From contig CATLGV010000020.1 of NCBI GenBank assembly GCA_949948735.1, forward strand, positions 1-64,000: a stretch of DNA of 64,000 bases, given 5' to 3'. The notes beneath the pieces are model-generated. The model worked only from the letters and a program-made list of their open reading frames with translations. It made no database searches and was not told the DNA's origin. The stretch's first letter is position 1. The number at the start of each line of letters is the position of its first letter. The translations under genes and the position numbers were made by a program. This document shows positions 1 through 64,000 of this stretch, in pieces. Source of the stretch: an uncultured Lachnospiraceae bacterium (GTDB lineage: Bacteria > Bacillota > Clostridia > Lachnospirales > Lachnospiraceae).

Positions 1-17
1 GCAGGAACTTTTCTCTT

Positions 18-46
18 ATTATAGCACCAATCTTGTGAAATCACAA
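18..46 (-). promoter_or_regulatory. Leftward sigma-A type promoter with palindrome
   Basis: TTGTGA and TATAAT separated by 17 bases read leftward out of the window, so they would serve a gene beyond the left edge. The -35 box is one arm of a 14-base palindrome (33-46, TTGTGA-AA-TCACAA). The other arm gives the plus strand a TTGTGA box 18 bases ahead of a weak TATCCT (57-62). The hexamers and palindrome are seen directly. A shared operator for divergent promoters is inferred. Confidence 0.5.
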
Positions 47-118
47 TTTATTCTTGTATCCTGCCGCTGATACCGTCTGGATTGGCTTTCCCTTTCTTTT
101 TGTTCCCTTTAATTAGCC

Positions 119-1042
119 ATGAACTGGGGGATACCGGGGGAAATCACACTCAATGACCCTGTGTATGATATTTTCCTTCATGTCGGCATGTGCGGCAATA
201 TGAATTTTCAGGTGTCGGATTCCCGGAAGTTCATGTTAAAGATGGTCGGCTTCCGGGACGCCTTTGATTCGGAGAGCATGGTCTCGAAGTTTAGAGGGAT
301 TATCAAGCAATATGTAAAATCCTATATTTCAAAAATAATGAATGTCGGCAGGGTCAGCTATTTCGACATGAACGAGAATTTATTTGAAGTGTCCGAGGTG
401 GTAAAGGAGCAGCTGGTTCCGCTTTTTCTGGATTACGGAATAGACGTTATCCAGTTTCATATCGAGACCATAACCGTACCGGATGAGGACTTCGAAGCGG
501 TTAAGAAGGCGAAGGAGGCCAGAGCGTCCCGCATGATTCAGGGATATACATGGCAGGAGGAGCAGCAGATGGATATTGCCCGGACCTTTGTGGGCAACGA
601 GGGCGCAATGGGAAATATCAGCGGAGCTGTGGGCGGCTTTATGATGGGTGGAGCGTTTAGCGGCAGTGTGGCGGAATTGGCGCGCAATGCGCTGAGCCCT
701 GAACGGATACCGACCGGAACTCCGCCCAGGGATCTCAGAAACGCGGCAGACCCGATGGACGGCAGAAGCACTAAGGCTTTTGATGTTGCGGGCTTTGTGA
801 ACCATTACGCGGAAAAGGATTCTAACGGGAATCCGGCGGCGGAAGCGGCTGTTCCGGACACGCCGAAAGCGGGTGCCGGTGAGAAATACTGCAGTAATTG
901 CGGCCATATGCTGGCGCCGGGCGCAAAATTCTGCGATGAATGCGGCACAAAGGTTCAGGCCGGCAATGTGTGCGGTAATTGCGGATACGCGTTTACAACG
1001 GATATGAAGTTCTGTCCGGAATGCGGGACAAAGAGAGTATAA
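119..1042 (+). CDS. SPFH-domain protein with two C-terminal zinc ribbons, 5' end apparently missing
   Basis: The first ~150 residues match the distal half of the SPFH/band-7-like domain found in YdjI-type 'virion core' proteins, including the KWGxP-like entry (NWGIPGEI) and the segment ending in KKAKEARASRM. A Gly-rich linker with GAVGGFMMGG follows. Two CxxC...CxxC zinc ribbons lie in the last 50 residues. Family members usually carry about 60-100 more residues upstream. Here the preceding frame is closed by stops at 68-70 and 110-112, and the ATG has no Shine-Dalgarno sequence. The gene is therefore probably 5'-truncated, either by a rearrangement or by an assembly join. It leads a co-directional run of nine genes. 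The family is thought to form membrane-associated oligomers; the role here is unknown. Confidence 0.7.
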   Translation: MNWGIPGEITLNDPVYDIFLHVGMCGNMNFQVSDSRKFMLKMVGFRDAFDSESMVSKFRGIIKQYVKSYISKIMNVGRVSYFDMNENLFEVSEVVKEQLVPLFLDYGIDVIQFHIETITVPDEDFEAVKKAKEARASRMIQGYTWQEEQQMDIARTFVGNEGAMGNISGAVGGFMMGGAFSGSVAELARNALSPERIPTGTPPRDLRNAADPMDGRSTKAFDVAGFVNHYAEKDSNGNPAAEAAVPDTPKAGAGEKYCSNCGHMLAPGAKFCDECGTKVQAGNVCGNCGYAFTTDMKFCPECGTKRV

Positions 1043-1074
1043 ACGAAGTGGTTTCAAGGAGGAGGGTTACAGGG

Positions 1075-1770
1075 ATGGACGGGAAAAAGAAATTTGGTGC
1101 AATGGCTGCGCTTATCTATCTGGTGGTTTTTGCGGCATATAATCTGTTTGTGTTTATGATTTTCAAGAGCTTTAACGCGGTGTTTTGGATTAGCTACGCA
1201 TTTTTGCTGGTGTCGTATCTTATTCATGTTTTTTGCGCGTTTTCGATTGTTAAAAATTTGAATGTAAGAACCGTATTTTTTGGCATTCCGCTGATGTCAT
1301 TTTCAGTTTATTTTGTATGTGCCGAGCTTTTCTGCAGTATGGTGTTTATGATATTCAGGAATCTTGTGAGCGTGAAGCTTGCAATACTGATACAGAGCCT
1401 GCTGCTTTGCGTGTTTATCATTGTTGCGGCTGTCTCCATTATGACAAGGGACGCCGTACTTCATACCAGCGATAAAATAAAAGAAAACGTGAATTTCATC
1501 AAGGGGCTTCATGTGGACGTTGAAATGCTGATGCACAGAAGCACCGATGCCGAAACGACGGGTGCGCTGAAGAAGCTGGCGGAGACAATAAAATATTCGG
1601 ATCCGATGTCCAATAATGCCGTGGCGGCTCAGGAGCAAATGATATTGCAGTATATGGCGGAGCTGAAGGCGGCCTTTGATGCGGGCGATATGGCCAGGTC
1701 CAGAGAACTCTGCGGTAAAACAGAGCTTCTGTTTCTGGAGAGGAATAAGAAGCTGATGATTTCAAAATAA
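1075..1770 (+). CDS. Four-helix membrane protein of unknown function
   Basis: This 231-residue protein starts at an ATG 9 bases after an AAGGAGGAGG site. An upstream in-frame ATG inside the previous gene lacks such a site. Four hydrophobic segments fill about residues 10-130, followed by a ~100-residue charged, helical cytoplasmic tail. I do not recognise the family. The gene lies 32 bases after the zinc-ribbon SPFH gene and 14 bases before the next, so co-transcription is likely. It could be a membrane anchor for the complex encoded by its neighbours; that is inference from context only. Confidence 0.75.
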   Translation: MDGKKKFGAMAALIYLVVFAAYNLFVFMIFKSFNAVFWISYAFLLVSYLIHVFCAFSIVKNLNVRTVFFGIPLMSFSVYFVCAELFCSMVFMIFRNLVSVKLAILIQSLLLCVFIIVAAVSIMTRDAVLHTSDKIKENVNFIKGLHVDVEMLMHRSTDAETTGALKKLAETIKYSDPMSNNAVAAQEQMILQYMAELKAAFDAGDMARSRELCGKTELLFLERNKKLMISK

Positions 1771-1784
1771 GGAGTACACGGGAA

Positions 1785-3785
1785 ATGGCGGTTTTTGTTG
1801 CGAGAAAGTGTGCGTGCGGCGGAAAGCTGGAGTTTGATTCTGCCAAAAAGATATGGATATGTAAATATTGCGGGACTGTGGTCGAAAGAGAGGCTACATT
1901 CGACAAAATTCACGTAGACGGAATAGAGGGCATAAACGACGTTGTCAGACAGACGCTCAAGGACATTGCCAATCAGAGGATGGACAGCGCCGCTGAAAAT
2001 CTTGAGGATTGCGAGCGAAAGGGGCATAAGCATATCGGAACCCTTTTGGCGCAGCTTGGCTACAACCTGGTCAATATTTCCTGCGCCCAATCTCCGGATG
2101 ACGCAAGGGCGAGTCTGGACAGGGTCAAAATATATGCCGAGCGTCTGAAACAGGAATTTCCGGTGATTGCAGAGGATGAGATTAATCTTTATGAGGAGCT
2201 TGGGGAGGATGCGGCAGACATTTACGCAAGCCTGTTCGTGGTGTATGACACCCTGGGAGATTCCGGAAGACTGGACTATATTTCTTCCAGGCTGCGCCCT
2301 GAAAAGGTTTTTTCGATATCTGCAAACAGGACATTATTGAAGGTAGCGCTGAAAAGGAAAGAATATGACGTCGTTGACAAAATCATAAAAAACGTCGGTC
2401 ATGTCGACAGAAAGGCCGCTTTACAGGATATATCGGAGCATTATCCATCCGGCGGGGATAAAATCCGCCTGATGGACGTATTATTTAATGCGGAAACGGC
2501 GGCGGCCCTGTCAAAAAGGTTTTTTGAGAATTATTTCACGACAAGCAGGGATTCGGCGGATGTAAAAGCCGGGATGGTTCGTCTGTTGAATACGACAGAT
2601 ATACATATCAACGCGGCGGTAGTAGTCAAAAATACCCGGGAGGAGCTCGCCGGCTATGAGGACGCCCGGAATTTATTCAACGCGGTCTATGGCATTAAGC
2701 TCAGCGATCAGGAAACCGAGGCGCTGTTTACGTTTTGCCTGACGGAGAATAAAAGCTATGAGCTGCAAAACGCGTTTTTGGATACGCTGATCGAAAACGA
2801 TGTCTTTGTAGCCCTGAATGCGGGAGCCGTGATTTCATTTCTGGACAGCCCGGCGCCTGCGGGAGAAGAGCAGGCAAAGCCTCTGCGGAAGCTGCTTGGC
2901 TTTCATTTGGACGCCAGAGCATTGGACGCTGTCTACAATTATTACTTAAATAATAATACGGATGACGCGCAGACGAGAAAAAATATCATCGATGTATTGC
3001 TGGTGCCGGGGGCGCCCATATCGACGGGAACCGTAGAAAACTACGTGGTGAAAACGGGGACGGATGCGGACAGCAAGCCGGCGGTTGTAGAGAAAATATT
3101 TGCGACAGGCATTCATAAGGCCTATGTAGGGGATCTGCTGTCGGATTATCTGCTGCATTCCTCCGATTCGGAGGAGGTACGGCGTACAATATTCGAGTAT
3201 TTGACGCAAGAGGGCTTTAAGGTAGATTCCAATGTATTCACGCAATATGTGGCGGATTCGGCGGATGACGCCGGCACAAAGCTTGAACGGGCGAGACAGC
3301 TTGTCCAAAACGGTACGCAAATCAGGGCGGATGCCGTGGATGCGTACATTCAATCGCTCAGACAGCCGGAAGCGTTTTCCGAAGAGCTGCTTGAGCTTCT
3401 GACCGCGCATAATTGTCGAATCGGCACGCAGGCATACGCAAAGTATTTGCTGATGTGCGACGATACGGATAAGGTGCGGCACAGCGGGAAGCTGCTCGAG
3501 GCCCTGGACGGGGAGATCACTGCACCGGATATAAGCATTGACCATAACGGGAACAGCATCTCCTGTAATGTATTTCAGGCGTATGTCCTGAATACCAAAG
3601 ACAGCCTTGAGACCGCGGCTGCAGTGGCAGAGCAGTTTGGCGCGCTGCGAATCAAGCTGAACACGGATATGGTTTCAAACAAGACGGCTTTAAAATTCAA
3701 GAAGTATGTGGGAGAGAATAAGGACGCGCTTTCTCCGGTGGCGTTACAGCTGTGTGAGCAAAACAGGATGTTCTCGCTGTTTTAG
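1785..3785 (+). CDS. Zinc-ribbon protein with long helical-repeat region
   Basis: The 666-residue product begins with a short zinc ribbon (C9xC11 ... C26xxC29), of the TFIIB/DUF-type seen in many Firmicute membrane-stress proteins. The remainder is predicted by eye to be almost entirely alpha-helical, with loosely repeating units of 30-40 residues resembling HEAT or TPR-like solenoids. There is no membrane segment and no nucleotide-binding motif. The start has a GGAG site (AAGGAGTACACGGGAA). The protein is probably a cytosolic scaffold. The shared zinc-ribbon theme with the first gene of the run supports a functional link. Family not recognised. Confidence 0.75.
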   Translation: MAVFVARKCACGGKLEFDSAKKIWICKYCGTVVEREATFDKIHVDGIEGINDVVRQTLKDIANQRMDSAAENLEDCERKGHKHIGTLLAQLGYNLVNISCAQSPDDARASLDRVKIYAERLKQEFPVIAEDEINLYEELGEDAADIYASLFVVYDTLGDSGRLDYISSRLRPEKVFSISANRTLLKVALKRKEYDVVDKIIKNVGHVDRKAALQDISEHYPSGGDKIRLMDVLFNAETAAALSKRFFENYFTTSRDSADVKAGMVRLLNTTDIHINAAVVVKNTREELAGYEDARNLFNAVYGIKLSDQETEALFTFCLTENKSYELQNAFLDTLIENDVFVALNAGAVISFLDSPAPAGEEQAKPLRKLLGFHLDARALDAVYNYYLNNNTDDAQTRKNIIDVLLVPGAPISTGTVENYVVKTGTDADSKPAVVEKIFATGIHKAYVGDLLSDYLLHSSDSEEVRRTIFEYLTQEGFKVDSNVFTQYVADSADDAGTKLERARQLVQNGTQIRADAVDAYIQSLRQPEAFSEELLELLTAHNCRIGTQAYAKYLLMCDDTDKVRHSGKLLEALDGEITAPDISIDHNGNSISCNVFQAYVLNTKDSLETAAAVAEQFGALRIKLNTDMVSNKTALKFKKYVGENKDALSPVALQLCEQNRMFSLF

Positions 3786-3836
3786 CTTTCGGCGCCGTGA
3801 AAGCAGGCAGGAAAGCACAATAAAGGAGGGAAAGGG

Positions 3837-5588
3837 ATGACCGCTGAGCAGGCAGCAGAAGAAGCAGAAGCCATACGGCTTAGAGCCGAGATCAACAGAC
3901 TTGAGGCGCAGATTGAGCGGGCGTGCGCAGAGAATCAGAAGCTGCAGGAGGAGCTGAATACGCTTGTACAGAATATTTATGTACTGGCAGACAACGCAAA
4001 AGTCATGGACGCACAGGTCAATAAAGCCATGAGCGGTGTAAAGAACCGTATCACAGAGGCAGACGTAAGCGTAACGGAGCTGTTTGCCCTGATTGAAGAG
4101 GTTACAGGCGCGTATTTTACATTTAAAAACCTGAGCACCGCATCTAAGAATGTCACGCAGCTTTGCGATGAATATTTTACCAGATTTAAGTTCTTCAACG
4201 AGCTGAGACGAATCACGCTGGGATATGTAATAGGCCTGGACAGACATGTCTGCTCTGACGAGTCCATGCGTAAAAGAGTGGAAGCGGTATATCTGCAAAA
4301 TACAGAGTATTGGCTTGCATACGCTGCAATGGCGGTGATGCTTTGGGCCAGTGACGAGGAGGAAGCGGCAAAGAGGGCAATGTCTAAGGCATTGACCATG
4401 GATTATTATAGCTGTTCGCTTTTTTTCTTATTGATCAATCTGAGATTTACAAGAATTGACGCCGCTAAAAAATGGTATCTCTCCTATCTTGACAGGGTTG
4501 ATACGGAAAATCTTGGCGATGAATGGAGATATTTGCTCCAGGCATATTTGTCGGGCGTGTTTGGCGTTGATCAGAAATTTAATACATTGGTGCATCAGCA
4601 TCTGACGGATATGCTCGAACAAATGGAGAGCATGCATCCTGATTACGGCAGTAAGGTTGCGGAGAGGACGCTGGACTACACCGGGTCGTATATACATATA
4701 ACCGAAAACGAGTTTGAGACGCTGCGAAGAAATTCACCGGAATATGCGGATATAAAGGCAACGCTTTCCGCAGCGGAAAAAAATGAGGTGCTTGCCGTCT
4801 ACTTCAGGAAAATTCTTGAGACCGATAACAAAACAGAGACGGATATGTTTCAGCGCATTGAAAATATATTATACGACCTGATCAATGCATACGACAAGGA
4901 AGAGCTGAAGGTTATCAAGAACAAGAGATACAACGAGATGATTATCAAGGCCAGGGGGGACTTAGGCCAGGCGCAGCGCTATTACAATGTTGAGTTTCCC
5001 GATACCGCCAAAGCACAGGCGTTGGACGATTTGCTGTATGAGTGGGCGTTTGAGGAGGACTTGTCTCAGGTGGACATCACGGTAAAGAGATTTGCGCTTT
5101 GTTATCTGAAAAAGTGGATTGTGAAGGGATTTTCCGCATACCGGGAGGCGTATGGGAAAACGGAGAAGGACAAATACAAAATCGCAATCGACGGCTGGGA
5201 GAGGGAATGCGACGAAAACTCTTATAAAGAAGCCGAGGAGGAGCTCAGAAGGCATTATAACCGGAACCGTTTTTTTGACACGGTCAAGGACAAATATGCG
5301 ATGATTTTCATCGGAATGATTGCAGCGGCCCTGGTCCTGCTGGCGGTTACGGCATTCAGCTTCAACAGGATATCGTTGGTTACCGGTATTTTGTCAGGGG
5401 TAGTGGGCGGCTTTCTGCTCTGGAGAAGGGTATCGGATTTGCAGGCGGTATTGCGGACGCGGAGGGAGCGCGGCTGTATGCTGTTGAAGAAAGCGCTGGA
5501 GGAGCTGAGAGCATGGCGGGCGCTGTATAAGGCTGAGGACGCCAAAAACGAGGCGCTTGTAAAGGTCTTTGACGGCATAGAAATCTAA
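3837..5588 (+). CDS. Coiled-coil protein with C-terminal membrane hairpin (paralog A)
   Basis: This is the first of three paralogs in the run. Residues 1-60 form a charged coiled coil. A helical core follows with the shared signature YWLAYA...W (about 156-170) and NLRF.R..AAKKW (about 201-214). Near residues 485-530 are two adjacent hydrophobic helices (FIGMIAAALVLLAV and TGILSGVVGGFLLW), then a short coiled tail. No P-loop, protease or nuclease motif is visible. The start follows a strong AGGAGGG site. The layout suggests a membrane-anchored scaffold with both long ends in the cytosol. Function unknown; the paralogy is directly visible. Confidence 0.78.
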   Translation: MTAEQAAEEAEAIRLRAEINRLEAQIERACAENQKLQEELNTLVQNIYVLADNAKVMDAQVNKAMSGVKNRITEADVSVTELFALIEEVTGAYFTFKNLSTASKNVTQLCDEYFTRFKFFNELRRITLGYVIGLDRHVCSDESMRKRVEAVYLQNTEYWLAYAAMAVMLWASDEEEAAKRAMSKALTMDYYSCSLFFLLINLRFTRIDAAKKWYLSYLDRVDTENLGDEWRYLLQAYLSGVFGVDQKFNTLVHQHLTDMLEQMESMHPDYGSKVAERTLDYTGSYIHITENEFETLRRNSPEYADIKATLSAAEKNEVLAVYFRKILETDNKTETDMFQRIENILYDLINAYDKEELKVIKNKRYNEMIIKARGDLGQAQRYYNVEFPDTAKAQALDDLLYEWAFEEDLSQVDITVKRFALCYLKKWIVKGFSAYREAYGKTEKDKYKIAIDGWERECDENSYKEAEEELRRHYNRNRFFDTVKDKYAMIFIGMIAAALVLLAVTAFSFNRISLVTGILSGVVGGFLLWRRVSDLQAVLRTRRERGCMLLKKALEELRAWRALYKAEDAKNEALVKVFDGIEI

Positions 5589-5604
5589 CGGAGGAGAAAG
5601 GGAA

Positions 5605-7209
5605 ATGGCGGGCTTATCATACAATGCGGTCAATAATCTCAATGAAACAATTGATTCGTTCAAATCAAAGGTGGATGTGAAAATCGATTCCGTAAATACA
5701 TCTACGGCGAGCATTCAACAGATTACGGATAAGATTTACGATAATATCAGCAAATTGCAGCAGGATATGATTCAAAATGAGGAGAAGCAGTTAGCGCACG
5801 AGAACGTTCTTCGAATTGACCAGATATTGAAGGAGCAGTTTGGCGATCACGAGAGAATCAGAAAAACCGTAATAGGGATTGTGAAGGATTTCGATATAAA
5901 TCTGGTCAGAAACAACACTATTCAGGAAATATCGGAAGAGCTGTGGATAACAAGCTCAAGGTATTGGCTTTCCTATGCGCTGCTGGCCATTACTGCGTGG
6001 ATAAACAATTATCAGGAGGTGGCAGCCAACGCGCTTTCGGAGTGCGTTCGACGCGACCCGGTGAAGGCATCCCTGTTCTTCTGCCTGTTTAACCTGCGCT
6101 TTGGCAGAAACAGCGCTGCGAAAAAATGGTTTTTTGAATACCTCAAAACACTGGATCCGACTCAAATGCACCAGGAATCGGCAATTCTGCTGCAGGCGTA
6201 TTTAAACGGCCTCTTTGGAACGGACAAGGAGCTTGAAAATGATGTCAACAGGGTAATCCGGGGATGGCTTTCGGCGCTCGACGAGCAGCAGGATACCGGA
6301 AAGGAGCTGACAGAGGCTTATCGGAAATATATAGAGCTGCTACCGCCCGCAAAGCAATGTACCTATACCGCGCTGTCAGAGTCCTGCTCGAATTATGACG
6401 CGATTCGGCAGTCCTATGAGAACGTTTCCAAATATGAGAAGCTGATAGCCGGGATAGAGGCGCTGGATGTTGAGCTGGAAGAGCAGACAGAGGCAAATTA
6501 TAAGAGCCGCATAAACGCCATCCTGATAAATCTGATCTCCAATTATGATTCGGAGGAGCTTGATTTAAAGAATCAAAGGCTTTATTTTGGTTTGATTATA
6601 GATAACAACGGACAGGTGAACGCCGCTCAGGCGCAGTACGAGGAATATCAAAACATTCAAAGCGAGAGCTTTAATATCGGAAAACAGATGGTCAAATGGG
6701 CGGTGTACGACGATGCCGGCCAGACGGATATCCATGTTAAAAAATTCGGACTGCAGAATACGAAGGAATGGTTCAGGGAGGCGGTTGAAAATTGGGCGCG
6801 GATGCTTCAGGAGACGCTGCCGCTTGACTTTCCGATTGCAATCGACGTATGGTCGGGAATATCGAACGGGGAGGATCAAAACGAGCAGGTGAAAAGCTTA
6901 AAGGAGCATTTTGAGCATAATAAGTTTCAGCTTAAGTATGTTAATACGCCCAATATAGCTGCGGCGATCGTTTTGCTGCTCTCGGTCGGACTGGCCTTTG
7001 TAACGCCGTTTTCCCTGGCTGCGACTGTGCTGGCGCTGGGCTTTTTGGTATTCCGGATAATAAGAGCCAACAGGGAATTTGCGGTACGTGTTGAAAACGC
7101 GGTTGGGCAGCTCAATTCCTGTATGACAGAGCTGGCTGATTTTAAGCAGTTCTATACGGATGAGAAGGATAAAAAGAATCAGGTGCAAAGCAGGCTTGAG
7201 TATCTGTAA
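5605..7209 (+). CDS. Coiled-coil protein with C-terminal membrane hairpin (paralog B)
   Basis: At 534 residues this is the shortest paralog. It starts 16 bases after paralog A with a GGAGGAGAAAGGG site. The signature recurs as SRYWLSYALLAITAW (about 117-131) and NLRFGRNSAAKKW (about 162-174). Two hydrophobic helices (IAAAIVLLLSVGLAF and AATVLALGFLVF) lie near residues 450-487, followed by a ~45-residue coiled tail. The divergence between A, B and C, with retention of the core signature and membrane hairpin, suggests subunits of one hetero-oligomer rather than recent duplicates. Function unknown. Confidence 0.78.
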   Translation: MAGLSYNAVNNLNETIDSFKSKVDVKIDSVNTSTASIQQITDKIYDNISKLQQDMIQNEEKQLAHENVLRIDQILKEQFGDHERIRKTVIGIVKDFDINLVRNNTIQEISEELWITSSRYWLSYALLAITAWINNYQEVAANALSECVRRDPVKASLFFCLFNLRFGRNSAAKKWFFEYLKTLDPTQMHQESAILLQAYLNGLFGTDKELENDVNRVIRGWLSALDEQQDTGKELTEAYRKYIELLPPAKQCTYTALSESCSNYDAIRQSYENVSKYEKLIAGIEALDVELEEQTEANYKSRINAILINLISNYDSEELDLKNQRLYFGLIIDNNGQVNAAQAQYEEYQNIQSESFNIGKQMVKWAVYDDAGQTDIHVKKFGLQNTKEWFREAVENWARMLQETLPLDFPIAIDVWSGISNGEDQNEQVKSLKEHFEHNKFQLKYVNTPNIAAAIVLLLSVGLAFVTPFSLAATVLALGFLVFRIIRANREFAVRVENAVGQLNSCMTELADFKQFYTDEKDKKNQVQSRLEYL

Positions 7210-7294
7210 ATGATTTCACAAACTCGTTAATGCGTATAGCCTCGGCAAAGCTGAGCGATTAAAGCAAATTATATATTGCGGAAATGGAGAAAAA

Positions 7295-7465
7295 ATGGAA
7301 GAAAACAGCGGAATGGGATTGGGAGAGCTTCTGGAGCAGAGGATTCAGGAGAATTTTGGCTCTTCGGATACGGATACATACGACGTTTCGAACGAGCGTC
7401 TTAAAGAAATGAACAAGAAGCTGCCGGAGTGGAGCCTGGAGCCGCCCTTTAGCTACTTGAAGTGA
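7295..7465 (+). CDS. Small acidic protein, 56 residues
   Basis: A short open frame begins at an ATG 5 bases after a GGAGA site and ends at a TGA overlapping the GTG start of the next gene (AAGTGATT). The product begins MEENSGMGLGELLEQR and is acidic and soluble, ending in EPPFSYLK. The overlap implies translational coupling. The position inside the run, between paralog B and the 172-residue protein, supports it as a real gene although it is short. No family recognised; it may be an adaptor peptide. Confidence 0.5.
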   Translation: MEENSGMGLGELLEQRIQENFGSSDTDTYDVSNERLKEMNKKLPEWSLEPPFSYLK

Positions 7466-7980
7466 TTGCCATGAGCAGGACAAGAACAATCGCATATACC
7501 GAATGGCTCAAATATGTCAGGGCTTCATATGAAAAAGGAAGGCGCTGCAGTGAATTTAAAGAGCTGCAGTGCGTGTCCCCGCTGCTTTCGGGGGCGGAAT
7601 ATGAGAATTATGTTCAGAATGAACTGGCAAGGCTGGAAACGCGGCTTATAAAAGCGGCGCTGAAGGATTTCCAGGCTTTGGTAAACAGGAGCCTTGAGGA
7701 AGCGGATATTTATATCCTTGAGAGAGGAATAAGGCAGCTTAAGGAAAGCGTCGATGCCTGCGTCTTTTTCGACGGCATGGAGGGCTGTTCCGCAGAGATG
7801 AAGAATAGCTTAAAGGAGAGCATCCGCCGTAATTTTATTCTGTTTACGGAGGAATTTGCCAGGTACATAAAAGGGCTCACGGAGTCTGAACGCGGTCCCT
7901 ATGTGGATGAGGTTATTTATACATATAAAAAGGCAAAGATAAAAAATTTTATTCTGGAGCGCACATATTGTGAAAAATAA
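7462..7980 (+). CDS. Small helical protein of unknown function
   Basis: The product has 172 residues from the GTG that overlaps the preceding stop, or 169 from the ATG at 7471; neither has a strong ribosome binding site, which fits coupling to the 56-residue frame. The sequence is mixed-charge and helical throughout, with no membrane segment, signal peptide or metal-binding motif. It immediately precedes the AAA+ ATPase gene. A partner or substrate adaptor of that ATPase is a plausible guess from position only. Confidence 0.65.
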   Translation: MIAMSRTRTIAYTEWLKYVRASYEKGRRCSEFKELQCVSPLLSGAEYENYVQNELARLETRLIKAALKDFQALVNRSLEEADIYILERGIRQLKESVDACVFFDGMEGCSAEMKNSLKESIRRNFILFTEEFARYIKGLTESERGPYVDEVIYTYKKAKIKNFILERTYCEK

Positions 7981-8013
7981 TGATTTTGCGGGGCGTCCGG
8001 CGTGGGGGATTCT

Positions 8014-9513
8014 ATGAGTAATTTTGTTCAGGTCAAAAGAGAAATAATCAATTATGTATATGCAAGGACGCCGTTGATAATCGTGAATACGAACGAGCGG
8101 GAGCGGGTGGAACGGATTCTGAACGAGATTGCGGATGAAGTACAGGCAGGCTTCTTATACTATACCGACGCGAAGCAGGTGCGGTATATCGGCGCCAAGG
8201 GAGAGGGGCTGGATACGGATGATGACCCGTTAGGCTTTTTCATGGGAAAGATCAAAAAGCAAAGAGGGCTCAATATTGTATTAGGAGACGTGAGAAGAGC
8301 TTCCGACGACAATGCATACGCCAGAGAATTAATGAATATACTTTATATGGCGAAAGAAAATAATGCAGTGGTCCTTCTTATAACTGCCGACAGCATCTGG
8401 CCGCGTATTTCGGATTTTGGGATGACTGTCACGCTGGATGTGCCCGATACATCGGAGCGGATTGCGCAGATACAAAGCTTTATCAAAACCTATGGCGGCC
8501 GTTTCCGGATTGAGTGGGACGGCGACGACATCGTTCATGCGGCGGCCGTTTTGAGGGGATTTACCGAGATTCAGATTGAAAACATATTGTCCGCGGAGAT
8601 TATCGGGAGCAAGGGCTTACTCAAAGAAAATATACAGAACATCTCGGCGCAGAAGCGCAAGATCTATCCGAAGGTGGGGACAGTCCAATACATTGAGCCG
8701 TATAAGGCCTGTAATATCTCGGGGATGGACAACCTCAAGGAATGGCTTGACGAAAAGAAAAAAGTGTTTTTCATGCCGGAGGAGGCATTAAAAGAATATG
8801 ATTTGAAAGCGCCCAAGGGAATCTTACTGGTGGGGGTGCCGGGGTGCGGGAAATCCCTTACGGCCAAGCTTGTCTCGCAGGAGTGGAATCTGCCCCTGTT
8901 CCGCTTCGATATCGGATCCGTTTTTGACAAATGGGTGGGAGAGAGCGAAAAGCGGATGCGGGAGGCGCTGCAGTTCGTCGAAAACGTTTCGCCGTGCGTG
9001 CTGTGGATTGATGAAATAGAAAAGGTATTGGCAACGTCTGAAGCGGGCAACGAGACCGGGAAAAGAGTGCTGGGGGAATTTCTGTTCTGGATTCAGGAAT
9101 CCACAAACAAGGTTTTTATGGTCGCAACTGCCAATAATGTGAAAGTGCTTCCGTATGAGCTGTATCGGAAGGGCAGATTCACAGAGGTCTTTTATGCCGG
9201 ACTGCCTGCCGCGGAGGAGAGAAGGAGAACGCTGCAGTACTATATAAAGGTATCGTTGAAAAAAGAGCTTTCGCCGGAAATAATTGACAGACTTGTCGTT
9301 TTGACAGACGGATATTCTTATTCCGATATAGAAACCGCAGTGAAAGAGGTGGCGCAAAAGGTGATTATACATAAGGACGCCATGTCAACGGATATGCTGA
9401 CGGCTGCGATCAAATCAATGATTCCGATTTCGCGAATCAATCCGGAGCTGGTGCAGGAGATTGACAGGTGGGGAAAAGAGAGAGCGGTGAATGTATCAAG
9501 GGAGGTGTGCTGA
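8014..9513 (+). CDS. Ycf46-like AAA+ ATPase
   Basis: The chosen ATG (499 residues) follows a GTGGGGGA site; a GTG 12 bases upstream is possible. The N-terminal ~200 residues match the Ycf46-type domain (ARTPLIIVNTNERERV), followed by a single AAA+ module. Walker A is GVPGCGKS at about 274-281 and Walker B is LWIDEIEK near 330-337. A GRF arginine-containing segment and a C-terminal helical lid follow. Related proteins occur in cyanobacteria, plastids and scattered bacteria; their mechanism is poorly known, but the fold implies remodelling of protein complexes. This is the only gene of the run with a clear energy-coupling motif. Confidence 0.88.
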   Translation: MSNFVQVKREIINYVYARTPLIIVNTNERERVERILNEIADEVQAGFLYYTDAKQVRYIGAKGEGLDTDDDPLGFFMGKIKKQRGLNIVLGDVRRASDDNAYARELMNILYMAKENNAVVLLITADSIWPRISDFGMTVTLDVPDTSERIAQIQSFIKTYGGRFRIEWDGDDIVHAAAVLRGFTEIQIENILSAEIIGSKGLLKENIQNISAQKRKIYPKVGTVQYIEPYKACNISGMDNLKEWLDEKKKVFFMPEEALKEYDLKAPKGILLVGVPGCGKSLTAKLVSQEWNLPLFRFDIGSVFDKWVGESEKRMREALQFVENVSPCVLWIDEIEKVLATSEAGNETGKRVLGEFLFWIQESTNKVFMVATANNVKVLPYELYRKGRFTEVFYAGLPAAEERRRTLQYYIKVSLKKELSPEIIDRLVVLTDGYSYSDIETAVKEVAQKVIIHKDAMSTDMLTAAIKSMIPISRINPELVQEIDRWGKERAVNVSREVC

Positions 9514-11229
9514 TTGAGTAATATGGCATTGAAGGCGGAAGTGAACAGGCTTGAATCAGAATTGCGCAAAATCAAACGCGAAAACGATAAGCTAAAGTCG
9601 GAAATCACGTCGACTGTTCACAGCGTAAATCAGGCAGAACAGGAACTGTCAGGCTACAATCAGCATATTAAGGATGCGCTTGAAACGGCAAACGGCAGTA
9701 TTAACAGCTCGATAGACCGCGCGCTGGGCGCATATGAGCTGCAGGGACAGATTGACCGGCTGTATACGAGGTACAAGGCGATAGAGCTCGCAAACAAACG
9801 GCTTCGCGCCCTGAACAACAAGAAGTATTATGAGTTCAATAATTACAGGACAATAAGAAAAATTGTACGGGGAATGATGGACAATCTCGACCTTGGTATG
9901 GTAAGCGACGCCGTCATATATAAATCCGTTGAGCGGCAGCACTTGTTGACGCCGGATTACTGGCTGACGAGCGCGCTGATCAGCATAATGGCGTGGAAGT
10001 CTGATGATAAGGCGCTGGCCGACCGCGCGGTGGAGTCCGCTTTTAAGCTGGACAGGAAGAACAGCAGTATCTTCTATATGATTTTCAATCTGCGCATGGA
10101 CAGGAATGCCGCGGCGGTAAAGTGGTTTCTGGAATATCAGAAATGCGATTTAAAGGGAAGTGACGAAAGCACTTTCCTGATGATGTTTTCCCTGATAAGT
10201 AAAACCCTGTCGGATAATGTCGATGACGAGACGTCGGAAATGATTTCAACGTATATTCACAGACTGATTGTGGATTGTGCCGGAAAGGAAGGCTACAGTG
10301 AAGCGGATATTGTCGGCCGTATCCGGCAGAAGATGGAGCGGCTTGCGAAAGCAAAGGATTATGAGCTGCCGTCACTGGCGAAATACTGCGGGGATTATAA
10401 TGTTATCAGCCGTATGCTGACGCTTGCATACAATAACTATAATATTCTGGAATTGATATTAAAGATTGTTCATGTGCCGATTGCCGAAAGAAATACATAC
10501 TTGAAGGAGTACCTTAACGAATTGCTGGAGCAGCCCAATGACGCGGAGCTTGAGACCTACAATGAGATAGCGTATAACGAGCTGGTCATTAGCATGGACG
10601 GGGACGTGGAGGGGGCCAGAGCGCGTTTTGCCGGGGAGCTCGAAAAAAGAGGGGCCGATTTCAATATAATTTCGACCATTATCGCGTGGATATATGATTT
10701 CGGGAATGAAGATATCAACGGGCAGATGCGCCTCAATATGTTTACCCTGATCAAGACGCTTCAGGACAAGGCGGCGAGCGGCTACTTTGAAAATTATCGC
10801 GCGATGTTTCGGAAGGTGCACCCCATAAGCGTGCAGGATTATTCCGCAGACGCGGATTTAACGGACGAGGACAAGGAGGTGGGCAGAGCCGAGGCCTTTT
10901 ACACGGACAAGCAGAAACGGGAGCTTTTGGCGGTGAAGAATCTGGGTGCGTATATTGCCCTTGGAATCGGCGCCGCCTGCGGCGCTGCCAGCTTCTTTCT
11001 AACGCCGTTTTTGCTTGCGGGACTTGGGGCGGGCGCGGCTGCAGGCGCCGGTATATTGATATCCAACAGGCATAAGAAAAAAGATATTGCGCGCAGAATC
11101 CAAACGCAGAAGGAAGGCGTTGTCGAAATCCTTCATAAGCTCTTTGAGGAGTTTGGGCGGCTGCAGGCGCTGTATAAGGAATACGACGGCATTTCTGCCA
11201 GAATAGAGGAAGAAATTGCAAAATTATAA
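9514..11229 (+). CDS. Coiled-coil protein with C-terminal membrane hairpin (paralog C)
   Basis: The TTG start directly abuts the stop of the ATPase gene and sits 8 bases after GGAGG; an ATG 9 bases further in is the alternative. The 571-residue product has an N-terminal coiled coil (about 5-110), the paralog signature (DYWLTSALISIMAW near 148-161; NLRMDRNAAAVKW near 191-203) and a Gly/Ala-rich membrane hairpin near 475-520. It closes the nine-gene run. A hairpin at about 11245-11276 follows without a clear U-tract, so termination there is uncertain. Function unknown. Confidence 0.78.
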   Translation: MSNMALKAEVNRLESELRKIKRENDKLKSEITSTVHSVNQAEQELSGYNQHIKDALETANGSINSSIDRALGAYELQGQIDRLYTRYKAIELANKRLRALNNKKYYEFNNYRTIRKIVRGMMDNLDLGMVSDAVIYKSVERQHLLTPDYWLTSALISIMAWKSDDKALADRAVESAFKLDRKNSSIFYMIFNLRMDRNAAAVKWFLEYQKCDLKGSDESTFLMMFSLISKTLSDNVDDETSEMISTYIHRLIVDCAGKEGYSEADIVGRIRQKMERLAKAKDYELPSLAKYCGDYNVISRMLTLAYNNYNILELILKIVHVPIAERNTYLKEYLNELLEQPNDAELETYNEIAYNELVISMDGDVEGARARFAGELEKRGADFNIISTIIAWIYDFGNEDINGQMRLNMFTLIKTLQDKAASGYFENYRAMFRKVHPISVQDYSADADLTDEDKEVGRAEAFYTDKQKRELLAVKNLGAYIALGIGAACGAASFFLTPFLLAGLGAGAAAGAGILISNRHKKKDIARRIQTQKEGVVEILHKLFEEFGRLQALYKEYDGISARIEEEIAKL

Positions 11230-11402
11230 ATGCTCTTTTACGGGCTGCCGGCAAAGAACCATGAGAGGCTTTGCGGCGCGCTAAAATCTTCAAAATAATT
11301 GCATTTACCTCTACAATTTTCCCGTTGTTTATGATATGCTTACCTTTGATTGAAAGATTTTGACTATAAATTACAGAATTCACAGAAGGAAGGTTACGGA
11401 AA

Positions 11403-13184
11403 ATGCAGGGACGTACACATAATTGCGGACAGCTCCGCCTGGAGAACGCCGGAGAAGAGGTCCGGCTGGTGGGCTGGTATGAGAATTTGAGAAAGGTAAG
11501 CAAGAACCTGGGCTTTGTTATTTTGCGGGATTTCTACGGGACGACGCAGATTGTTGTCGAGACAGAAGAAATGCTTGCGCAGCTTTCGGAAATCAATTAC
11601 GAATCGACGATAGAGGTTACAGGAACCGTCAGGGAGCGCAGCGCCAAGAATGCCAAACTTCCCACAGGGGAGATTGAAGTGGTTCCGTCAAAGCTTACGC
11701 TGCTGGGACGCTGCCGCTACAATGAGCTGCCGTTTCAGATCAATCACTCTAAGGAAGCGGACGAGAATGCCCGGTTAAAATACAGGTATCTGGATTTGCG
11801 AAATCCGGAGGTGAAGTCCAGAATGGTTCTGAGAAGTAAGGTGATCGCGGAGCTTCGCGCGGCGATGACGGCGCATGATTTTATGGAGATAACGACGCCG
11901 ATTCTGACATGCTCTTCACCGGAGGGGGCAAGGGACTATCTGGTTCCGGCAAGAAACCATCCGGGGAAATTTTACGCGCTGCCGCAGGCGCCCCAGCAGT
12001 TCAAGCAGCTCCTGATGGCGTCCGGCTTTGACCGGTATTTCCAGATAGCGCCGTGCTTTCGGGACGAGGACGCCAGGGCGGACCGTTCGCCGGGTGAGTT
12101 CTACCAGCTGGATATGGAGATGGCCTTTGCCAGTCAGGACGACGTTTTTGAGATTTTTGAGGATGTGCTGCCGCCCATATTTGCGAAATACGGCATCTAC
12201 AAGGAGGCTTCACAGGCGCCCTTTACACGCATTCCCTATCTGGAGGCAATGGACAGATACGGCTCTGATAAGCCGGACCTTCGGATTAAGCTTCTGGTTC
12301 AGGATGCGACGGCGGCAATGGCGGACTGCGGCTTCGGGCCGTTTGAGGGCAATACCGTAAAGGCCGTGGTGGCGGGCAATTTCTCCGGTACAAGAAAGCA
12401 GATTGACAAGCTGTGCGCCGAGGTGGAAGTGGTCAGCGGGCAGAAGGCTTACTGGTTCCGCATTGACGAGAACGGCGAGGCTGTCGGCGGCATTTCCAGG
12501 TTTGTCCAGGAGAAGAAGACGGAGATTATCGCGGCGTTAGGTCTTAAGAACGGCGACTTTGTCGCGCTTTCGGCAGGAGACCTGCGGACCGCGCAAAAGA
12601 CCGCAGGCGTTATCAGAAAGGCTGTCGGAAATACATTCGAGGGCTATATGGACAGGGAACGCTATGAATTCTGCTGGATTGTCGATTTTCCGATGTACGA
12701 GATCGGCGAGGAGTCGGGCGAGCTGGAATTCTGCCATAATCCGTTTTCCATGCCGCAGGGCGGGGAAAAGGCCCTTGAAAGCGAGAATCCGCTGGATATC
12801 CTTGCGTATCAGTACGATTTGGTCTGCAACGGCGTAGAGCTCTCCTCCGGTGCGGTCCGCAACCATGAGCCGGAGATTATGGTAAAGGCGTTCGAGCTTG
12901 TGGGACTTGGCGAGGAGGATGTGAAGGCGAAGTTCCCCGCGATGTACAACGCTTTCTGCTACGGCGCGCCGCCGCACGCGGGTATTGCGCCGGGCGTTGA
13001 CCGTATGGTGATGCTGATTGCGGGAGAGGAAAGCATCCGCGAGATTATCCCGTTCCCGATGAACAAAAACGCACAGGATGTGATGATGGGCGCGCCGGCC
13101 TCCGTGGAGGAGCGGCAGCTTCGCGACGTGCACATTCAGATTGTGGCGGAAAAGGAATCTGCGCAGGCGGACGAAAAAGGTTGA
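11403..13184 (+). CDS. aspS: Aspartate--tRNA ligase
   Basis: This class II synthetase charges tRNA-Asp. The 593-residue length and order are those of bacterial AspRS: N-terminal OB-fold anticodon domain, catalytic core with motif 2 (FRDEDARADRSPGEF) and an inserted GAD domain, then motif 3 (GIAPGVDRMVML). The ATG follows a GGAAGG site. The 173 bases upstream hold no gene and no promoter I would defend. The stop codon lies inside the -35 box of the downstream T-box promoter, so valS has its own promoter here. Confidence 0.97.
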   Translation: MQGRTHNCGQLRLENAGEEVRLVGWYENLRKVSKNLGFVILRDFYGTTQIVVETEEMLAQLSEINYESTIEVTGTVRERSAKNAKLPTGEIEVVPSKLTLLGRCRYNELPFQINHSKEADENARLKYRYLDLRNPEVKSRMVLRSKVIAELRAAMTAHDFMEITTPILTCSSPEGARDYLVPARNHPGKFYALPQAPQQFKQLLMASGFDRYFQIAPCFRDEDARADRSPGEFYQLDMEMAFASQDDVFEIFEDVLPPIFAKYGIYKEASQAPFTRIPYLEAMDRYGSDKPDLRIKLLVQDATAAMADCGFGPFEGNTVKAVVAGNFSGTRKQIDKLCAEVEVVSGQKAYWFRIDENGEAVGGISRFVQEKKTEIIAALGLKNGDFVALSAGDLRTAQKTAGVIRKAVGNTFEGYMDRERYEFCWIVDFPMYEIGEESGELEFCHNPFSMPQGGEKALESENPLDILAYQYDLVCNGVELSSGAVRNHEPEIMVKAFELVGLGEEDVKAKFPAMYNAFCYGAPPHAGIAPGVDRMVMLIAGEESIREIIPFPMNKNAQDVMMGAPASVEERQLRDVHIQIVAEKESAQADEKG

Positions 13185-13208
13185 CAAATGGTTTTGATGT
13201 GATAAAAT
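13181..13208 (+). promoter_or_regulatory. Sigma-A promoter of the valS leader
   Basis: TTGACA and TAAAAT are separated by 16 bases. The -35 box overlaps the aspS stop codon. Transcription would begin near 13215 and run through the T-box leader into valS. Confidence 0.8.
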
Positions 13209-13214
13209 GGCACT

Positions 13215-13510
13215 AACAGTTACAGACAAAAGCATTGACGAGGAGGAGTACATACTATTCCGGATGAACAGAGAGAAAGCGGCTGGTGGAAGCTTTCGTG
13301 AAGGGAGTATGGAAGTAGCCTTTGAGCCTTGAACCGAACGGCGCACGCCCAGTAGGCCTCAACGGAGATTCCCACCGTTATCAGGGGAAGCGATATCGGA
13401 GTCGCGGCGCGGTTCCCGTATTGTAATGAGCGCAGAAGAGATTCTGAATTTAGGTGGTACCACGGATATGTATATTCGCCCTAAGCATTGGCTTAGGGCG
13501 ATTTTTTTGT
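13215..13510 (+). promoter_or_regulatory. T-box leader controlling valS (specifier GUA)
   Basis: The leader contains the GAGGAGGAGTACAT segment, a GGTGGAAGC element and a GAAGTAGCC specifier context. GTA at 13315-13317 reads as a valine codon, matching the downstream gene. The conserved T-box sequence (TAGGTGGTACCACGG) lies at 13451-13465, followed by an intrinsic terminator. By the known mechanism, uncharged tRNA-Val pairs with the specifier and the T-box, favouring the antiterminator. The specifier assignment comes from the surrounding motif, not from a folded model. Confidence 0.9.
13477..13508 (+). terminator. T-box intrinsic terminator
   Basis: A perfect 10-base-pair stem (CGCCCTAAGC / GCTTAGGGCG) with an ATTG loop is followed by a run of seven T. 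It is the attenuating hairpin of the valS T-box. Confidence 0.92.
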
Positions 13511-13543
13511 ATGTGCTGTCAGAAAATTCAGGAGGGATTCAAA

Positions 13544-15916
13544 ATGGAAAAAAAGTACGATTTTAACAAAGCGGAAAAGGAGCTGGAACAGTTCTGGGAG
13601 GAGCAGGGGATTTATGAGTATGAGAATGCGGAGGGGACGGAGGTGTTTTCCATCGACACGCCGCCGCCAACCGTAAGCGGGAAGCTGCACATCGGCCATG
13701 TCTTCTCCTACACGCAGGCAGAGATGATCGCCCGCTTCAAGCGGATGCAGGGGTACCGCGTATTCTATCCGTTCGGCTTTGACGACAATGGGCTTCCCAC
13801 GGAGCGGCTTGTCGAGCGGGACGAGGGCGTTCGCGCAGGCATGCTGCCAAGAAGCGTATTCCGGGCAAAGTGTATGCAGACGGTCGAGAAATATGAGACG
13901 GAATTTGAGCAGCTCTGGAAGCGTCTGGGCTTCAGCGTGGACTGGGGATTGAAATACCGCACCATATCCGATTTATCGCAGAAAATATCCCAGAAGACGT
14001 TTATCGAGCTGGCTAAGGCCGGTAAGGCTTATATGAAGGAGTCGCCGGTTTTGTGGTGTACGGAATGCCAGACCTCTATCGCGCAGGCCGAGCTTGAGGC
14101 GAGGGAATGCAAGACGGTATTTTATTACATGGGCTTTGAAACCGCGCACGGCGCGCTGCCGGTTGCGACAACCCGGCCGGAGCTGCTTGCAGGCTGCGTC
14201 TGTGTTTTCGTCCATCCGCAGGACGCGAGGTATCAAAGCTTTGTGGGAGCAACCGCGCGGGTGCCGCTGTATGATTTTGAGATTCCCGTTCTCGCGGATG
14301 AGACCGTTTCCATGGAAAAGGGAACCGGAGCCGTTATGTGCGCGACCTATGGCGATTCGACGGATACTGAGTGGTGCCGCAGGCACAGCCTTCCCTACAA
14401 AAAGGTGATACTGCCGGACGGGAGAATCCATGAGGAAACCGCGTACATCGGCGGGCTGACGATACAGGAGGCGAGAGCGCGTATTGCGGCGCTTCTGCGG
14501 GAGCGGGGCCTTCTGGAAAAGGAGGAGTCGCTGGACCATATGGTTGCGATTCACGAGCGCTGCGGCAATACGGTGGAGTTTATTCCGTCCAGGCAGTGGT
14601 ATATTGACGTGCTGTCGGAAAAGGAACGCTTTTTGAAGGCCGCCGATGAGATCAACTGGCATCCGGCGCATATGAAGAATCGTTACCGTATCTGGGTGGA
14701 GAACCTTAAATGGGACTGGTGCATTTCAAGACAGCGGTATTTCGGCGTGCCGTTTCCGGTATGGTATTGCGAGGCCTGTCAAAAGCCGGTGTTTGCGCAG
14801 GAGGAGCAGCTTCCGGCAAACCCATTGGAGAGCCGGCCGCAAAAGCCCTGCGACTGCGGATGCGACACGTTTCTTCCTGAGGAGGCGGTGCTGGATACCT
14901 GGGCAACCTCCTCGGTGACGACGCTGATTAACGCCAGATATGGGGAGCAGGGCGATATCTCCGGCGAGATTTTCCCGATGGGGATGCGCTGTCAGGCCCA
15001 TGAGATTATCCGGACATGGGCGTTTTATTCGATTGTCAGAAGCCTGTATCATACCGGGCAGCTGCCCTGGAAGGACATTATGATCAGCGGCTTTGTCCTG
15101 GCAAAGCCCGGAGAAAAAATCAGCAAATCCAAGCATAACGACGCAGGCGCGCCGATGGCGCTGATTGAGACGCACTCCGCGGATGCGGTGCGCTACTGGG
15201 CGGCCGGCAGCAAGCTTGGGACGGATACGTTTTTCAGTGAGGAGGAGCTTGGCGCGTCTAAGCGTTTTATCAATAAGCTGTACAATGCCGCGAAATTTGC
15301 CATAATGCAGCTGGAGGACTTTGAGAAGCCTGCGCAGTATGACGAGAAGATGCTGCTGCCGGTTGACCGGTGGATTTTGGAGCGGGTATGCGAGACGCAG
15401 GCGAAGGCGGCTGCGCTGCTGGAGGACTATGAAATCGGTCAGGCCAGACATGAAATCGACACGCTGTTTTGGCACGACTTTTGCGATGATTACATTGAGA
15501 TTGTCAAGGAACGCCTGTATCAGCCGCAGAAGCACGGGCAGGCGCAGCGGTATTCGGGACAGCTTGCACTGTACAACAGCCTGCTTGGGATTTTGAAGCT
15601 TTATGCCATTTACACGCCATATGTGACCGATTATATCTGGCAAAGCTTTTACAGAAGATATGAAAAGGAAGTTTCGCTGCATCAGACAAAGTGGACGGTA
15701 AGAGAAGCGGACGGCGTTTATCTGGAATTTGGCGGGCATTTGAAGGAGGTGATCGCGCAGGTGCGCAAGGATAAGACGAAACGGCAGATGTCTATGAAGG
15801 ATACGCTCGAGGAGCTGACAATTACCTGTCCCCGGCGCTTTGGGCGGTTCTATGAAGCGTCGAGGATGGACATCATGGCGTGCACCGGCGCGAAAAAAAT
15901 ACGCATTAGGAATTGA
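13544..15916 (+). CDS. valS: Valine--tRNA ligase, archaeal/rickettsial type
   Basis: This class I synthetase charges tRNA-Val and edits threonine. The start is the ATG 8 bases after GGAGGG; an upstream in-frame ATG would lie inside the T-box. HIGH is at residues 49-52 and KISKS at 525-529. The 790-residue protein has GFDDNGLPTE where ordinary bacterial ValRS has GTDHAGIATQ, and it stops just after the anticodon-binding domain. It therefore lacks the C-terminal coiled-coil arm of the 880-950-residue bacterial form. This matches the archaeal-like ValRS known from Rickettsia and some Firmicutes. It is T-box controlled. Confidence 0.96.
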   Translation: MEKKYDFNKAEKELEQFWEEQGIYEYENAEGTEVFSIDTPPPTVSGKLHIGHVFSYTQAEMIARFKRMQGYRVFYPFGFDDNGLPTERLVERDEGVRAGMLPRSVFRAKCMQTVEKYETEFEQLWKRLGFSVDWGLKYRTISDLSQKISQKTFIELAKAGKAYMKESPVLWCTECQTSIAQAELEARECKTVFYYMGFETAHGALPVATTRPELLAGCVCVFVHPQDARYQSFVGATARVPLYDFEIPVLADETVSMEKGTGAVMCATYGDSTDTEWCRRHSLPYKKVILPDGRIHEETAYIGGLTIQEARARIAALLRERGLLEKEESLDHMVAIHERCGNTVEFIPSRQWYIDVLSEKERFLKAADEINWHPAHMKNRYRIWVENLKWDWCISRQRYFGVPFPVWYCEACQKPVFAQEEQLPANPLESRPQKPCDCGCDTFLPEEAVLDTWATSSVTTLINARYGEQGDISGEIFPMGMRCQAHEIIRTWAFYSIVRSLYHTGQLPWKDIMISGFVLAKPGEKISKSKHNDAGAPMALIETHSADAVRYWAAGSKLGTDTFFSEEELGASKRFINKLYNAAKFAIMQLEDFEKPAQYDEKMLLPVDRWILERVCETQAKAAALLEDYEIGQARHEIDTLFWHDFCDDYIEIVKERLYQPQKHGQAQRYSGQLALYNSLLGILKLYAIYTPYVTDYIWQSFYRRYEKEVSLHQTKWTVREADGVYLEFGGHLKEVIAQVRKDKTKRQMSMKDTLEELTITCPRRFGRFYEASRMDIMACTGAKKIRIRN

Positions 15917-15964
15917 CGGGGCTTCCTGTTTCAAATATAGTTTAGATAAAGGAGGTGGGGCGCG

Positions 15965-17128
15965 GTGGAGAGAAAAGGCCTCCGGGCATTTTTAAAAGGG
16001 GAAACGGTACTGTGCGCTGCGGCTGTGCTGGCCGTGGTATCCGCGTTTTGGGTGCCGCCGGATAAGGGATACGCCGAATACATTGATTTCCGCACGCTTG
16101 CGATTCTGTTCTGTCTGATGAGCGTCATGGCGGGGCTGCAGAAAATCGGTGTGTTTGGATGGATTGCGCACGGCCTTTTGCGGCGGGTGAAGAGCAGCCG
16201 GAGCCTCATCCTGATTCTGACGCTGCTGTGCTTTTTCTTCAGTATGGCCATCACAAACGATGTTGCGCTGATTACGTTTGTGCCGTTTACGTTTACCGTG
16301 CTGGATATGCTGGGGAAGGATGCGCGCCAAAAACTGGTGCTTCCGGTGGTTGTCATGCAGACCGTTGCGGCAAATCTCGGCAGCATGCTGACGCCGATTG
16401 GTAATCCGCAGAACCTCTATCTCTATGGGAAGGCGGGGCTGTCCGCCGGCGCGTTTCTCGGGCTGATGCTGCCCTATACGCTCTTCTCGCTGGCGCTTTT
16501 GGCGGGATGGGGGATGCTTTTGGCCGGCAAAGCCCCTGCCGCGCCCTGCATGGACGGGGCGGCGGCTCGCGGGCGGCAGGGGCGGGAACTGCCGCGGGCA
16601 GACCGGTACCGGCTGGCAGTCTATCTTGTCCTGTTCGTTCTCTGCCTGCTCACGGTGGGACATGTGCTTGCGTGGCAGCTCGTTTTGGGTATTGTTCTGG
16701 CTGTAGTCGGGCTGATGGACAGAGAGGCCCTGGCGCGGGTCGATTATGCGCTGCTGTTGACCTTTGCGGCATTTTTTGTTTTTATCGGAAACATGGGCCG
16801 GATTCCCGCTTTTTGCGGATTTCTGGAGAAAATGCTTGCGGGGCGGGAGGTTTATACCGCGATTGCCGCAAGCCAGATCATCAGCAACGTACCGGCGGCG
16901 CTTCTGCTGTCCGGCTTTACGCAGGATTATGCCAGCCTGATTGTCGGCGTCAATCTGGGCGGTCTGGGCACGCTGATTGCCTCCATGGCCAGCCTGATCT
17001 CTTATAAATATGTGGCAAAGGAGGAGAGTGCGCGCAAGGGTGCGTATGTCAGGCTTTTTACGGCCGCGAATATATGCTTTCTCGTACTGCTTGTGGGCTT
17101 GTATCATATCGTACAGGGCAAAGTTTAA
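15965..17128 (+). CDS. SLC13/ArsB-NhaD superfamily anion permease
   Basis: The GTG start follows AAAGGAGGTGGGG. The 387-residue protein has about ten to eleven membrane segments and the two family signatures: AITNDVALITFVPF in the first half and SQIISNVPAALLLSG in the second, plus GSMLTPIGNPQNLYLY. These belong to the ion-transporter superfamily that includes dicarboxylate, citrate and arsenite carriers. The substrate cannot be told from sequence; sodium- or proton-coupled uptake or efflux of an anion is the family expectation. The central loop (about 190-215) is Ala/Gly/Arg-rich. No adjacent arsenic genes are present. Confidence 0.85.
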   Translation: MERKGLRAFLKGETVLCAAAVLAVVSAFWVPPDKGYAEYIDFRTLAILFCLMSVMAGLQKIGVFGWIAHGLLRRVKSSRSLILILTLLCFFFSMAITNDVALITFVPFTFTVLDMLGKDARQKLVLPVVVMQTVAANLGSMLTPIGNPQNLYLYGKAGLSAGAFLGLMLPYTLFSLALLAGWGMLLAGKAPAAPCMDGAAARGRQGRELPRADRYRLAVYLVLFVLCLLTVGHVLAWQLVLGIVLAVVGLMDREALARVDYALLLTFAAFFVFIGNMGRIPAFCGFLEKMLAGREVYTAIAASQIISNVPAALLLSGFTQDYASLIVGVNLGGLGTLIASMASLISYKYVAKEESARKGAYVRLFTAANICFLVLLVGLYHIVQGKV

Positions 17129-17318
17129 TTACAAATGAAGTGAAATCTATTGACAGAAGCCCGAAAAAGGCGGATGATATAATGGATTACGCTTATAATT
17201 TAATATCGTGTGCCGCTTCCGGACCGGAAAAGGGGATATCCGATGAGGATCGCGATACTTATGGAAGGTAATCATGTATATTGCTGGACCGTGCGTGATC
17301 TTGTTCGTTGAAGATATA

Positions 17319-17347
17319 TTGTGAAATGGGACACAATATGCTACAAT
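17319..17347 (+). promoter_or_regulatory. Sigma-A promoter ahead of the winged-helix regulator
   Basis: TTGTGA and TACAAT are separated by 17 bases. Two short inverted repeats overlap it: TTGTG...CACAA (17319-17336) and TACA...TGTA spanning the -10 box. BlaI-family repressors bind TACA/TGTA half-sites, so autorepression is possible but unproven. The 264-base gap before the gene otherwise shows nothing I can support. Confidence 0.6.
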
Positions 17348-17392
17348 GAACGGTGTAACCGGATAAAACCACAGCAGGCAAAGGAGGCATTT

Positions 17393-17836
17393 ATGGAGTA
17401 TTGGGAAGCTAGAGAAGAAGGCATTGTTCTTACGCCATGTGAGAGCATGACAATGCAGTGTGTGTGGAAGATGGATAGCGGCGGGCTCTTTACGGAGGAG
17501 GAGGTTATGGAGAAGGTACACGAGGTTTATCAGAAAAACTGGACGAAAACAAATGGTTCCGCCTTTTTGGGGCGTCTTAAGAAAAAGGGGCTGGTAGGCA
17601 GGAAATGGAAAGGCTTTAAGAAATATTATTACTGTAAGATGTCAATGGAGGAGGCCCGCAGGGCGGGCGTAAGAGAACGGGATAATGGATGGTATCGATA
17701 TAGAGCTGCGCCGCAGCAGGCGCAAAACAATATCGCTGGAGATAACGAGGGAAGCGCAGATTATTGTGCGGGCGCCTCTGCGCATGCCGACGGCGGCGAT
17801 TCGGCAGTTTGTCGACAGCAAAAGGACGTGGATTGA
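17393..17836 (+). CDS. BlaI/MecI-like winged-helix regulator with out-of-frame tail
   Basis: Residues 1-85 resemble the penicillinase-repressor winged helix (LTPCESMTMQCVWKM, then a helix with GLFTEEEVMEKV, a recognition helix near TNGSAFLGRL, and the KKKGLVGR wing ending KKYYYC). The ATG follows AAAGGAGG. The last ~50 residues overlap the next gene by 152 bases in another frame and are Ala/Gln/Gly-rich without family resemblance. The dimerisation region of BlaI proteins is not visible. Either the regulator lost its normal stop by frameshift or this is a genuine long overlap. Confidence 0.65.
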   Translation: MEYWEAREEGIVLTPCESMTMQCVWKMDSGGLFTEEEVMEKVHEVYQKNWTKTNGSAFLGRLKKKGLVGRKWKGFKKYYYCKMSMEEARRAGVRERDNGWYRYRAAPQQAQNNIAGDNEGSADYCAGASAHADGGDSAVCRQQKDVD

Positions 17837-18236
17837 GCGCAGGCTGGCAGAGGCCAGGGAGCGTCAGGCACAGAGACAGGACAGGCCCTGTATGACGCAG
17901 GAAGAGCTTTCATTGCTTTTTGAGAGGGCAAGGGCGGTATTGCCGGAGCGCACCGCTTATTTTGCCGCGGTGATTGGCGTGGATTACGGGCGAATCACCA
18001 TACGGCGTCAGAAGACCCGATGGGGGAGCTGCAGCAGCAAGGGGAATCTGAGCTTTAACTGCATGCTGATGCTGCTGCCGCCGGCGCTTCAGGATTATGT
18101 GGTCGTCCATGAGCTTTGCCACCGCAGGGAGATGAACCATTCCGCCCGATTCTGGGAGGAGGTTGCGCGCGTGCTCCCCGACTATAAGCAGCGGCGGGCG
18201 CAGCTGAGGCAAAGCGGGGACTGCATCAACCGATAA
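17685..18236 (+). CDS. YgjP-like metallopeptidase-family protein
   Basis: The 183-residue protein carries WGSCSSKGNLSFN and the zinc motif HELCH (H142, E143, H146) followed by NHSARFW, the hallmark of the YgjP/DUF45 family related to SprT and wss1-type zincins. The N-terminal third is basic with beta-strand character (IELRRSRRKTISLEI). It lies within the tail of the winged-helix gene and ends 24 bases before the Nudix gene. The cellular substrate of this family is unclear; proteolysis is expected from the motif. Confidence 0.88.
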   Translation: MDGIDIELRRSRRKTISLEITREAQIIVRAPLRMPTAAIRQFVDSKRTWIERRLAEARERQAQRQDRPCMTQEELSLLFERARAVLPERTAYFAAVIGVDYGRITIRRQKTRWGSCSSKGNLSFNCMLMLLPPALQDYVVVHELCHRREMNHSARFWEEVARVLPDYKQRRAQLRQSGDCINR

Positions 18237-18260
18237 AGACGGAGCGGAAGAGGAGAGACG

Positions 18261-18833
18261 ATGGAAGAATTAATGAAAGCGCTACAGGAATACAGGCCCA
18301 ATAACGAGCAGGAGGAAAATGACAGAAGCGTCATGCTGGAGCTGCTTGCGGCACAGCCGGATATTTTGACGCGGGAAAACAGGACGGCGCATTTCTCTGC
18401 CTCGGCGTGGCTGTTAAACAAGGAGCATACGAGGGTGCTCATGGTATACCATAACCTGTATCATTCCTGGTCATGGACCGGCGGGCATGCCGACGGCGAG
18501 TCCGACCTGCTTGCGGTGGCGGAAAGGGAAGCGATGGAGGAGACAGGGATTACGGATATACGCGCGGTATCCGACAGGATTTTCTCGGTTGAGATACTGA
18601 CGGTTGACGGGCATGTGAAGAGAGGGAGCTATGTGCCGTCGCACCTGCATCTGAATGTTACCTACCTTCTGGAGGCGGATGAGCGTGAGGCGCTCCATGT
18701 CAAGCCGGATGAGAACAGCGGCGTAAAGTGGTTTTCGCCGGAGGAAGCGCTGGAGGCGTGCACGGAGCCGTGGATGGTGGAACACATCTACACGAAGCTC
18801 AACAAAAAACTGCTTTCGGGATTTGCCGGCTGA
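18261..18833 (+). CDS. Nudix hydrolase
   Basis: The Nudix box GX5EX7REUXEEXGU is complete at about residues 75-97 (GHADGE...AEREAMEETGI), giving the metal-binding glutamates. Total length is 190 residues with an 50-residue N-terminal extension before the first strand. The enzyme should hydrolyse a nucleoside diphosphate linked to another group; the substrate is not evident. The start has a GAAGAGGAGAG site. It is the last plus-strand gene before a leftward operon and is 35 bases from that operon's end. Confidence 0.9.
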   Translation: MEELMKALQEYRPNNEQEENDRSVMLELLAAQPDILTRENRTAHFSASAWLLNKEHTRVLMVYHNLYHSWSWTGGHADGESDLLAVAEREAMEETGITDIRAVSDRIFSVEILTVDGHVKRGSYVPSHLHLNVTYLLEADEREALHVKPDENSGVKWFSPEEALEACTEPWMVEHIYTKLNKKLLSGFAG

Positions 18834-18868
18834 GGGCAGGAGTACACATCGTATGACCGCAGGCGGTT

Positions 18869-19561
18869 TTAGTCCTGCGGTTTGCATTTTCGTGCGATAT
18901 AGACGGCGGGCGTGTCCAGAAGGCTGGTGAATATAAAGATCACATAGCTTGACAACACGATATTCAGCAGCGTTTTGGTCTCATAAACGCCCCAGAAGGC
19001 CGCGAAGGTATACAGCAGCGTGTTGAAGAACTGGGACACCAGCGTGGAGCCGTTATTCCGAAGCCAGAGAAAGCGCGCGGAGTCCTTGCAGCGCTTTGTG
19101 GTTTTGGCCCAGATGGCATGATAGGCGAATACGTCAAAGGCCTGCACAATGGCATAGACGATGACACTGCTGAGCATCAGACGCGGCGTGTTGGAGAAAA
19201 CGGATGCGATTGCGGGAGACGCCCAGTCGCTTTCGTTGGGGGTATAAAGCATCCACGACTGTGAGATCAGGATGAAGATGCCGGACGTAAGCACGCCGAT
19301 AAGCACGGCCTTGTTGGCAGCGCGCTTCCCCTCCGTCTCGCTTAAAATATCCGTCACAAGGAAGGTGGAGGCAAACAGCACATTTCCGAGCGTCTGCTCC
19401 ATGCCAAAGGCATTCACCACAATCAGCACCTCGATGTTAGCGGCGATGGTCGCAAGCACCGTCCAGCAGTACAGCCCCGATTTTCCCAGAAAACGATAAA
19501 AAAGCACCACACATGCGTATAGAAAGATAACGCTCAAAATCAATAACAGTTCATTACTCAT
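18869..19561 (-). CDS. yhhQ: VUT-family (YhhQ-like) queuosine-precursor transporter
   Basis: The 230-residue integral membrane protein has about six helices and the family signature TDILSETEGKRAANKA. The start chosen lies 6 bases after AAGGAG; an ATG ten codons upstream lacks such a site. The family takes up queuosine precursors (preQ0, preQ1 or queuine). The gene is second in a leftward pair behind a radical SAM gene. That pairing recalls queuine salvage in Clostridia. A 7-base-arm hairpin sits immediately upstream of its ribosome binding site. Confidence 0.85.
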   Translation of the reverse strand: MSNELLLILSVIFLYACVVLFYRFLGKSGLYCWTVLATIAANIEVLIVVNAFGMEQTLGNVLFASTFLVTDILSETEGKRAANKAVLIGVLTSGIFILISQSWMLYTPNESDWASPAIASVFSNTPRLMLSSVIVYAIVQAFDVFAYHAIWAKTTKRCKDSARFLWLRNNGSTLVSQFFNTLLYTFAAFWGVYETKTLLNIVLSSYVIFIFTSLLDTPAVYIARKCKPQD

Positions 19562-19578
19562 AATGATTCTCCTTTTCT

Positions 19579-19594
19579 GCAATGTAAACATTGC
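19579..19594 (-). promoter_or_regulatory. Inverted repeat ahead of the transporter ribosome binding site
   Basis: GCAATGT-AA-ACATTGC is a perfect inverted repeat 18 bases before the transporter start; AATGTAA...TTACATT forms an overlapping alternative. It could be an operator or an RNA hairpin near the AAGGAG site. It does not match the preQ1 riboswitch consensus sequences I know. Confidence 0.4.
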
Positions 19595-19675
19595 TTACAT
19601 TTGTTTTAATTGCTCAGCTTTGCCCGGATCATGCGCATAAATTTACAATTTTGAAGGCGCGCCGGCCGCAGCGTG

Positions 19676-20389
19676 TCAGCCGACGCCGAAATCGGTATTT
19701 TCCAGCAGGATATCGACCCGGTCGTTGGCGGCATACAGGGGATAAAGCTCTGTCAGAAAGGTGTGAATAACCCCCGGATTGGGCTTTATCTTCGTTGTGT
19801 TTTGCGTCATAATATTGATACAGACGCGCTCAAAGCAGGAAAGTCCTGTCTCAATATCGCGCTGCATGGATTCCCTGCTTTGCCCGTCCAGCCCGAAAAG
19901 CAGGCAGACCTCGTCGAAGCAGGCCGCAATCTGCTGCGGTAAAGCCTCGCCGATGCCTTTGCACAGTATCTCCTCGCGGTACCGGCTGTCAAAGGTTTCC
20001 ACACCGATTTTGACCTTGACCCGGATTCCGTACACAGTAAATGCCCGGCGCAGCGTGTCGACGGCATCCCGGTGCATCCAATGGCTCTCGAAATGGAGCT
20101 CGCCAATGTGCTTCTGCAGGCAGACGTCCAGAATCAGGCGGAAGGAACGGGCATCCAGATCCACAAAGCTGCCGGAATTGATAACCTCCAGCTTCCCGTA
20201 TTTTCCGGTCACCTGTGAAAGCACGCGGCGGTTCAGGCTGTAATTGCTTTGGATATCCGGGCTGAAATCAAGATGGTAATCGCAGAAGGTACAGCGGCGC
20301 CATTTGCAGCCCGAGCCGCGCAGCAGTACGATTTCCCGCTTGTTTTTCTGTGTGATCTCCGCATATCTGGTCAGCAAATCATTATCCAT
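19676..20389 (-). CDS. Radical SAM-like protein with CX4CX2C motif, probable queuosine salvage
   Basis: Near residue 28 the sequence CKWRRCTFCDYH gives a CX4CX2C cluster motif instead of the usual CX3CX2C. The 237-residue protein then follows a short TIM-barrel-like pattern (VINSGSFVDLDARSF; VKIGVETFDSRYREEIL). The start has a GAGGAA site. It sits 114 bases upstream of a VUT-family transporter on the same strand. A queuine lyase described in Clostridioides difficile (QueL) is a non-canonical radical SAM enzyme found with such a transporter. Assignment to that role is an inference. Confidence 0.72.
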   Translation of the reverse strand: MDNDLLTRYAEITQKNKREIVLLRGSGCKWRRCTFCDYHLDFSPDIQSNYSLNRRVLSQVTGKYGKLEVINSGSFVDLDARSFRLILDVCLQKHIGELHFESHWMHRDAVDTLRRAFTVYGIRVKVKIGVETFDSRYREEILCKGIGEALPQQIAACFDEVCLLFGLDGQSRESMQRDIETGLSCFERVCINIMTQNTTKIKPNPGVIHTFLTELYPLYAANDRVDILLENTDFGVG

Positions 20390-20468
20390 GGTATTCCTCG
20401 TTTCCGCGCCGTTTTTTCATGCAAGAAGCGCTCCCTGCCCGCAAAGGCTTTCTTGCGAACCCGGGGCT

Positions 20469-20497
20469 ATTATAGCACAGGAAAAATGTAAAGTCCA
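20469..20497 (-). promoter_or_regulatory. Sigma-A promoter of the leftward radical SAM/transporter pair
   Basis: TGGACT and TATAAT are separated by 17 bases. The ~75-base leader contains a hairpin with GCAAGAA/TTCTTGC arms (plus-strand 20420-20455 region). No known riboswitch consensus was recognised in it. Confidence 0.6.
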
Positions 20498-20552
20498 GAG
20501 ATAGTCCTTCAAAGCCATATTGTGAATTGGAGCATTGTGCGAATATACGCAA

Positions 20553-20580
20553 TTTGCAACTATTCACAGTTGCATATAAT
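20553..20580 (+). promoter_or_regulatory. Promoter with embedded operator for the small XRE regulator
   Basis: TTTGCA and TATAAT are separated by 16 bases. A perfect inverted repeat TGCAACT-N6-AGTTGCA (20555-20574) fills the spacer. A repressor bound there would block polymerase. The downstream gene encodes a Cro/C1-type protein, so autoregulation is the simple reading. Confidence 0.65.
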
Positions 20581-20616
20581 AGAGTATAGAATATTGTATG
20601 CGGGAGGACGACAAGG

Positions 20617-20811
20617 ATGATAACTTACAGCCCTTTATGGGAAACGATGGAGCGGAAGAATATTTCACAATACCGCCTGCTGAAGCAGGGCATTGACAAC
20701 AAAACGCTTGACCGGCTGAAAAAGAGCCAGAATATTACGGTTGCGACGGTGGAGAAGCTCTGCGTGATACTGGATTGTACGCCAAACGACGTCTTTTCTT
20801 TTACAAAGTGA
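20617..20811 (+). CDS. Small Cro/C1-type (XRE) transcriptional regulator
   Basis: The 64-residue protein is a stand-alone helix-turn-helix of the HTH_26/YozG type: an N-terminal helix (WETMERKNISQYRLL), the turn with IDNKTLDRLKKSQNI, and the family ending VATVEKLCVILDCTPNDVF. The start has a GGGAGG site. The palindrome inside its promoter suggests it represses itself. No adjacent toxin gene is present, so a toxin-antitoxin role is not supported. Confidence 0.88.
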   Translation: MITYSPLWETMERKNISQYRLLKQGIDNKTLDRLKKSQNITVATVEKLCVILDCTPNDVFSFTK

Positions 20812-20816
20812 GGCGG

Positions 20817-20854
20817 ACTGCTGCTCTGATAATTGTGCCGGCAGCAGTTATTTT
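20817..20854 (+). terminator. Possible terminator after the XRE gene
   Basis: ACTGCTGC and GCAGCAGT form an 8-base-pair stem with a 16-base loop, followed by TATTTT. The loop is long and the T-run interrupted, so efficiency is uncertain. Confidence 0.4.
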
Positions 20855-20856
20855 GG

Positions 20857-20885
20857 TTGACAAACGGTGCGTATGGTTTTATAAT
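20857..20885 (+). promoter_or_regulatory. Strong sigma-A promoter of the leader RNA
   Basis: A consensus TTGACA and a consensus TATAAT are separated by exactly 17 bases, one of the best promoters in the window. Transcription should start near 20892 and enter the structured RNA ahead of the ABC exporter. Confidence 0.85.
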
Positions 20886-20891
20886 CTTACC

Positions 20892-21124
20892 TGTAATAAT
20901 CATAAATAATAATAAAAGAAAGGATGTGTTTGTTTGTTAGGTGTTGCAAAAGTGGAGGTTAATGCAAATTAAATAATTGCAGAGGACACGCAGTCGGCGG
21001 CTTATTGAGCGTCGTTTTATTCTGGGAATCTGTCCTCACATCTGCTTGTGAAATACTTAACATACAGGAATCCGTACCAATCCTTTTGCGTGGTGAGGCA
21101 TGGTTGTATTACCATGCTTTTTTA
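20892..21124 (+). ncRNA. Structured leader or free-standing small RNA of unknown class
   Basis: No plausible gene fills the 453 bases between the XRE gene and the ABC ATPase. After the strong promoter, GCAAAAG (20946-20952) can pair with CTTTTGC (21083-21089). Nested within, GAGGACA (20982-20988) pairs with TGTCCTC (21031-21037), enclosing a smaller CGGCG/CGTCG stem. An intrinsic terminator ends the unit. The shape (closing stem, open middle, long inner arm) resembles 6S RNA, but it could equally be an attenuator of the exporter operon. No known riboswitch signature was recognised. Confidence 0.55.
21098..21124 (+). terminator. Intrinsic terminator in the ABC-exporter leader
   Basis: GCATGGT and ACCATGC form a 7-base-pair stem with a 6-base loop, followed by a run of seven T. 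It lies 140 bases before the ABC ATPase start. Confidence 0.85.
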
Positions 21125-21167
21125 TCATATAGGAGACTGCGACAGCGTGCGCTGGCGCGTGATTTTT

Positions 21168-21209
21168 ACATGTACAAATGTCTTTGCGGGCAGATGTGCA
21201 TGTTTTTTT
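21168..21209 (+). terminator. Second terminator-like hairpin in the same leader
   Basis: ACATGTACA pairs with TGTGCATGT (one G-U pair), extended past a mismatch by TGTC/GGCA. Seven T follow. Two tandem terminators ahead of one operon suggest either insulation of an upstream small RNA or conditional readthrough. Confidence 0.6.
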
Positions 21210-21264
21210 GTTCTTTTGGATTCCCGAAACGGAGGCTGTGTCAGAAGAGGATGGAGGGATTCGG

Positions 21265-22212
21265 ATGAATACACAAAATATTATTGATACGCAAAATCTG
21301 ACGAAAATCTATCGGAGATTTCAGAAAAAGGAAGGGCTCCGCGGAAGCCTGCAGGGCCTGATAAAGCGCGAGTACGAGGAGAAGACGGCGGTAAACAGCG
21401 TCAGCCTGAGCGTAAAGGCGGGGGAGTTTGTCGGCCTGATCGGCCCAAACGGCGCAGGAAAGACCACCTTAATTAAAATGCTCACCGGCATTATCGCGCC
21501 GACGTCAGGCAGCATAGAGGTGCTTGGCTATTACCCGAATGATATGAAAAACGCTTTTAAAAAGAAGTATGCCGTCGTCATGGGACAGAAAAGCCAGCTT
21601 TTTATGGAGCTTACCATGAACGATACGCTGCGGCTGTTTAAGGAGATTTACGAGATACCTGAGGCGGAGTATCAGGCCAGCAGGGAGTATTTTGCACAGC
21701 TGTTCGGCGTGGAGGCTTTGATGAATGTCCAGGTGCGCACGCTCTCTCTGGGGGAGCGCATGAAGATGGAGCTGATTGTGGCGCTGCTGCACGGCCCGCA
21801 GGTGCTGTTCCTCGACGAACCGACCATCGGGCTGGACGCCGTGGCGTCAAAGCAGATACGCAAATTTCTGAAAGAAATAAACGAGGAGCGCGGGACGACA
21901 ATCCTGCTGACTTCACATTATATGGAGGATATCCGGGCGCTGTGCGGCCGGACGGTCGTCGTCAACCATGGCAGTAAAATATACGACGGCGGGACGGAGG
22001 AGCTGTTTGAGAAGTATCAGAAAAATAAGAAAATCACCGCGACATTTGACCGGCCGCCGTACAGGCGCGAGGTGGAGGTGCCAAAGGAGCACATCAAGGA
22101 CGCGCTGCACGAACTGATGCAGTATGAGCCGAAGGATATTACGGTTGCGGAGGATGAAATCGGCGTTGTGGTGGAGCGGATTTATCGGGAGGAGGAGCGG
22201 CAGAATGCGTAA
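21265..22212 (+). CDS. ABC-2 exporter ATP-binding protein
   Basis: The ATG after GGAGGG gives 315 residues; a longer in-frame version would begin inside the leader hairpin. Walker A is GPNGAGKT, the signature is LSLGERMK, Walker B is VLFLDEPTIGLD, and the switch histidine lies in LLTSHYMED. A C-terminal ~80-residue domain follows. The next gene overlaps its end by 8 bases and both following genes encode membrane subunits, so this is a complete three-gene exporter of the drug/polysaccharide ABC-2 type. The substrate is unknown. Confidence 0.94.
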   Translation: MNTQNIIDTQNLTKIYRRFQKKEGLRGSLQGLIKREYEEKTAVNSVSLSVKAGEFVGLIGPNGAGKTTLIKMLTGIIAPTSGSIEVLGYYPNDMKNAFKKKYAVVMGQKSQLFMELTMNDTLRLFKEIYEIPEAEYQASREYFAQLFGVEALMNVQVRTLSLGERMKMELIVALLHGPQVLFLDEPTIGLDAVASKQIRKFLKEINEERGTTILLTSHYMEDIRALCGRTVVVNHGSKIYDGGTEELFEKYQKNKKITATFDRPPYRREVEVPKEHIKDALHELMQYEPKDITVAEDEIGVVVERIYREEERQNA

Positions 22213-22999
22213 ATACAGGGAAATTGCGAAAACCTATCTGAAGACGCAGCTTGCATGGCGGGCGGACGTGATATTTAATATGGTGTTTACTGTCGGAAGA
22301 ATATTGTTTGCTTTTCTGCTCTGGCGGGTCATTTTTGCGCAGAAGGAGACGGTTGCGGGCTTTACCTTCCATGGGATGCTGTCGTATTACATTATCAGCT
22401 CCTTTTTCACACAGCTTGAGATGTCGCATGGCATCAGCGAGGAGATAGCGGCGGAAATACGCAACGGCATATTTTCCAAATACATCGTTATCCCGGTTAA
22501 TGTTGAGGGATATTTTGCGGCAATGGAGCTGGGCGTGGTGCTGTTCTACCTGTTTTTTGACTTTGCGGCAGCCTTTATATGGATCTTTCTGTTCGGAATC
22601 GAATTTGCAATCATAGAGGACGGCCTGATAATTGCCTGCGCGCTTGTCATGGTTCTTTTGGGGCTGTTTTTTATGGTGCAGCTGAATTTTTTCCTGGGCA
22701 TACTGACCTTTAAGTACGAAGAAATCAGCACCTTTCTGATGATAAAGAACAATCTGGCCGCGCTGGTGACAGGCAGCATCGTTCCGCTTGCACTCTTTCC
22801 TGACACGGTTGTCAGTTTTATGCGCTTCCTGCCGTTCTATTATGTCACCTATCTGCCGTCCATGCTCCTGACGGGGCGGTGTGCGGACGAGGCCGCGCGC
22901 GGGCTTGCCGTGCTTGCGTGCTGGTGCGTTATCCTGCAGGCGGCAATCGGTATCGCCTGGCGGCGGTATGCAAAAAATTATGACGGCGTGGGCATATAA
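22205..22999 (+). CDS. ABC-2 type permease subunit 1
   Basis: The start overlaps the ATPase stop, giving 264 residues with six hydrophobic segments and the amphipathic N-terminal helix of ABC-2 permeases (YREIAKTYLKTQLAWRADVIF). It resembles the DUF990-type membrane component group. Together with the next protein it should form the transmembrane pore. An alternative start 27 codons upstream would lie in the ATPase gene and is unlikely. Confidence 0.88.
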   Translation: MRKYREIAKTYLKTQLAWRADVIFNMVFTVGRILFAFLLWRVIFAQKETVAGFTFHGMLSYYIISSFFTQLEMSHGISEEIAAEIRNGIFSKYIVIPVNVEGYFAAMELGVVLFYLFFDFAAAFIWIFLFGIEFAIIEDGLIIACALVMVLLGLFFMVQLNFFLGILTFKYEEISTFLMIKNNLAALVTGSIVPLALFPDTVVSFMRFLPFYYVTYLPSMLLTGRCADEAARGLAVLACWCVILQAAIGIAWRRYAKNYDGVGI

Positions 23000-23011
23000 A
23001 GGGAGAAGAGA

Positions 23012-23803
23012 ATGAGAAAAAATATAAGAGTAATCAAAGCGTTGATACGTCTGCGCTTCCAGAATTTAATGACGTTCAGAATCGGATTTTTTGGCCCGTT
23101 TCTGGTGGACGGGAGCTTGTTTGTGGTGCAGCTTATGATATTTTCGGCGGTGTATGCCAATGTGGAGCGTATCGGTTCCTGGGGACATGGGCAGATGATT
23201 CTGTATATCGGTACGTTTTCGCTGATTAACGCCGTGAATATGGTTGTGTACTTTTTTGGGATCAGCAGCATTCCGTGGAAGGTCAAAAGCGGCGAGATGG
23301 ATTTATATCTGACAAAGCCGGTAAGCCCGCTGCTGCGGCTGTCGTTTGAGCGCGTCAATCCGGGCTCAATCCCGCTGGTACTGATGAGCCTTGTCATTAT
23401 CGCGTACGGCGTACACAAGACCGGGATGGAAATCGGCGCGGGCACGGTGCTTTCGTACCTGTTTTGGGTGGGGCTGATGACGCTTCTGTATTATGACATG
23501 GAAGTGATGATGCGCTGCGTTTCCTTCTTTCTGGTATCCTCGGCAAAGATGGAGCAGCTGGAGGAGGCCTGTCTGGAGCTGTGCATGCAGCTTCCCGGAA
23601 CCGTGTTTTACGGCGTGTATAAGCTTATATTCTGCTGCGTTCTGCCCTACGGCATCATGGCGACCGTTCCGGTCAAAAGCCTTGTGGGGGAATGCACGCC
23701 GGGGACGGCGCTGCACGCACTGATTGTGACGTGCGTGTTTACAGGGATAACCTGCGCATTGTGGAAGGGCGGCATTCGCCGCTATAACAGTGCGAGCTCA
23801 TAA
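23012..23803 (+). CDS. ABC-2 type permease subunit 2 (DUF990-like)
   Basis: The 263-residue protein has six membrane segments and the DUF990-like segment VKSGEMDLYLTKPVSPLLRL, in which a short amphipathic stretch follows the third helix. It begins 12 bases after subunit 1 with a GGGAGAAGAG site. Paired DUF990-like permeases with one ATPase are a known architecture. The exporter's cargo cannot be inferred. Confidence 0.9.
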   Translation: MRKNIRVIKALIRLRFQNLMTFRIGFFGPFLVDGSLFVVQLMIFSAVYANVERIGSWGHGQMILYIGTFSLINAVNMVVYFFGISSIPWKVKSGEMDLYLTKPVSPLLRLSFERVNPGSIPLVLMSLVIIAYGVHKTGMEIGAGTVLSYLFWVGLMTLLYYDMEVMMRCVSFFLVSSAKMEQLEEACLELCMQLPGTVFYGVYKLIFCCVLPYGIMATVPVKSLVGECTPGTALHALIVTCVFTGITCALWKGGIRRYNSASS

Positions 23804-23845
23804 GCGCTTTTTAGATTGCATTACATGTTTTGAAATGGAGGAAAA

Positions 23846-25759
23846 ATGGATAAGACAGAACAGATTATTGAGTTTGACAAAATAAAGGAGGCATGGGGCG
23901 CGCTTGCGCTGACACAGCGGGCCAGGGAACAGATTGCAGCAATGCGCCCCATGCTTTCCGAGAGTGAGCTGCGGACAAAAATGCGTGAGACGACACAGGC
24001 GCGGATTCTGATTGAAAAATGCGGGAATCCGCCGCTGGCGGCGTTTACAGGCATCGAGGCTTATTTTGCCGCCGCGCAGAAGGGAAGCTGCCTTGCCGCG
24101 GCTCAGCTGGAGGAGATCGGAACCGCCCTTGTCGCTATAAGGCGGATGAAATCCTGGCTGGAGGACGGAAAGCGCTATGAGCTTTCGCTGCCTTATTATG
24201 GAGAGAACCTGAACGCGCTGCCCGGGCTTGAGGAGGAAATCCGCATGCAGATTCGGGGCGGAAGCGTCGACGATAACGCGACGCCGCTGCTGCGGGAGCT
24301 GCGGGGCAAAATCGTGCGGGCGGAGGAGAAAATGCGCGAACGGGCGGAGGCCGTGATGCGCGCCAACAAGGAGTGCATGTCGGACACCTACAGCACGATG
24401 AGAAACGGGCATATATGTGTTCCTGTGAAAAAGGAGTATAAGTTTAAAATCAGCGGCAGTATGATAGATAAATCGGCGACGGGAAACACCCTGTTCATAG
24501 AACCGGCGTCGGTTACAAAATATTACGAGGAGCTTTGCGAGCTGCGCATCGACGCGGAGAACGAGGAGCGCAGGATTCTGTATACATTGTCGGCAATGGC
24601 CGCGGACGGCAGCGAGGCGTTTCGGGAAAGTCTGCGCCTGATGGAAAAGCTGGATTTTATATTCTCAAAGGGGAAGCTCAGTATTGATTACGGCTGCGTG
24701 GAGCCGGCAATCAACACGGACAGGCGCATCGTCCTAAAGGGTGCGCGGCATCCGCTGATGGACAGGAAAACCTGCGTGCCGCTGCAGTTCAGTCTGGGGG
24801 ACGGTGTGAAGGGGATTGTCATCACAGGGCCTAATACCGGCGGAAAGACGGTTGCGATAAAGACGGTCGCAATCAGCTGTATGATGGCGCAGTGCGGTCT
24901 GCATGTGGCGGCGGACGAGGCGGATATCTGTATGAACAGCAATTATCTGTGCGATATCGGGGATGGGCAGAATCTCTCGGAGAACCTTTCTACCTTTTCG
25001 GCGCATATTACAAATGTGCTGGATATTCTGCAAAACGTCAACCGGGACAGCCTCGTGATTCTGGATGAGCTTGGCTCGGGGACGGATCCCACGGAGGGCA
25101 TGGGCATAGCGGTTGCGATATTGGAGGAGCTCTCAGGGAGCGGCGCGCTGTATCTTGTGACGACGCATTATCCCGAGATCAAGCAGTATGCCCAGTGCAG
25201 GGAGGGGATTGTGAATGCGCGGATGACCTTTGACAGGGAAAGCCTGCGTCCGCTGTATCAGCTCGTGATCGGGGAGGCAGGGGAAAGCTGCGCATTCCAC
25301 ATTGCCAGACGCCTCGGTATGCCCGATTCGATGCTCCGAACGGCGGCAGAGGCGGCGTACGGCACACCCGCGTACGCCCCCGGCGCGGGGCAGGAGGCCG
25401 GCCGCGCGCCAGAGACCGCTTTCGCATCAGGGCGCACGCCGCGCATCGAGAAGATAAAGGAGGCAAAGGGGGGATCGGAGAGGGCGCGCAGCTTCCGGCG
25501 GGGAGACAGCGTGATGGTGTATCCGGACAGGAAAATCGGTATCGTGTGCGAGACGGCAAACGAAAAGGGCGTGCTGCGCATTCAGATGCCGAACAAAAAG
25601 ATATGGGTGAACCATAAACGAATCAAGCTGCATGTAGCGGCGGCGGAACTGTACCCGGAGGATTATGACTTTTCCATCATCTTTGATACCGTGGAGAACA
25701 GAAAGCTGCGCCACCAGATGGAGCGCAGGTATGTGGAGGGGGAGATACACCAATCCTGA
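23846..25759 (+). CDS. MutS2-like ATPase without Smr domain
   Basis: The 637-residue protein shares the MutS core: clamp/lever helices, then Walker A GPNTGGKT near 331-338, Walker B VILDELGSGTDP, and the conserved TTHYPEIK. It ends with a KOW-like segment (RRGDSVMVYPDRKIGIV) typical of MutS2. MutS2 proteins are ~780 residues and end in an Smr nuclease domain, which is absent here; the mismatch-binding domain I of MutS1 is absent too. The start follows GGAGG. Family members act on recombination intermediates or stalled ribosomes; which applies here is unknown. Confidence 0.9.
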   Translation: MDKTEQIIEFDKIKEAWGALALTQRAREQIAAMRPMLSESELRTKMRETTQARILIEKCGNPPLAAFTGIEAYFAAAQKGSCLAAAQLEEIGTALVAIRRMKSWLEDGKRYELSLPYYGENLNALPGLEEEIRMQIRGGSVDDNATPLLRELRGKIVRAEEKMRERAEAVMRANKECMSDTYSTMRNGHICVPVKKEYKFKISGSMIDKSATGNTLFIEPASVTKYYEELCELRIDAENEERRILYTLSAMAADGSEAFRESLRLMEKLDFIFSKGKLSIDYGCVEPAINTDRRIVLKGARHPLMDRKTCVPLQFSLGDGVKGIVITGPNTGGKTVAIKTVAISCMMAQCGLHVAADEADICMNSNYLCDIGDGQNLSENLSTFSAHITNVLDILQNVNRDSLVILDELGSGTDPTEGMGIAVAILEELSGSGALYLVTTHYPEIKQYAQCREGIVNARMTFDRESLRPLYQLVIGEAGESCAFHIARRLGMPDSMLRTAAEAAYGTPAYAPGAGQEAGRAPETAFASGRTPRIEKIKEAKGGSERARSFRRGDSVMVYPDRKIGIVCETANEKGVLRIQMPNKKIWVNHKRIKLHVAAAELYPEDYDFSIIFDTVENRKLRHQMERRYVEGEIHQS

Positions 25760-25760
25760 C

Positions 25761-25789
25761 TTGCCTTTTTCTCCGCTTCTATTTATAAT
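25761..25789 (+). promoter_or_regulatory. Sigma-A promoter of the methyltransferase fusion
   Basis: TTGCCT and TATAAT are separated by 17 bases, beginning just after the mutS2-like stop. The 85-base leader is too short for a SAM riboswitch and shows none. Confidence 0.75.
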
Positions 25790-25874
25790 GAGATACAAGT
25801 GCGGCAGATTGGAATAAATTATCCGCTGCGATATTTGTGCCTGCGCGAACGAAAGGCACAGAAACGGAGTCAAC

Positions 25875-27665
25875 ATGCAGACAACAAACATTCGGGAATA
25901 CCTTCAAAAACACAGACTGATAACGGACGGCGCCTTCGGCACCTATTACGCGGAGAAGTATGGGACAAATGAGATGCCGGAGCTTGCCAATACCGACGCC
26001 GTAAAGGCCGCCCGCGTTCTGGAGATTCATAAAGAATATATCGACGCGGGCGCCGGGCTCGTCCGCACGAATACCTTTGCGGCCAATACGGAGCTGCTTG
26101 GTGCCGGGCCTGATGCCGTTGAGGATAATATCAGGGCGGCGGTGCGGCTTGCAAGACAGGCGGCGCCGCTGTTTATTGCGGGCGATATCGGCCCTGTACC
26201 GGTAAACGACGCGGCGGACGCCGACCGCGCCGCCGGACGGACACAGGAGTATTGCCGCATTGCGGAGACATTTATAAAGGAAGGGATTGAAATCCTCAAT
26301 TTTGAGACCTTTCCGGAGCTGGACTGCATTCTGCCTGCGATAAAGCAAATCAAAGCGGAGCACGAGGTGTTCGTGATGGTGCAGTTTTGCGTCAATCAGT
26401 TTGGATACAGCGCCTGCGGCCTGAGTGCGCGGCGACTGCTTTCGCAGGCAGCCGGGACGGCGGAAATCGACGCGGTAGGCTTTAACTGCGGCGTAGGACC
26501 GGCACATATGGAGCAGGTTGTCCGATCGCTGGACATGCCGTCGGGTAAATACAGGATTGCGCTCCCCAATGCCAGCTATCCGGCGCGCATCCGGAATCAG
26601 ATTCGTTTTGCCGGACAACCGGATTATTTTGCGGACAAAGCCGCGCAGCTTGCGGACGGGGGACGCATAGACATTGTCGGCGGCTGCTGCGGTACGACGC
26701 CGGAATTTATCCGGCGGCTCGCGCAGCGGGCCGGGTCAGGGCAGCCGCAGGGGGAACGGCCCGCTCCGGCCGCAGCGGCCGTGACGAAGCCGGTACGGGA
26801 CAATGCCTTTTTTGCGGGAAAGGAAAACGGCGCCCAAAAGCTGATTGCGGTAGACCTTGCGCCGCCCTTTGACGCGGACGATACAAAGCTGCTGGCAGCA
26901 GCGCGCCTGTTAAAGGAGCTGGGCGCGGACGTGCTGACCTTTCCGGATTCCCCGTCGGGAAGAACCCGCGTTGATTCTGTGCTGATGGCGGAAAAGGTGC
27001 GCAGGGAGGTCGGTATCTGCGTGATGCCGCATATATGCTGCCGCGATAGAAACGCAATCGCGATGCGCTCGACGCTTTTGGGGGCGCATATCAATGAGAT
27101 TTATAATCTTCTTCTGGTCACCGGAGATCCGGTGCCGTACGCGGTCCGCCAGAGTGTTAAGAGCGTGTTCCAGTTTGATTCGGTGCGGCTGATGAGCATT
27201 GTGCAGGATATGAACGCGGAGTGCTTTCGCGGGGCGCCGATGAACTATGGCGGGGCCATCAATCAGGGCAGGCCCAACCTTGAGGTGGAAATCGGGCGTG
27301 TCAGGAAGAAGCTTGCGGCGGGCGCGCGGTTTTTTATCACACAGCCCATATTTAATAAAGAAGCGGCAGACAGAGTCCGCCGGATCAGGCAGGAAACCGG
27401 CGCGCGCATTCTCTGCGGCGTGATGCCGCTGGTAAACAGAAACAACGCGCTCTTTATGAAGAACGAGCTTGCGGGTATTGAGGTGACGCAGGACATTGTA
27501 GACCGTTACGCTGAGAACGCTTCCAGGGAAGAGGGGGAGGCCGCAGGGATTGCGCTTGCGCGTGAAATCATGGCGCTGACGGAGGACTTTGCCGATGGGT
27601 ATTACTTCACCTTTCCTTTTAACCGCGTATATTTGCTTCGCGAAATTTTTCGGCCGCAGCTATAA
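25875..27665 (+). CDS. yitJ: Bifunctional homocysteine S-methyltransferase / methylenetetrahydrofolate reductase
   Basis: The 596-residue fusion has an N-terminal homocysteine methyltransferase barrel with the zinc cysteines in FNCGVGPAHM (about 205) and GGCCGTTPEF (about 269-275). A linker of about 30 residues rich in Ala and Pro leads to a C-terminal MTHFR flavin domain (VTGDPV; FFITQPIFNKE). The architecture is that of Bacillus YitJ. It would make methyl-THF and transfer methyl groups to homocysteine, lacking the cobalamin domains of MetH. The stop codon overlaps the -35 element of the flagellar promoter that follows. Confidence 0.93.
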   Translation: MQTTNIREYLQKHRLITDGAFGTYYAEKYGTNEMPELANTDAVKAARVLEIHKEYIDAGAGLVRTNTFAANTELLGAGPDAVEDNIRAAVRLARQAAPLFIAGDIGPVPVNDAADADRAAGRTQEYCRIAETFIKEGIEILNFETFPELDCILPAIKQIKAEHEVFVMVQFCVNQFGYSACGLSARRLLSQAAGTAEIDAVGFNCGVGPAHMEQVVRSLDMPSGKYRIALPNASYPARIRNQIRFAGQPDYFADKAAQLADGGRIDIVGGCCGTTPEFIRRLAQRAGSGQPQGERPAPAAAAVTKPVRDNAFFAGKENGAQKLIAVDLAPPFDADDTKLLAAARLLKELGADVLTFPDSPSGRTRVDSVLMAEKVRREVGICVMPHICCRDRNAIAMRSTLLGAHINEIYNLLLVTGDPVPYAVRQSVKSVFQFDSVRLMSIVQDMNAECFRGAPMNYGGAINQGRPNLEVEIGRVRKKLAAGARFFITQPIFNKEAADRVRRIRQETGARILCGVMPLVNRNNALFMKNELAGIEVTQDIVDRYAENASREEGEAAGIALAREIMALTEDFADGYYFTFPFNRVYLLREIFRPQL

Positions 27666-27689
27666 AGTATACCGGAAAACGTCCGATAA
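27663..27689 (+). promoter_or_regulatory. Sigma-28 promoter of the flgM operon
   Basis: TAAA, 15 bases, then TCCGATAA matches the TAAA-N15-GCCGATAA consensus at all but one base. FlgM is the anti-sigma factor of the same sigma, so this forms a feedback loop. Confidence 0.8.
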
Positions 27690-27750
27690 ATTAGATATAA
27701 GGAGTATAGAATATATACAATGAAGACGGATTCAGGGAGGAGGAGTCTTA

Positions 27751-28038
27751 ATGCGTATAGATGCTTATAATCAGATAAAACAGATCTACGGGAACAGTAA
27801 GCTGAGGAAGACTGACGAGAAGAAGGGCGCGACCGCTAAAAACGGTTTTTGCGACCAGCTGATGCTTTCCGACGCGGGCAGAGACGCCCAGATTGCGAAG
27901 CAGGCGGTTCGGAATGCACCGGACGTCAGGGCGGATATGGTAAGTTCCTTAAAGGAGCGGATTGATAACGGTACCTATGAAGTAAGCACGGAGGATTTCG
28001 CGGCAAAGCTGCTGGAGAAATATAACGGATTGTTTTAA
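27751..28038 (+). CDS. flgM: Anti-sigma-28 factor FlgM
   Basis: The 95-residue protein has a disordered N-terminal half and the conserved C-terminal helices (VSSLKERIDNGTYEV, FAAKLLEKY) that bind sigma-28. The start follows GGGAGGAGGAG. FlgM is exported when the hook is complete, freeing sigma-28 for flagellin genes. Here it heads the operon flgM-flgN-flgK-flgK-flgL behind a sigma-28 promoter. Confidence 0.92.
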   Translation: MRIDAYNQIKQIYGNSKLRKTDEKKGATAKNGFCDQLMLSDAGRDAQIAKQAVRNAPDVRADMVSSLKERIDNGTYEVSTEDFAAKLLEKYNGLF

Positions 28039-28054
28039 GGATTGAGGTATACGT

Positions 28055-28573
28055 GTGGCTAGCTTATTAGAGAATTTAATCGACGTACTGGACAGGGAAA
28101 ATGCGGAGTATGGAACGCTGACAGTACTCGCCGGGGAAAAGACCTCCGCTATCGTGAAGGGCGATATCGAGGGCTTGGGGAAAATCACGGAGGATGAACA
28201 GGAAATCGTAGGCAAAATCCAGATAATCGAGAAGCAGAGAAATAAAATTCTGGCTGACATTGCCAACGTAGTTAACAGGGATGTTGAAACATTGAAACTG
28301 ATTAACCTGATTCAGATGCTCGAAAAAATGCCGGGTCAGCAGGAAAAGCTGATCGACGTGCATGAGAGGTTAAAGAAGACGACAGAGAACCTGAAGGCAG
28401 TCAATGAGAGGAATCAAATGCTGCTGATGGATAAGCTCGAGATGGTTGATTTTAATCTGAACATGATCAGAGCGCTGAAGTCTGCGCCGCAAACAGCCAA
28501 TTATTCGAAAGACGCATACACAAACGGCAGTGCACTTGGTATCTTTCATGGTGGTTTCGACGCAAAACAATAA
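28055..28573 (+). CDS. flgN: Flagellar chaperone FlgN
   Basis: This 172-residue, all-helical protein with a coiled-coil core begins at a GTG 5 bases after GAGGT. Position between flgM and flgK, length and heptad pattern match FlgN, the export chaperone of the hook-filament junction proteins. Residues ~70-130 form the long helix that would hold FlgK/FlgL C-termini. Overall sequence identity in this family is low, so the assignment relies partly on context. Confidence 0.85.
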   Translation: MASLLENLIDVLDRENAEYGTLTVLAGEKTSAIVKGDIEGLGKITEDEQEIVGKIQIIEKQRNKILADIANVVNRDVETLKLINLIQMLEKMPGQQEKLIDVHERLKKTTENLKAVNERNQMLLMDKLEMVDFNLNMIRALKSAPQTANYSKDAYTNGSALGIFHGGFDAKQ

Positions 28574-28600
28574 AAGCGGGAAAGCACGAGGAGAGGTACC

Positions 28601-30457
28601 ATGTCTTTATTTGGAGCATTATATATCGGTGACAGCGGGTTGCGCGCTTCACAGAACGCGCTGAATACGACAGCGCATAATCTTTCAAATCTGAATACGG
28701 TAGGATATGTGCGCCAGCAGGTGGCAAATTCCGATACCACATATACCAATACACAAAAGAATATGGCCGGTTACAATGTCCAAATCGGCGACGGCGTGAA
28801 GTACGCCGACTGCCGTCATGTCCGGGATATGTTTCTGGACAGGACATTCCGCGAGGAGTCGGGAAGATACGGCTTCTACGAGACGTCCTATGCGGCGATA
28901 CTGGAGATAGAGGACATTATGGGCGAGTTTGAGGACGCCGCGTTCTCAAAGTCCGTATCCGGGCTTTGGACGGCGATGCAGGAGCTTTCCAAGCACCCCA
29001 ACGATACGGTGAATATGTCCACGCTGGTGCAGAAATGCGCGAGCTTCATTGAAAACGCGACCTCGGTATATCGTTCTTTTATCGAGTATCAGAATAATCT
29101 CAACAAGCAGGTCAAGGATTCGGTAAACGACATCAATGAGATCGGGAAACGAATCGTTGCATTAAATAAAGAAATTTCAAGAATAGAAGTCGGCGGCGTG
29201 GAATCTGCAAATGATTTGCGCGATGAGCGGGATCTGCTGCTGGATACGCTTGCAGGCTATGGCAATATCGAGTACGAGGAGGATAAGTATTCCGTTGTGA
29301 CGGTTCGCTTTAACGGGACGGATTTTGTTACGGGGAACCGCTGCTATGAGATGGGCATGCTGACGGACGAAAGCAACGGCTTTGTGACGCCGTACTGGCC
29401 GCATAACGTCATATGGGTGACGGACGAGAACGGCAGGCGGGTGCAGGATTTCGACGGCGCGAAGGTATTTAACCTGACGGAGGAAATCTCAACGGCAAAA
29501 AATACGGACGTCGGCTCCCTGCGCGGACTCCTGCTGGCAAGAGGCGACCATATTGCGAATTATACGGATGTAAACGCGGATATCTGCACGCAGGCAAAGC
29601 TTGATAAGCTGGGCATTACGGCAGAGCAGTATAACGCGGAATACGGCAAGGAATATTACAACAAAGAGATTGCAAATTCTGTTATTATGAATGTGCAGGC
29701 GGAGTTTGACCATCTGGTGCATGCGATTGCGACGAAGGTCAACGACGTGCTTGCGCAGGCCTGCGACCCGGTGAGCGGGTATCTGTGCAATGAGGACGGT
29801 TCGCCGATGCAGATGTTCCAGAAGCTTTTGACAGAGCCGTATCAGCGCATTATGACCTCCGCCGATGATGAGAAGCAGATCAAGGAGAAAATCGCCGCGG
29901 GAGAGCTTCGTGAATCCGGCAACAAGATTTTCGACAAGGACGGAAGGGTTGTCATGGTCAGAATCTGTGACGAGAAGGGCAACCCCATTCCAAACAATTA
30001 TTGGAAGTATAACGAAGAGGATCCGGATGTTGCCTTTTCTCTCTATAATTGTACCAATATGGACATCAATCTTAAGCTCGTACAGACGCCGGCGCTGCTG
30101 GGCTTCAAGTACGAGGACGACTCGGCGGATTACAACATCGGGCAGGCGTTTGTGGATGCGTTCCAGAAGGACGGCATTTATCTGAATCCGAACGCGACCG
30201 CGATGAGCACCTTTGAGAACTGCTACAGCAATCTGATGGGCCAGGTGTCGAGCGGCGGCAATGTCTATAAGCTGCTCTACGAATACGAACAGCTTGCGGT
30301 GGAGCAGGCGGATAATGAGCGGCAGACTGTTATCGGCGTCTCCTCGGATGAGGAGCTGGAGCGCATGATTATGTACAAAAACGCTTACAATGCAGCAAGC
30401 CGTTATATCAACGTTGTGAACAGCATGCTGGACGTTCTGCTGGGTATGGCCTCCTGA
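28601..30457 (+). CDS. flgK: Flagellar hook-associated protein 1 (first copy)
   Basis: The 618-residue protein has the N-terminal rod/hook motif (GLRASQNALNTTAHNLSNLNTVGY), an internal HAP1 region (NDLRDERDLLLD) and the C-terminal helix VVNSMLDVLLGM. It forms the hook-filament junction after type III export with FlgN. Starts behind GAGGAGAGG. A second FlgK-like gene follows 45 bases later. Confidence 0.95.
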   Translation: MSLFGALYIGDSGLRASQNALNTTAHNLSNLNTVGYVRQQVANSDTTYTNTQKNMAGYNVQIGDGVKYADCRHVRDMFLDRTFREESGRYGFYETSYAAILEIEDIMGEFEDAAFSKSVSGLWTAMQELSKHPNDTVNMSTLVQKCASFIENATSVYRSFIEYQNNLNKQVKDSVNDINEIGKRIVALNKEISRIEVGGVESANDLRDERDLLLDTLAGYGNIEYEEDKYSVVTVRFNGTDFVTGNRCYEMGMLTDESNGFVTPYWPHNVIWVTDENGRRVQDFDGAKVFNLTEEISTAKNTDVGSLRGLLLARGDHIANYTDVNADICTQAKLDKLGITAEQYNAEYGKEYYNKEIANSVIMNVQAEFDHLVHAIATKVNDVLAQACDPVSGYLCNEDGSPMQMFQKLLTEPYQRIMTSADDEKQIKEKIAAGELRESGNKIFDKDGRVVMVRICDEKGNPIPNNYWKYNEEDPDVAFSLYNCTNMDINLKLVQTPALLGFKYEDDSADYNIGQAFVDAFQKDGIYLNPNATAMSTFENCYSNLMGQVSSGGNVYKLLYEYEQLAVEQADNERQTVIGVSSDEELERMIMYKNAYNAASRYINVVNSMLDVLLGMAS

Positions 30458-30502
30458 CGGGCCTTGCGGATAATTTTACGGGAATAATAAGGAGGAACAA
30501 TT

Positions 30503-32380
30503 ATGCCATCCACGTTTTTGGGATTAAATACATCATATACAGGTCTGGTCGCGGCAAACGCCGGCCTGAATACCACGGCAAACAATATTGCAAATATTGA
30601 GACGACGGGGTATTCCAGACAGGCAGTCAACCAGCAGGCCGCGGCCGCGATGCGTGTCTACCAGGGCTACGGCTGTGTCGGCGCGGGCGTCGATACCCTT
30701 GGCGCGGAGCGTATCCGCGATATTTATTACGATGAGAAATACTGGAATAATAATTCCAAGCTGGGAGAGGCGGATAAGAAGCAGTATTACGCGGCGATTA
30801 TCGAGGACTATCTGCGGGATCAGAGAGGTACCAATCAGGTCAAGGGCTTTGAACAGATTTTCAGCGAGTATCAGGCTGCGCTGTCCTCGTTGGCGACGAA
30901 CACGGGCGAGGTAAATTTTGCGCTTGCGTTTATCGGCTCCGCGGGAAACCTGTGCGAGTATTTTAATATTATGTACAACAGCTTCCAGAAGATGCAGACG
31001 GACGTCAATGACGAGATTGAGATCAAGACCAATGAAATCAACAGCATCGCGCAGGAAATTACGACGCTGAATAAAGAGATTAATATCATTGAGGCGGGCG
31101 GGAATGCCGTAGCCAACGAGCTTCGCGACAAGCGGGATCTGCTGATTGACCAGCTTTCGGCAGTCATTGACGTTGAGTGCGAGGAGAATCCCATCTATGA
31201 CGACGCCGGCAATGATACCGGAATGAACAACTACGTCGTAAGCATTGCGGGCGGCCAGCTTTTGGTAGAGGGCTACCGTTACCGCCAGCTTGAGTGCATA
31301 CCGCGGGAAAAATGGCAGAAGGTCAATCAGAACGATGTGGACGGCCTGTATGACATCCGCTGGACGGATACCGGCGAAGAGATGGGCGTTTACGCTAAAT
31401 CCGTCAGAGGTGAGCTTAAGGGCCTGATTGAGATGCGGGACGGCAATAATAAAGAAGCGTTCCACGGAACGATTTCCAATGTCAACTCCATTGAAAATAC
31501 CGTGACGGTACAGGTGACGGAGGATTTCCTCAAGGATATGTCCAAGAGCACCCTGCCCCTTGCGGACGGGCGGATTATGCTCAGCGGGGAATATTATTAT
31601 TATGACAGCTTTGAATACAGGCAGCTGGAAAACGGAGAATGCTATTACACCTTTAAGCTTTCGGACAATCTTGCAAGGAACCCGGTGAAGGTTTCCAAGG
31701 ATGTGATCGGACAGAACGCAAAGGTTGGCGAGCGGGTGGATTATCAGGGCATTCCCTATTATCTGGAGCAGATGAACGAATGGGTGCGCCATTACGCGAG
31801 CGCCTTTAACGGGATATACGGGCAGGAAGGCGCTACGGATTATAACGAGAACGACAGGACGGGAGAGATCTTCTTTACCGGAGACAACGCGGTGACCGGG
31901 GATCAGTATAAGCTGAATGTCGCGCTGGGGTCTAAACGTTACAGCTCCACGGACGACGGCTATTTTGCCCTGACGGCGGCCAATTTCAATGTCAAGAAGA
32001 CGCTGGAGCATGATGCGAGCACGATGATTACGCATACGATAGAGACGGACGGCGTTTCCAAATACGATATTCTGAATGAGCTGAAGGATTTGTCGACCAA
32101 TCTTGACAAGATGAAGTTCAGAGGCTGCAGCGCAGAGAGCTTCCTGATTTGCCTTTTGGGGGATGCGGGACTGAACGCGTCAAGCGCGAACAACTTCCAG
32201 GAGCTTTATATGAGCATTGACGAGTCGATTCAGAACAGCCGGTTTTCCATCAGCGGCGTCGATACGGACGAAGAGGCGGCGAATATGGTCAAATACCAGA
32301 ATGCCTTCAATCTGGCAAGCAAGATGATATCCGTGTTGAATGACTGTTACGAGAGACTGATATTAGAAACGGGGGTATAA
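30503..32380 (+). CDS. flgK: Flagellar hook-associated protein 1 (second, diverged copy)
   Basis: This 625-residue protein repeats the FlgK plan: AANAGLNTTANNIANIETTGYSRQ at the N-terminus, NELRDKRDLLIDQL in the middle, and KMISVLNDCYERLI at the end. It differs strongly from the first copy in the central region, where a ~120-residue stretch (about 320-440) is unlike it. It may be a second junction subunit or a specialised variant for another flagellin. Starts behind AAGGAGG. Confidence 0.9.
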   Translation: MPSTFLGLNTSYTGLVAANAGLNTTANNIANIETTGYSRQAVNQQAAAAMRVYQGYGCVGAGVDTLGAERIRDIYYDEKYWNNNSKLGEADKKQYYAAIIEDYLRDQRGTNQVKGFEQIFSEYQAALSSLATNTGEVNFALAFIGSAGNLCEYFNIMYNSFQKMQTDVNDEIEIKTNEINSIAQEITTLNKEINIIEAGGNAVANELRDKRDLLIDQLSAVIDVECEENPIYDDAGNDTGMNNYVVSIAGGQLLVEGYRYRQLECIPREKWQKVNQNDVDGLYDIRWTDTGEEMGVYAKSVRGELKGLIEMRDGNNKEAFHGTISNVNSIENTVTVQVTEDFLKDMSKSTLPLADGRIMLSGEYYYYDSFEYRQLENGECYYTFKLSDNLARNPVKVSKDVIGQNAKVGERVDYQGIPYYLEQMNEWVRHYASAFNGIYGQEGATDYNENDRTGEIFFTGDNAVTGDQYKLNVALGSKRYSSTDDGYFALTAANFNVKKTLEHDASTMITHTIETDGVSKYDILNELKDLSTNLDKMKFRGCSAESFLICLLGDAGLNASSANNFQELYMSIDESIQNSRFSISGVDTDEEAANMVKYQNAFNLASKMISVLNDCYERLILETGV

Positions 32381-32386
32381 AATAAT

Positions 32387-34183
32387 ATGGCGATGCGTAT
32401 AACAACGAAGATGATGCAGAATACATCACTCCGCAATCTCAATACCAATAAGGCGCGTCATGAAAAGCTGGTGAATCAGATGACGACCGGCAAGAAGATT
32501 TCCAGACCGTCGGACGATCCGATTATCGCGATTCGCTCCCTGAAGCTGAATTCCACCCTGGATAAGATCGACCAGTACTATGAGAAGAATTCCAAGGACG
32601 CGCAGAACTGGATTGAGCTTACGGCGTCGGCGCTCAGCACGGTGAGCGATATGCTGTCGAACGATATCCGTACCTGCATCAATCAGGCGGTGAGCAATTA
32701 TCAGAAGCAGGAGGACCGGCAGGCGACGCTCGAAAAGGTGGTAAACACCATAAAGGAGTTTTACGCGACGGGCAATGCGGAGAGCGGCGGCAGAAGCATC
32801 TTTACCGGATACCGCACGGATCTTCCGCTGACCTTTATGGAAGATAAGATTGAGAATTATTTTATTACGGAGCAGATGACCAACAGCAGCATCTCCAAGA
32901 TGACCTTTGTCAATACCGGCGATTTGAAGGGTATCAACGAGGGCAACTTTAACAATAAGGATGCAGGCGGAGAGTACACGCAGCAGACGCAGGAATATGA
33001 TGTGGCGACGCACGACATTTACCGTATCCGGCTTGCATACGACGATACGGATGTTGCGGCCTTTAAACGGGATGAGAACGGGCTGAGGATTCCGCAGCAG
33101 AACGCGCAGCCGGTCTTTGAGCTGGATGCGGACGGCAATCCGACGACAACGCCGGTTTATGAGAGGGACGCGGACGGTAATATTGTTTATGAAGCCGATG
33201 GCGTTACCCCGCGTCAGCTTTATGACAAATATGAATATGATCCGAATCTGACCCTGACATATAAGGACAGGACAGGGCTTGACGTAACCTACAGCATTAA
33301 CCGCGAATTTGACGATTCGACGGTTCCGCCGACCCAGACCTCAAAGGATATTGTTCCTTTTGACAGCGCAACCAACGAGGCGTACCAGTATGCTGTGGAT
33401 CACCCGGAAGCAATGGTATATATTGCCTCTACAGGAGAGCTTCTGCTGGGGGCGGATGTGAAGGAGGAGCTTTCCGTTCAGCCTTCTTCGACGGAGTTCC
33501 GCATCAGCTACGAGAAGAGCAACTGGGCCGAGGGAGATCTGGATCCCATTCACTACTTCTATGTGGAGCGGACGCAGCCCGAGACCGGCAGGACATTGAA
33601 GTACAACGAGAACTATCTGACGGATGAGCTGACGCCGGATGACAGGCAGATTATTGAGTATGACATAGGCAACCATCAGACAATCCGTGTCAATACGACA
33701 CCGGATGAGGTGTATAACCATGGCCTGGGCCGCGACGCCAAGGAGCTGGTGCAGATGATCGAGGAATATGCGGTGCTCGACGACAATTCCATCATGGTCA
33801 AGAAGCTGATTGATTCCGGTAAATATCAGGATAATGATCTGAAAAAGCTGGAAGAGCAGTATAAGGCGCTTCAAAAGGCAAAGACTATGGTAGGAGATAA
33901 GATTACCAAACGCCATGGTGAGATGCTTACGGAATGCGACAAATATATGAAGCAGACGACGCTTGCGGAGACGAACTGTGCGTCAAGAGGCAGCCGTCTG
34001 GAGCTGATACAGAACCGTTTGAACGTACAGCAGACCAGCTTCGGCGAACTGGTAAGCGAGAATGAGGATGTTGATTACGCAGACCTTACGATTCAGTTAA
34101 AGAGCGTGGAGATGACCTATCAGGCAGCGCTTTCCTCTATCAGCTATGTGCTGCAGACGACGCTGTTGGATTTTATCCGATAA
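32387..34183 (+). CDS. flgL: Flagellar hook-associated protein 3, enlarged
   Basis: The N-terminal (MMQNTSLRNLNTNKARHEKLVNQMTTGKKI) and C-terminal (SSISYVLQTTLLDFI) flagellin-like helices are those of FlgL. At 598 residues it is about twice the size of the E. coli protein. The extra central part (about 200-420) contains acidic DADGN-type segments (FELDADGNP, YERDADGNI). It begins 6 bases after the second flgK stop. FlgL joins FlgK to the filament. Confidence 0.92.
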   Translation: MAMRITTKMMQNTSLRNLNTNKARHEKLVNQMTTGKKISRPSDDPIIAIRSLKLNSTLDKIDQYYEKNSKDAQNWIELTASALSTVSDMLSNDIRTCINQAVSNYQKQEDRQATLEKVVNTIKEFYATGNAESGGRSIFTGYRTDLPLTFMEDKIENYFITEQMTNSSISKMTFVNTGDLKGINEGNFNNKDAGGEYTQQTQEYDVATHDIYRIRLAYDDTDVAAFKRDENGLRIPQQNAQPVFELDADGNPTTTPVYERDADGNIVYEADGVTPRQLYDKYEYDPNLTLTYKDRTGLDVTYSINREFDDSTVPPTQTSKDIVPFDSATNEAYQYAVDHPEAMVYIASTGELLLGADVKEELSVQPSSTEFRISYEKSNWAEGDLDPIHYFYVERTQPETGRTLKYNENYLTDELTPDDRQIIEYDIGNHQTIRVNTTPDEVYNHGLGRDAKELVQMIEEYAVLDDNSIMVKKLIDSGKYQDNDLKKLEEQYKALQKAKTMVGDKITKRHGEMLTECDKYMKQTTLAETNCASRGSRLELIQNRLNVQQTSFGELVSENEDVDYADLTIQLKSVEMTYQAALSSISYVLQTTLLDFIR

Positions 34184-34242
34184 GAGCTGCGGGATTTCGG
34201 TATACGGTTTTGCACAGGGATGTGCGTAGAAATGAGGAGAAT

Positions 34243-34710
34243 ATGGTAGAGATTGAAACAAGGGCATTTGGGAAGATTGCGATTGAAGAGGAAAAGATTA
34301 TCCGCTTTGAACGCGGTATTTTGGGATTTCCTGATTTGAAGGATTTTACCTTGATTTACAACATTGAAAAGGGAAGCGAGTCCAGTATCAAGTGGCTCCA
34401 GTCCCTGCAGGAGCCGGGGTTTGCGATGCCGGTGATGAATCCGGAGCTGGTAATGCCGGGATATACCCCGCAGTTTGACCGTGACTTCCTGGCGCCGCTG
34501 GGCGATAACCTGGACAGCGAGAACATTCTGATGTTTGTCACGGTTACGGTTCCAAGCGATGTTACCCAGACGACGGTGAACCTGAAGGCGCCGATTATTG
34601 TCAGCGTGGACAATCGCAAGGCTGTACAGCTCATCTGCGAGGATGAGCGTTACAGCATCAAGTATGCGATTTATGACGATTTGATGGCACACAAGGCAGT
34701 GGACGCATAA
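34243..34710 (+). CDS. fliW: Flagellar assembly factor FliW
   Basis: The ATG behind TGAGGAGA gives 155 residues; a longer frame upstream lacks a site. Signatures are [14 protein letters not shown] and the C-terminal [12 protein letters not shown]. FliW binds either flagellin or CsrA. When flagellin accumulates it is sequestered by FliW and CsrA is free to repress flagellin translation. It sits 19 bases upstream of csrA. Confidence 0.96.
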
Positions 34711-34729
34711 AAAGAAGGCAGGTGAGTAT

Positions 34730-34948
34730 ATGCTGGCGCTATCAAGGAAGAAAGGCGAAGCTCTGATCATTAATAACGACGTAGAGATAACGGTGCTTGA
34801 AGTTAAGGGTGAGCAGGTAAAGCTGGGGATTAACGCCCCGAAAGATGTGGCTGTATACCGCAAGGAGGTATATGACCAGATACAGGAAGCCAATAAGGCC
34901 GCTTCAAATGTAGCAGGCGTAGAAGAGCTTGCGGATTTGTTAAAGTAG
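34730..34948 (+). CDS. csrA: Carbon storage regulator CsrA
   Basis: The 72-residue RNA-binding protein begins [20 protein letters not shown] and has the family's [16 protein letters not shown]. It binds GGA motifs in hairpin loops and at Shine-Dalgarno sequences. The three flagellin leaders downstream carry such loops, making them its probable targets. Longer than the 61-residue E. coli protein by a C-terminal tail, as common with FliW-regulated CsrA. Confidence 0.97.
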
Positions 34949-34975
34949 GGATTGGCCTGAGAAAATAAAAGAATA

Positions 34976-35012
34976 AAAAGGCAGCGAATCGTGGCGGTTC
35001 GCTGCCTTTTCT
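34976..35012 (+). terminator. Terminator after csrA
   Basis: AAAAGGCAGCGAA and TTCGCTGCCTTTT form a 13-base-pair stem with a 9-base loop, followed by CTCTTTTT. It ends the flgM-csrA transcript. Confidence 0.92.
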
Positions 35013-35098
35013 CTTTTTAATTGCTGCCCTTAATGCTGCAATTTCGGCATCTTTATCAGACCTTAACCCAAATGTAAAAAATAAAATCTGAATCGCTA

Positions 35099-35125
35099 TA
35101 AAGTATCCGCACAGTCCGCCGATAT
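35099..35125 (+). promoter_or_regulatory. Sigma-28 promoter of flagellin gene 1
   Basis: TAAA, 15 bases, GCCGATAT. The same element recurs before flagellins 2 and 3 with a 16-base spacer. Confidence 0.88.
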
Positions 35126-35259
35126 AATTAGTGTAAGAATCTTTCGTATAATAAATCCGGTCACCGGCTCTGCAGGAGGCGCGCCCATAAGAGCCGGCGC
35201 CCGAGACTTTTGCGGCAAAGGGATTCTTAAAAATCAAAATGAAGACAGTGTGATAGGCA

Positions 35260-35370
35260 ACGGAAAAAGGATTTTCCGTGGGGAAAGGGATTTCCCGTGG
35301 GAAAAGGGCTTCCGGGAATATTTCGGAAAACCTTACGGGGGAAAGACGCCCCTGTCAAAAACAAGGAGGT
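35260..35370 (+). promoter_or_regulatory. Flagellin 1 leader with GGA-loop hairpins (CsrA sites)
   Basis: Hairpin one (35260-35279) has an 8-base-pair stem and an AGGA tetraloop. Hairpin two (35281-35296) has stem GGGAAA/TTTCCC and a GGGA loop. A weaker third stem GGAA/TTCC follows. The Shine-Dalgarno AAGGAGG (35363-35369) is another GGA site. This matches the known CsrA preference. The hairpins were found by reading; binding is inferred. Confidence 0.75.
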
Positions 35371-35376
35371 AAAATT

Positions 35377-36891
35377 ATGGTAGTACAGCACAATCTTACA
35401 GCGATGAACTCTAACAGAATGTTAGGAATCACACAGGGAACATTATCCAAGTCCACAGAGAAGTTATCTTCCGGCTACAAGGTAAACCGTGCGGCAGACG
35501 ACGCGGCAGGCCTTGCGATTTCCGAGAAGATGAGAAAGCAGATCAGAGGACTTACACAGGCGTCCGCAAACGCTGAGGACGGCATCAGCTCCGTACAGAC
35601 AGCAGAAGGCGCATTGACGGAAGTACATGATATGCTCCAGAGAATGAACGAGCTGGCAGTAAAGGCGGCAAACGGCACGAACTCTGAGGACGACCGTTCT
35701 TATATCCAGGACGAGATCGACCAGCTGACACAGGAAATCGACCGTGTAGCGGAGACGACCAAGTTCAACGAGACCTATCTGTTAAAGGGCGACACCAAGA
35801 ATAAGGACGCTATGGGCTATACTTATTCTTATAAGGCAGTCGGCGCTGACGCTGCAAACGGAAAGGCAACGGCAACGGTAAGCTTTTCTACTGCGGTTAC
35901 AGGCGGAACGACCGCTTCTCAGCTGGGTCTGACTGATATTACGTTTGAAGCTGGAGACGGCAAGGATGTTACTGCGGCAGATATCAACAATCTGGCAAAG
36001 GCAATCCGGGATCAGGGTATCACGGTTACAACCAGTACCGTAAATAATGCAGTTGCTTATTCTGTTTCCCTGAACGGCAGCGACGCAAAGAGCAATTATG
36101 ATGTTGTTATGAAGACCGACACGCAGTTTGAGATTGTAAATGCGAAGGGCAACAAGGTTGCAACCGTAAACTTGACAGACGGCATGGGCGCGAACAAGAC
36201 GGCGGGTCGTTCCGAGGTTATAACAGCTTATACGGCAACGGCAGCATATGTCGAGGGCGATGTATATTCCTTCTATGACAAGGACGGCAACGCAATCTCC
36301 GCAAACAAGCTGGACCAGTACTTTACGGCAAATAAGGCGAATGCAACTGCAGGCGCAACCGCTACCGGCAAGACTGAGATCTTTGCAAACGCAGGCGCAC
36401 CGAAGGTATATGACGTACTCGGCAAGGAGCTGTCCGCAAAGGATATGGCGACAATGGTTATGGGAACCAAGGATAAGACCGCAGATCTGCACCTTGATTT
36501 CCATGTAGGCGCAGACGGCACCTCAAACAACAAGATCAACATCAACATCGAAGCGATGAGCGCAAAGAGCCTTGGCGTCAACGGACTCCGCGTAGACGGC
36601 ACGAGCGGCACCAACGCAACAGACGCAATCGAGACGATTGCAGCGGCAATCAAGAAGGTATCTACCCAGAGATCCGCACTCGGTGCAGTACAGAACCGCT
36701 TAGAGCATACGATCAACAACCTGGATAACATCGTAGAGAACACAACCGCTGCTGAGAGCCAGATTCGTGATACGGATATGGCGACAGAGATGGTGAAGTA
36801 CTCCAACGCGAATATCCTTTCACAGGCAGGCCAGTCCATGCTGGCACAGGCGAACCAGTCCAACCAGGGCGTACTCAGCCTGTTAGGCTAA
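35377..36891 (+). CDS. fliC: Flagellin (first copy)
   Basis: The 504-residue filament protein begins [17 protein letters not shown] after AAGGAGG; a longer upstream frame reads through the leader and is rejected. Its N-terminal ~145 and C-terminal ~120 residues are nearly identical to the other two copies; the middle differs. [17 protein letters not shown] lies where TLR5 contacts flagellins. Exported with FliS. Own sigma-28 promoter, leader and terminator. Confidence 0.98.
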
Positions 36892-36948
36892 TGACTGCTT
36901 GGCAAAATTGTAAAATGGGAAGAGTGTAATCGCTTTACTTCTACCATA

Positions 36949-36981
36949 AGAAGGGGCCGTCCGACAGGACGGCTCCTTTTG
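36949..36981 (+). terminator. Terminator after flagellin 1
   Basis: AAGGGGCCGTCC and GGACGGCTCCTT pair with a GACA loop and one G-U, followed by TTTT. Confidence 0.88.
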
Positions 36982-37030
36982 CTGTGCAAAAATCGCGGCA
37001 GTATAAATTGCTAAAAACGATTCGGAGATA

Positions 37031-37058
37031 TAAAGTTTTGAAGAGACATTGCCGATAT
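37031..37058 (+). promoter_or_regulatory. Sigma-28 promoter of flagellin gene 2
   Basis: TAAA, 16 bases, GCCGATAT. No other gene or element is seen in the 397-base gap apart from the terminator and leader listed separately. Confidence 0.85.
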
Positions 37059-37191
37059 AAAAAATGTAAAGAGAGTATTCGGTAATAATCCCGGGCGGCA
37101 GTATTACAGGAGGCGCGCCGGTACAGCTGATAACCGGTTTTATTATAGAAAGATTCTTCAACAAATTTAATCAAAGACAGTGCGATAGGCA

Positions 37192-37282
37192 ACGGAAAAA
37201 GGATTTTCCGTGGGAAAAGGATTTCCCGTGGGGGAGAAGCTTCCACATTTGAGGAAAGATACCCCTGTCAAAACAAGGAGGT
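37192..37282 (+). promoter_or_regulatory. Flagellin 2 leader with two AGGA-loop hairpins
   Basis: Hairpin one (37192-37211) is identical to that of unit 1. Hairpin two (37212-37227) has stem GGGAAA/TTTCCC and loop AGGA. A third stem GTGG/CCAC follows at 37228-37246. AAGGAGG precedes the start. Confidence 0.78.
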
Positions 37283-37288
37283 AAAATT

Positions 37289-38779
37289 ATGGTAGTACAG
37301 CACAATCTTACAGCGATGAACTCTAACAGAATGTTAGGAATCACACAGGGAACATTATCCAAGTCCACAGAGAAGTTATCTTCCGGCTACAAGGTAAACC
37401 GTGCGGCAGACGACGCGGCAGGCCTTGCGATTTCCGAGAAGATGAGAAAGCAGATCAGAGGACTTACACAGGCGTCCGCAAACGCTGAGGACGGCATCAG
37501 CTCCGTACAGACAGCAGAAGGCGCATTGACGGAAGTACATGATATGCTCCAGAGAATGAACGAGCTGGCAGTAAAGGCGGCAAACGGCACGAACTCTGAG
37601 GACGACCGTTCTTATATCCAGGACGAGATCGACCAGCTGACACAGGAAATCGACCGTGTAGCGGAGACGACCAAGTTCAACGAGACCTATCTGTTAAAGG
37701 GCGACACCAAGAATAAGGATGGCATGGGCTATACCTATTCTTACAAGGCAGTTGACGCAGCGAGCAAGGCTGACGCTACAGTATCATTCTCAGCCGGAGA
37801 CACTGCTTCCGGCCTGAAGGCAACCGTAGCTTTCGCAACTGCTGACGGCAAGGACGTTACCGCTGCAGACGCAAACAACCTCGCAAAGGCAATCCGGGAT
37901 CAGGGTCTTACGATTACCACCAGCACCGTAAACAATGCGGTTGCTTATTCTGTTTCCCTCAACGGCAGCGATGCGAAGAGCAACTTTGATGTTGTTGCAA
38001 ATGCGGACGGCACATCCTTTAAGGTTGTAAACGCAAAGGGCAACGAGGTTGCAACCGTAACGATAACAGACGGTGCGACAGACAAGACAGCGGGCCGTTC
38101 CGAGATCGTGACGGCTTACACGGCAACAGCTGCATACGCGGTAGGCGATGTATATTCCTTCTATGACAAGGACGGCAACGCAATCTCCGCAAACAAGCTG
38201 GATCAGTACTTTACGGCAAACGTAGCCGGCGCGACCGCTGGTTCTACGGCTACCGGTACGACTCAGATCTTTGCAAACGCAGGCGCACCGAAGGTGTACG
38301 ACGTACTTGGCAAGGAGCTGTCCGCACAGACCAGAGCGGATATGGTTATGGGTACCAAGGATAAGACAGCAGATCTGCACCTTGACTTCCATGTAGGCGC
38401 AGACGGCACCGCAAACAACAAGATCAACATCAATATCGAAGCGATGAGCGCAAAGAGCCTTGGCGTCAACGGACTCCGCGTAGACGGCACAAACGGCACA
38501 AACGCAACAGATTCCATCGAGACGATTGCAGCGGCAATCAAGAAGGTATCTACCCAGAGATCCGCACTCGGTGCAGTACAGAACCGCTTAGAGCATACGA
38601 TCAACAACCTGGATAACATCGTAGAGAACACAACCGCTGCCGAGAGCCAGATCCGTGATACGGATATGGCGACAGAGATGGTGAAGTACTCCAATGCGAA
38701 TATCCTTTCACAGGCAGGCCAGTCTATGCTTGCACAGGCGAACCAGTCCAACCAGGGCGTACTCAGCCTGTTAGGCTAA
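37289..38779 (+). CDS. fliC: Flagellin (second copy)
   Basis: The 496-residue product shares the N- and C-terminal helical domains with the other copies. The central D2/D3-like region (about 150-360) differs by many substitutions and small gaps, keeping blocks such as [14 protein letters not shown]-like and [20 protein letters not shown]. This suggests variable surface-exposed regions on a fixed core. Start and Shine-Dalgarno are as in copy 1. Confidence 0.98.
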
Positions 38780-38837
38780 TGGCTGCTTGACAGTATCATA
38801 AAACGGAAAGCGTATAACCGCTTTACTTCTACCATTA

Positions 38838-38876
38838 GAAGGGGCTGCCCTGCCGGGCGGCCCCTTCTTGAATTTT
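38838..38876 (+). terminator. Terminator after flagellin 2
   Basis: GAAGGGGCTGCCC and GGGCGGCCCCTTC pair with a TGCC loop, followed by TTGAATTTTT. Confidence 0.85.
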
Positions 38877-38908
38877 TAATATATTTGTAAAAAAATGAAA
38901 GCCGGATA

Positions 38909-38936
38909 TAAAGTTTTTGAGGGACAGCGCCGATAT
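38909..38936 (+). promoter_or_regulatory. Sigma-28 promoter of flagellin gene 3
   Basis: TAAA, 16 bases, GCCGATAT. The 351-base gap holds only this promoter, the preceding terminator and the leader. Confidence 0.85.
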
Positions 38937-39033
38937 AGATAATGTAAACAATACTTACGGGATTATAAATGCCTGGGGTTTATGAGCCTGTAAGATTCTT
39001 AAATTAAATTCATCAAGGACAGTGCTACAGGCA

Positions 39034-39124
39034 ACGGAAAAAGGATTTTCCGTGGGAGAAGGATTTCCTGTGGACAGAAGCTTCCACATATGAGGGAAGA
39101 CGCCCCTGTCGAAAACAAGGAGGT
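39034..39124 (+). promoter_or_regulatory. Flagellin 3 leader with AGGA-loop hairpins kept by G-U pairs
   Basis: Hairpin one (39034-39053) matches the other units. Hairpin two (39054-39069) reads GGGAGA/TTTCCT around AGGA: relative to unit 2 the stem changed at two positions yet still pairs through G-U. A third stem TGTGGA/TCCACA lies at 39069-39088. The preserved loop and pairing argue for selection. Confidence 0.78.
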
Positions 39125-39130
39125 AAAATT

Positions 39131-40621
39131 ATGGTAGTACAGCACAATCTCACAGCAATGAACTCTAACAGAATGTTAGGAATCACACAGGGGACATTAT
39201 CCAAGTCCACAGAGAAGTTATCTTCCGGCTACAAGGTAAACCGTGCGGCAGACGACGCAGCAGGCCTTGCGATTTCCGAGAAGATGAGAAAGCAGATCAG
39301 AGGACTTACACAGGCGTCCGCAAACGCTGAGGACGGCATCAGCTCCGTACAGACAGCAGAAGGCGCATTGACGGAAGTGCATGATATGCTTCAGAGAATG
39401 AACGAGCTGGCAGTAAAGGCGGCAAACGGCACGAACTCTGAGGACGACCGTTCTTACATTCAGGACGAGATTGACCAGCTGACACAGGAAATCGACCGTG
39501 TAGCGGAGACGACCAAGTTCAACGAGACTTATCTGTTAAAGGGCGACACCAAGAATAAGGATGCGATGGGCTATACTTATTCTTATAAGGCAGTTGAGAC
39601 CGCAGAGAAGGCGACTGTAAAGTTTGCATCCGAGAACGGCGGAACAACCGCTTCCGGACTGACGGCAACTGTAGCGTTTGAGGAAGCTGACAACACGAAG
39701 GGTGTTTCTGCATCCGATTCCAACAATCTGGCAAAAGCGCTCAGAGATCAGGGTCTTACCATCACGACAAGCACCGTGAATAATGAAGTGGCTTATTCTA
39801 TCTCTCTGAACGGCAGTGACGCAAAGAGCAATTTCGATGTAGTTACGGATGCGACAGATGAGAAGAAGTTTTATATTGTAAATGCAAAGGGCAACAAGGT
39901 TGCTACCGTAACCGTAGCGGATACGGGAAAAACCGCAGGCCGTTCCGAAATTATAACGGCTTATACGGCGACTGCAGCGTATGCCGTAGGAGATGTATAC
40001 GCTCTGTATGACAAGGACGGCAATGCGATTTCCGCAAACAAGCTGGATCAGTATTTCACAGCAAACGAAGAGGGCGCAAAAGCTGGTTCTACCGCAGCTG
40101 CAGGCAAGATTTTTGCAAACGCAGGCGCACCGAAGGTATACGATGTACTTGGAAAAGAGTTGTCTGCAAAAGAGAAGGCTTCCCTGATTGCGGCAACCAA
40201 GGATAAGACAGCAGATCTGCACCTTGACTTCCATGTAGGCGCAGACGGTACCGCAAACAACAAGATCAACATCAATATCGAAGCGATGAGCGCAAAGAGC
40301 CTCGGCGTCAACGGACTCCGTGTAGACGGCACCAACGGCACGAACGCAACAGATTCTATCGAGACGATTGCAGCGGCAATCAAGAAGGTATCTACCCAGA
40401 GATCCGCACTCGGTGCAGTACAGAACCGCTTAGAGCATACGATCAACAACCTGGATAACATCGTAGAGAACACAACCGCTGCCGAGAGCCAGATTCGCGA
40501 TACGGATATGGCTACAGAGATGGTGAAGTACTCCAATGCGAATATCCTTTCACAGGCAGGCCAGTCTATGCTTGCACAGGCGAACCAGTCTAACCAGGGC
40601 GTACTCAGCCTCTTAGGCTAA
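39131..40621 (+). CDS. fliC: Flagellin (third copy)
   Basis: This 496-residue product has the same conserved ends and the most divergent centre (for example EEADNTKGVSASDSNN replaces the [13 protein letters not shown]-type block). Promoter, leader and ribosome site are as in the other units. It is directly followed by a terminator and then flaG-fliD-fliS. Confidence 0.98.
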   Translation: MVVQHNLTAMNSNRMLGITQGTLSKSTEKLSSGYKVNRAADDAAGLAISEKMRKQIRGLTQASANAEDGISSVQTAEGALTEVHDMLQRMNELAVKAANGTNSEDDRSYIQDEIDQLTQEIDRVAETTKFNETYLLKGDTKNKDAMGYTYSYKAVETAEKATVKFASENGGTTASGLTATVAFEEADNTKGVSASDSNNLAKALRDQGLTITTSTVNNEVAYSISLNGSDAKSNFDVVTDATDEKKFYIVNAKGNKVATVTVADTGKTAGRSEIITAYTATAAYAVGDVYALYDKDGNAISANKLDQYFTANEEGAKAGSTAAAGKIFANAGAPKVYDVLGKELSAKEKASLIAATKDKTADLHLDFHVGADGTANNKININIEAMSAKSLGVNGLRVDGTNGTNATDSIETIAAAIKKVSTQRSALGAVQNRLEHTINNLDNIVENTTAAESQIRDTDMATEMVKYSNANILSQAGQSMLAQANQSNQGVLSLLG

Positions 40622-40687
40622 TAGCCGTTTTGCGATAGCGAATCAAACAGAACAGGAAGAGCGTGAAACGCATTACTTCTGTCATAA

Positions 40688-40722
40688 AGAAGAGGCTGCC
40701 GGAGTCCGGCAGTCTCTTTTTT
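40688..40722 (+). terminator. Terminator after flagellin 3
   Basis: AAGAGGCTGCCGG and CCGGCAGTCTCTT pair with an AGT loop and one G-U, followed by a run of T. Confidence 0.88.
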
Positions 40723-40757
40723 GAATAAAATATCCTGACAAAAAGTGATTTACCTGT

Positions 40758-40784
40758 TAATGTTTTGCGAAATAAAGCCGATAT
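40758..40784 (+). promoter_or_regulatory. Sigma-28 promoter of flaG-fliD-fliS
   Basis: GCCGATAT is present with TAAT, one base off TAAA, 15 bases upstream. Transcription would cover flaG, fliD, fliS and the chaperone gene after it. Confidence 0.7.
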
Positions 40785-40832
40785 AAAGAATGAACAATAT
40801 TGATTAGCATGCGTGACATGGAGGTGATAAGC

Positions 40833-41267
40833 ATGTATGTAGAGCCTATGACAGGTGTTAGCACACAGCAGGTGAGCCAGCCGGTTCAACCGGTTCAGTC
40901 AGCGAGCCAGCCGGCGGCAGCGAAAAAGACTGCTGAAACACAAAATACGGAATCCACGGAAGGAAAATTTAAGAGCCAGCCACAGGCGGCAGAAAAAGCA
41001 ATTGAGTTCTCAGGGGATGTAGAGAGTCTGATGAAGGATGATACGGCATTTCAGGATAAACTCAAAAAAATTATGGAACAGGTGGCGTCGGCGCTGCCGA
41101 ATGCGGAAGCAAAGTTTGGCATTCACGAGAAGACAAACCGCATAACCATCACCCTGGTGGATAAGGATACGCAGGAGGTCATTAAGGAGATTCCCCCGGA
41201 AAAGAGCCTTGACCTGATTGCGAAGCGCATGGAGCTTGCGGGCGTCCTGGTGGATGAGAAGTTGTAA
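40833..41267 (+). CDS. flaG: FlaG family flagellar protein
   Basis: The ATG 7 bases after GGAGGTGAT gives 144 residues. The N-terminal half is Gln/Ala/Pro-rich and low in structure. The C-terminal half matches FlaG (FGIHEKTNRITITLVDKDTQEVIKEIPPE). FlaG affects filament length in several bacteria. It precedes fliD by 22 bases, the usual order. Confidence 0.92.
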   Translation: MYVEPMTGVSTQQVSQPVQPVQSASQPAAAKKTAETQNTESTEGKFKSQPQAAEKAIEFSGDVESLMKDDTAFQDKLKKIMEQVASALPNAEAKFGIHEKTNRITITLVDKDTQEVIKEIPPEKSLDLIAKRMELAGVLVDEKL

Positions 41268-41289
41268 TATAGCAATGGAGGGATAGGAT

Positions 41290-43179
41290 ATGTCAGATTT
41301 AATGAGAATGACCGGCTTGTATTCCGGTATGGATACGGAAGCGATCATACAGTCCATGGTTAGCGCGAAGGCGCAGAAGGTAACCAATCTGAAGAATGAC
41401 CAGAAAAAGCTTGAGTGGACACAGAATATATGGCAGGACCTGAACAAGAGAATTTACAATCTGTACAGCAAAACCTTATCCAACATGCGGTTGGTGGGAA
41501 GCTACGGGAAGAAGAAGTCAAAGATTTCAGATCCGACCAAGGCGTCGGTTACGGCGACAGGGAATGCTGTCAACGGCGTACAGACATTGCGGGTGAATCA
41601 GGTAGCGAAGGCCGGGTATCTGACCGGTGCGCAGCTGGATAAGAAGGTAGAGAACGGCGGTAAGAAGGGCTTTATAAACGGTACGACGATTACGAGCAGC
41701 ACCGGTTCTGCACTGTCCGGCTCCGATAAGCTGGCAGATATCGATCCCAGTCTGGCAGGGACGAACTTCGAATTAAAGGTAGGCTACGGAAGCGACGAGA
41801 AGACGACATCTATTGCAATTGACGCGAACACGACGATCGATGATTTTGTAAGCAAGCTGCAGGCAGGGGGAGTAAACGCTTCCTGGGATTCAACCAATCA
41901 TCGCTTTTTGATGAGCGCGAGCGCTGTGGGCGGCAGCCGCAAGAATGAGTTCAGACTGGATGCGGACAACGAGAATGCGTTAAAATCATTGGGCCTTGAA
42001 TGGAAGGTAATCGAATCAGAGTGGGAAAGCAGCGATAAGCTTGCCGAGATGGATCCTTCTCTGGTGGGCACGACCTTTAAGCTGACGGTAGGCCAGGGCA
42101 ATGACGCGAAAACGACAGAGATTAAAATTGACGAGGAGACGTCAATTTCCGATTTTGTAGAGAAGCTGAATGCGGCAGGCGTCAAGGCGTCCTTTGACGC
42201 ATCAAATCAGCGGTTCTTTGTAAGCTCAAAGGATACCGGTTTGGATAAGGAGTTCAAGCTGGAGGCGGACAATGCGGGCGCATTGAAGACATTGGGACTT
42301 GATACGACGGCGACCTACGCAAACGGCTCAAATGCCACAAGGATAGACGCGCAGGATGCGGAGATCGTTTTGAATAATGCGACGTTTAAGTCGTCCGGCA
42401 ATAATTTTTCGATTAACGGACTTTCCATCACGGTAACGGATACGACGGCTGCGGATGAGGAGCTTACAATCAGTACATCGACAGATACGGACGGCATGTA
42501 CGATATGATCAAGGACTTCGTCACGGAGTACAATGAGATTATCAATGATATCTATCAGAAGTACAATGCCGACTCAACCAGAAAGTACCAGATGCTTTCG
42601 GATGAGGAAAAAGAATCCATGTCCGAGGATGAGGTTGAAAAGTGGGAGGATACCATTAAGGGCTCGCTTTTGCGTAAGGACAGCACGCTGCAGAACATTA
42701 TGACCTCTCTGACGGGCGTAATCAACAGCTCCTATGAAGTAAACGGAAAGAAAATGTGGCTGTTTGATTTTGGCATTGAGACGCTCAATTATTTCGAGGC
42801 TGAGGAAGGCGAACGGCATGCGCTGCACATTTTGGGCGACGCTGATGACGAGGCGGTATCCGGCAAGGATGATAAGCTCCGTGCGGCCATTGCGGAGGAT
42901 CCGGACATGGTTGCCAGCTTTTTCTCTTCTATGTGTAAGAATATGTACGAGAAGCTGGGCGACGCCATGAAGGCGACCGAGCACAGCAGCATCTACAAGG
43001 TGTATGACGATAAGCGTATGAAGATAGAGTATGAGGATTACACCAAAAAGATTAAGGATGCGGAGAAGAAGCTCAGCGAGTATGAGGACAAGTGGTACAA
43101 AAAGTTCTCGGCGATGGAGGTTGCATTGTCAAAGCTGCAGTCTAACCAGAATACGATTACCAGTATGCTTGGCATGTAA
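41290..43179 (+). CDS. fliD: Flagellar filament capping protein FliD with internal duplication
   Basis: The 629-residue cap protein has the N-terminal motif GLYSGMDTEAIIQSMVSAKAQK, a central vNN-like FSINGLSITVTD and the C-terminal coiled helix ending LQSNQNTITSMLGM. Residues 145-237 and 248-338 are a tandem repeat (SDKLADIDPSLAGTNFEL against SDKLAEMDPSLVGTTFKL, both ending in ALKxLGL). This adds a domain compared with the ~470-residue E. coli protein. It starts 9 bases after GGAGGG. It caps the growing filament. Confidence 0.95.
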   Translation: MSDLMRMTGLYSGMDTEAIIQSMVSAKAQKVTNLKNDQKKLEWTQNIWQDLNKRIYNLYSKTLSNMRLVGSYGKKKSKISDPTKASVTATGNAVNGVQTLRVNQVAKAGYLTGAQLDKKVENGGKKGFINGTTITSSTGSALSGSDKLADIDPSLAGTNFELKVGYGSDEKTTSIAIDANTTIDDFVSKLQAGGVNASWDSTNHRFLMSASAVGGSRKNEFRLDADNENALKSLGLEWKVIESEWESSDKLAEMDPSLVGTTFKLTVGQGNDAKTTEIKIDEETSISDFVEKLNAAGVKASFDASNQRFFVSSKDTGLDKEFKLEADNAGALKTLGLDTTATYANGSNATRIDAQDAEIVLNNATFKSSGNNFSINGLSITVTDTTAADEELTISTSTDTDGMYDMIKDFVTEYNEIINDIYQKYNADSTRKYQMLSDEEKESMSEDEVEKWEDTIKGSLLRKDSTLQNIMTSLTGVINSSYEVNGKKMWLFDFGIETLNYFEAEEGERHALHILGDADDEAVSGKDDKLRAAIAEDPDMVASFFSSMCKNMYEKLGDAMKATEHSSIYKVYDDKRMKIEYEDYTKKIKDAEKKLSEYEDKWYKKFSAMEVALSKLQSNQNTITSMLGM

Positions 43180-43238
43180 TTGCAGGGATTTATCTGATAA
43201 TGATTTAGAAGTTCATATTTGAGAAGAAAGGGGATTAC

Positions 43239-43703
43239 ATGCTAAAGCAAAATGGATACGCACAGTATAAGAACAGCAGAATTATGACGGCTTCACCTGC
43301 TGAATTGACCCTGATGCTGTATGAGGGCGCGATAAAGTTCGCAAATGTGGCACTGGTGGCGATCGAAAATAAAAATCCGGCGAAGGCGCATGAGAATATT
43401 GTAAAGGTGGAAAACATCATTCAAAATTTCCGCGATACGCTGGATAAAAAGTATCCGGTCTGGGAAGATTTTGAGAAGGTGTATGTGTATCTGTTGAGGC
43501 GCTGCCATGAGGCAAATGTGAAAAAGGATCCTGTGATTATGGAAGAGATTTTAACCCATCTGCGCTCTATGAGAGACAATTGGAAGGAGGCCATGAAGGC
43601 GGCCTCCGGGGATAAATCAAATCCATCGGCACAGGCGCGGGTAGCGGGCAGTATGCAGAATCCCACGGGATATGTTCCCGGCATGAAATCAACTGGGACC
43701 TGA
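43239..43703 (+). CDS. fliS: Flagellin export chaperone FliS
   Basis: The 154-residue helical protein contains the family's ILTASPAELTLMLYEGAIKF-type start (here IMTASPAELTLMLYEG), then HENIVKVENII and LRSMRDNWKEAM. FliS binds the C-terminus of flagellin. The last ~25 residues are a Ser/Gly/Pro-rich tail beyond the usual length. It starts behind AAAGGGG. Confidence 0.95.
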   Translation: MLKQNGYAQYKNSRIMTASPAELTLMLYEGAIKFANVALVAIENKNPAKAHENIVKVENIIQNFRDTLDKKYPVWEDFEKVYVYLLRRCHEANVKKDPVIMEEILTHLRSMRDNWKEAMKAASGDKSNPSAQARVAGSMQNPTGYVPGMKSTGT

Positions 43704-43746
43704 ATCCGGTAACGCGTTGACAGCAGGCTGAAGGAAGGAAACAGTG

Positions 43747-44223
43747 ATGACAGAGAACTATATTCAGATTATGGCAGAGAGCCTTGAAAAAAAACTCGAG
43801 GTATTGGACCGCATCACGGAGGTCAATAAGCGGCAGCTGGAGTGCTCTACCGCACAGTCCTTTGACGAAGAGGCATATGACGAGATCATGGATGAGAAGG
43901 GCGGGCTGATTGACGAGATGAATCGCTTGGACGACGGATTTACGTCTACGTATGAGCTGATTCGCGAGGAGGTTCAGGAAAATCCGGAGAAGTACAGGGA
44001 CGGTGTGCTGAAGCTTCAGGGTCTGGTCCGCCAGGCTGTCGAGAAGGCAGTTTCCGTGGAGGCACAGGAGAAGCGCAATAAAGCCGCCATGGAGGCGGCC
44101 CTGAGCATGAAGCGTCAGGAAATCAAAAGGAGCAGGCTTTCGACAAGCGCGGCTGTGAAGTATTATAACGCGGTCAGCAAAATCAATCAGGTTGATCCGC
44201 AGCTTATGGATAAAAAGAAATAG
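43747..44223 (+). CDS. FliT/FlgN-like flagellar chaperone candidate
   Basis: The 158-residue product is helical and highly charged, with a pattern like KGGLIDEMNRLDDGF near residue 50 that is common to FlgN/FliT-type proteins. It follows fliS by 43 bases with an AAGGAAGG site, the place where fliT usually lies. A GTG one codon upstream is possible. Similarity is weak, so the name is left open. Confidence 0.65.
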   Translation: MTENYIQIMAESLEKKLEVLDRITEVNKRQLECSTAQSFDEEAYDEIMDEKGGLIDEMNRLDDGFTSTYELIREEVQENPEKYRDGVLKLQGLVRQAVEKAVSVEAQEKRNKAAMEAALSMKRQEIKRSRLSTSAAVKYYNAVSKINQVDPQLMDKKK

Positions 44224-44271
44224 GTATCGCGCATACCGGACAGATTATTTTATACGAAACAGGGGGAAGCT

Positions 44272-45333
44272 ATGTCAAAGGTACCTATTTCTGTGTGCAT
44301 TATTGCGAAAAACGAAGAAAAGCATATTGAGGAATGCCTGAAACGGCTTCTTCCGTATGGATTTGAAATTATTGTGACAGATACGGGGTCTGTCGACCGC
44401 ACAAAGGAGCTGGCGGAAAAATACGCGGATAAGGTGCTCGATTTTGCGTGGGTGGATGATTTCAGCGCGGCGAGGAATTTCTGCGCCGGACAGGCGTCAA
44501 ATAACTGGATATTGTCTCTGGACTGCGACGAGTATGTGACAAGCATTGCGGTTCCTCAGGTGCGTATTTTAATGCAGAAATTTCCGCGGATGGCCGGTAT
44601 GATAAAGCTGAAAAACCTGGTATTTGACAGGAACGGCAGGGAGAATTACGCGGTAGACGACGTGGTGCGCTTCTATAATAAAAACTTCTTTACGTATGAG
44701 AATGCTATCCATGAGCAATTGGTGGCAACCGGTAAGGTAGAGAAGAAAGGCGCGTTTGTGCTGCCCATGGAGGTGGTGCATCACGGATATGCGCTTTCTC
44801 CGGAGGAGATGGAGATCAAGCAGAGGCGTAATCTCGACATGCTTTATAAGCATTTGGAGAAGAACCCGGAGGATCCTTATATTCTGTTTCAGATGGGACA
44901 GTCGGAATATATATTAGGGAATTATGAAAAGTCGGTGGACTGCTATGAGCGTGCGCTGGCGTCGGATCCGTCGATAGAGCTGCTGTATGTGCAGACGCTT
45001 GTGACATCTCTGGCAACGGCTTACGCAAAGGTTTACAGGGATGAGGATGCGCTGGCATTGATGAATAAATACGCAGACCGGTGCAAAACAGCAAAGTTTG
45101 TATTCACGCATGCGATGGCTTATTATGACAATGATCAGCCCCTGAAGGCGCTGCTGCTGTATCTGAAGACGGTTACGCTCCCGGATGCGGAGACATTGGG
45201 AGAGAACCTGATCGACTGCTACGAGAATATTATCAACATATATCGGAAGATGGGCGAGGAGGAGATGGCAAACATGTTTGTCGACAAGCTGGCAGCCTGC
45301 CGCGTCGAGAAGGAAAGAATTTTGAACAGCTGA
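44272..45333 (+). CDS. Family 2 glycosyltransferase with TPR domain
   Basis: The 353-residue protein begins with a GT-A nucleotide-sugar domain (SVCIIAKNEEKHIEECL; TDTGSVDRT; acidic metal motif DCDEY near residue 85). TPR-like helices follow from about residue 200 (GNYEKSVDCYERAL). There is no signal peptide or membrane segment. TPR-bearing cytosolic GT2 enzymes beside fliS in Clostridia often modify flagellin, so filament glycosylation is likely but inferred. Confidence 0.85.
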   Translation: MSKVPISVCIIAKNEEKHIEECLKRLLPYGFEIIVTDTGSVDRTKELAEKYADKVLDFAWVDDFSAARNFCAGQASNNWILSLDCDEYVTSIAVPQVRILMQKFPRMAGMIKLKNLVFDRNGRENYAVDDVVRFYNKNFFTYENAIHEQLVATGKVEKKGAFVLPMEVVHHGYALSPEEMEIKQRRNLDMLYKHLEKNPEDPYILFQMGQSEYILGNYEKSVDCYERALASDPSIELLYVQTLVTSLATAYAKVYRDEDALALMNKYADRCKTAKFVFTHAMAYYDNDQPLKALLLYLKTVTLPDAETLGENLIDCYENIINIYRKMGEEEMANMFVDKLAACRVEKERILNS

Positions 45334-45337
45334 AAAT

Positions 45338-45372
45338 CGGGTGCATAACACATGCACCCGGTTTCTTATTTT
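45338..45372 (+). terminator. Convergent terminator
   Basis: CGGGTGCAT and ATGCACCCG form a 9-base-pair stem with loop AACAC, then a T-rich tract. It lies between the rightward glycosyltransferase and the stop of the leftward coiled-coil gene and may serve mainly the former. Confidence 0.8.
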
Positions 45373-45839
45373 CTTTTATGGGGGATGAACACAAAGAGCT
45401 GCCGTTTGGACAGCGGAATATCCTTTATTTTGATATCAAGTGCAAGGGACTCTTTATAGTCCTCAAGCCGTTTTATGATATCCGGGCCCTGTAGATCCTC
45501 CTTTTCAAGCACTGCGCTGATGCGCTGATATGCGGCAAGCTTAAGAGCCTCCATGCGCTGGCAGAGCGGATGCGCGGCAATTTCCTGATACAGCCCGGGC
45601 ATGCCTTGCAGCTCCTCGTGCGCCTGCCTGGCATGCAGGGAAAGGCTGTCCAGCCGCCCGATCAGATATTCCTTCTGTGCGGTGATGGCGCCGATTTTGC
45701 CGGCGTCAGGCCGGTTCTGTGCAGAGAGCGCGGCAAACGCCTCGTCCAGCCGTTCAATTCGTGTCAGAAGCTCCAGCATATTTTGATAGGAAGCGCACTG
45801 TGTCTGCAGTAAAACCTCGTAAATCTGTCTGTAGTCCAT
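45366..45839 (-). CDS. Small coiled-coil protein, possible flagellar chaperone
   Basis: The 157-residue protein is helical and lacks membrane segments. Its KEYLIGRLDSLSLHARQAHEEL segment resembles the FlgN/FliT-like pattern of the protein at 43747. It is second in a leftward pair, 51 bases after a glycosyltransferase gene, with a weak AAAGG site. No firm family. Confidence 0.6.
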   Translation of the reverse strand: MDYRQIYEVLLQTQCASYQNMLELLTRIERLDEAFAALSAQNRPDAGKIGAITAQKEYLIGRLDSLSLHARQAHEELQGMPGLYQEIAAHPLCQRMEALKLAAYQRISAVLEKEDLQGPDIIKRLEDYKESLALDIKIKDIPLSKRQLFVFIPHKRK

Positions 45840-45890
45840 AAAATTCTGCCTTTCCGCTATTTGTAAACCGAGTCTCTCTGTAAACAGCTG

Positions 45891-47207
45891 TTACAGCCGG
45901 ATTCCCCGCATTTCTTCAATGCGGCGGAGGATGGCCGGCTGCATCGCGTACAGAAAGGTCTGCAGATTGGTCTCATAATCCTTTACCAGCCGGGCATCCT
46001 CGCGGGTAGCCAGCATGCGGTAGCCCTTGTCGATATAGACAACGTCCGCGCTGAAATCAATGGAAAAGCTGAAATCCTTGATGCCAAGGATGGACTCGCA
46101 CCGGATAATTGTCACGACGCCGGGGCTTGGCAGCTGCATAAACACGATATTGGGATTAATCTGGCGGATGACCTGCTCCAGAAAAGGATCATCCTCCTCC
46201 ATGTACACGGCCTCCTGCTCCTCAAAGAAGCTCACAAAGCCCAGACCGTTTTCGTCGTTATCCAGAATACGGTTGCAGGCGGCTCTCCCGCGGACATTGT
46301 ATGCGGCGTCAAGCAGTGCGGCCATGTCCGATTGCGCCATATTGTGCGCATGTCCCATCTTGTGGAGATAGAACGACTCGTAGACGGAACGCAGCATCAT
46401 AATGCTCATTTTCATGCAGTGCTCCGGGCGGGTATATTTCATAAAAAAATGAAGGCAGTTCCGGGTCAGATAATAGTTGGCCTTTGTATCGTCGCAGTGG
46501 TGCAGGGGACTCGCGGAGTGATACAGCAGGACGTTTCCGAGCGCGACAACATCAAGTCCGGCCTGGCGTATCCGATATCCCCACTCTGTATCGTCCCAGT
46601 ATAAAAACGGGTCTTCGGGCATCAGCCCGGCGCGTTTTACGGTTGCGGCAGGAATCATCAGCCCGCATGCGCCGATAGCGTCACAGTATACTTCGTTCGG
46701 AAGCGTGTCATCGTCGAGCATATCCGCATAGAGCGTAGTGGCGCGGAAATGCTTAAAATCAATGGAAATGCCGTATTGCTGGATATAGCGGGGCATATGC
46801 CTGTGGTAGACCTTTCCGCCCACCATGCCGACATTCGGATTTCGCGCCAGAAAGCGCATCATATTGCGGAGAGCATCCTCGTGGACCGTCACGGCTTCGC
46901 CCAGGCAGCAGATATATTCGCAGCCGTCATGGAGCGCCTGCTTGATGCCGAGATTGATGCCGCCGCAGCTGCCCATATCCTCGGAGGATACGGTAAGTGA
47001 AATCCGGTCATGGTATTTCAGCCGTGTCATCTCGTCAAAAATGCGTACGGCGGAGTCGTCGGTGGATGCATTGTCTATCACATAAAGCTTGTAGCTTTCC
47101 GCGGTAAGGCCCTTTGAACGGAAGACCGATTCGATACATGCAAGCGTTTCCTCGCCTTTGTTATAGTTGCAGATCACGATGCCGAGCGTTTTGGGTGAAG
47201 CAGCCAT
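45891..47207 (-). CDS. Family 2 glycosyltransferase with C-terminal extension
   Basis: The first ~260 residues are a GT-A domain of the rhamnosyl/galactofuranosyl-like group (LGIVICNYNKGEETLACIESVF; DNASTDDS; WDDTEWGYR as the acidic acceptor motif). About 180 residues follow with no recognised family. It starts after GGAGG with a dedicated leftward promoter. The presence of UDP-galactopyranose mutase nearby fits use of UDP-Galf, though the donor cannot be read from sequence. Confidence 0.85.
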   Translation of the reverse strand: MAASPKTLGIVICNYNKGEETLACIESVFRSKGLTAESYKLYVIDNASTDDSAVRIFDEMTRLKYHDRISLTVSSEDMGSCGGINLGIKQALHDGCEYICCLGEAVTVHEDALRNMMRFLARNPNVGMVGGKVYHRHMPRYIQQYGISIDFKHFRATTLYADMLDDDTLPNEVYCDAIGACGLMIPAATVKRAGLMPEDPFLYWDDTEWGYRIRQAGLDVVALGNVLLYHSASPLHHCDDTKANYYLTRNCLHFFMKYTRPEHCMKMSIMMLRSVYESFYLHKMGHAHNMAQSDMAALLDAAYNVRGRAACNRILDNDENGLGFVSFFEEQEAVYMEEDDPFLEQVIRQINPNIVFMQLPSPGVVTIIRCESILGIKDFSFSIDFSADVVYIDKGYRMLATREDARLVKDYETNLQTFLYAMQPAILRRIEEMRGIRL

Positions 47208-47238
47208 AGGAACCTCCTGTCTTAATGCTTATAGGCCT

Positions 47239-47268
47239 ATTATATCACGGGGCCGCGGGAAAGGCCAA
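47239..47268 (-). promoter_or_regulatory. Leftward sigma-A promoter of the glycosyltransferase pair
   Basis: TTGGCC and TATAAT are separated by 18 bases, with the start codon 32 bases from the -10 box. Confidence 0.6.
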
Positions 47269-47292
47269 TAAAATTCGAACAATGTTATTGTG

Positions 47293-47321
47293 TTGAAGAA
47301 ATAAGGAAAGTGGGCTATAAT
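47293..47321 (+). promoter_or_regulatory. Rightward sigma-A promoter for the glycosyltransferase/glf pair
   Basis: TTGAAG and TATAAT are separated by 17 bases. Together with the leftward promoter this forms a divergent intergenic region of 148 bases. Confidence 0.75.
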
Positions 47322-47355
47322 ATCTCTATTGCAGATGGAAGGACAGAGGTGCGGT

Positions 47356-48384
47356 ATGAGATTTAGTTTGTGCATGATTGTTAAAAACGAAGCGGCGGTA
47401 TTGCGGGACTGCCTGGATTCCCTCAAAGGGCTTATGGATGAGATCATCATCGTGGACACAGGCTCCGTGGATGACACAAGGGCGATTGCGGCGGAGTATA
47501 CGCCGCATGTATACGACTATGACTGGCAGGACGATTTTGCGGCCGCAAGAAATTTTGCGTTTTCGAAGGCGACGGGGGATTATATTTATTCGGCGGATGC
47601 GGACGAGGTGCTGGATGCGGAGAATCAGGACAGATTGAGGACATTAAAGGCAGCGCTTCTGCCGGAGGTGGAGATCGTACAGATGATTTATGTCACGCAG
47701 CAGCCCCATCATCCGACCGAAAATTTTGCAAGGGATCTGCGCCCCAAGCTGTTTAAGCGTCTGCGGGAATTTACCTGGATAGAACCCATCCATGAGACGG
47801 TCAACCTGAATCCGGTTGTTTTTGACAGCGATATCGAGATACAGCACCGGCCGCAGGGGGATCACAGCGGCCGGGACTTTGGCGTGTTTGAACGCATCAT
47901 CGGCGAAAAGGGCATGCTCTCGGACCGCCTGCTTGGCATGTACCTGCGGGAGCTTTACAAGGCGGGGACAAAAGCGGCGCTGGAAAATGCGGCCGGCTTC
48001 CTGGAGGAGGCGCTTACGGCGGCCGCGGAGCGCGGGGACGCCCTGCAATGCCGCCGCGTCATCGCGGTGCTGATAAAATATTACCGCTTGTCAGGGCAGA
48101 CGGCGGATATTCTTCGTCTGAGCCTGCGTGAGGAAGTGACGGTCCCTTCGGCGGAGGTATGCCTTGAGCTGGGATATTTTTTTGCGGAGAATACAGCGCA
48201 TGCGGAGGCGTCGGCATGGTTTTACAGAGCGGCCTTTGCGTGTGAGAGCGAGCTGGATGTGGCAAGCAGCGGCGTCTCGGCGCTTGCGGCGCTTGCGGAG
48301 AGCTGCCGGCTTCTTGGCCGCGCGCAGGAGGCGGCAGAATATGCGCGGATGGCGAAGGAATGGGAGGCGCCGGCCATTGTATAG
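47356..48384 (+). CDS. Family 2 glycosyltransferase
   Basis: The ATG after AGAGGTG gives 342 residues; a frame starting nine codons upstream begins at the expected transcript start and is unlikely. The GT-A motifs are SLCMIVKNEAAVLRDCL, DTGSVDDTR and SADADEVLDAEN. After about residue 230 comes an Ala/Leu-rich helical region suggesting TPR-like repeats. It resembles the enzyme at 44272 in layout. It forms an operon with glf. Confidence 0.85.
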   Translation: MRFSLCMIVKNEAAVLRDCLDSLKGLMDEIIIVDTGSVDDTRAIAAEYTPHVYDYDWQDDFAAARNFAFSKATGDYIYSADADEVLDAENQDRLRTLKAALLPEVEIVQMIYVTQQPHHPTENFARDLRPKLFKRLREFTWIEPIHETVNLNPVVFDSDIEIQHRPQGDHSGRDFGVFERIIGEKGMLSDRLLGMYLRELYKAGTKAALENAAGFLEEALTAAAERGDALQCRRVIAVLIKYYRLSGQTADILRLSLREEVTVPSAEVCLELGYFFAENTAHAEASAWFYRAAFACESELDVASSGVSALAALAESCRLLGRAQEAAEYARMAKEWEAPAIV

Positions 48385-48447
48385 GGGAAACGGGACGGAT
48401 GGTCCGCGTCCGGGGGAAAACGGACAGGAAAGGAACAGGGGAACACA

Positions 48448-49584
48448 ATGAGATATGATTATTTGATTGTAGGCGCAGGGCTTTACGGCGCCGTATTCGC
48501 AAGAGAGCTGAAGCGCGCGGGGAAGAGCTGTATGGTCATTGACAGGCGGGGGCATATTGCGGGCAATATTTATACGGAGGAAGTAAACGGGATTGCGGTG
48601 CATCAGTACGGCGCCCATATTTTTCATACTGCGGACAGGGAAATCTGGGCGTATGTAAACGATTTGGCGGAGTTTAACCATTATGTGAATTCGCCGGTGG
48701 CAGTTTACGGGGATGAGCTGTACAATCTCCCCTTTAATATGAACACCTTCGCGAAAATGTGGGGGATTAAAACGCCGAAGGAGGCGGCAGAACGGATTCA
48801 CGCGCAGATAGCGGATTTGCACATTGATAATCCGCAAAACCTTGAGGAGCAGGCCCTGTCGCTGGTGGGGAAGGACATCTATGAAAAGCTTGTCAAGGGA
48901 TATACGGAGAAGCAGTGGGGCAGGGACTGTAAGGAGCTGCCACCCTTTATTATACAGCGGCTGCCGGTGCGATTTACCTATGATAACAATTATTTTAACG
49001 ATCCGTATCAGGGGATTCCGAAGGCAGGGTATACGCGCATGGTCGAGAAGCTTCTGGAAGGGATACCGGTAAAGCTTGAGACCGAATTCCAAGAGTTTGT
49101 CAGGGAAGACAAAGAAAATGACATATATGTCACAATGGACGGGGCGGACTGCTTTGCCAAGGTGCTTTACACCGGGATGATCGACGCGTTTTTTGATTAT
49201 CGTGAAGGAGCGCTGGCATACCGTTCCCTGCGCTTTGAGACAGAGCTGTTGTCAGGCGTAGAGAATTATCAGGGAAACGCGGTGGTCAACTACACACAAC
49301 GGGAGGTGCCTTATACGCGGATCATAGAGCACAAGCATTTCACGTTTGGGAAACAGCCGGATACGGTTATCACAAGGGAATATCCGCAGGAATGGAAGCG
49401 GGGGGACGAGCCGTATTATCCTGTCAATGATGAAAGAAATGCGGCGCTTTACGAAAAATATGCCCAGCTTGCCGCGGCGAAGAAAAACGTTTTATTCGGC
49501 GGCAGGCTGGGACAATATAAATACTATGATATGGATAAGGTAATCCGCGCTTCGCTGGACATGGTTCGCAGGGAACTGGCATAA
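48448..49584 (+). CDS. glf: UDP-galactopyranose mutase
   Basis: The 378-residue flavoenzyme converts UDP-galactopyranose to UDP-galactofuranose. The FAD site is IVGAGLYGAVFARELK; other family markers are GGHIAGN-like RRGHIAGNIYTE, HQYGAHIFHT and YTEKQWG. Length is standard. It supplies Galf for surface glycans or, here, perhaps flagellin or cell-wall sugars made by neighbouring glycosyltransferases. It converges with the next gene, leaving 6 bases between. Confidence 0.97.
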   Translation: MRYDYLIVGAGLYGAVFARELKRAGKSCMVIDRRGHIAGNIYTEEVNGIAVHQYGAHIFHTADREIWAYVNDLAEFNHYVNSPVAVYGDELYNLPFNMNTFAKMWGIKTPKEAAERIHAQIADLHIDNPQNLEEQALSLVGKDIYEKLVKGYTEKQWGRDCKELPPFIIQRLPVRFTYDNNYFNDPYQGIPKAGYTRMVEKLLEGIPVKLETEFQEFVREDKENDIYVTMDGADCFAKVLYTGMIDAFFDYREGALAYRSLRFETELLSGVENYQGNAVVNYTQREVPYTRIIEHKHFTFGKQPDTVITREYPQEWKRGDEPYYPVNDERNAALYEKYAQLAAAKKNVLFGGRLGQYKYYDMDKVIRASLDMVRRELA

Positions 49585-49590
49585 ATAACG

Positions 49591-50955
49591 CTATGTCCAG
49601 GCGTTGAACAGCATACCGGTATAAATGCTGGTCATGTACGGGTTAATATAGTGCGTGGACGGATTGGAGTAAGCGCAAATCCGCCTGTCCACGTATTCCA
49701 TGGGATCTATGGCGATGGAGTTGAGCTTTCGCAGCACATGGCTGCCGAAGGTTTTGAGCGCCGCGGGATCGGAGACGCCTTCCGCCCTGGAGTATTCCAG
49801 CGTGGAATCCTCGTTGATGGAAATCCCGTACTTCTCCAAATCGGTTCTGTGAAACCGCAGAAACTTGCTCATGTCATTGGACAGCAGTCTGGTCAGCGGG
49901 CCGGAAACATTCTCTGTGCCGTTCCCCTCGTCGTCCTCCGACAAAACGTCGTTTACAAAATGGTTGTATCCGTCTACAAAGGTCTCGATATTATTGGAGA
50001 GCGATTCGGAATCGGCATAGAGGCTGATTCGGGCACGCCCTACATTCGCCGTATCCTTGGACTGTGCGCCTGACGGCGGCGCAGCCTCCTCCGGATGCAG
50101 GGTAATATGATAAGCCCCAAAGGCGTTAATCGTATTGGAGTAAGAGGACTGCTCCGCTCCGTTTATGGTGTAAACTGCGTTCGTCGCATTTTTTATTGAT
50201 TTGTTCAGACCCAGGTAATTGACAATACCGTTATTGTAGCTGGTACTCTCGTCGGTAACCGTAAAGTGGCTGACGCCCTGAAAAGGCATGCCTGTCGCGT
50301 CGGAGGTGATCTCCAGTGCGCTGCGGTTCCGGTTCTCAAGGACCCTGGCATGAACGCCCAGGTCGGAATTATTGATGAGGCGCGCCAGCTTACCCTGGAG
50401 CTCGCGGTGCGTCTCTCCCTCATTCACGGTAAACTGCAGCTCATAGTGCAGCTTGCTTGTGAGAATATCAAAGGAATAATTATCCGGGCGCATCGCCACC
50501 GGCTGGTCTGACGGGAGAAATGCGCCGGTATTTACCTGCGGGGAAGCGAAGCTGCGGATTTTGAGATCAAAATCCGAGGGGACGCTTCCGTCGGCATCCT
50601 CGGGTACATATTCAACGCTTGCCAGCGCTTCGTTATCGCTGTAGGCGGTTTTGAGAGAGAACAGCTCGTCATCCTCCCCGCTTAAAGCGTGAATGGTCTG
50701 CTTTAAATCCTGAGCGCTTTCCTTTAAATGCACGGCATAGGCGATAGAACGCGGTGTCGGGTCATTTAAGTAAAGCGGGGCAAAGCGGTTTTTCCATTGA
50801 ATGCTGCTGTATACGCTCTTAAGCTCATCCGCGTCATGGGTGTCAAAGCGCGAGCTGCGTTTGCTGCTCTTGCCGTAACCGTCGTTTCCGCTTTTATTCC
50901 GGTATGTAGTCAGATATTGGTCGTAAATTTGCAGAGTTGTAAAAGAAATCGGCAT
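49591..50955 (-). CDS. Divergent FliD-like flagellar protein
   Basis: The 454-residue product has no FliD-type N-terminal helix, but its centre and end echo the cap protein: FDLKIRSFASPQVNTGAFL, VYTINGAEQSSYSNTINAF followed by HITLHPEE (compare the FliD INxxxxSITVT module), and FVDGYNHFVNDVL with ALKTFGSHVL. It starts behind GGGAGGGG with its own leftward promoter. It may be a second cap or a filament-associated protein. Family assignment is tentative. Confidence 0.6.
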   Translation of the reverse strand: MPISFTTLQIYDQYLTTYRNKSGNDGYGKSSKRSSRFDTHDADELKSVYSSIQWKNRFAPLYLNDPTPRSIAYAVHLKESAQDLKQTIHALSGEDDELFSLKTAYSDNEALASVEYVPEDADGSVPSDFDLKIRSFASPQVNTGAFLPSDQPVAMRPDNYSFDILTSKLHYELQFTVNEGETHRELQGKLARLINNSDLGVHARVLENRNRSALEITSDATGMPFQGVSHFTVTDESTSYNNGIVNYLGLNKSIKNATNAVYTINGAEQSSYSNTINAFGAYHITLHPEEAAPPSGAQSKDTANVGRARISLYADSESLSNNIETFVDGYNHFVNDVLSEDDEGNGTENVSGPLTRLLSNDMSKFLRFHRTDLEKYGISINEDSTLEYSRAEGVSDPAALKTFGSHVLRKLNSIAIDPMEYVDRRICAYSNPSTHYINPYMTSIYTGMLFNAWT

Positions 50956-51023
50956 GGATCTGCCCCTCCCTTCTGTAAAATTTCCCGTAAAAAGGCAATA
51001 GCTTCCTTTATATATGTATATTC

Positions 51024-51052
51024 AGAATAGCACCATTATGGGCGAAAATCAA
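51024..51052 (-). promoter_or_regulatory. Leftward sigma-A promoter of the FliD-like gene
   Basis: TTGATT and TATTCT are separated by 17 bases. No sigma-28 element was found here, unlike the main flagellar genes. Confidence 0.55.
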
Positions 51053-51081
51053 GTGTTTTTGCCGCTTTTTCAAAATATAAG

Positions 51082-51110
51082 TTGACGATAAACGCGCGGT
51101 GTGATATAGT
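51082..51110 (+). promoter_or_regulatory. Sigma-A promoter of rpmG-secE-nusG
   Basis: TTGACG and TATAGT are separated by 17 bases, 114 bases before rpmG. The rest of the 268-base gap holds only this and the divergent promoter. Confidence 0.8.
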
Positions 51111-51223
51111 TGAAAGGCAAGATGTGAGTTCGGTCTTTTTTTTATGCATTTTTTTCTGAAAGACGATTCAAATCATGCGCAGGAGGACAAGTGTTTAGTT
51201 AGAATATTAGCGGAGGTGGAATT

Positions 51224-51373
51224 ATGCGTACAAAGATTACATTGGCTTGTACAGAGTGCAAGCAGCGTAATTACAATACTACAAAGGAGAAGAAAACGCA
51301 TCCGGACAGGATGGAGACCAAGAAGTATTGTAAGTTCTGCAGGACTCATACACTGCACAAGGAAACAAAATAA
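51224..51373 (+). CDS. rpmG: 50S ribosomal protein L33
   Basis: The 49-residue protein has the L33 pattern: [17 protein letters not shown], a basic middle, and the paired CKFC, giving the two CxxC zinc-binding pairs (the zinc form). The ATG follows CGGAGGTGG. It is short enough to be missed by length filters. Directly followed by secE, the usual Firmicute order. Confidence 0.95.
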
Positions 51374-51427
51374 TCAGCTGAAAGCACAGGGCGCGGAAAC
51401 GGAAGTGTGCTTGAATGGAGGTAAGGT

Positions 51428-51637
51428 ATGGGCGGGTCACCCAAGAAGGATATGCAGAAGACGAGCTTCTGGAAGAGTGTAAAAACAGAATTTGCCAAGA
51501 TTGTCTGGCCTGATAAGCAGGGGACCTTTAGACAGTCTGTAGCGGTGCTTTGCGCTTCGATTGTATTAGGACTTATCATTGCCTTTATGGATACACTGAT
51601 CCAGTTCGGTGTGAATTTTATAACCGGTCTGCATTGA
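51428..51637 (+). CDS. secE: Preprotein translocase subunit SecE
   Basis: The 69-residue protein has the SecE signature (KSVKTEFAKIVWPDKQGTFRQS) and a single membrane helix (VLCASIVLGLIIAFMDTLI). It is part of the SecYEG channel. Starts after GGAGG. Followed 31 bases later by nusG. Confidence 0.96.
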   Translation: MGGSPKKDMQKTSFWKSVKTEFAKIVWPDKQGTFRQSVAVLCASIVLGLIIAFMDTLIQFGVNFITGLH

Positions 51638-51668
51638 TGGCTGTAATATAAGCGTGAGGATGGATAGT

Positions 51669-52424
51669 ATGGGAGAGAAAAAGGAACGTATGGCGGCGGG
51701 AAAGTCTGCGGCCAAAGCAGTAGCCAAAAAGCTTATTACCCCGATGGCGGAGGAATGGCAGCCGGTATCGTCTCAGGCGTCTTCCACGGCCGGAGAGGAT
51801 ACGGAAGAAGCTGCCGCTGTTGAAGCGGAGCCGCTTGCAGGCAGCGATGAGATTCATGCTATCGACGAGGAACCGCGCAGCAGAGTGGCTCTGAGCGATA
51901 ACAAGAGCGGTATGGGCATGGGCTGGTATGTTGTCCATACGTACTCGGGTTATGAGAATAAGGTAAAAGCAAATATTGAGAAGGCAATCGAGAACCGGCA
52001 TCTTGAGAATGAAATTCTGGAGGTCCGGGTTCCCCTGCAGGATGTCATGGAGGTTAAGAACGGCGTGGAGAAGAGCTCCCAGAAGAAGCTCTTTCCGGGA
52101 TATGTCCTGCTTCATATGGACGCGGACAACAATGACGCATGGTATGTTGTGCGCAATACCAGAGGCGTTACCGGCTTTGTAGGGCCGGGAAGCAAGCCTG
52201 TGCCCCTGACGGAGGAGGAGCTCAAGGCGCTCGACTTTGGCAGCCAAATCAGCGTGGAGTTTGCCGAGGGCGACGTGATAAGCGTTATTGCGGGCGTATG
52301 GAAGGATACCGTGGGGACTGTCCAGAAGATTGATGTCGGACGGCAGTCCGTGACCATCAATGTCGAGATGTTCGGCCGGGAAACGCCGGTTGAGATCAAT
52401 TTTGCCGATATCAAAAAAATGTAA
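51669..52424 (+). CDS. nusG: Transcription factor NusG with long N-terminal extension
   Basis: The NGN domain starts near residue 85 (GWYVVHTYSGYENKVKANIEKAI) and the C-terminal KOW domain ends the protein (VEFAEGDVISVIAGVWKDTVGTV). The chosen ATG follows GAGG by 9 bases and gives 251 residues, against ~175 for ordinary NusG. The first ~84 residues are a basic stretch then an acidic Ala/Glu-rich, probably disordered region. No good ribosome site precedes the internal Met residues before the NGN domain, so the extension is likely translated. NusG promotes or pauses elongation and links RNA polymerase to ribosomes. Confidence 0.93.
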   Translation: MGEKKERMAAGKSAAKAVAKKLITPMAEEWQPVSSQASSTAGEDTEEAAAVEAEPLAGSDEIHAIDEEPRSRVALSDNKSGMGMGWYVVHTYSGYENKVKANIEKAIENRHLENEILEVRVPLQDVMEVKNGVEKSSQKKLFPGYVLLHMDADNNDAWYVVRNTRGVTGFVGPGSKPVPLTEEELKALDFGSQISVEFAEGDVISVIAGVWKDTVGTVQKIDVGRQSVTINVEMFGRETPVEINFADIKKM

Positions 52425-52434
52425 AGGCTTAGGA

Positions 52435-52463
52435 TTGACATTCAGATAAAGATGTACTAGAAT
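52435..52463 (+). promoter_or_regulatory. Sigma-A promoter of rplK-rplA
   Basis: TTGACA and TAGAAT are separated by 17 bases, starting 11 bases after nusG. Confidence 0.82.
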
Positions 52464-52487
52464 GTTTAATCGGGACTCTTGGGTTCC

Positions 52488-52518
52488 GCGTGGGAGGGTC
52501 ATCCGCCCAGGTAACCAC
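52488..52518 (+). promoter_or_regulatory. L1-type ribosomal leader element
   Basis: The leader holds GTGGGAGGG ... CCCAGGTAACCAC, the conserved element seen ahead of L11-L1 genes in Firmicutes. It mimics the L1 site on 23S rRNA and probably lets L1 repress its own operon. Assigned from motif memory, not a search. Confidence 0.65.
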
Positions 52519-52559
52519 AAAACAGTTTCAAGACTGAGAATAAAATAGGAGGTGCCAAA

Positions 52560-52985
52560 ATGGCAAAGAAAGTAGAAGGATATATTAAGTTACAGATTCC
52601 TGCCGCAAAAGCAACACCGGCTCCGCCGGTTGGTCCTGCACTTGGACAGCATGGTGTAAATATTGTGGAGTTCACAAAGCAGTTTAATGCGAGAACCGCA
52701 GATCAGGAAGGTATGATTATTCCGGTTGTAATCACGGTTTACGCAGACAGAAGCTTCAGCTTTATTACGAAGACTCCGCCCGCAGCGGTTTTATTAAAGA
52801 AGGCGTGCAATCTGAAATCTGCTTCGGCAGCGCCGAACAAGAACAAGGTTGCTTCTATTTCCAAGGCGAAGATTCAGGAAATCGCTGAGTTAAAGATGCC
52901 TGACCTCAACGCGGCAAGCCTTGAGGCTGCAATGAGCATGATAGCGGGTACTGCCAGAAGCATGGGCATTACAGTAGAAGATTAA
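52560..52985 (+). CDS. rplK: 50S ribosomal protein L11
   Basis: The 141-residue protein has the standard L11 sequence: [26 protein letters not shown] at the N-terminus and the C-terminal rRNA-binding domain ([13 protein letters not shown]). It forms the GTPase-associated stalk base. Starts after AGGAGGTG. First gene of rplK-rplA. Confidence 0.98.
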
Positions 52986-53019
52986 GTGCAGGTAGACTGG
53001 GAAAGGAGCAGGATAGAGA

Positions 53020-53709
53020 ATGAAACATGGAAAGAAATATATGGAGTCCGCGAAGCTGGTTGACCGGACAACATTTTATGAAATTGAGGATGCCGTAGCA
53101 TTGGCAAAGAAGTCTGCAACCGCGAAGTTTGACGAGACCGTAGAGGTTCACATCAGAACCGGCTGTGACGGACGTCATGCGGAGCAGCAGATCCGCGGCG
53201 CGGTTGTTCTTCCGAACGGTACAGGTAAGACCGTAAAGGTATTGGTATTCGCGAAGGGCGATAAGGTAGCGGAGGCTGAGGCTGCCGGAGCGGATTATGT
53301 CGGAGGCGATGAGCTTATTCCGAAGATTCAGAACGATGGATGGCTGGACTTTGACGTTGTAGTAGCTACGCCGGACATGATGGGCGTTGTCGGCCGTCTG
53401 GGTAAGGTTTTGGGACCTAAGGGCCTGATGCCGAATCCGAAGGCCGGTACGGTAACGATGGATGTTACCAAGGCGATTAACGATATTAAGGCCGGTAAGA
53501 TTGAGTACAGACTTGACAAGACCAACATCATTCACTGCCCGATCGGGAAGGCATCCTTCACGGAGGAGCAGCTGACACAGAACCTGAACGCATTGATGGA
53601 TGCGATTGTAAAGGCAAAGCCTTCTAATCTGAAGGGCCAGTATTTAAAGAGCATTACGCTTGCGTCGACAATGGGGCCTGGTATTAAGGTCAGCGTTGCG
53701 AAGTTCTAA
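53020..53709 (+). CDS. rplA: 50S ribosomal protein L1
   Basis: The 229-residue protein has the L1 features [17 protein letters not shown] and [21 protein letters not shown]. It forms the L1 stalk at the E-site and is the likely repressor acting on the leader upstream of rplK. Starts behind AAAGGAGCAGG. A terminator follows before the CapA-family gene. Confidence 0.98.
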
Positions 53710-53728
53710 TATGAAATAGGTGAAGTGA

Positions 53729-53760
53729 CAAAGACCTCGTTTTATAAGCGGGGTCTTTTA
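53729..53760 (+). terminator. Terminator after rplA
   Basis: AAAGACCTCG and CGGGGTCTTT pair (one G-U) around a 9-base loop, followed by TTA. It separates the ribosomal genes from the CapA-family gene. Confidence 0.8.
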
Positions 53761-53821
53761 TACTATGAGAAATGGCGGCAGCATTTCAGAAAGAAGCATT
53801 GTGAAAGGAGTTTTGTTATAA

Positions 53822-55099
53822 ATGTTCGGGCGTAAGGGCGGAGCAGGAAAACGGATTTTACTTTTTACGATAGTCACCTCAAGCGTTGTACTGGCAGGGC
53901 TTACGGCAATGACGGCGTATGCGCTGCTCTTGAGAAAAGGTGTAAAGGAACAGAAGAAGGAAGTACCGTATGAGGTTCTGGAGCCGTCCGAGGCGCAGCA
54001 GACAATTCCGACATCTGCCGCGGATACACAGCAGGGGACTGCGGCAGGCTCGGAACAGGAGGACCTTGCGTCGGCGGGGGAAGCGCTGTATTTTGAGACG
54101 CTGGAAAAGGGGCAGAATGCGCTTCTTGTAGAATGCGCGGACATGGAGCGCGTGACCTTTGCGTTTGCCGGGGATATTCTGCTGGACGACAGCTATGCGA
54201 TGATGAACAAATATACGCTGCGGGGCAGCAGTATAGAGGATACCTTTTCCGCCGGCCTGCTGGAGCGGATGCGGAGCGCGGACGTGTTTATGCTCAACAA
54301 CGAGTTTACCTTTACGACGCGCGGGGAGCCTACGCCGGATAAGCAGTTTACATTCCGGGCCAGGCCTGAGAATGTGACATTTTTGCATCAGCTGGGGGTG
54401 GATATTGTCTCGCTTGCGAACAACCACGCCTATGATTACGGCGAAGTGTCATTGCTGGACACGATGGCGACGCTGGACGATGCAGGTATTGCCTATGTGG
54501 GGGCGGGAGAGAACCTTGCGGAGGCGGTAAAGCCGATGTACATCATTGCCAACGGCATGAAAATCGCGATTGTCAGTGCGACGCAGATAGAGCGCAACGG
54601 GACGCCGGATACCAGGGGCGCGACCGAGAACAGCCCCGGCGTATTCCGGTGCATGAATCCGGATAATCTTGTAGCGGCGATAAAGGAAGCGGAAGCAAAC
54701 AGCGACTTTACGATTCTGTATATTCACTGGGGGACCGAGGGACAGGAGGGGACAGACTGGCTTCAGGAGGAACAGGCGCCGCTTTATGCCGAGGCCGGCG
54801 TGGATCTGATTATAGGCGATCACCCGCACTGCCTGCAGCGGCTCGATACCGTTTCGGGAGTTCCGGTCATTTACAGCCTGGGAAATTACTGGTTTAATTC
54901 CAAGACGCAGAACACCTGCCTGATAGAGATTTCCATAAAGGAGGGGGCGCTGGAGAGCTTCCGGTTTGTGCCGTGCAGGCAGTCGGACTGCCGTACACTG
55001 CTGCTGGAGGGCGCGGAAAAGGAAGAGGTGCTGGACTATATGCGCCGCATTTCTCCCAATGTTGAGATTGACGCGGAGGGCAATGTCAGCTTTTTATAA
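53822..55099 (+). CDS. CapA family (poly-gamma-glutamate synthesis-type) membrane-anchored protein
   Basis: An uncleaved N-terminal anchor (LFTIVTSSVVLAGLTAMTAYALLL) is followed by an acidic, low-complexity linker (about 45-95). The CapA/metallophosphatase-like domain then shows FAGDILLDDSY, LNNEFTFTTRG, SLANNHAYDYG and IGDHPHCLQ. The 425-residue protein is probably exposed outside the membrane. It stands between rplA and rplJ, which are normally adjacent. No other capsule genes are nearby, so glutamate-polymer synthesis is not supported; a general hydrolase role is possible. Confidence 0.88.
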   Translation: MFGRKGGAGKRILLFTIVTSSVVLAGLTAMTAYALLLRKGVKEQKKEVPYEVLEPSEAQQTIPTSAADTQQGTAAGSEQEDLASAGEALYFETLEKGQNALLVECADMERVTFAFAGDILLDDSYAMMNKYTLRGSSIEDTFSAGLLERMRSADVFMLNNEFTFTTRGEPTPDKQFTFRARPENVTFLHQLGVDIVSLANNHAYDYGEVSLLDTMATLDDAGIAYVGAGENLAEAVKPMYIIANGMKIAIVSATQIERNGTPDTRGATENSPGVFRCMNPDNLVAAIKEAEANSDFTILYIHWGTEGQEGTDWLQEEQAPLYAEAGVDLIIGDHPHCLQRLDTVSGVPVIYSLGNYWFNSKTQNTCLIEISIKEGALESFRFVPCRQSDCRTLLLEGAEKEEVLDYMRRISPNVEIDAEGNVSFL

Positions 55100-55180
55100 C
55101 GGCGGAGGCTGACATTGCCGGGGTTCTGTCAGTGTCCTGACAGGACCCTGCCGGGATCTTGGCAGGGGGCAAAAAAGTGC

Positions 55181-55209
55181 TTGACAGGCTGGCAGGCGTA
55201 TGGTAGGAT
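55181..55209 (+). promoter_or_regulatory. Sigma-A promoter of rplJ-rplL
   Basis: TTGACA and TAGGAT are separated by 17 bases. A GC-rich inverted-repeat stretch between 55110 and 55170 (CTGCCGGGATCTTGGCAG-like) lies ahead of it and may end the CapA transcript. Confidence 0.82.
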
Positions 55210-55211
55210 AT

Positions 55212-55373
55212 TTAAGGTTATAAAACCATGCCGAAGACAGTAGGTGCTGCTGTGAATGTGCGTTATCGGATGTTCGCGCGGCGTAAGCGTATCGCCTACC
55301 GAGGAAAAGAGTTTTCAGGATGATGCTTTTACCTCTCCGTCTTTATGCAGGATATAAAGGGAGGGGTTTTTAC
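55212..55373 (+). promoter_or_regulatory. L10 leader
   Basis: The 347-base gap before rplJ holds the known L10 leader elements: ACAGTAGGTGCTG and the distal CCTACCGAGGAAAAGAG. L10 (or L10-L12) binds the kink-turn of this leader and represses its own operon. A terminator hairpin follows, so control by attenuation is probable. Confidence 0.85.
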
Positions 55374-55374
55374 G
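55329..55374 (+). terminator. Attenuator/terminator in the rplJ leader
   Basis: ACCTCTCC..CTTTAT and ATAAAG..GGAGGGGT pair into a long stem with a short loop (GCAGGAT), followed by TTTT. It lies 70 bases before rplJ. Confidence 0.85.
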
Positions 55375-55446
55375 TGATACAGTATTGTCGGACTCCTTTT
55401 CGGCAGGAGACAATCCGTCTCCATAAATCTATAAGGAGGTAAGAAA

Positions 55447-56007
55447 ATGGCAAAGGTCGAATTAAAACAACCCATCATTGCGGAGATTGCATCGAACATC
55501 AAGGATGCTGCATCGGTTGTAGTTGTGGACTATCGCGGCATTACGGTGGCACAGGATACGGTTCTGCGTAAGCAGCTTCGCGAGGCCGGTGTTACGTACA
55601 AGGTTTACAAGAACACAATGATGACCAGGGCTTTCAAGGGCACTGAGTTCGAAGGGCTGGCAGAGAGCTTTGAGGGAACCAACGCGATTGCCATCAGCAA
55701 GGAGGATGCGACTGCACCGGCAAGAATTTTAAACAATTTTGCCAAGGAGTGTCCTGCACTTGAGATGAAGGCAGGCGTTGTGGACGGCGTGCTTTATGAT
55801 GCGAAGGGAATGAAAGAGATTGCAGGTATTCCTTCGAGAGAAGAGCTTCTTTCCAAGTTCCTTGGAAGCATTCAGTCGCCTATCACAAATATTGCTCGTG
55901 TGCTTAATCAGATTGCGGAGAAGGGCGGCGCAGACGGCTGTGAGTCCGCACCTGCAGCGGAGGCTCCCGCGGCAGAAGAGGCAGTGGAAGCGGCACCCGC
56001 AGAGTAA
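55447..56007 (+). CDS. rplJ: 50S ribosomal protein L10
   Basis: The 186-residue protein has the L10 pattern (VVVVDYRGITVAQDT; LREAGVTYKVYKNTM) and an Ala/Glu-rich C-terminal extension of about 20 residues past the usual 165. It anchors L7/L12 dimers at the stalk base and is the autoregulator of this operon. Starts after AAGGAGGTAAG. Confidence 0.97.
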   Translation: MAKVELKQPIIAEIASNIKDAASVVVVDYRGITVAQDTVLRKQLREAGVTYKVYKNTMMTRAFKGTEFEGLAESFEGTNAIAISKEDATAPARILNNFAKECPALEMKAGVVDGVLYDAKGMKEIAGIPSREELLSKFLGSIQSPITNIARVLNQIAEKGGADGCESAPAAEAPAAEEAVEAAPAE

Positions 56008-56058
56008 CCGGTATATTGTTACTTAGAATGAATAAAAACGATTATGGAGGGAAAGAAA

Positions 56059-56433
56059 ATGGCAAAGTTGACAACAGCAGAGTTTATTGATGCGATTAAA
56101 GAGCTTACGGTTTTAGAGTTAAATGATCTGGTAAAGGCTTGCGAGGAGGAGTTTGGCGTATCCGCAGCGGCAGGCGTTGTCGTAGCGGCAGCAGGCGGCG
56201 CGGCGCCGGCAGCAGAGGAGAAGGATGAGTTCGACGTAGAGCTTACAGAGGTAGGCCCGAACAAGGTTAAGGTTATTAAGGTTGTTCGTGAAGCGACAGG
56301 CCTTGGCTTAAAGGAAGCAAAGGATCTGGTTGACAACGCTCCTAAGGTATTGAAGGAAGCGGCAGCTAAGGCTGAGGCTGAGGAGATTAAGACAAAGCTT
56401 GAGGCTGAAGGCGCTAAGGTTACGTTGAAGTAA
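56059..56433 (+). CDS. rplL: 50S ribosomal protein L7/L12
   Basis: The ATG after GGAGGGAAAG gives 124 residues; an in-frame ATG five codons earlier overlaps that site. The N-terminal dimer domain, the Ala/Gly hinge ([19 protein letters not shown]) and the C-terminal domain ([21 protein letters not shown]) are all typical. It recruits translational GTPases. A strong terminator follows. Confidence 0.98.
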
Positions 56434-56449
56434 TTGATGAGCTGATTGA

Positions 56450-56476
56450 GGCTGGGATTTTTATCCCGGCCTTTTT
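56450..56476 (+). terminator. Terminator after rplL
   Basis: GGCTGGGAT and ATCCCGGCC form a 9-base-pair stem (one G-U) with a TTTT loop, followed by TTTTT. Readthrough into rpoB is likely partial. Confidence 0.9.
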
Positions 56477-56497
56477 GAATCTGCCGGAAAAATTTTC

Positions 56498-56526
56498 TTG
56501 ACTTACCAAACTGCTTGTGCTAACAT
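56498..56526 (+). promoter_or_regulatory. Sigma-A promoter of rpoB-rpoC
   Basis: TTGACT and TAACAT are separated by 17 bases. A ~110-base AT-rich leader to rpoB follows with no other signal recognised. Confidence 0.65.
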
Positions 56527-56645
56527 GTAATGTGCACTATTGTGGAAAAGTGTGCTCATTTTATGTTACAGGTTATTTGTTATTGGATGTGCCGGACAGC
56601 ATAAATGAAAGTAGATGTATATCATAAAGAACGGGGTGAAATGTC

Positions 56646-59600
56646 ATGGAAAAGAACAGAATACGTCCAGTTGTCACCGGTAAGACGATGCGTATGAGCT
56701 ATTCGAGACAAAAAGAGGTTTTGGATATGCCCAATCTTATCGAGGTTCAAAAGGACTCCTACAAGTGGTTCCTTGAAGAGGGCTTTCGGGAAGCACTGGC
56801 GGATATCTCTCCAATCACGGATTACAGCGGGCGTCTGAGTCTGGAATTTGTAGATTATGTTTTGGCAGAGGACGAGATCAAGCATACAATCGAGGAGTGC
56901 AAGGAGAGAGATCTAACTTATGAAGCCCCCGTAAAAATCAGGGTTCGCCTCCACAATAAGGAGAAAGAGGAAATCAGCGAGCATGAAATTTTTATGGGTA
57001 ATTTCCCACTGATGACAGAAACGGGTACCTTTGTAATTAACGGTGCAGAGCGCGTTATCGTCAGCCAGCTGGTACGTTCACCGGGTATCTATTATGGTAT
57101 TACACACGATAAGATTGGTAAGAGATTATTTTCCTGTACAGTTATCCCGAATCGCGGCGCATGGCTGGAATACGAGACCGATTCCAACGATGTCTTTTAT
57201 GTGCGTGTAGACCGGACAAGAAAAGTGCCGATTACGGTATTTGTGCGTGCGCTGGGCGTAGGCACCAACGAGGAAATTCTTGAGCTGTTCGGAGACGAAC
57301 CCAAGATTCACGCCAGCTTTACCAAGGATACGGCGGAGAATTACCAGGAGGGGCTTCGGGAGTTATACAGCAAGATCCGTCCGGGGGAGCCGTTCAGCCT
57401 GGACAGCGCGGAAAACCTTGTAAATTCCATGTTCTTTGACCCCAGAAGATATGACCTTGCCAAGGTCGGAAGATATAAATTTAACAAGAAGCTTGCATTC
57501 CGGAACCGTATCCGCAATCAGGTGCTTGCCGAGGATGTGGTTGACCCGTTCAGCGGGGAGGTGCTCGGACAGAAGAATGATAAAGTAACAGCGGAAATGG
57601 CAGATGCCATGCAGAATGCCGCTGTTCCGTTTGTGTGGATTCAGACGGAGGAGAAGGTTGTAAAGGTTCTTTCCAATATGATGGTAGATATTACGAACTT
57701 TGTTGAGTGTGATCCGAGAAGCCTCGGTATTACGGAACAGGTTTATTTTCCCGTGCTTCGCAGGATTCTGGAGGAATATGCCGAGAATCCGGAGGAGCTG
57801 GCGGATGCGATTACCAGAAATGTCTACGAGCTGATTCCCAAGCATATTACCAAGGAAGACATTATTGCTTCTATTAATTATAATATGCATCTGGAGTACG
57901 GCCTTGGCAACAGCGACGATATTGATCATCTGGGCAACCGCCGCATCCGTGCGGTCGGAGAGCTGCTGCAGAATCAGTACCGCATCGGTCTGTCGCGAAT
58001 GGAGCGCGTGGTGCGCGAGCGCATGACGACGCATGATTCGGACGACGTATCCCCGCAGACGCTGATTAACATTAAGCCGGTGCAGGCGGCGATTAAGGAG
58101 TTCTTTGGCTCCTCCCAGCTGTCACAGTTTATGGATCAGAACAATCCGCTTGGCGAGCTGACGCACAAGAGACGTTTATCCGCATTGGGACCCGGCGGTT
58201 TGTCAAGAGACCGCGCCGGATTCGAGGTTCGTGACGTACATTATTCGCATTATGGCAGAATGTGTCCGATTGAGACGCCGGAGGGTCCGAATATCGGATT
58301 GATCAATTCGCTTGCATCGTATGCGCGTATCAACGAATACGGTTTTATTGAGGCGCCGTACAGGGAGATTGATAAATCAGATCCCAAGAATCCGCGCGTA
58401 ACGGATAAGGTGGTCTATATGACTGCCGATGAGGAGGACAATTATCATGTAGCGCAGGCGAACGAGGCGCTGGATGAGGAAGGGCACTTTGTCCGCAACT
58501 CCGTTTCCGGCCGTTATCTGGATGAGACACAGGAGTATCCTAAGGAAATGTTTGATTATATGGACGTGTCTCCGAAGATGGTATTCTCAGTGGCGACAGC
58601 GTTGATTCCCTTTTTGCAGAATGACGACGCAAACCGTGCCCTGATGGGCTCCAACATGCAGCGTCAGGCGGTCCCGCTGCTGTTTACGGAGGCGCCGGTT
58701 GTCGGTACGGGTATGGAGGTCAAGACGGCGGTTGACTCCGGCGTGTGTGTGGTTGCCAAGAAGGCCGGTACGATAACCTACGTATCCTCGAAGCTTATCC
58801 GGATGACGTATGACGACGGGGAGAAGGCCGAGTTTCATCTGTACAAGTTTGTCAGAAGCAATCAGTCCAACTGCTACAACCAGAAGCCGATTGTTGTAAA
58901 GGGCGACCATGTGGAGGCCGGTCAGGTTATTGCGGACGGCCCGGCGACCAGCGGCGGAGAGCTGGGGCTCGGAAAGAACCCGCTGATTGGGTTTATGACA
59001 TGGGAAGGCTATAATTACGAGGATGCGGTGCTCTTAAGCGAGCGCCTTGTTCAGGAGGATGTTTATACCTCCATCCATATAGAAGAGTACGAGACGGAAG
59101 CGCGCGATACCAAGCTTGGGCCGGAGGAAATCACAAGAGACGTTCCGGGCGTGGGTGACGATGCGCTGAAGGATCTGGATGACAGAGGCATTATCCGAAT
59201 CGGCGCGGAGGTTCGTGCCGGGGATATTCTGGTCGGTAAGGTAACGCCGAAGGGAGAGACGGAGCTGACGGCAGAGGAGCGGCTTTTGCGTGCAATCTTT
59301 GGCGAGAAGGCAAGAGAGGTGCGCGATACGTCCCTGAAGGTTCCGCACGGAGAATACGGCGTTGTTGTGGATGCAAAGGTGTTCTCGCGCGCAAACGGCG
59401 ATACGGAGCTTGCGCCGGGGGTAAACCAGTCGGTTCGTATTTATATTGCCCAGAAGAGAAAGATTTCTGTTGGTGATAAGATGGCAGGCCGCCATGGGAA
59501 CAAGGGTGTTGTTTCCCGCGTGCTTCCGGTTGAGGATATGCCGTATCTGCCAAACGGCAGGCCGCTTGATATTGTGTTGAATCCGCTTGGCGTGCCTTCC

Positions 59601-60503
59601 CGTATGAATATTGGACAGGTGTTGGAAATCCATCTCTCGCTTGCGGCAAAGGCGCTTGGCTTTAATGTGGCTACGCCTGTATTCGACGGTGCGAACGAGG
59701 CGGATATTATGGATACGCTTGATTTGGCCAACGATTATGTAAACCTTGAGTGGGAGGAGTTCGAAGCAAAGCATAAGGCGGAGCTTCTGCCCGAGGTTAT
59801 GGAATACTTATCGGAAAACCGGGAGCACAGAAAGCTCTGGAAGGGCGTTCCGATTTCAAGAGACGGTAAGGTAAGGCTCAGAGACGGACGGACGGGAGAG
59901 TATTTTGACAGCCCGGTCACCATCGGCCATATGCATTATCTGAAGCTGCATCATCTGGTAGACGATAAGATTCATGCCCGTTCGACAGGACCGTATGGTA
60001 TGGTTACACAGCAGCCTCTCGGCGGTAAGGCGCAGTTTGGCGGACAGCGTTTCGGTGAGATGGAGGTTTGGGCGCTTGAGGCTTACGGCGCATCTCATAC
60101 GCTGCAGGAGATCCTGACAGTGAAGTCCGATGACGTTGTCGGACGTGTGAAGACCTATGAGGCAATTATCAAGGGTGAAAATATTCCGGAGCCGGGCATT
60201 CCCGAATCCTTTAAGGTATTATTGAAGGAGCTGCAGTCACTCGGACTGGATGTAAAGGTATATGACGAGGAGCGCAACGAAGTTGAGATTATGGAGTCGG
60301 TGGACTACAGCGACAGCGATTTCCGTGTTGAGATGGAGGGCGATAATCGGTACGATAACAGAGAAAATCTTGAAGGTTATCAGCAAAAAGAATTTGATTC
60401 CGCAAGCGGGGATCTGATCGATGCCGCAGTGGAGGACGATTTTGACTACTCGGATGAGGATTTCGAGGATGACGACAGCTTTGACGATGATTTTGAAGAG
60501 TAG
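56646..60503 (+). CDS. rpoB: DNA-directed RNA polymerase subunit beta
   Basis: The 1285-residue subunit has the conserved blocks: [16 protein letters not shown], the rifampicin pocket near residue 495 ([34 protein letters not shown]), and the C-terminal [22 protein letters not shown]. Within the rifampicin pocket the DQNNP, THKRR and SALGP elements look wild type. It ends with an ~65-residue acidic tail ([30 protein letters not shown]-like), longer than in E. coli. Starts behind GGGGTG. Followed 35 bases later by rpoC. Confidence 0.98.
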
Positions 60504-60538
60504 GGAAAGAGACAATTTGTTTTGGAAGGAGTGCCAGA

Positions 60539-64000
<3,462 letters not shown>

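Follow-up and report, generated by a model that had tools for sequence, protein, structure and literature searches.

A locus joining an SPFH-TM4-zinc-ribbon module to a CC-SM1-SM2-AAA module in an uncultured Lachnospiraceae bacterium

Introduction

Near one end of a contig from an uncultured Lachnospiraceae bacterium, an SPFH-type gene, a predicted membrane protein gene and a zinc-ribbon protein gene are followed by an AAA+ ATPase gene, three coiled-coil paralogs and two small genes. Do these nine genes form one system, and what might it do? An earlier note, made from the sequence alone, treated them as a single membrane locus. In this work the locus was followed up computationally in the window, i.e. 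the whole stretch of 64,000 nucleotides that was analysed.

Results

Layout of the locus

The ORF listing of the window contains nine ORFs on the + strand between positions 119 and 11229. They are separated by 32, 14, 51, 16, 85, −4, 21 and 0 bases, and 173 bases precede the next gene. The co-orientation and tight spacing (−4 to 85 bases) described in the earlier note were thus borne out. The eight ORFs besides the SPFH gene are open across the length of their relatives in genome G149, with identities of 50-79% (30% in the case of SM2). The locus is regarded as being beyond chance because its order and content recur in G149, a member of another genus, and its core recurs in other phyla. Promoter and terminator scans gave 25 and 16 sites, compared with 15.7 and 11.5 in shuffled sequences, and were not informative.

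The SPFH gene is broken at the contig edge

The product of the first ORF (119-1042, + strand) matches the SPFH profile Band_7_1 (E 1.8e-15) and carries two C-terminal zinc ribbons (double zinc ribbon, E 2.1e-11; Pfam). Both domains had been proposed, but the gene is not complete. The ORF covers Band_7_1 positions 81-207, while positions 14-87 are encoded close to the end of a different contig, C5 (L004, 1420-1725). An intact relative is 398 aa long, and the product of the ORF shares 70% identity with its residues 95-396. Two stop codons lie in the SPFH frame upstream of position 119, and the window begins at base 1 of contig C20. ORF 119-1042 therefore represents just the 3' portion of an SPFH gene broken at a contig edge, the 5' portion being located on C5.

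Each of the two pieces lies at a contig end together with about 108-118 foreign bases. In the window, this foreign sequence (1-118, no strand assigned) marks one end of an insertion or an assembly break. An intron was rejected as explanation, given that Rfam gave no match and the first 130 bases have no further copy in the genome. Faulty assembly may account for the break. In G149 the SPFH gene is intact.

Genes associated with SPFH

TM4 (1075-1770, + strand) has no Pfam match. Its hydropathy is compatible with an N-terminal half that spans the membrane four or five times, followed by a soluble tail, and the proposed four-helix membrane protein is upheld to this extent. The next gene, ZRsol (1785-3785, + strand), whose product had been proposed to be a zinc-ribbon solenoid protein, encodes zinc-ribbon-like cysteines (C-x-C and C-x2-C) at the N-terminus and then some 600 residues without known domain. 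The zinc ribbon previously assigned to this protein was recovered, albeit as a weak match (E 0.036).

SPFH adjoins TM4 at 20 of 22 places. The zinc-ribbon protein of such SPFH-TM4 loci contains a TIR domain (TIR_2) in 10 of the 17 loci tested, and ZRsol occupies the position of this zinc-ribbon TIR protein. Four other genomes encode a Vps4-like ATPase and a Snf7-like protein in the vicinity of TM4. Three loci (L176, L194 and L195) have SPFH and TM4-like genes near such a pair, with both MIT and Vps4_C detected in L176; two of the Snf7-like proteins, compared by sequence with the PDB, matched no ESCRT-III structure. On a contig from Fibrobacterota (L115), SPFH, TM4 and a zinc-ribbon TIR gene are followed directly by a CC gene. 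SPFH-TM4 plus zinc-ribbon protein (module B) also occurs apart from the CC/AAA module.

CC paralogs

Three coiled-coil membrane proteins are encoded by CCa (3837-5588), CCb (5605-7209) and CCc (9514-11229; TTG start, ATG at 9523), all on the + strand. Their proposed paralogy was confirmed by a search with CCc, which recovered CCa at E 3.9e-33 and CCb at E 3.7e-29. A hydrophobic stretch is present close to the C-terminus in 41 of 42 CC proteins. The structure model of CCb comprises a long helix (residues 33-98), a TPR-like solenoid (about 79-372) and a long helical hairpin (425-521) with a hydrophobic tip. Both observations agree with the C-terminal membrane hairpin that had been predicted. When the CC model was compared with the PDB and BFVD by Foldseek, nothing matched at E 0.001 or better. 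In the CC tree, CCa and CCc each pair with a G149 ortholog, and CCb pairs with orthologs of G149 and G240 (100% support). As the orthologs pair across genomes, the three subunits were retained together.

The AAA+ ATPase and its subfamily

The AAA gene (8002-9513, + strand; alternative ATG at 8014) encodes an N-terminal region without Walker A, followed by one complete AAA domain (PF00004, E 5.6e-31) with intact Walker A (at 278), Walker B, sensor 1 and arginine finger. Its assignment as an AAA+ ATPase was confirmed. The name 'Ycf46', used in the earlier note, is borne by none of the library matches. Neither a protease domain nor an M41 fusion was detected with Pfam. The PDB sequences closest to the AAA domain are Cdc48/VCP domains. 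Compared with the 20 plasmid proteins listed, most of them named 'AAA family ATPase', identity is 29-37% over 92-99% of the length.

In the AAA tree, the CC-linked proteins group as a separate clade (100/100) that excludes seven other AAAs of similar length from the class. Among 391 class genomes, full-length AAA matches above 690 bits occur in three, all of which contain CC. In G617, which also has CC, the AAA gene is cut by a contig end. The other seven class genomes with an AAA match reach at most 320 bits and gave no CC match. As matches above 690 bits are confined to CC genomes and the seven low scorers gave none for CC, this AAA subfamily tracks CC.

Distribution of the core module and the hybrid lineage

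CC, SM1, SM2, AAA+ and X160 constitute module A, in which CC denotes the TPR-like/coiled-coil membrane protein. Contigs of the best 80 of 135 relatives were scanned with profile HMMs built from few seeds. Three near-identical streptococcal loci were dropped, leaving 77; the 62 with at least 6.5 kb downstream were counted, and other near-copies remain in these counts. AAA, SM2 and X160 are all located beside CC in 61 of the 62 CC loci, and SM1 is near CC in 58. The core thereby shows the neighbourhood conserved across genera that had been set beforehand as a test of the proposed system. TM4 was found near a single CC locus among the 62. SPFH HMM matches in ten were set aside; zinc ribbons alone may cause them. 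CC, SM2 and X160 do not reach the Pfam or NCBIfam cut-off.

Module A is present in five phyla and on plasmids, with core copies on plasmids of Komagataeibacter and Comamonas. Its spread is patchy: counting the source genome, it was matched in eight of 250 genomes of the family and eight of 391 of the class (G413, in the class, is a weak match). In one locus (L030) a TIR protein is encoded downstream of the core. Another (L031, treated as one contig with L088 because of its length) has Tubulin_2 (2.7e-50) and vWA (6.6e-13) neighbours.

In the window, CC, SM1, SM2 and AAA are present on one strand. SM1 (7295-7465, + strand, 56 aa) contains a P-x-W-x-L-x-P-P motif and lacks the arginine end of its relatives; SM2 (7462-7980, + strand) encodes 172 aa. 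X160 is missing, as is the basic-hydrophobic C-terminal tail of AAA. This tail is present in 74 of 77 AAAs, the three tail-less ones being those of the window, G149 and G240. X160 matched both control genomes and gave no match in the genomes of these same three. X160 and the AAA tail were therefore lost together, and since G149 also lacks X160, its absence is a lineage trait. A probable role of X160 in the standard module is to bind the basic-hydrophobic tails that AAA, SM2 and SM1 carry there.

The whole hybrid was seen in only one of 249 other family genomes, G149, in which, as in the window, both modules are fused and CC is triplicated. In G240, the CC trio is accompanied by SM1, SM2 and AAA on a contig that begins inside CCa, too late to cover a module B, and the genome gave no TM4 match. 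Both the CC tree and the AAA tree separate this lineage from the simple modules. The window is thus a hybrid variant and not a standard member of the CC-SM1-SM2-AAA-X160 module. The composition given in the earlier note fits these results, but the nine genes are not one system: two modules, SPFH-TM4-zinc-ribbon and CC-SM1-SM2-AAA, have been fused, each of which is found apart elsewhere.

Discussion

A candidate membrane-remodelling machine

Our best reading, tentative and a little short of even confidence, is that an ATP-driven machine remodels membrane-anchored CC assemblies on an SPFH platform. SPFH and TM4 would form an oligomeric platform at the inner membrane face, beside which the three CC paralogs would place their C-terminal hairpins in the membrane. 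The coiled coils may co-assemble into a hetero-oligomeric scaffold with the TPR-like solenoids directed toward the cytoplasm. SM2, together with SM1, would act as adaptor linking an AAA+ hexamer to this scaffold, and ATP hydrolysis would pull, disassemble or rearrange it. As a result, a membrane patch might be remodelled, freed of trapped proteins or reset, comparable to the action of Vps4 on ESCRT-III. The hybrid lineage would do so after loss of both X160 and the AAA tail. The membrane-bound, ATP-driven scaffold of the earlier note is compatible with these findings. The 'stress' part of that proposal is conjectural. PspA is not encoded in the locus.

Comparison with described systems

The locus resembles Psp/Ydj and ESCRT systems and is a member of neither. 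PspA foci in Bacillus subtilis require YdjI, which is an SPFH protein bearing a zinc-finger motif (PMC8581546). The locus shares with PspA-YdjGHI the Band_7_1 SPFH protein with C-terminal zinc ribbon and adjoining membrane proteins, but in contrast to the four-gene operon described in passages of PMC8581546 it also contains an ATPase, SM1, SM2 and CC paralogs. PspA/IM30 is not among the nine proteins; a single PspA gene was found in the genome, on contig C2 near another SPFH gene. PMC11237479 describes AAA+ ATPases and Band-7 proteins in the surroundings of PspA and, for some of the bacterial Vps4 proteins, a partner with TPRs and 6TM; CC-SM1-SM2-AAA-X160 does not occur in the passages of that source that were compared.

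With ESCRT-III/Vps4, including the archaeal systems covered in passages of PMC10936438, the locus has in common an AAA+ domain, a coiled-coil partner and an SPFH protein with zinc ribbon. It differs in the TPR-like solenoid of the CC model. For the window AAA, Pfam gave neither MIT nor Vps4_C at E 1, and Snf7 is absent from the matches listed for the nine proteins (25 of 27 matches in the case of CCc). The Tubulin_2 (FtsZl1)-vWA pairing of locus L031 corresponds to a published predicted membrane-remodelling system, whose partners named in passages of PMC2875224 are vWA, kinases, GTPases and OmpA proteins. Among the nine proteins of the window, no Tubulin_2 is listed and no vWA exceeds the Pfam cut-off. 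Among AAA+ ATPases, Cdc48/VCP and possibly Ycf46-like proteins come closest, given the nearest PDB domains (Cdc48/VCP) and the N-terminal region without Walker A; the CC-linked AAAs differ in forming a clade of their own, separate from the seven other class AAAs. No paper recognised as describing the core module was retrieved in literature searches.

Alternative explanations

An immune system acting against phage or by cell suicide, in which SPFH-TM4 senses membrane damage by phage or toxin and TIR or CC/AAA serves as effector, killing or arresting the cell, is unlikely. It would accommodate the TIR_2 domains of SPFH-TM4 loci, the TIR genes next to CC in L115 and downstream of the core in L030, the patchy spread, the plasmid copies and the integrase remnants near the module in S. 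oralis. The AAA core also matches IetA models of PADLOC 2023 (1.5e-30), with no IetS match, and phage families such as phrog_8638 (unknown function), which matches the AAA of Javan368 over residues 9-502 and that of the window over 116-500; further PHROGs AAA families matched the AAA core. Against this, PADLOC recognised no whole defence system in the nine proteins; besides the AAA core, CCc gave weak coiled-coil matches (LmuB, 2.3e-4; JetC, 1.1e-3). Pfam identified no toxic or nucleotide-cleaving domain in them. Among the neighbours (139 of 272 selected proteins), the PADLOC matches listed were to HerA-like proteins or were single hits (first 25 of 45 families), with zinc ribbons as the commonest Pfam domains listed (first 25 of 177). 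A known defence system was accordingly rejected as the main reading, and it is the TIR link that keeps immunity in consideration despite the lack of a defence-island signal.

CC matched just one of 50,697 phage records and one viral contig. PHROGs matches were largely to AAA, those of CC and SM2 being weak (best 4.6e-4), and a phage or conjugation module was rejected. In Javan368 an integrase remnant precedes the module, and the end of the record coincides exactly with the X160 stop codon. The S. oralis copy is preceded by a gene identified by eye as rpsD-like, and the S. infantis copy has other surroundings. As these settings differ, cargo of a 'satellite phage' is not claimed.

Envelope-stress response or protein quality control, with an SPFH cage and an AAA that unfolds membrane proteins as in HflKC-FtsH, or with the whole locus replacing PspA, is likewise improbable. 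The dependence of PspA foci on YdjI, the existence of SPFH-AAA+ protease complexes (PMC13220708, in part) and the YARHG, M48 and SH3_3 domains among neighbours (5, 4 and 3 of 139) are in line with such a role. However, the AAA lacks a protease domain and, unlike FtsH with HflKC, the M41 zinc protease; PspA is encoded elsewhere; and the core mostly travels without TM4. Finally, a decaying remnant in the source strain, to which the split SPFH gene with its foreign bases and the missing X160 might point, is very unlikely given the eight open ORFs, the possible assembly artefact and G149, which lacks X160 and has an intact SPFH gene.

Implications

Returning to the remodelling machine, the recurrence of relatives of both gene sets in very different bacteria points to an undescribed machine that reshapes or polices the cell membrane. 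A broader reading, which we consider possible though rather doubtful, is that SPFH-TM4 is a bacterial membrane platform with swappable outputs (TIR, an ESCRT-III/Vps4-like pair or CC/AAA). In the window, this platform would then have captured CC/AAA and re-engineered it by triplicating CC and dropping X160 and the tail code; CC/AAA/X160 would represent a type of membrane machine not described before, whose X160 recognises the basic-hydrophobic C-terminal tail R-[KRN]-[VIL]-[LI] common to its partners. The core has near-fixed content in five phyla, yet CC, SM2 and X160 lie below the cut-offs of the major family libraries Pfam and NCBIfam. If the platform reading is true, SPFH scaffolds, TIR effectors and AAA+ remodellers would be linked in bacteria, and there would be a bacterial setting with ESCRT-III/Vps4-like genes beside SPFH. 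What bacterial SPFH proteins organise would then become directly testable via their partner modules.

Organization of the nine-gene locus

The locus comprises nine open reading frames, all on the plus strand and spaced by -4 to 85 bases, in keeping with the co-oriented genes with short gaps or overlaps that the earlier note had described. The next gene, 173 bases downstream, was read by eye as aspartyl-tRNA synthetase. Among the nine window proteins, Pfam assigned SPFH, zinc-ribbon and AAA domains. TM4 (a membrane protein) and the small proteins SM1 and SM2 were without any match at E 1, and the paralogous coiled-coil membrane proteins CCa, CCb and CCc gave weak matches below cut-off, which for CCa and CCc were chiefly with coiled-coil families. 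NCBIfam added only AAA relatives (CdvC, CDC48, FtsH), far under their cut-offs, and other weak matches. The AAA protein, possibly Ycf46-like, contains a single Walker A pattern (at 278) together with Walker B, sensor 1 and an arginine finger.

The previously described SPFH-type protein with two zinc ribbons held as to its domains, not as a whole gene: the window reading frame is a fragment. The window starts at base 1 of contig C20, the SPFH frame upstream of position 119 has two stops, and the reading frame covers positions 81-207 of Band_7_1. The stretch encoding positions 14-87 of this model lies close to one end of contig C5, and about 108 bases that do not belong to the SPFH gene come after it. 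An intact relative has 398 residues, and the window protein aligned to its residues 95-396. The gene is split by foreign sequence at both contig ends (window 1-118; 1726-1833 of L004, a stretch of contig C5), whose length of 108-118 bases, near that of a k-mer overlap, suggests a collapsed mobile element dropped in assembly.

A conserved core module

CC, SM1, SM2, AAA and a 160-residue protein (X160) are encoded as one unit on Comamonas and Komagataeibacter plasmids and in a Fusobacterium record. In Streptococcus record Javan368, CC, SM2, AAA and X160 are visible; its boundary is doubtful because the record ends with the final X160 codon. Scanning 84,980 species genomes yielded 135 simple-type CC relatives, the best 80 of which were used; removal of three near-copies left 77 loci, 62 of them with at least 6.5 kb downstream. 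Among these 62 loci from the best 80 of 135 relatives, AAA, SM2 and X160 shared the strand of CC and lay at most 9 kb from it in 61, a figure that holds for the simple CC type because the search seeds were AAA-linked, and SM1 was near CC in 58. X160 was located upstream of CC in 19 loci and downstream in 42. The sole exception (L088) is apparently the same contig as L031, where genes with vWA (6.6e-13) and Tubulin_2 (2.7e-50) domains adjoin CC in place of AAA (3007-10448, minus strand). CC, SM2, AAA and X160 occur together in Bacillota, Pseudomonadota (L137), Spirochaetota (L127), Fusobacteriota (L055) and Actinomycetota (L111), i.e. in five phyla.

In the reverse test on 391 Clostridia genomes, with three candidates scored per genome in the AAA and CC searches, full-length AAA matches above 690 bits were found in three genomes, each with CC. 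Seven other AAAs of the class reached at most 320 bits, in genomes without a CC match, and the CC-linked AAAs formed a clade apart from them (100/100). In the eleventh genome (G617) CC is present and AAA is cut by the contig end. CC without AAA was found in G319 and in three genomes where the arrangement is SPFH-TM4-zinc-ribbon-CC (G042, G428, G625). The CC gene of G319 (L048, 9595-11346) lies in a fetched stretch with no AAA, SM2 or X160 labelled; downstream of it are several genes whose products start in zinc-ribbon-like cysteines.

Ten non-redundant loci (L026, L029, L032, L068, L073, L078, L080, L081, L096, L100) have, close to the core module, a gene for an ATPase of about 890 residues, HerA-like in both members scanned singly. 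In S. oralis the module lies downstream of integrase remnants, beside a gene named by eye as rpsD-like (L056, 8953-14257; L058 and L060, near 9280).

The hybrid lineage and loss of C-terminal tails

CCc had matches in 8 of 250 Lachnospiraceae genomes, its own included. In G149 the entire cluster is present and its gene order is unchanged, apart from three extra genes before CCa, one of which encodes a HerA-like ATPase (HerA_C 5.5e-7). The 6.4-kb contig of G240 begins inside CCa and carries CCa (two reading frames), CCb, SM1, SM2, AAA and the start of CCc. As a TM4 search of G240 gave no match, fusion of this CC-AAA cluster with the SPFH-TM4-zinc-ribbon platform is established for the window and G149 only. 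In a tree of 42 CC proteins, the seven from these three genomes lay on one side of a branch (support 100/99) at which the program warned of long branches meeting. CCa and CCc of the window each paired with the G149 ortholog, and CCb with those of G149 and G240, so the triplication predates divergence of these genera. The AAA tree placed the hybrid lineage beside all simple-type AAAs, again with a long-branch warning.

A basic-hydrophobic C-terminal tail, most commonly TRKVLV (41/77), was present in 74 of 77 AAAs and absent from those of the window, G149 and G240. X160 searches of the latter three genomes gave no match, while both control genomes matched. RR..IL-like ends were seen in 13/74 SM2 proteins (Paenibacillus, Burkholderiales, Komagataeibacter and a Peptococcaceae contig), and the simple-type SM1 ends printed have V-x-V-R-R-like residues, which the window SM1 lacks. 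Given that tail and X160 were lost together in one lineage, we infer that X160 may read the tails of AAA, SM2 and SM1.

Partners of the SPFH-TM4 platform

TM4 was found at 22 places in 21 of the 250 family genomes, adjoined by SPFH at 20; no SPFH adjoins it at L186 or at L188, whose TM4 match is weak and falls inside a 565-residue protein. In a Pfam scan of 18 zinc-ribbon proteins from 17 loci, TIR_2 was detected in 11 proteins (10 loci: L115, L170-L174, L178, L180, L182, L183) and not in those of the window, L026, L050, L176, L177, L186 and L194. The TIR_2 proteins often have TPR matches too, and no name was found for the SPFH-TM4-zinc-ribbon-TIR_2 arrangement. In L115, a Fibrobacterota contig, a CC gene truncated at the contig edge comes after this arrangement. 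Since this CC branches within the simple clade, CC seems to have been recruited to the platform more than once.

A Vps4-like AAA is encoded beside a Snf7-like protein or its homolog in L176 (5496-7225, minus strand), L186 (4934-6700, minus), L194 (7292-9643, plus) and L195 (7434-9787, minus), with SPFH nearby in three of the four. Vps4_C was matched in all four AAAs and MIT in that of L176 (4.7e-4; Vps4_C 1.2e-3). The match to Snf7 spanned the L176 protein (E 0.038); the L186 homolog matched at 4.2e-5, under the Pfam cut-off. L194 and L195, from another family, encode SPFH, a weak TM4 match, the Vps4-like AAA and two proteins sized like the Snf7-like one; the homologs of the Snf7-like protein in these loci had no Pfam match to Snf7. 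The four loci possibly encode a bacterial ESCRT-III/Vps4 pair.

Possible function of the locus

The literature search revealed no paper recognised as describing this gene composition. PMC11237479 reports that bacteria have acquired Vps4-like ATPases by transfer, a TPR/6TM protein taking the place of Snf7, and notes Band-7/AAA+ associations in the vicinity of PspA. In the window genome, a PspA gene lies near a gene for zinc-ribbon-like cysteines and another SPFH gene (L002, 1219-3380, minus strand; contig C2, 42727-43395, minus strand), a separate neighbourhood resembling the ydj operon.

The main rival to a membrane-remodelling role is an immune function, owing to the TIR partners of the SPFH-TM4 zinc-ribbon proteins and the patchy, partly plasmid-borne distribution. 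We give it about one chance in five; against it, the neighbours listed have no evident excess of defence genes, judged without a background control. The anatomy of the locus is observed directly, whereas each step of its function is inferred. Our tentative preference, held at a little under an even chance, is for remodelling: the AAA+ protein would act on CC scaffolds anchored in the membrane, SM2 would serve as adaptor, and SPFH may provide the platform for the CC/AAA machine.
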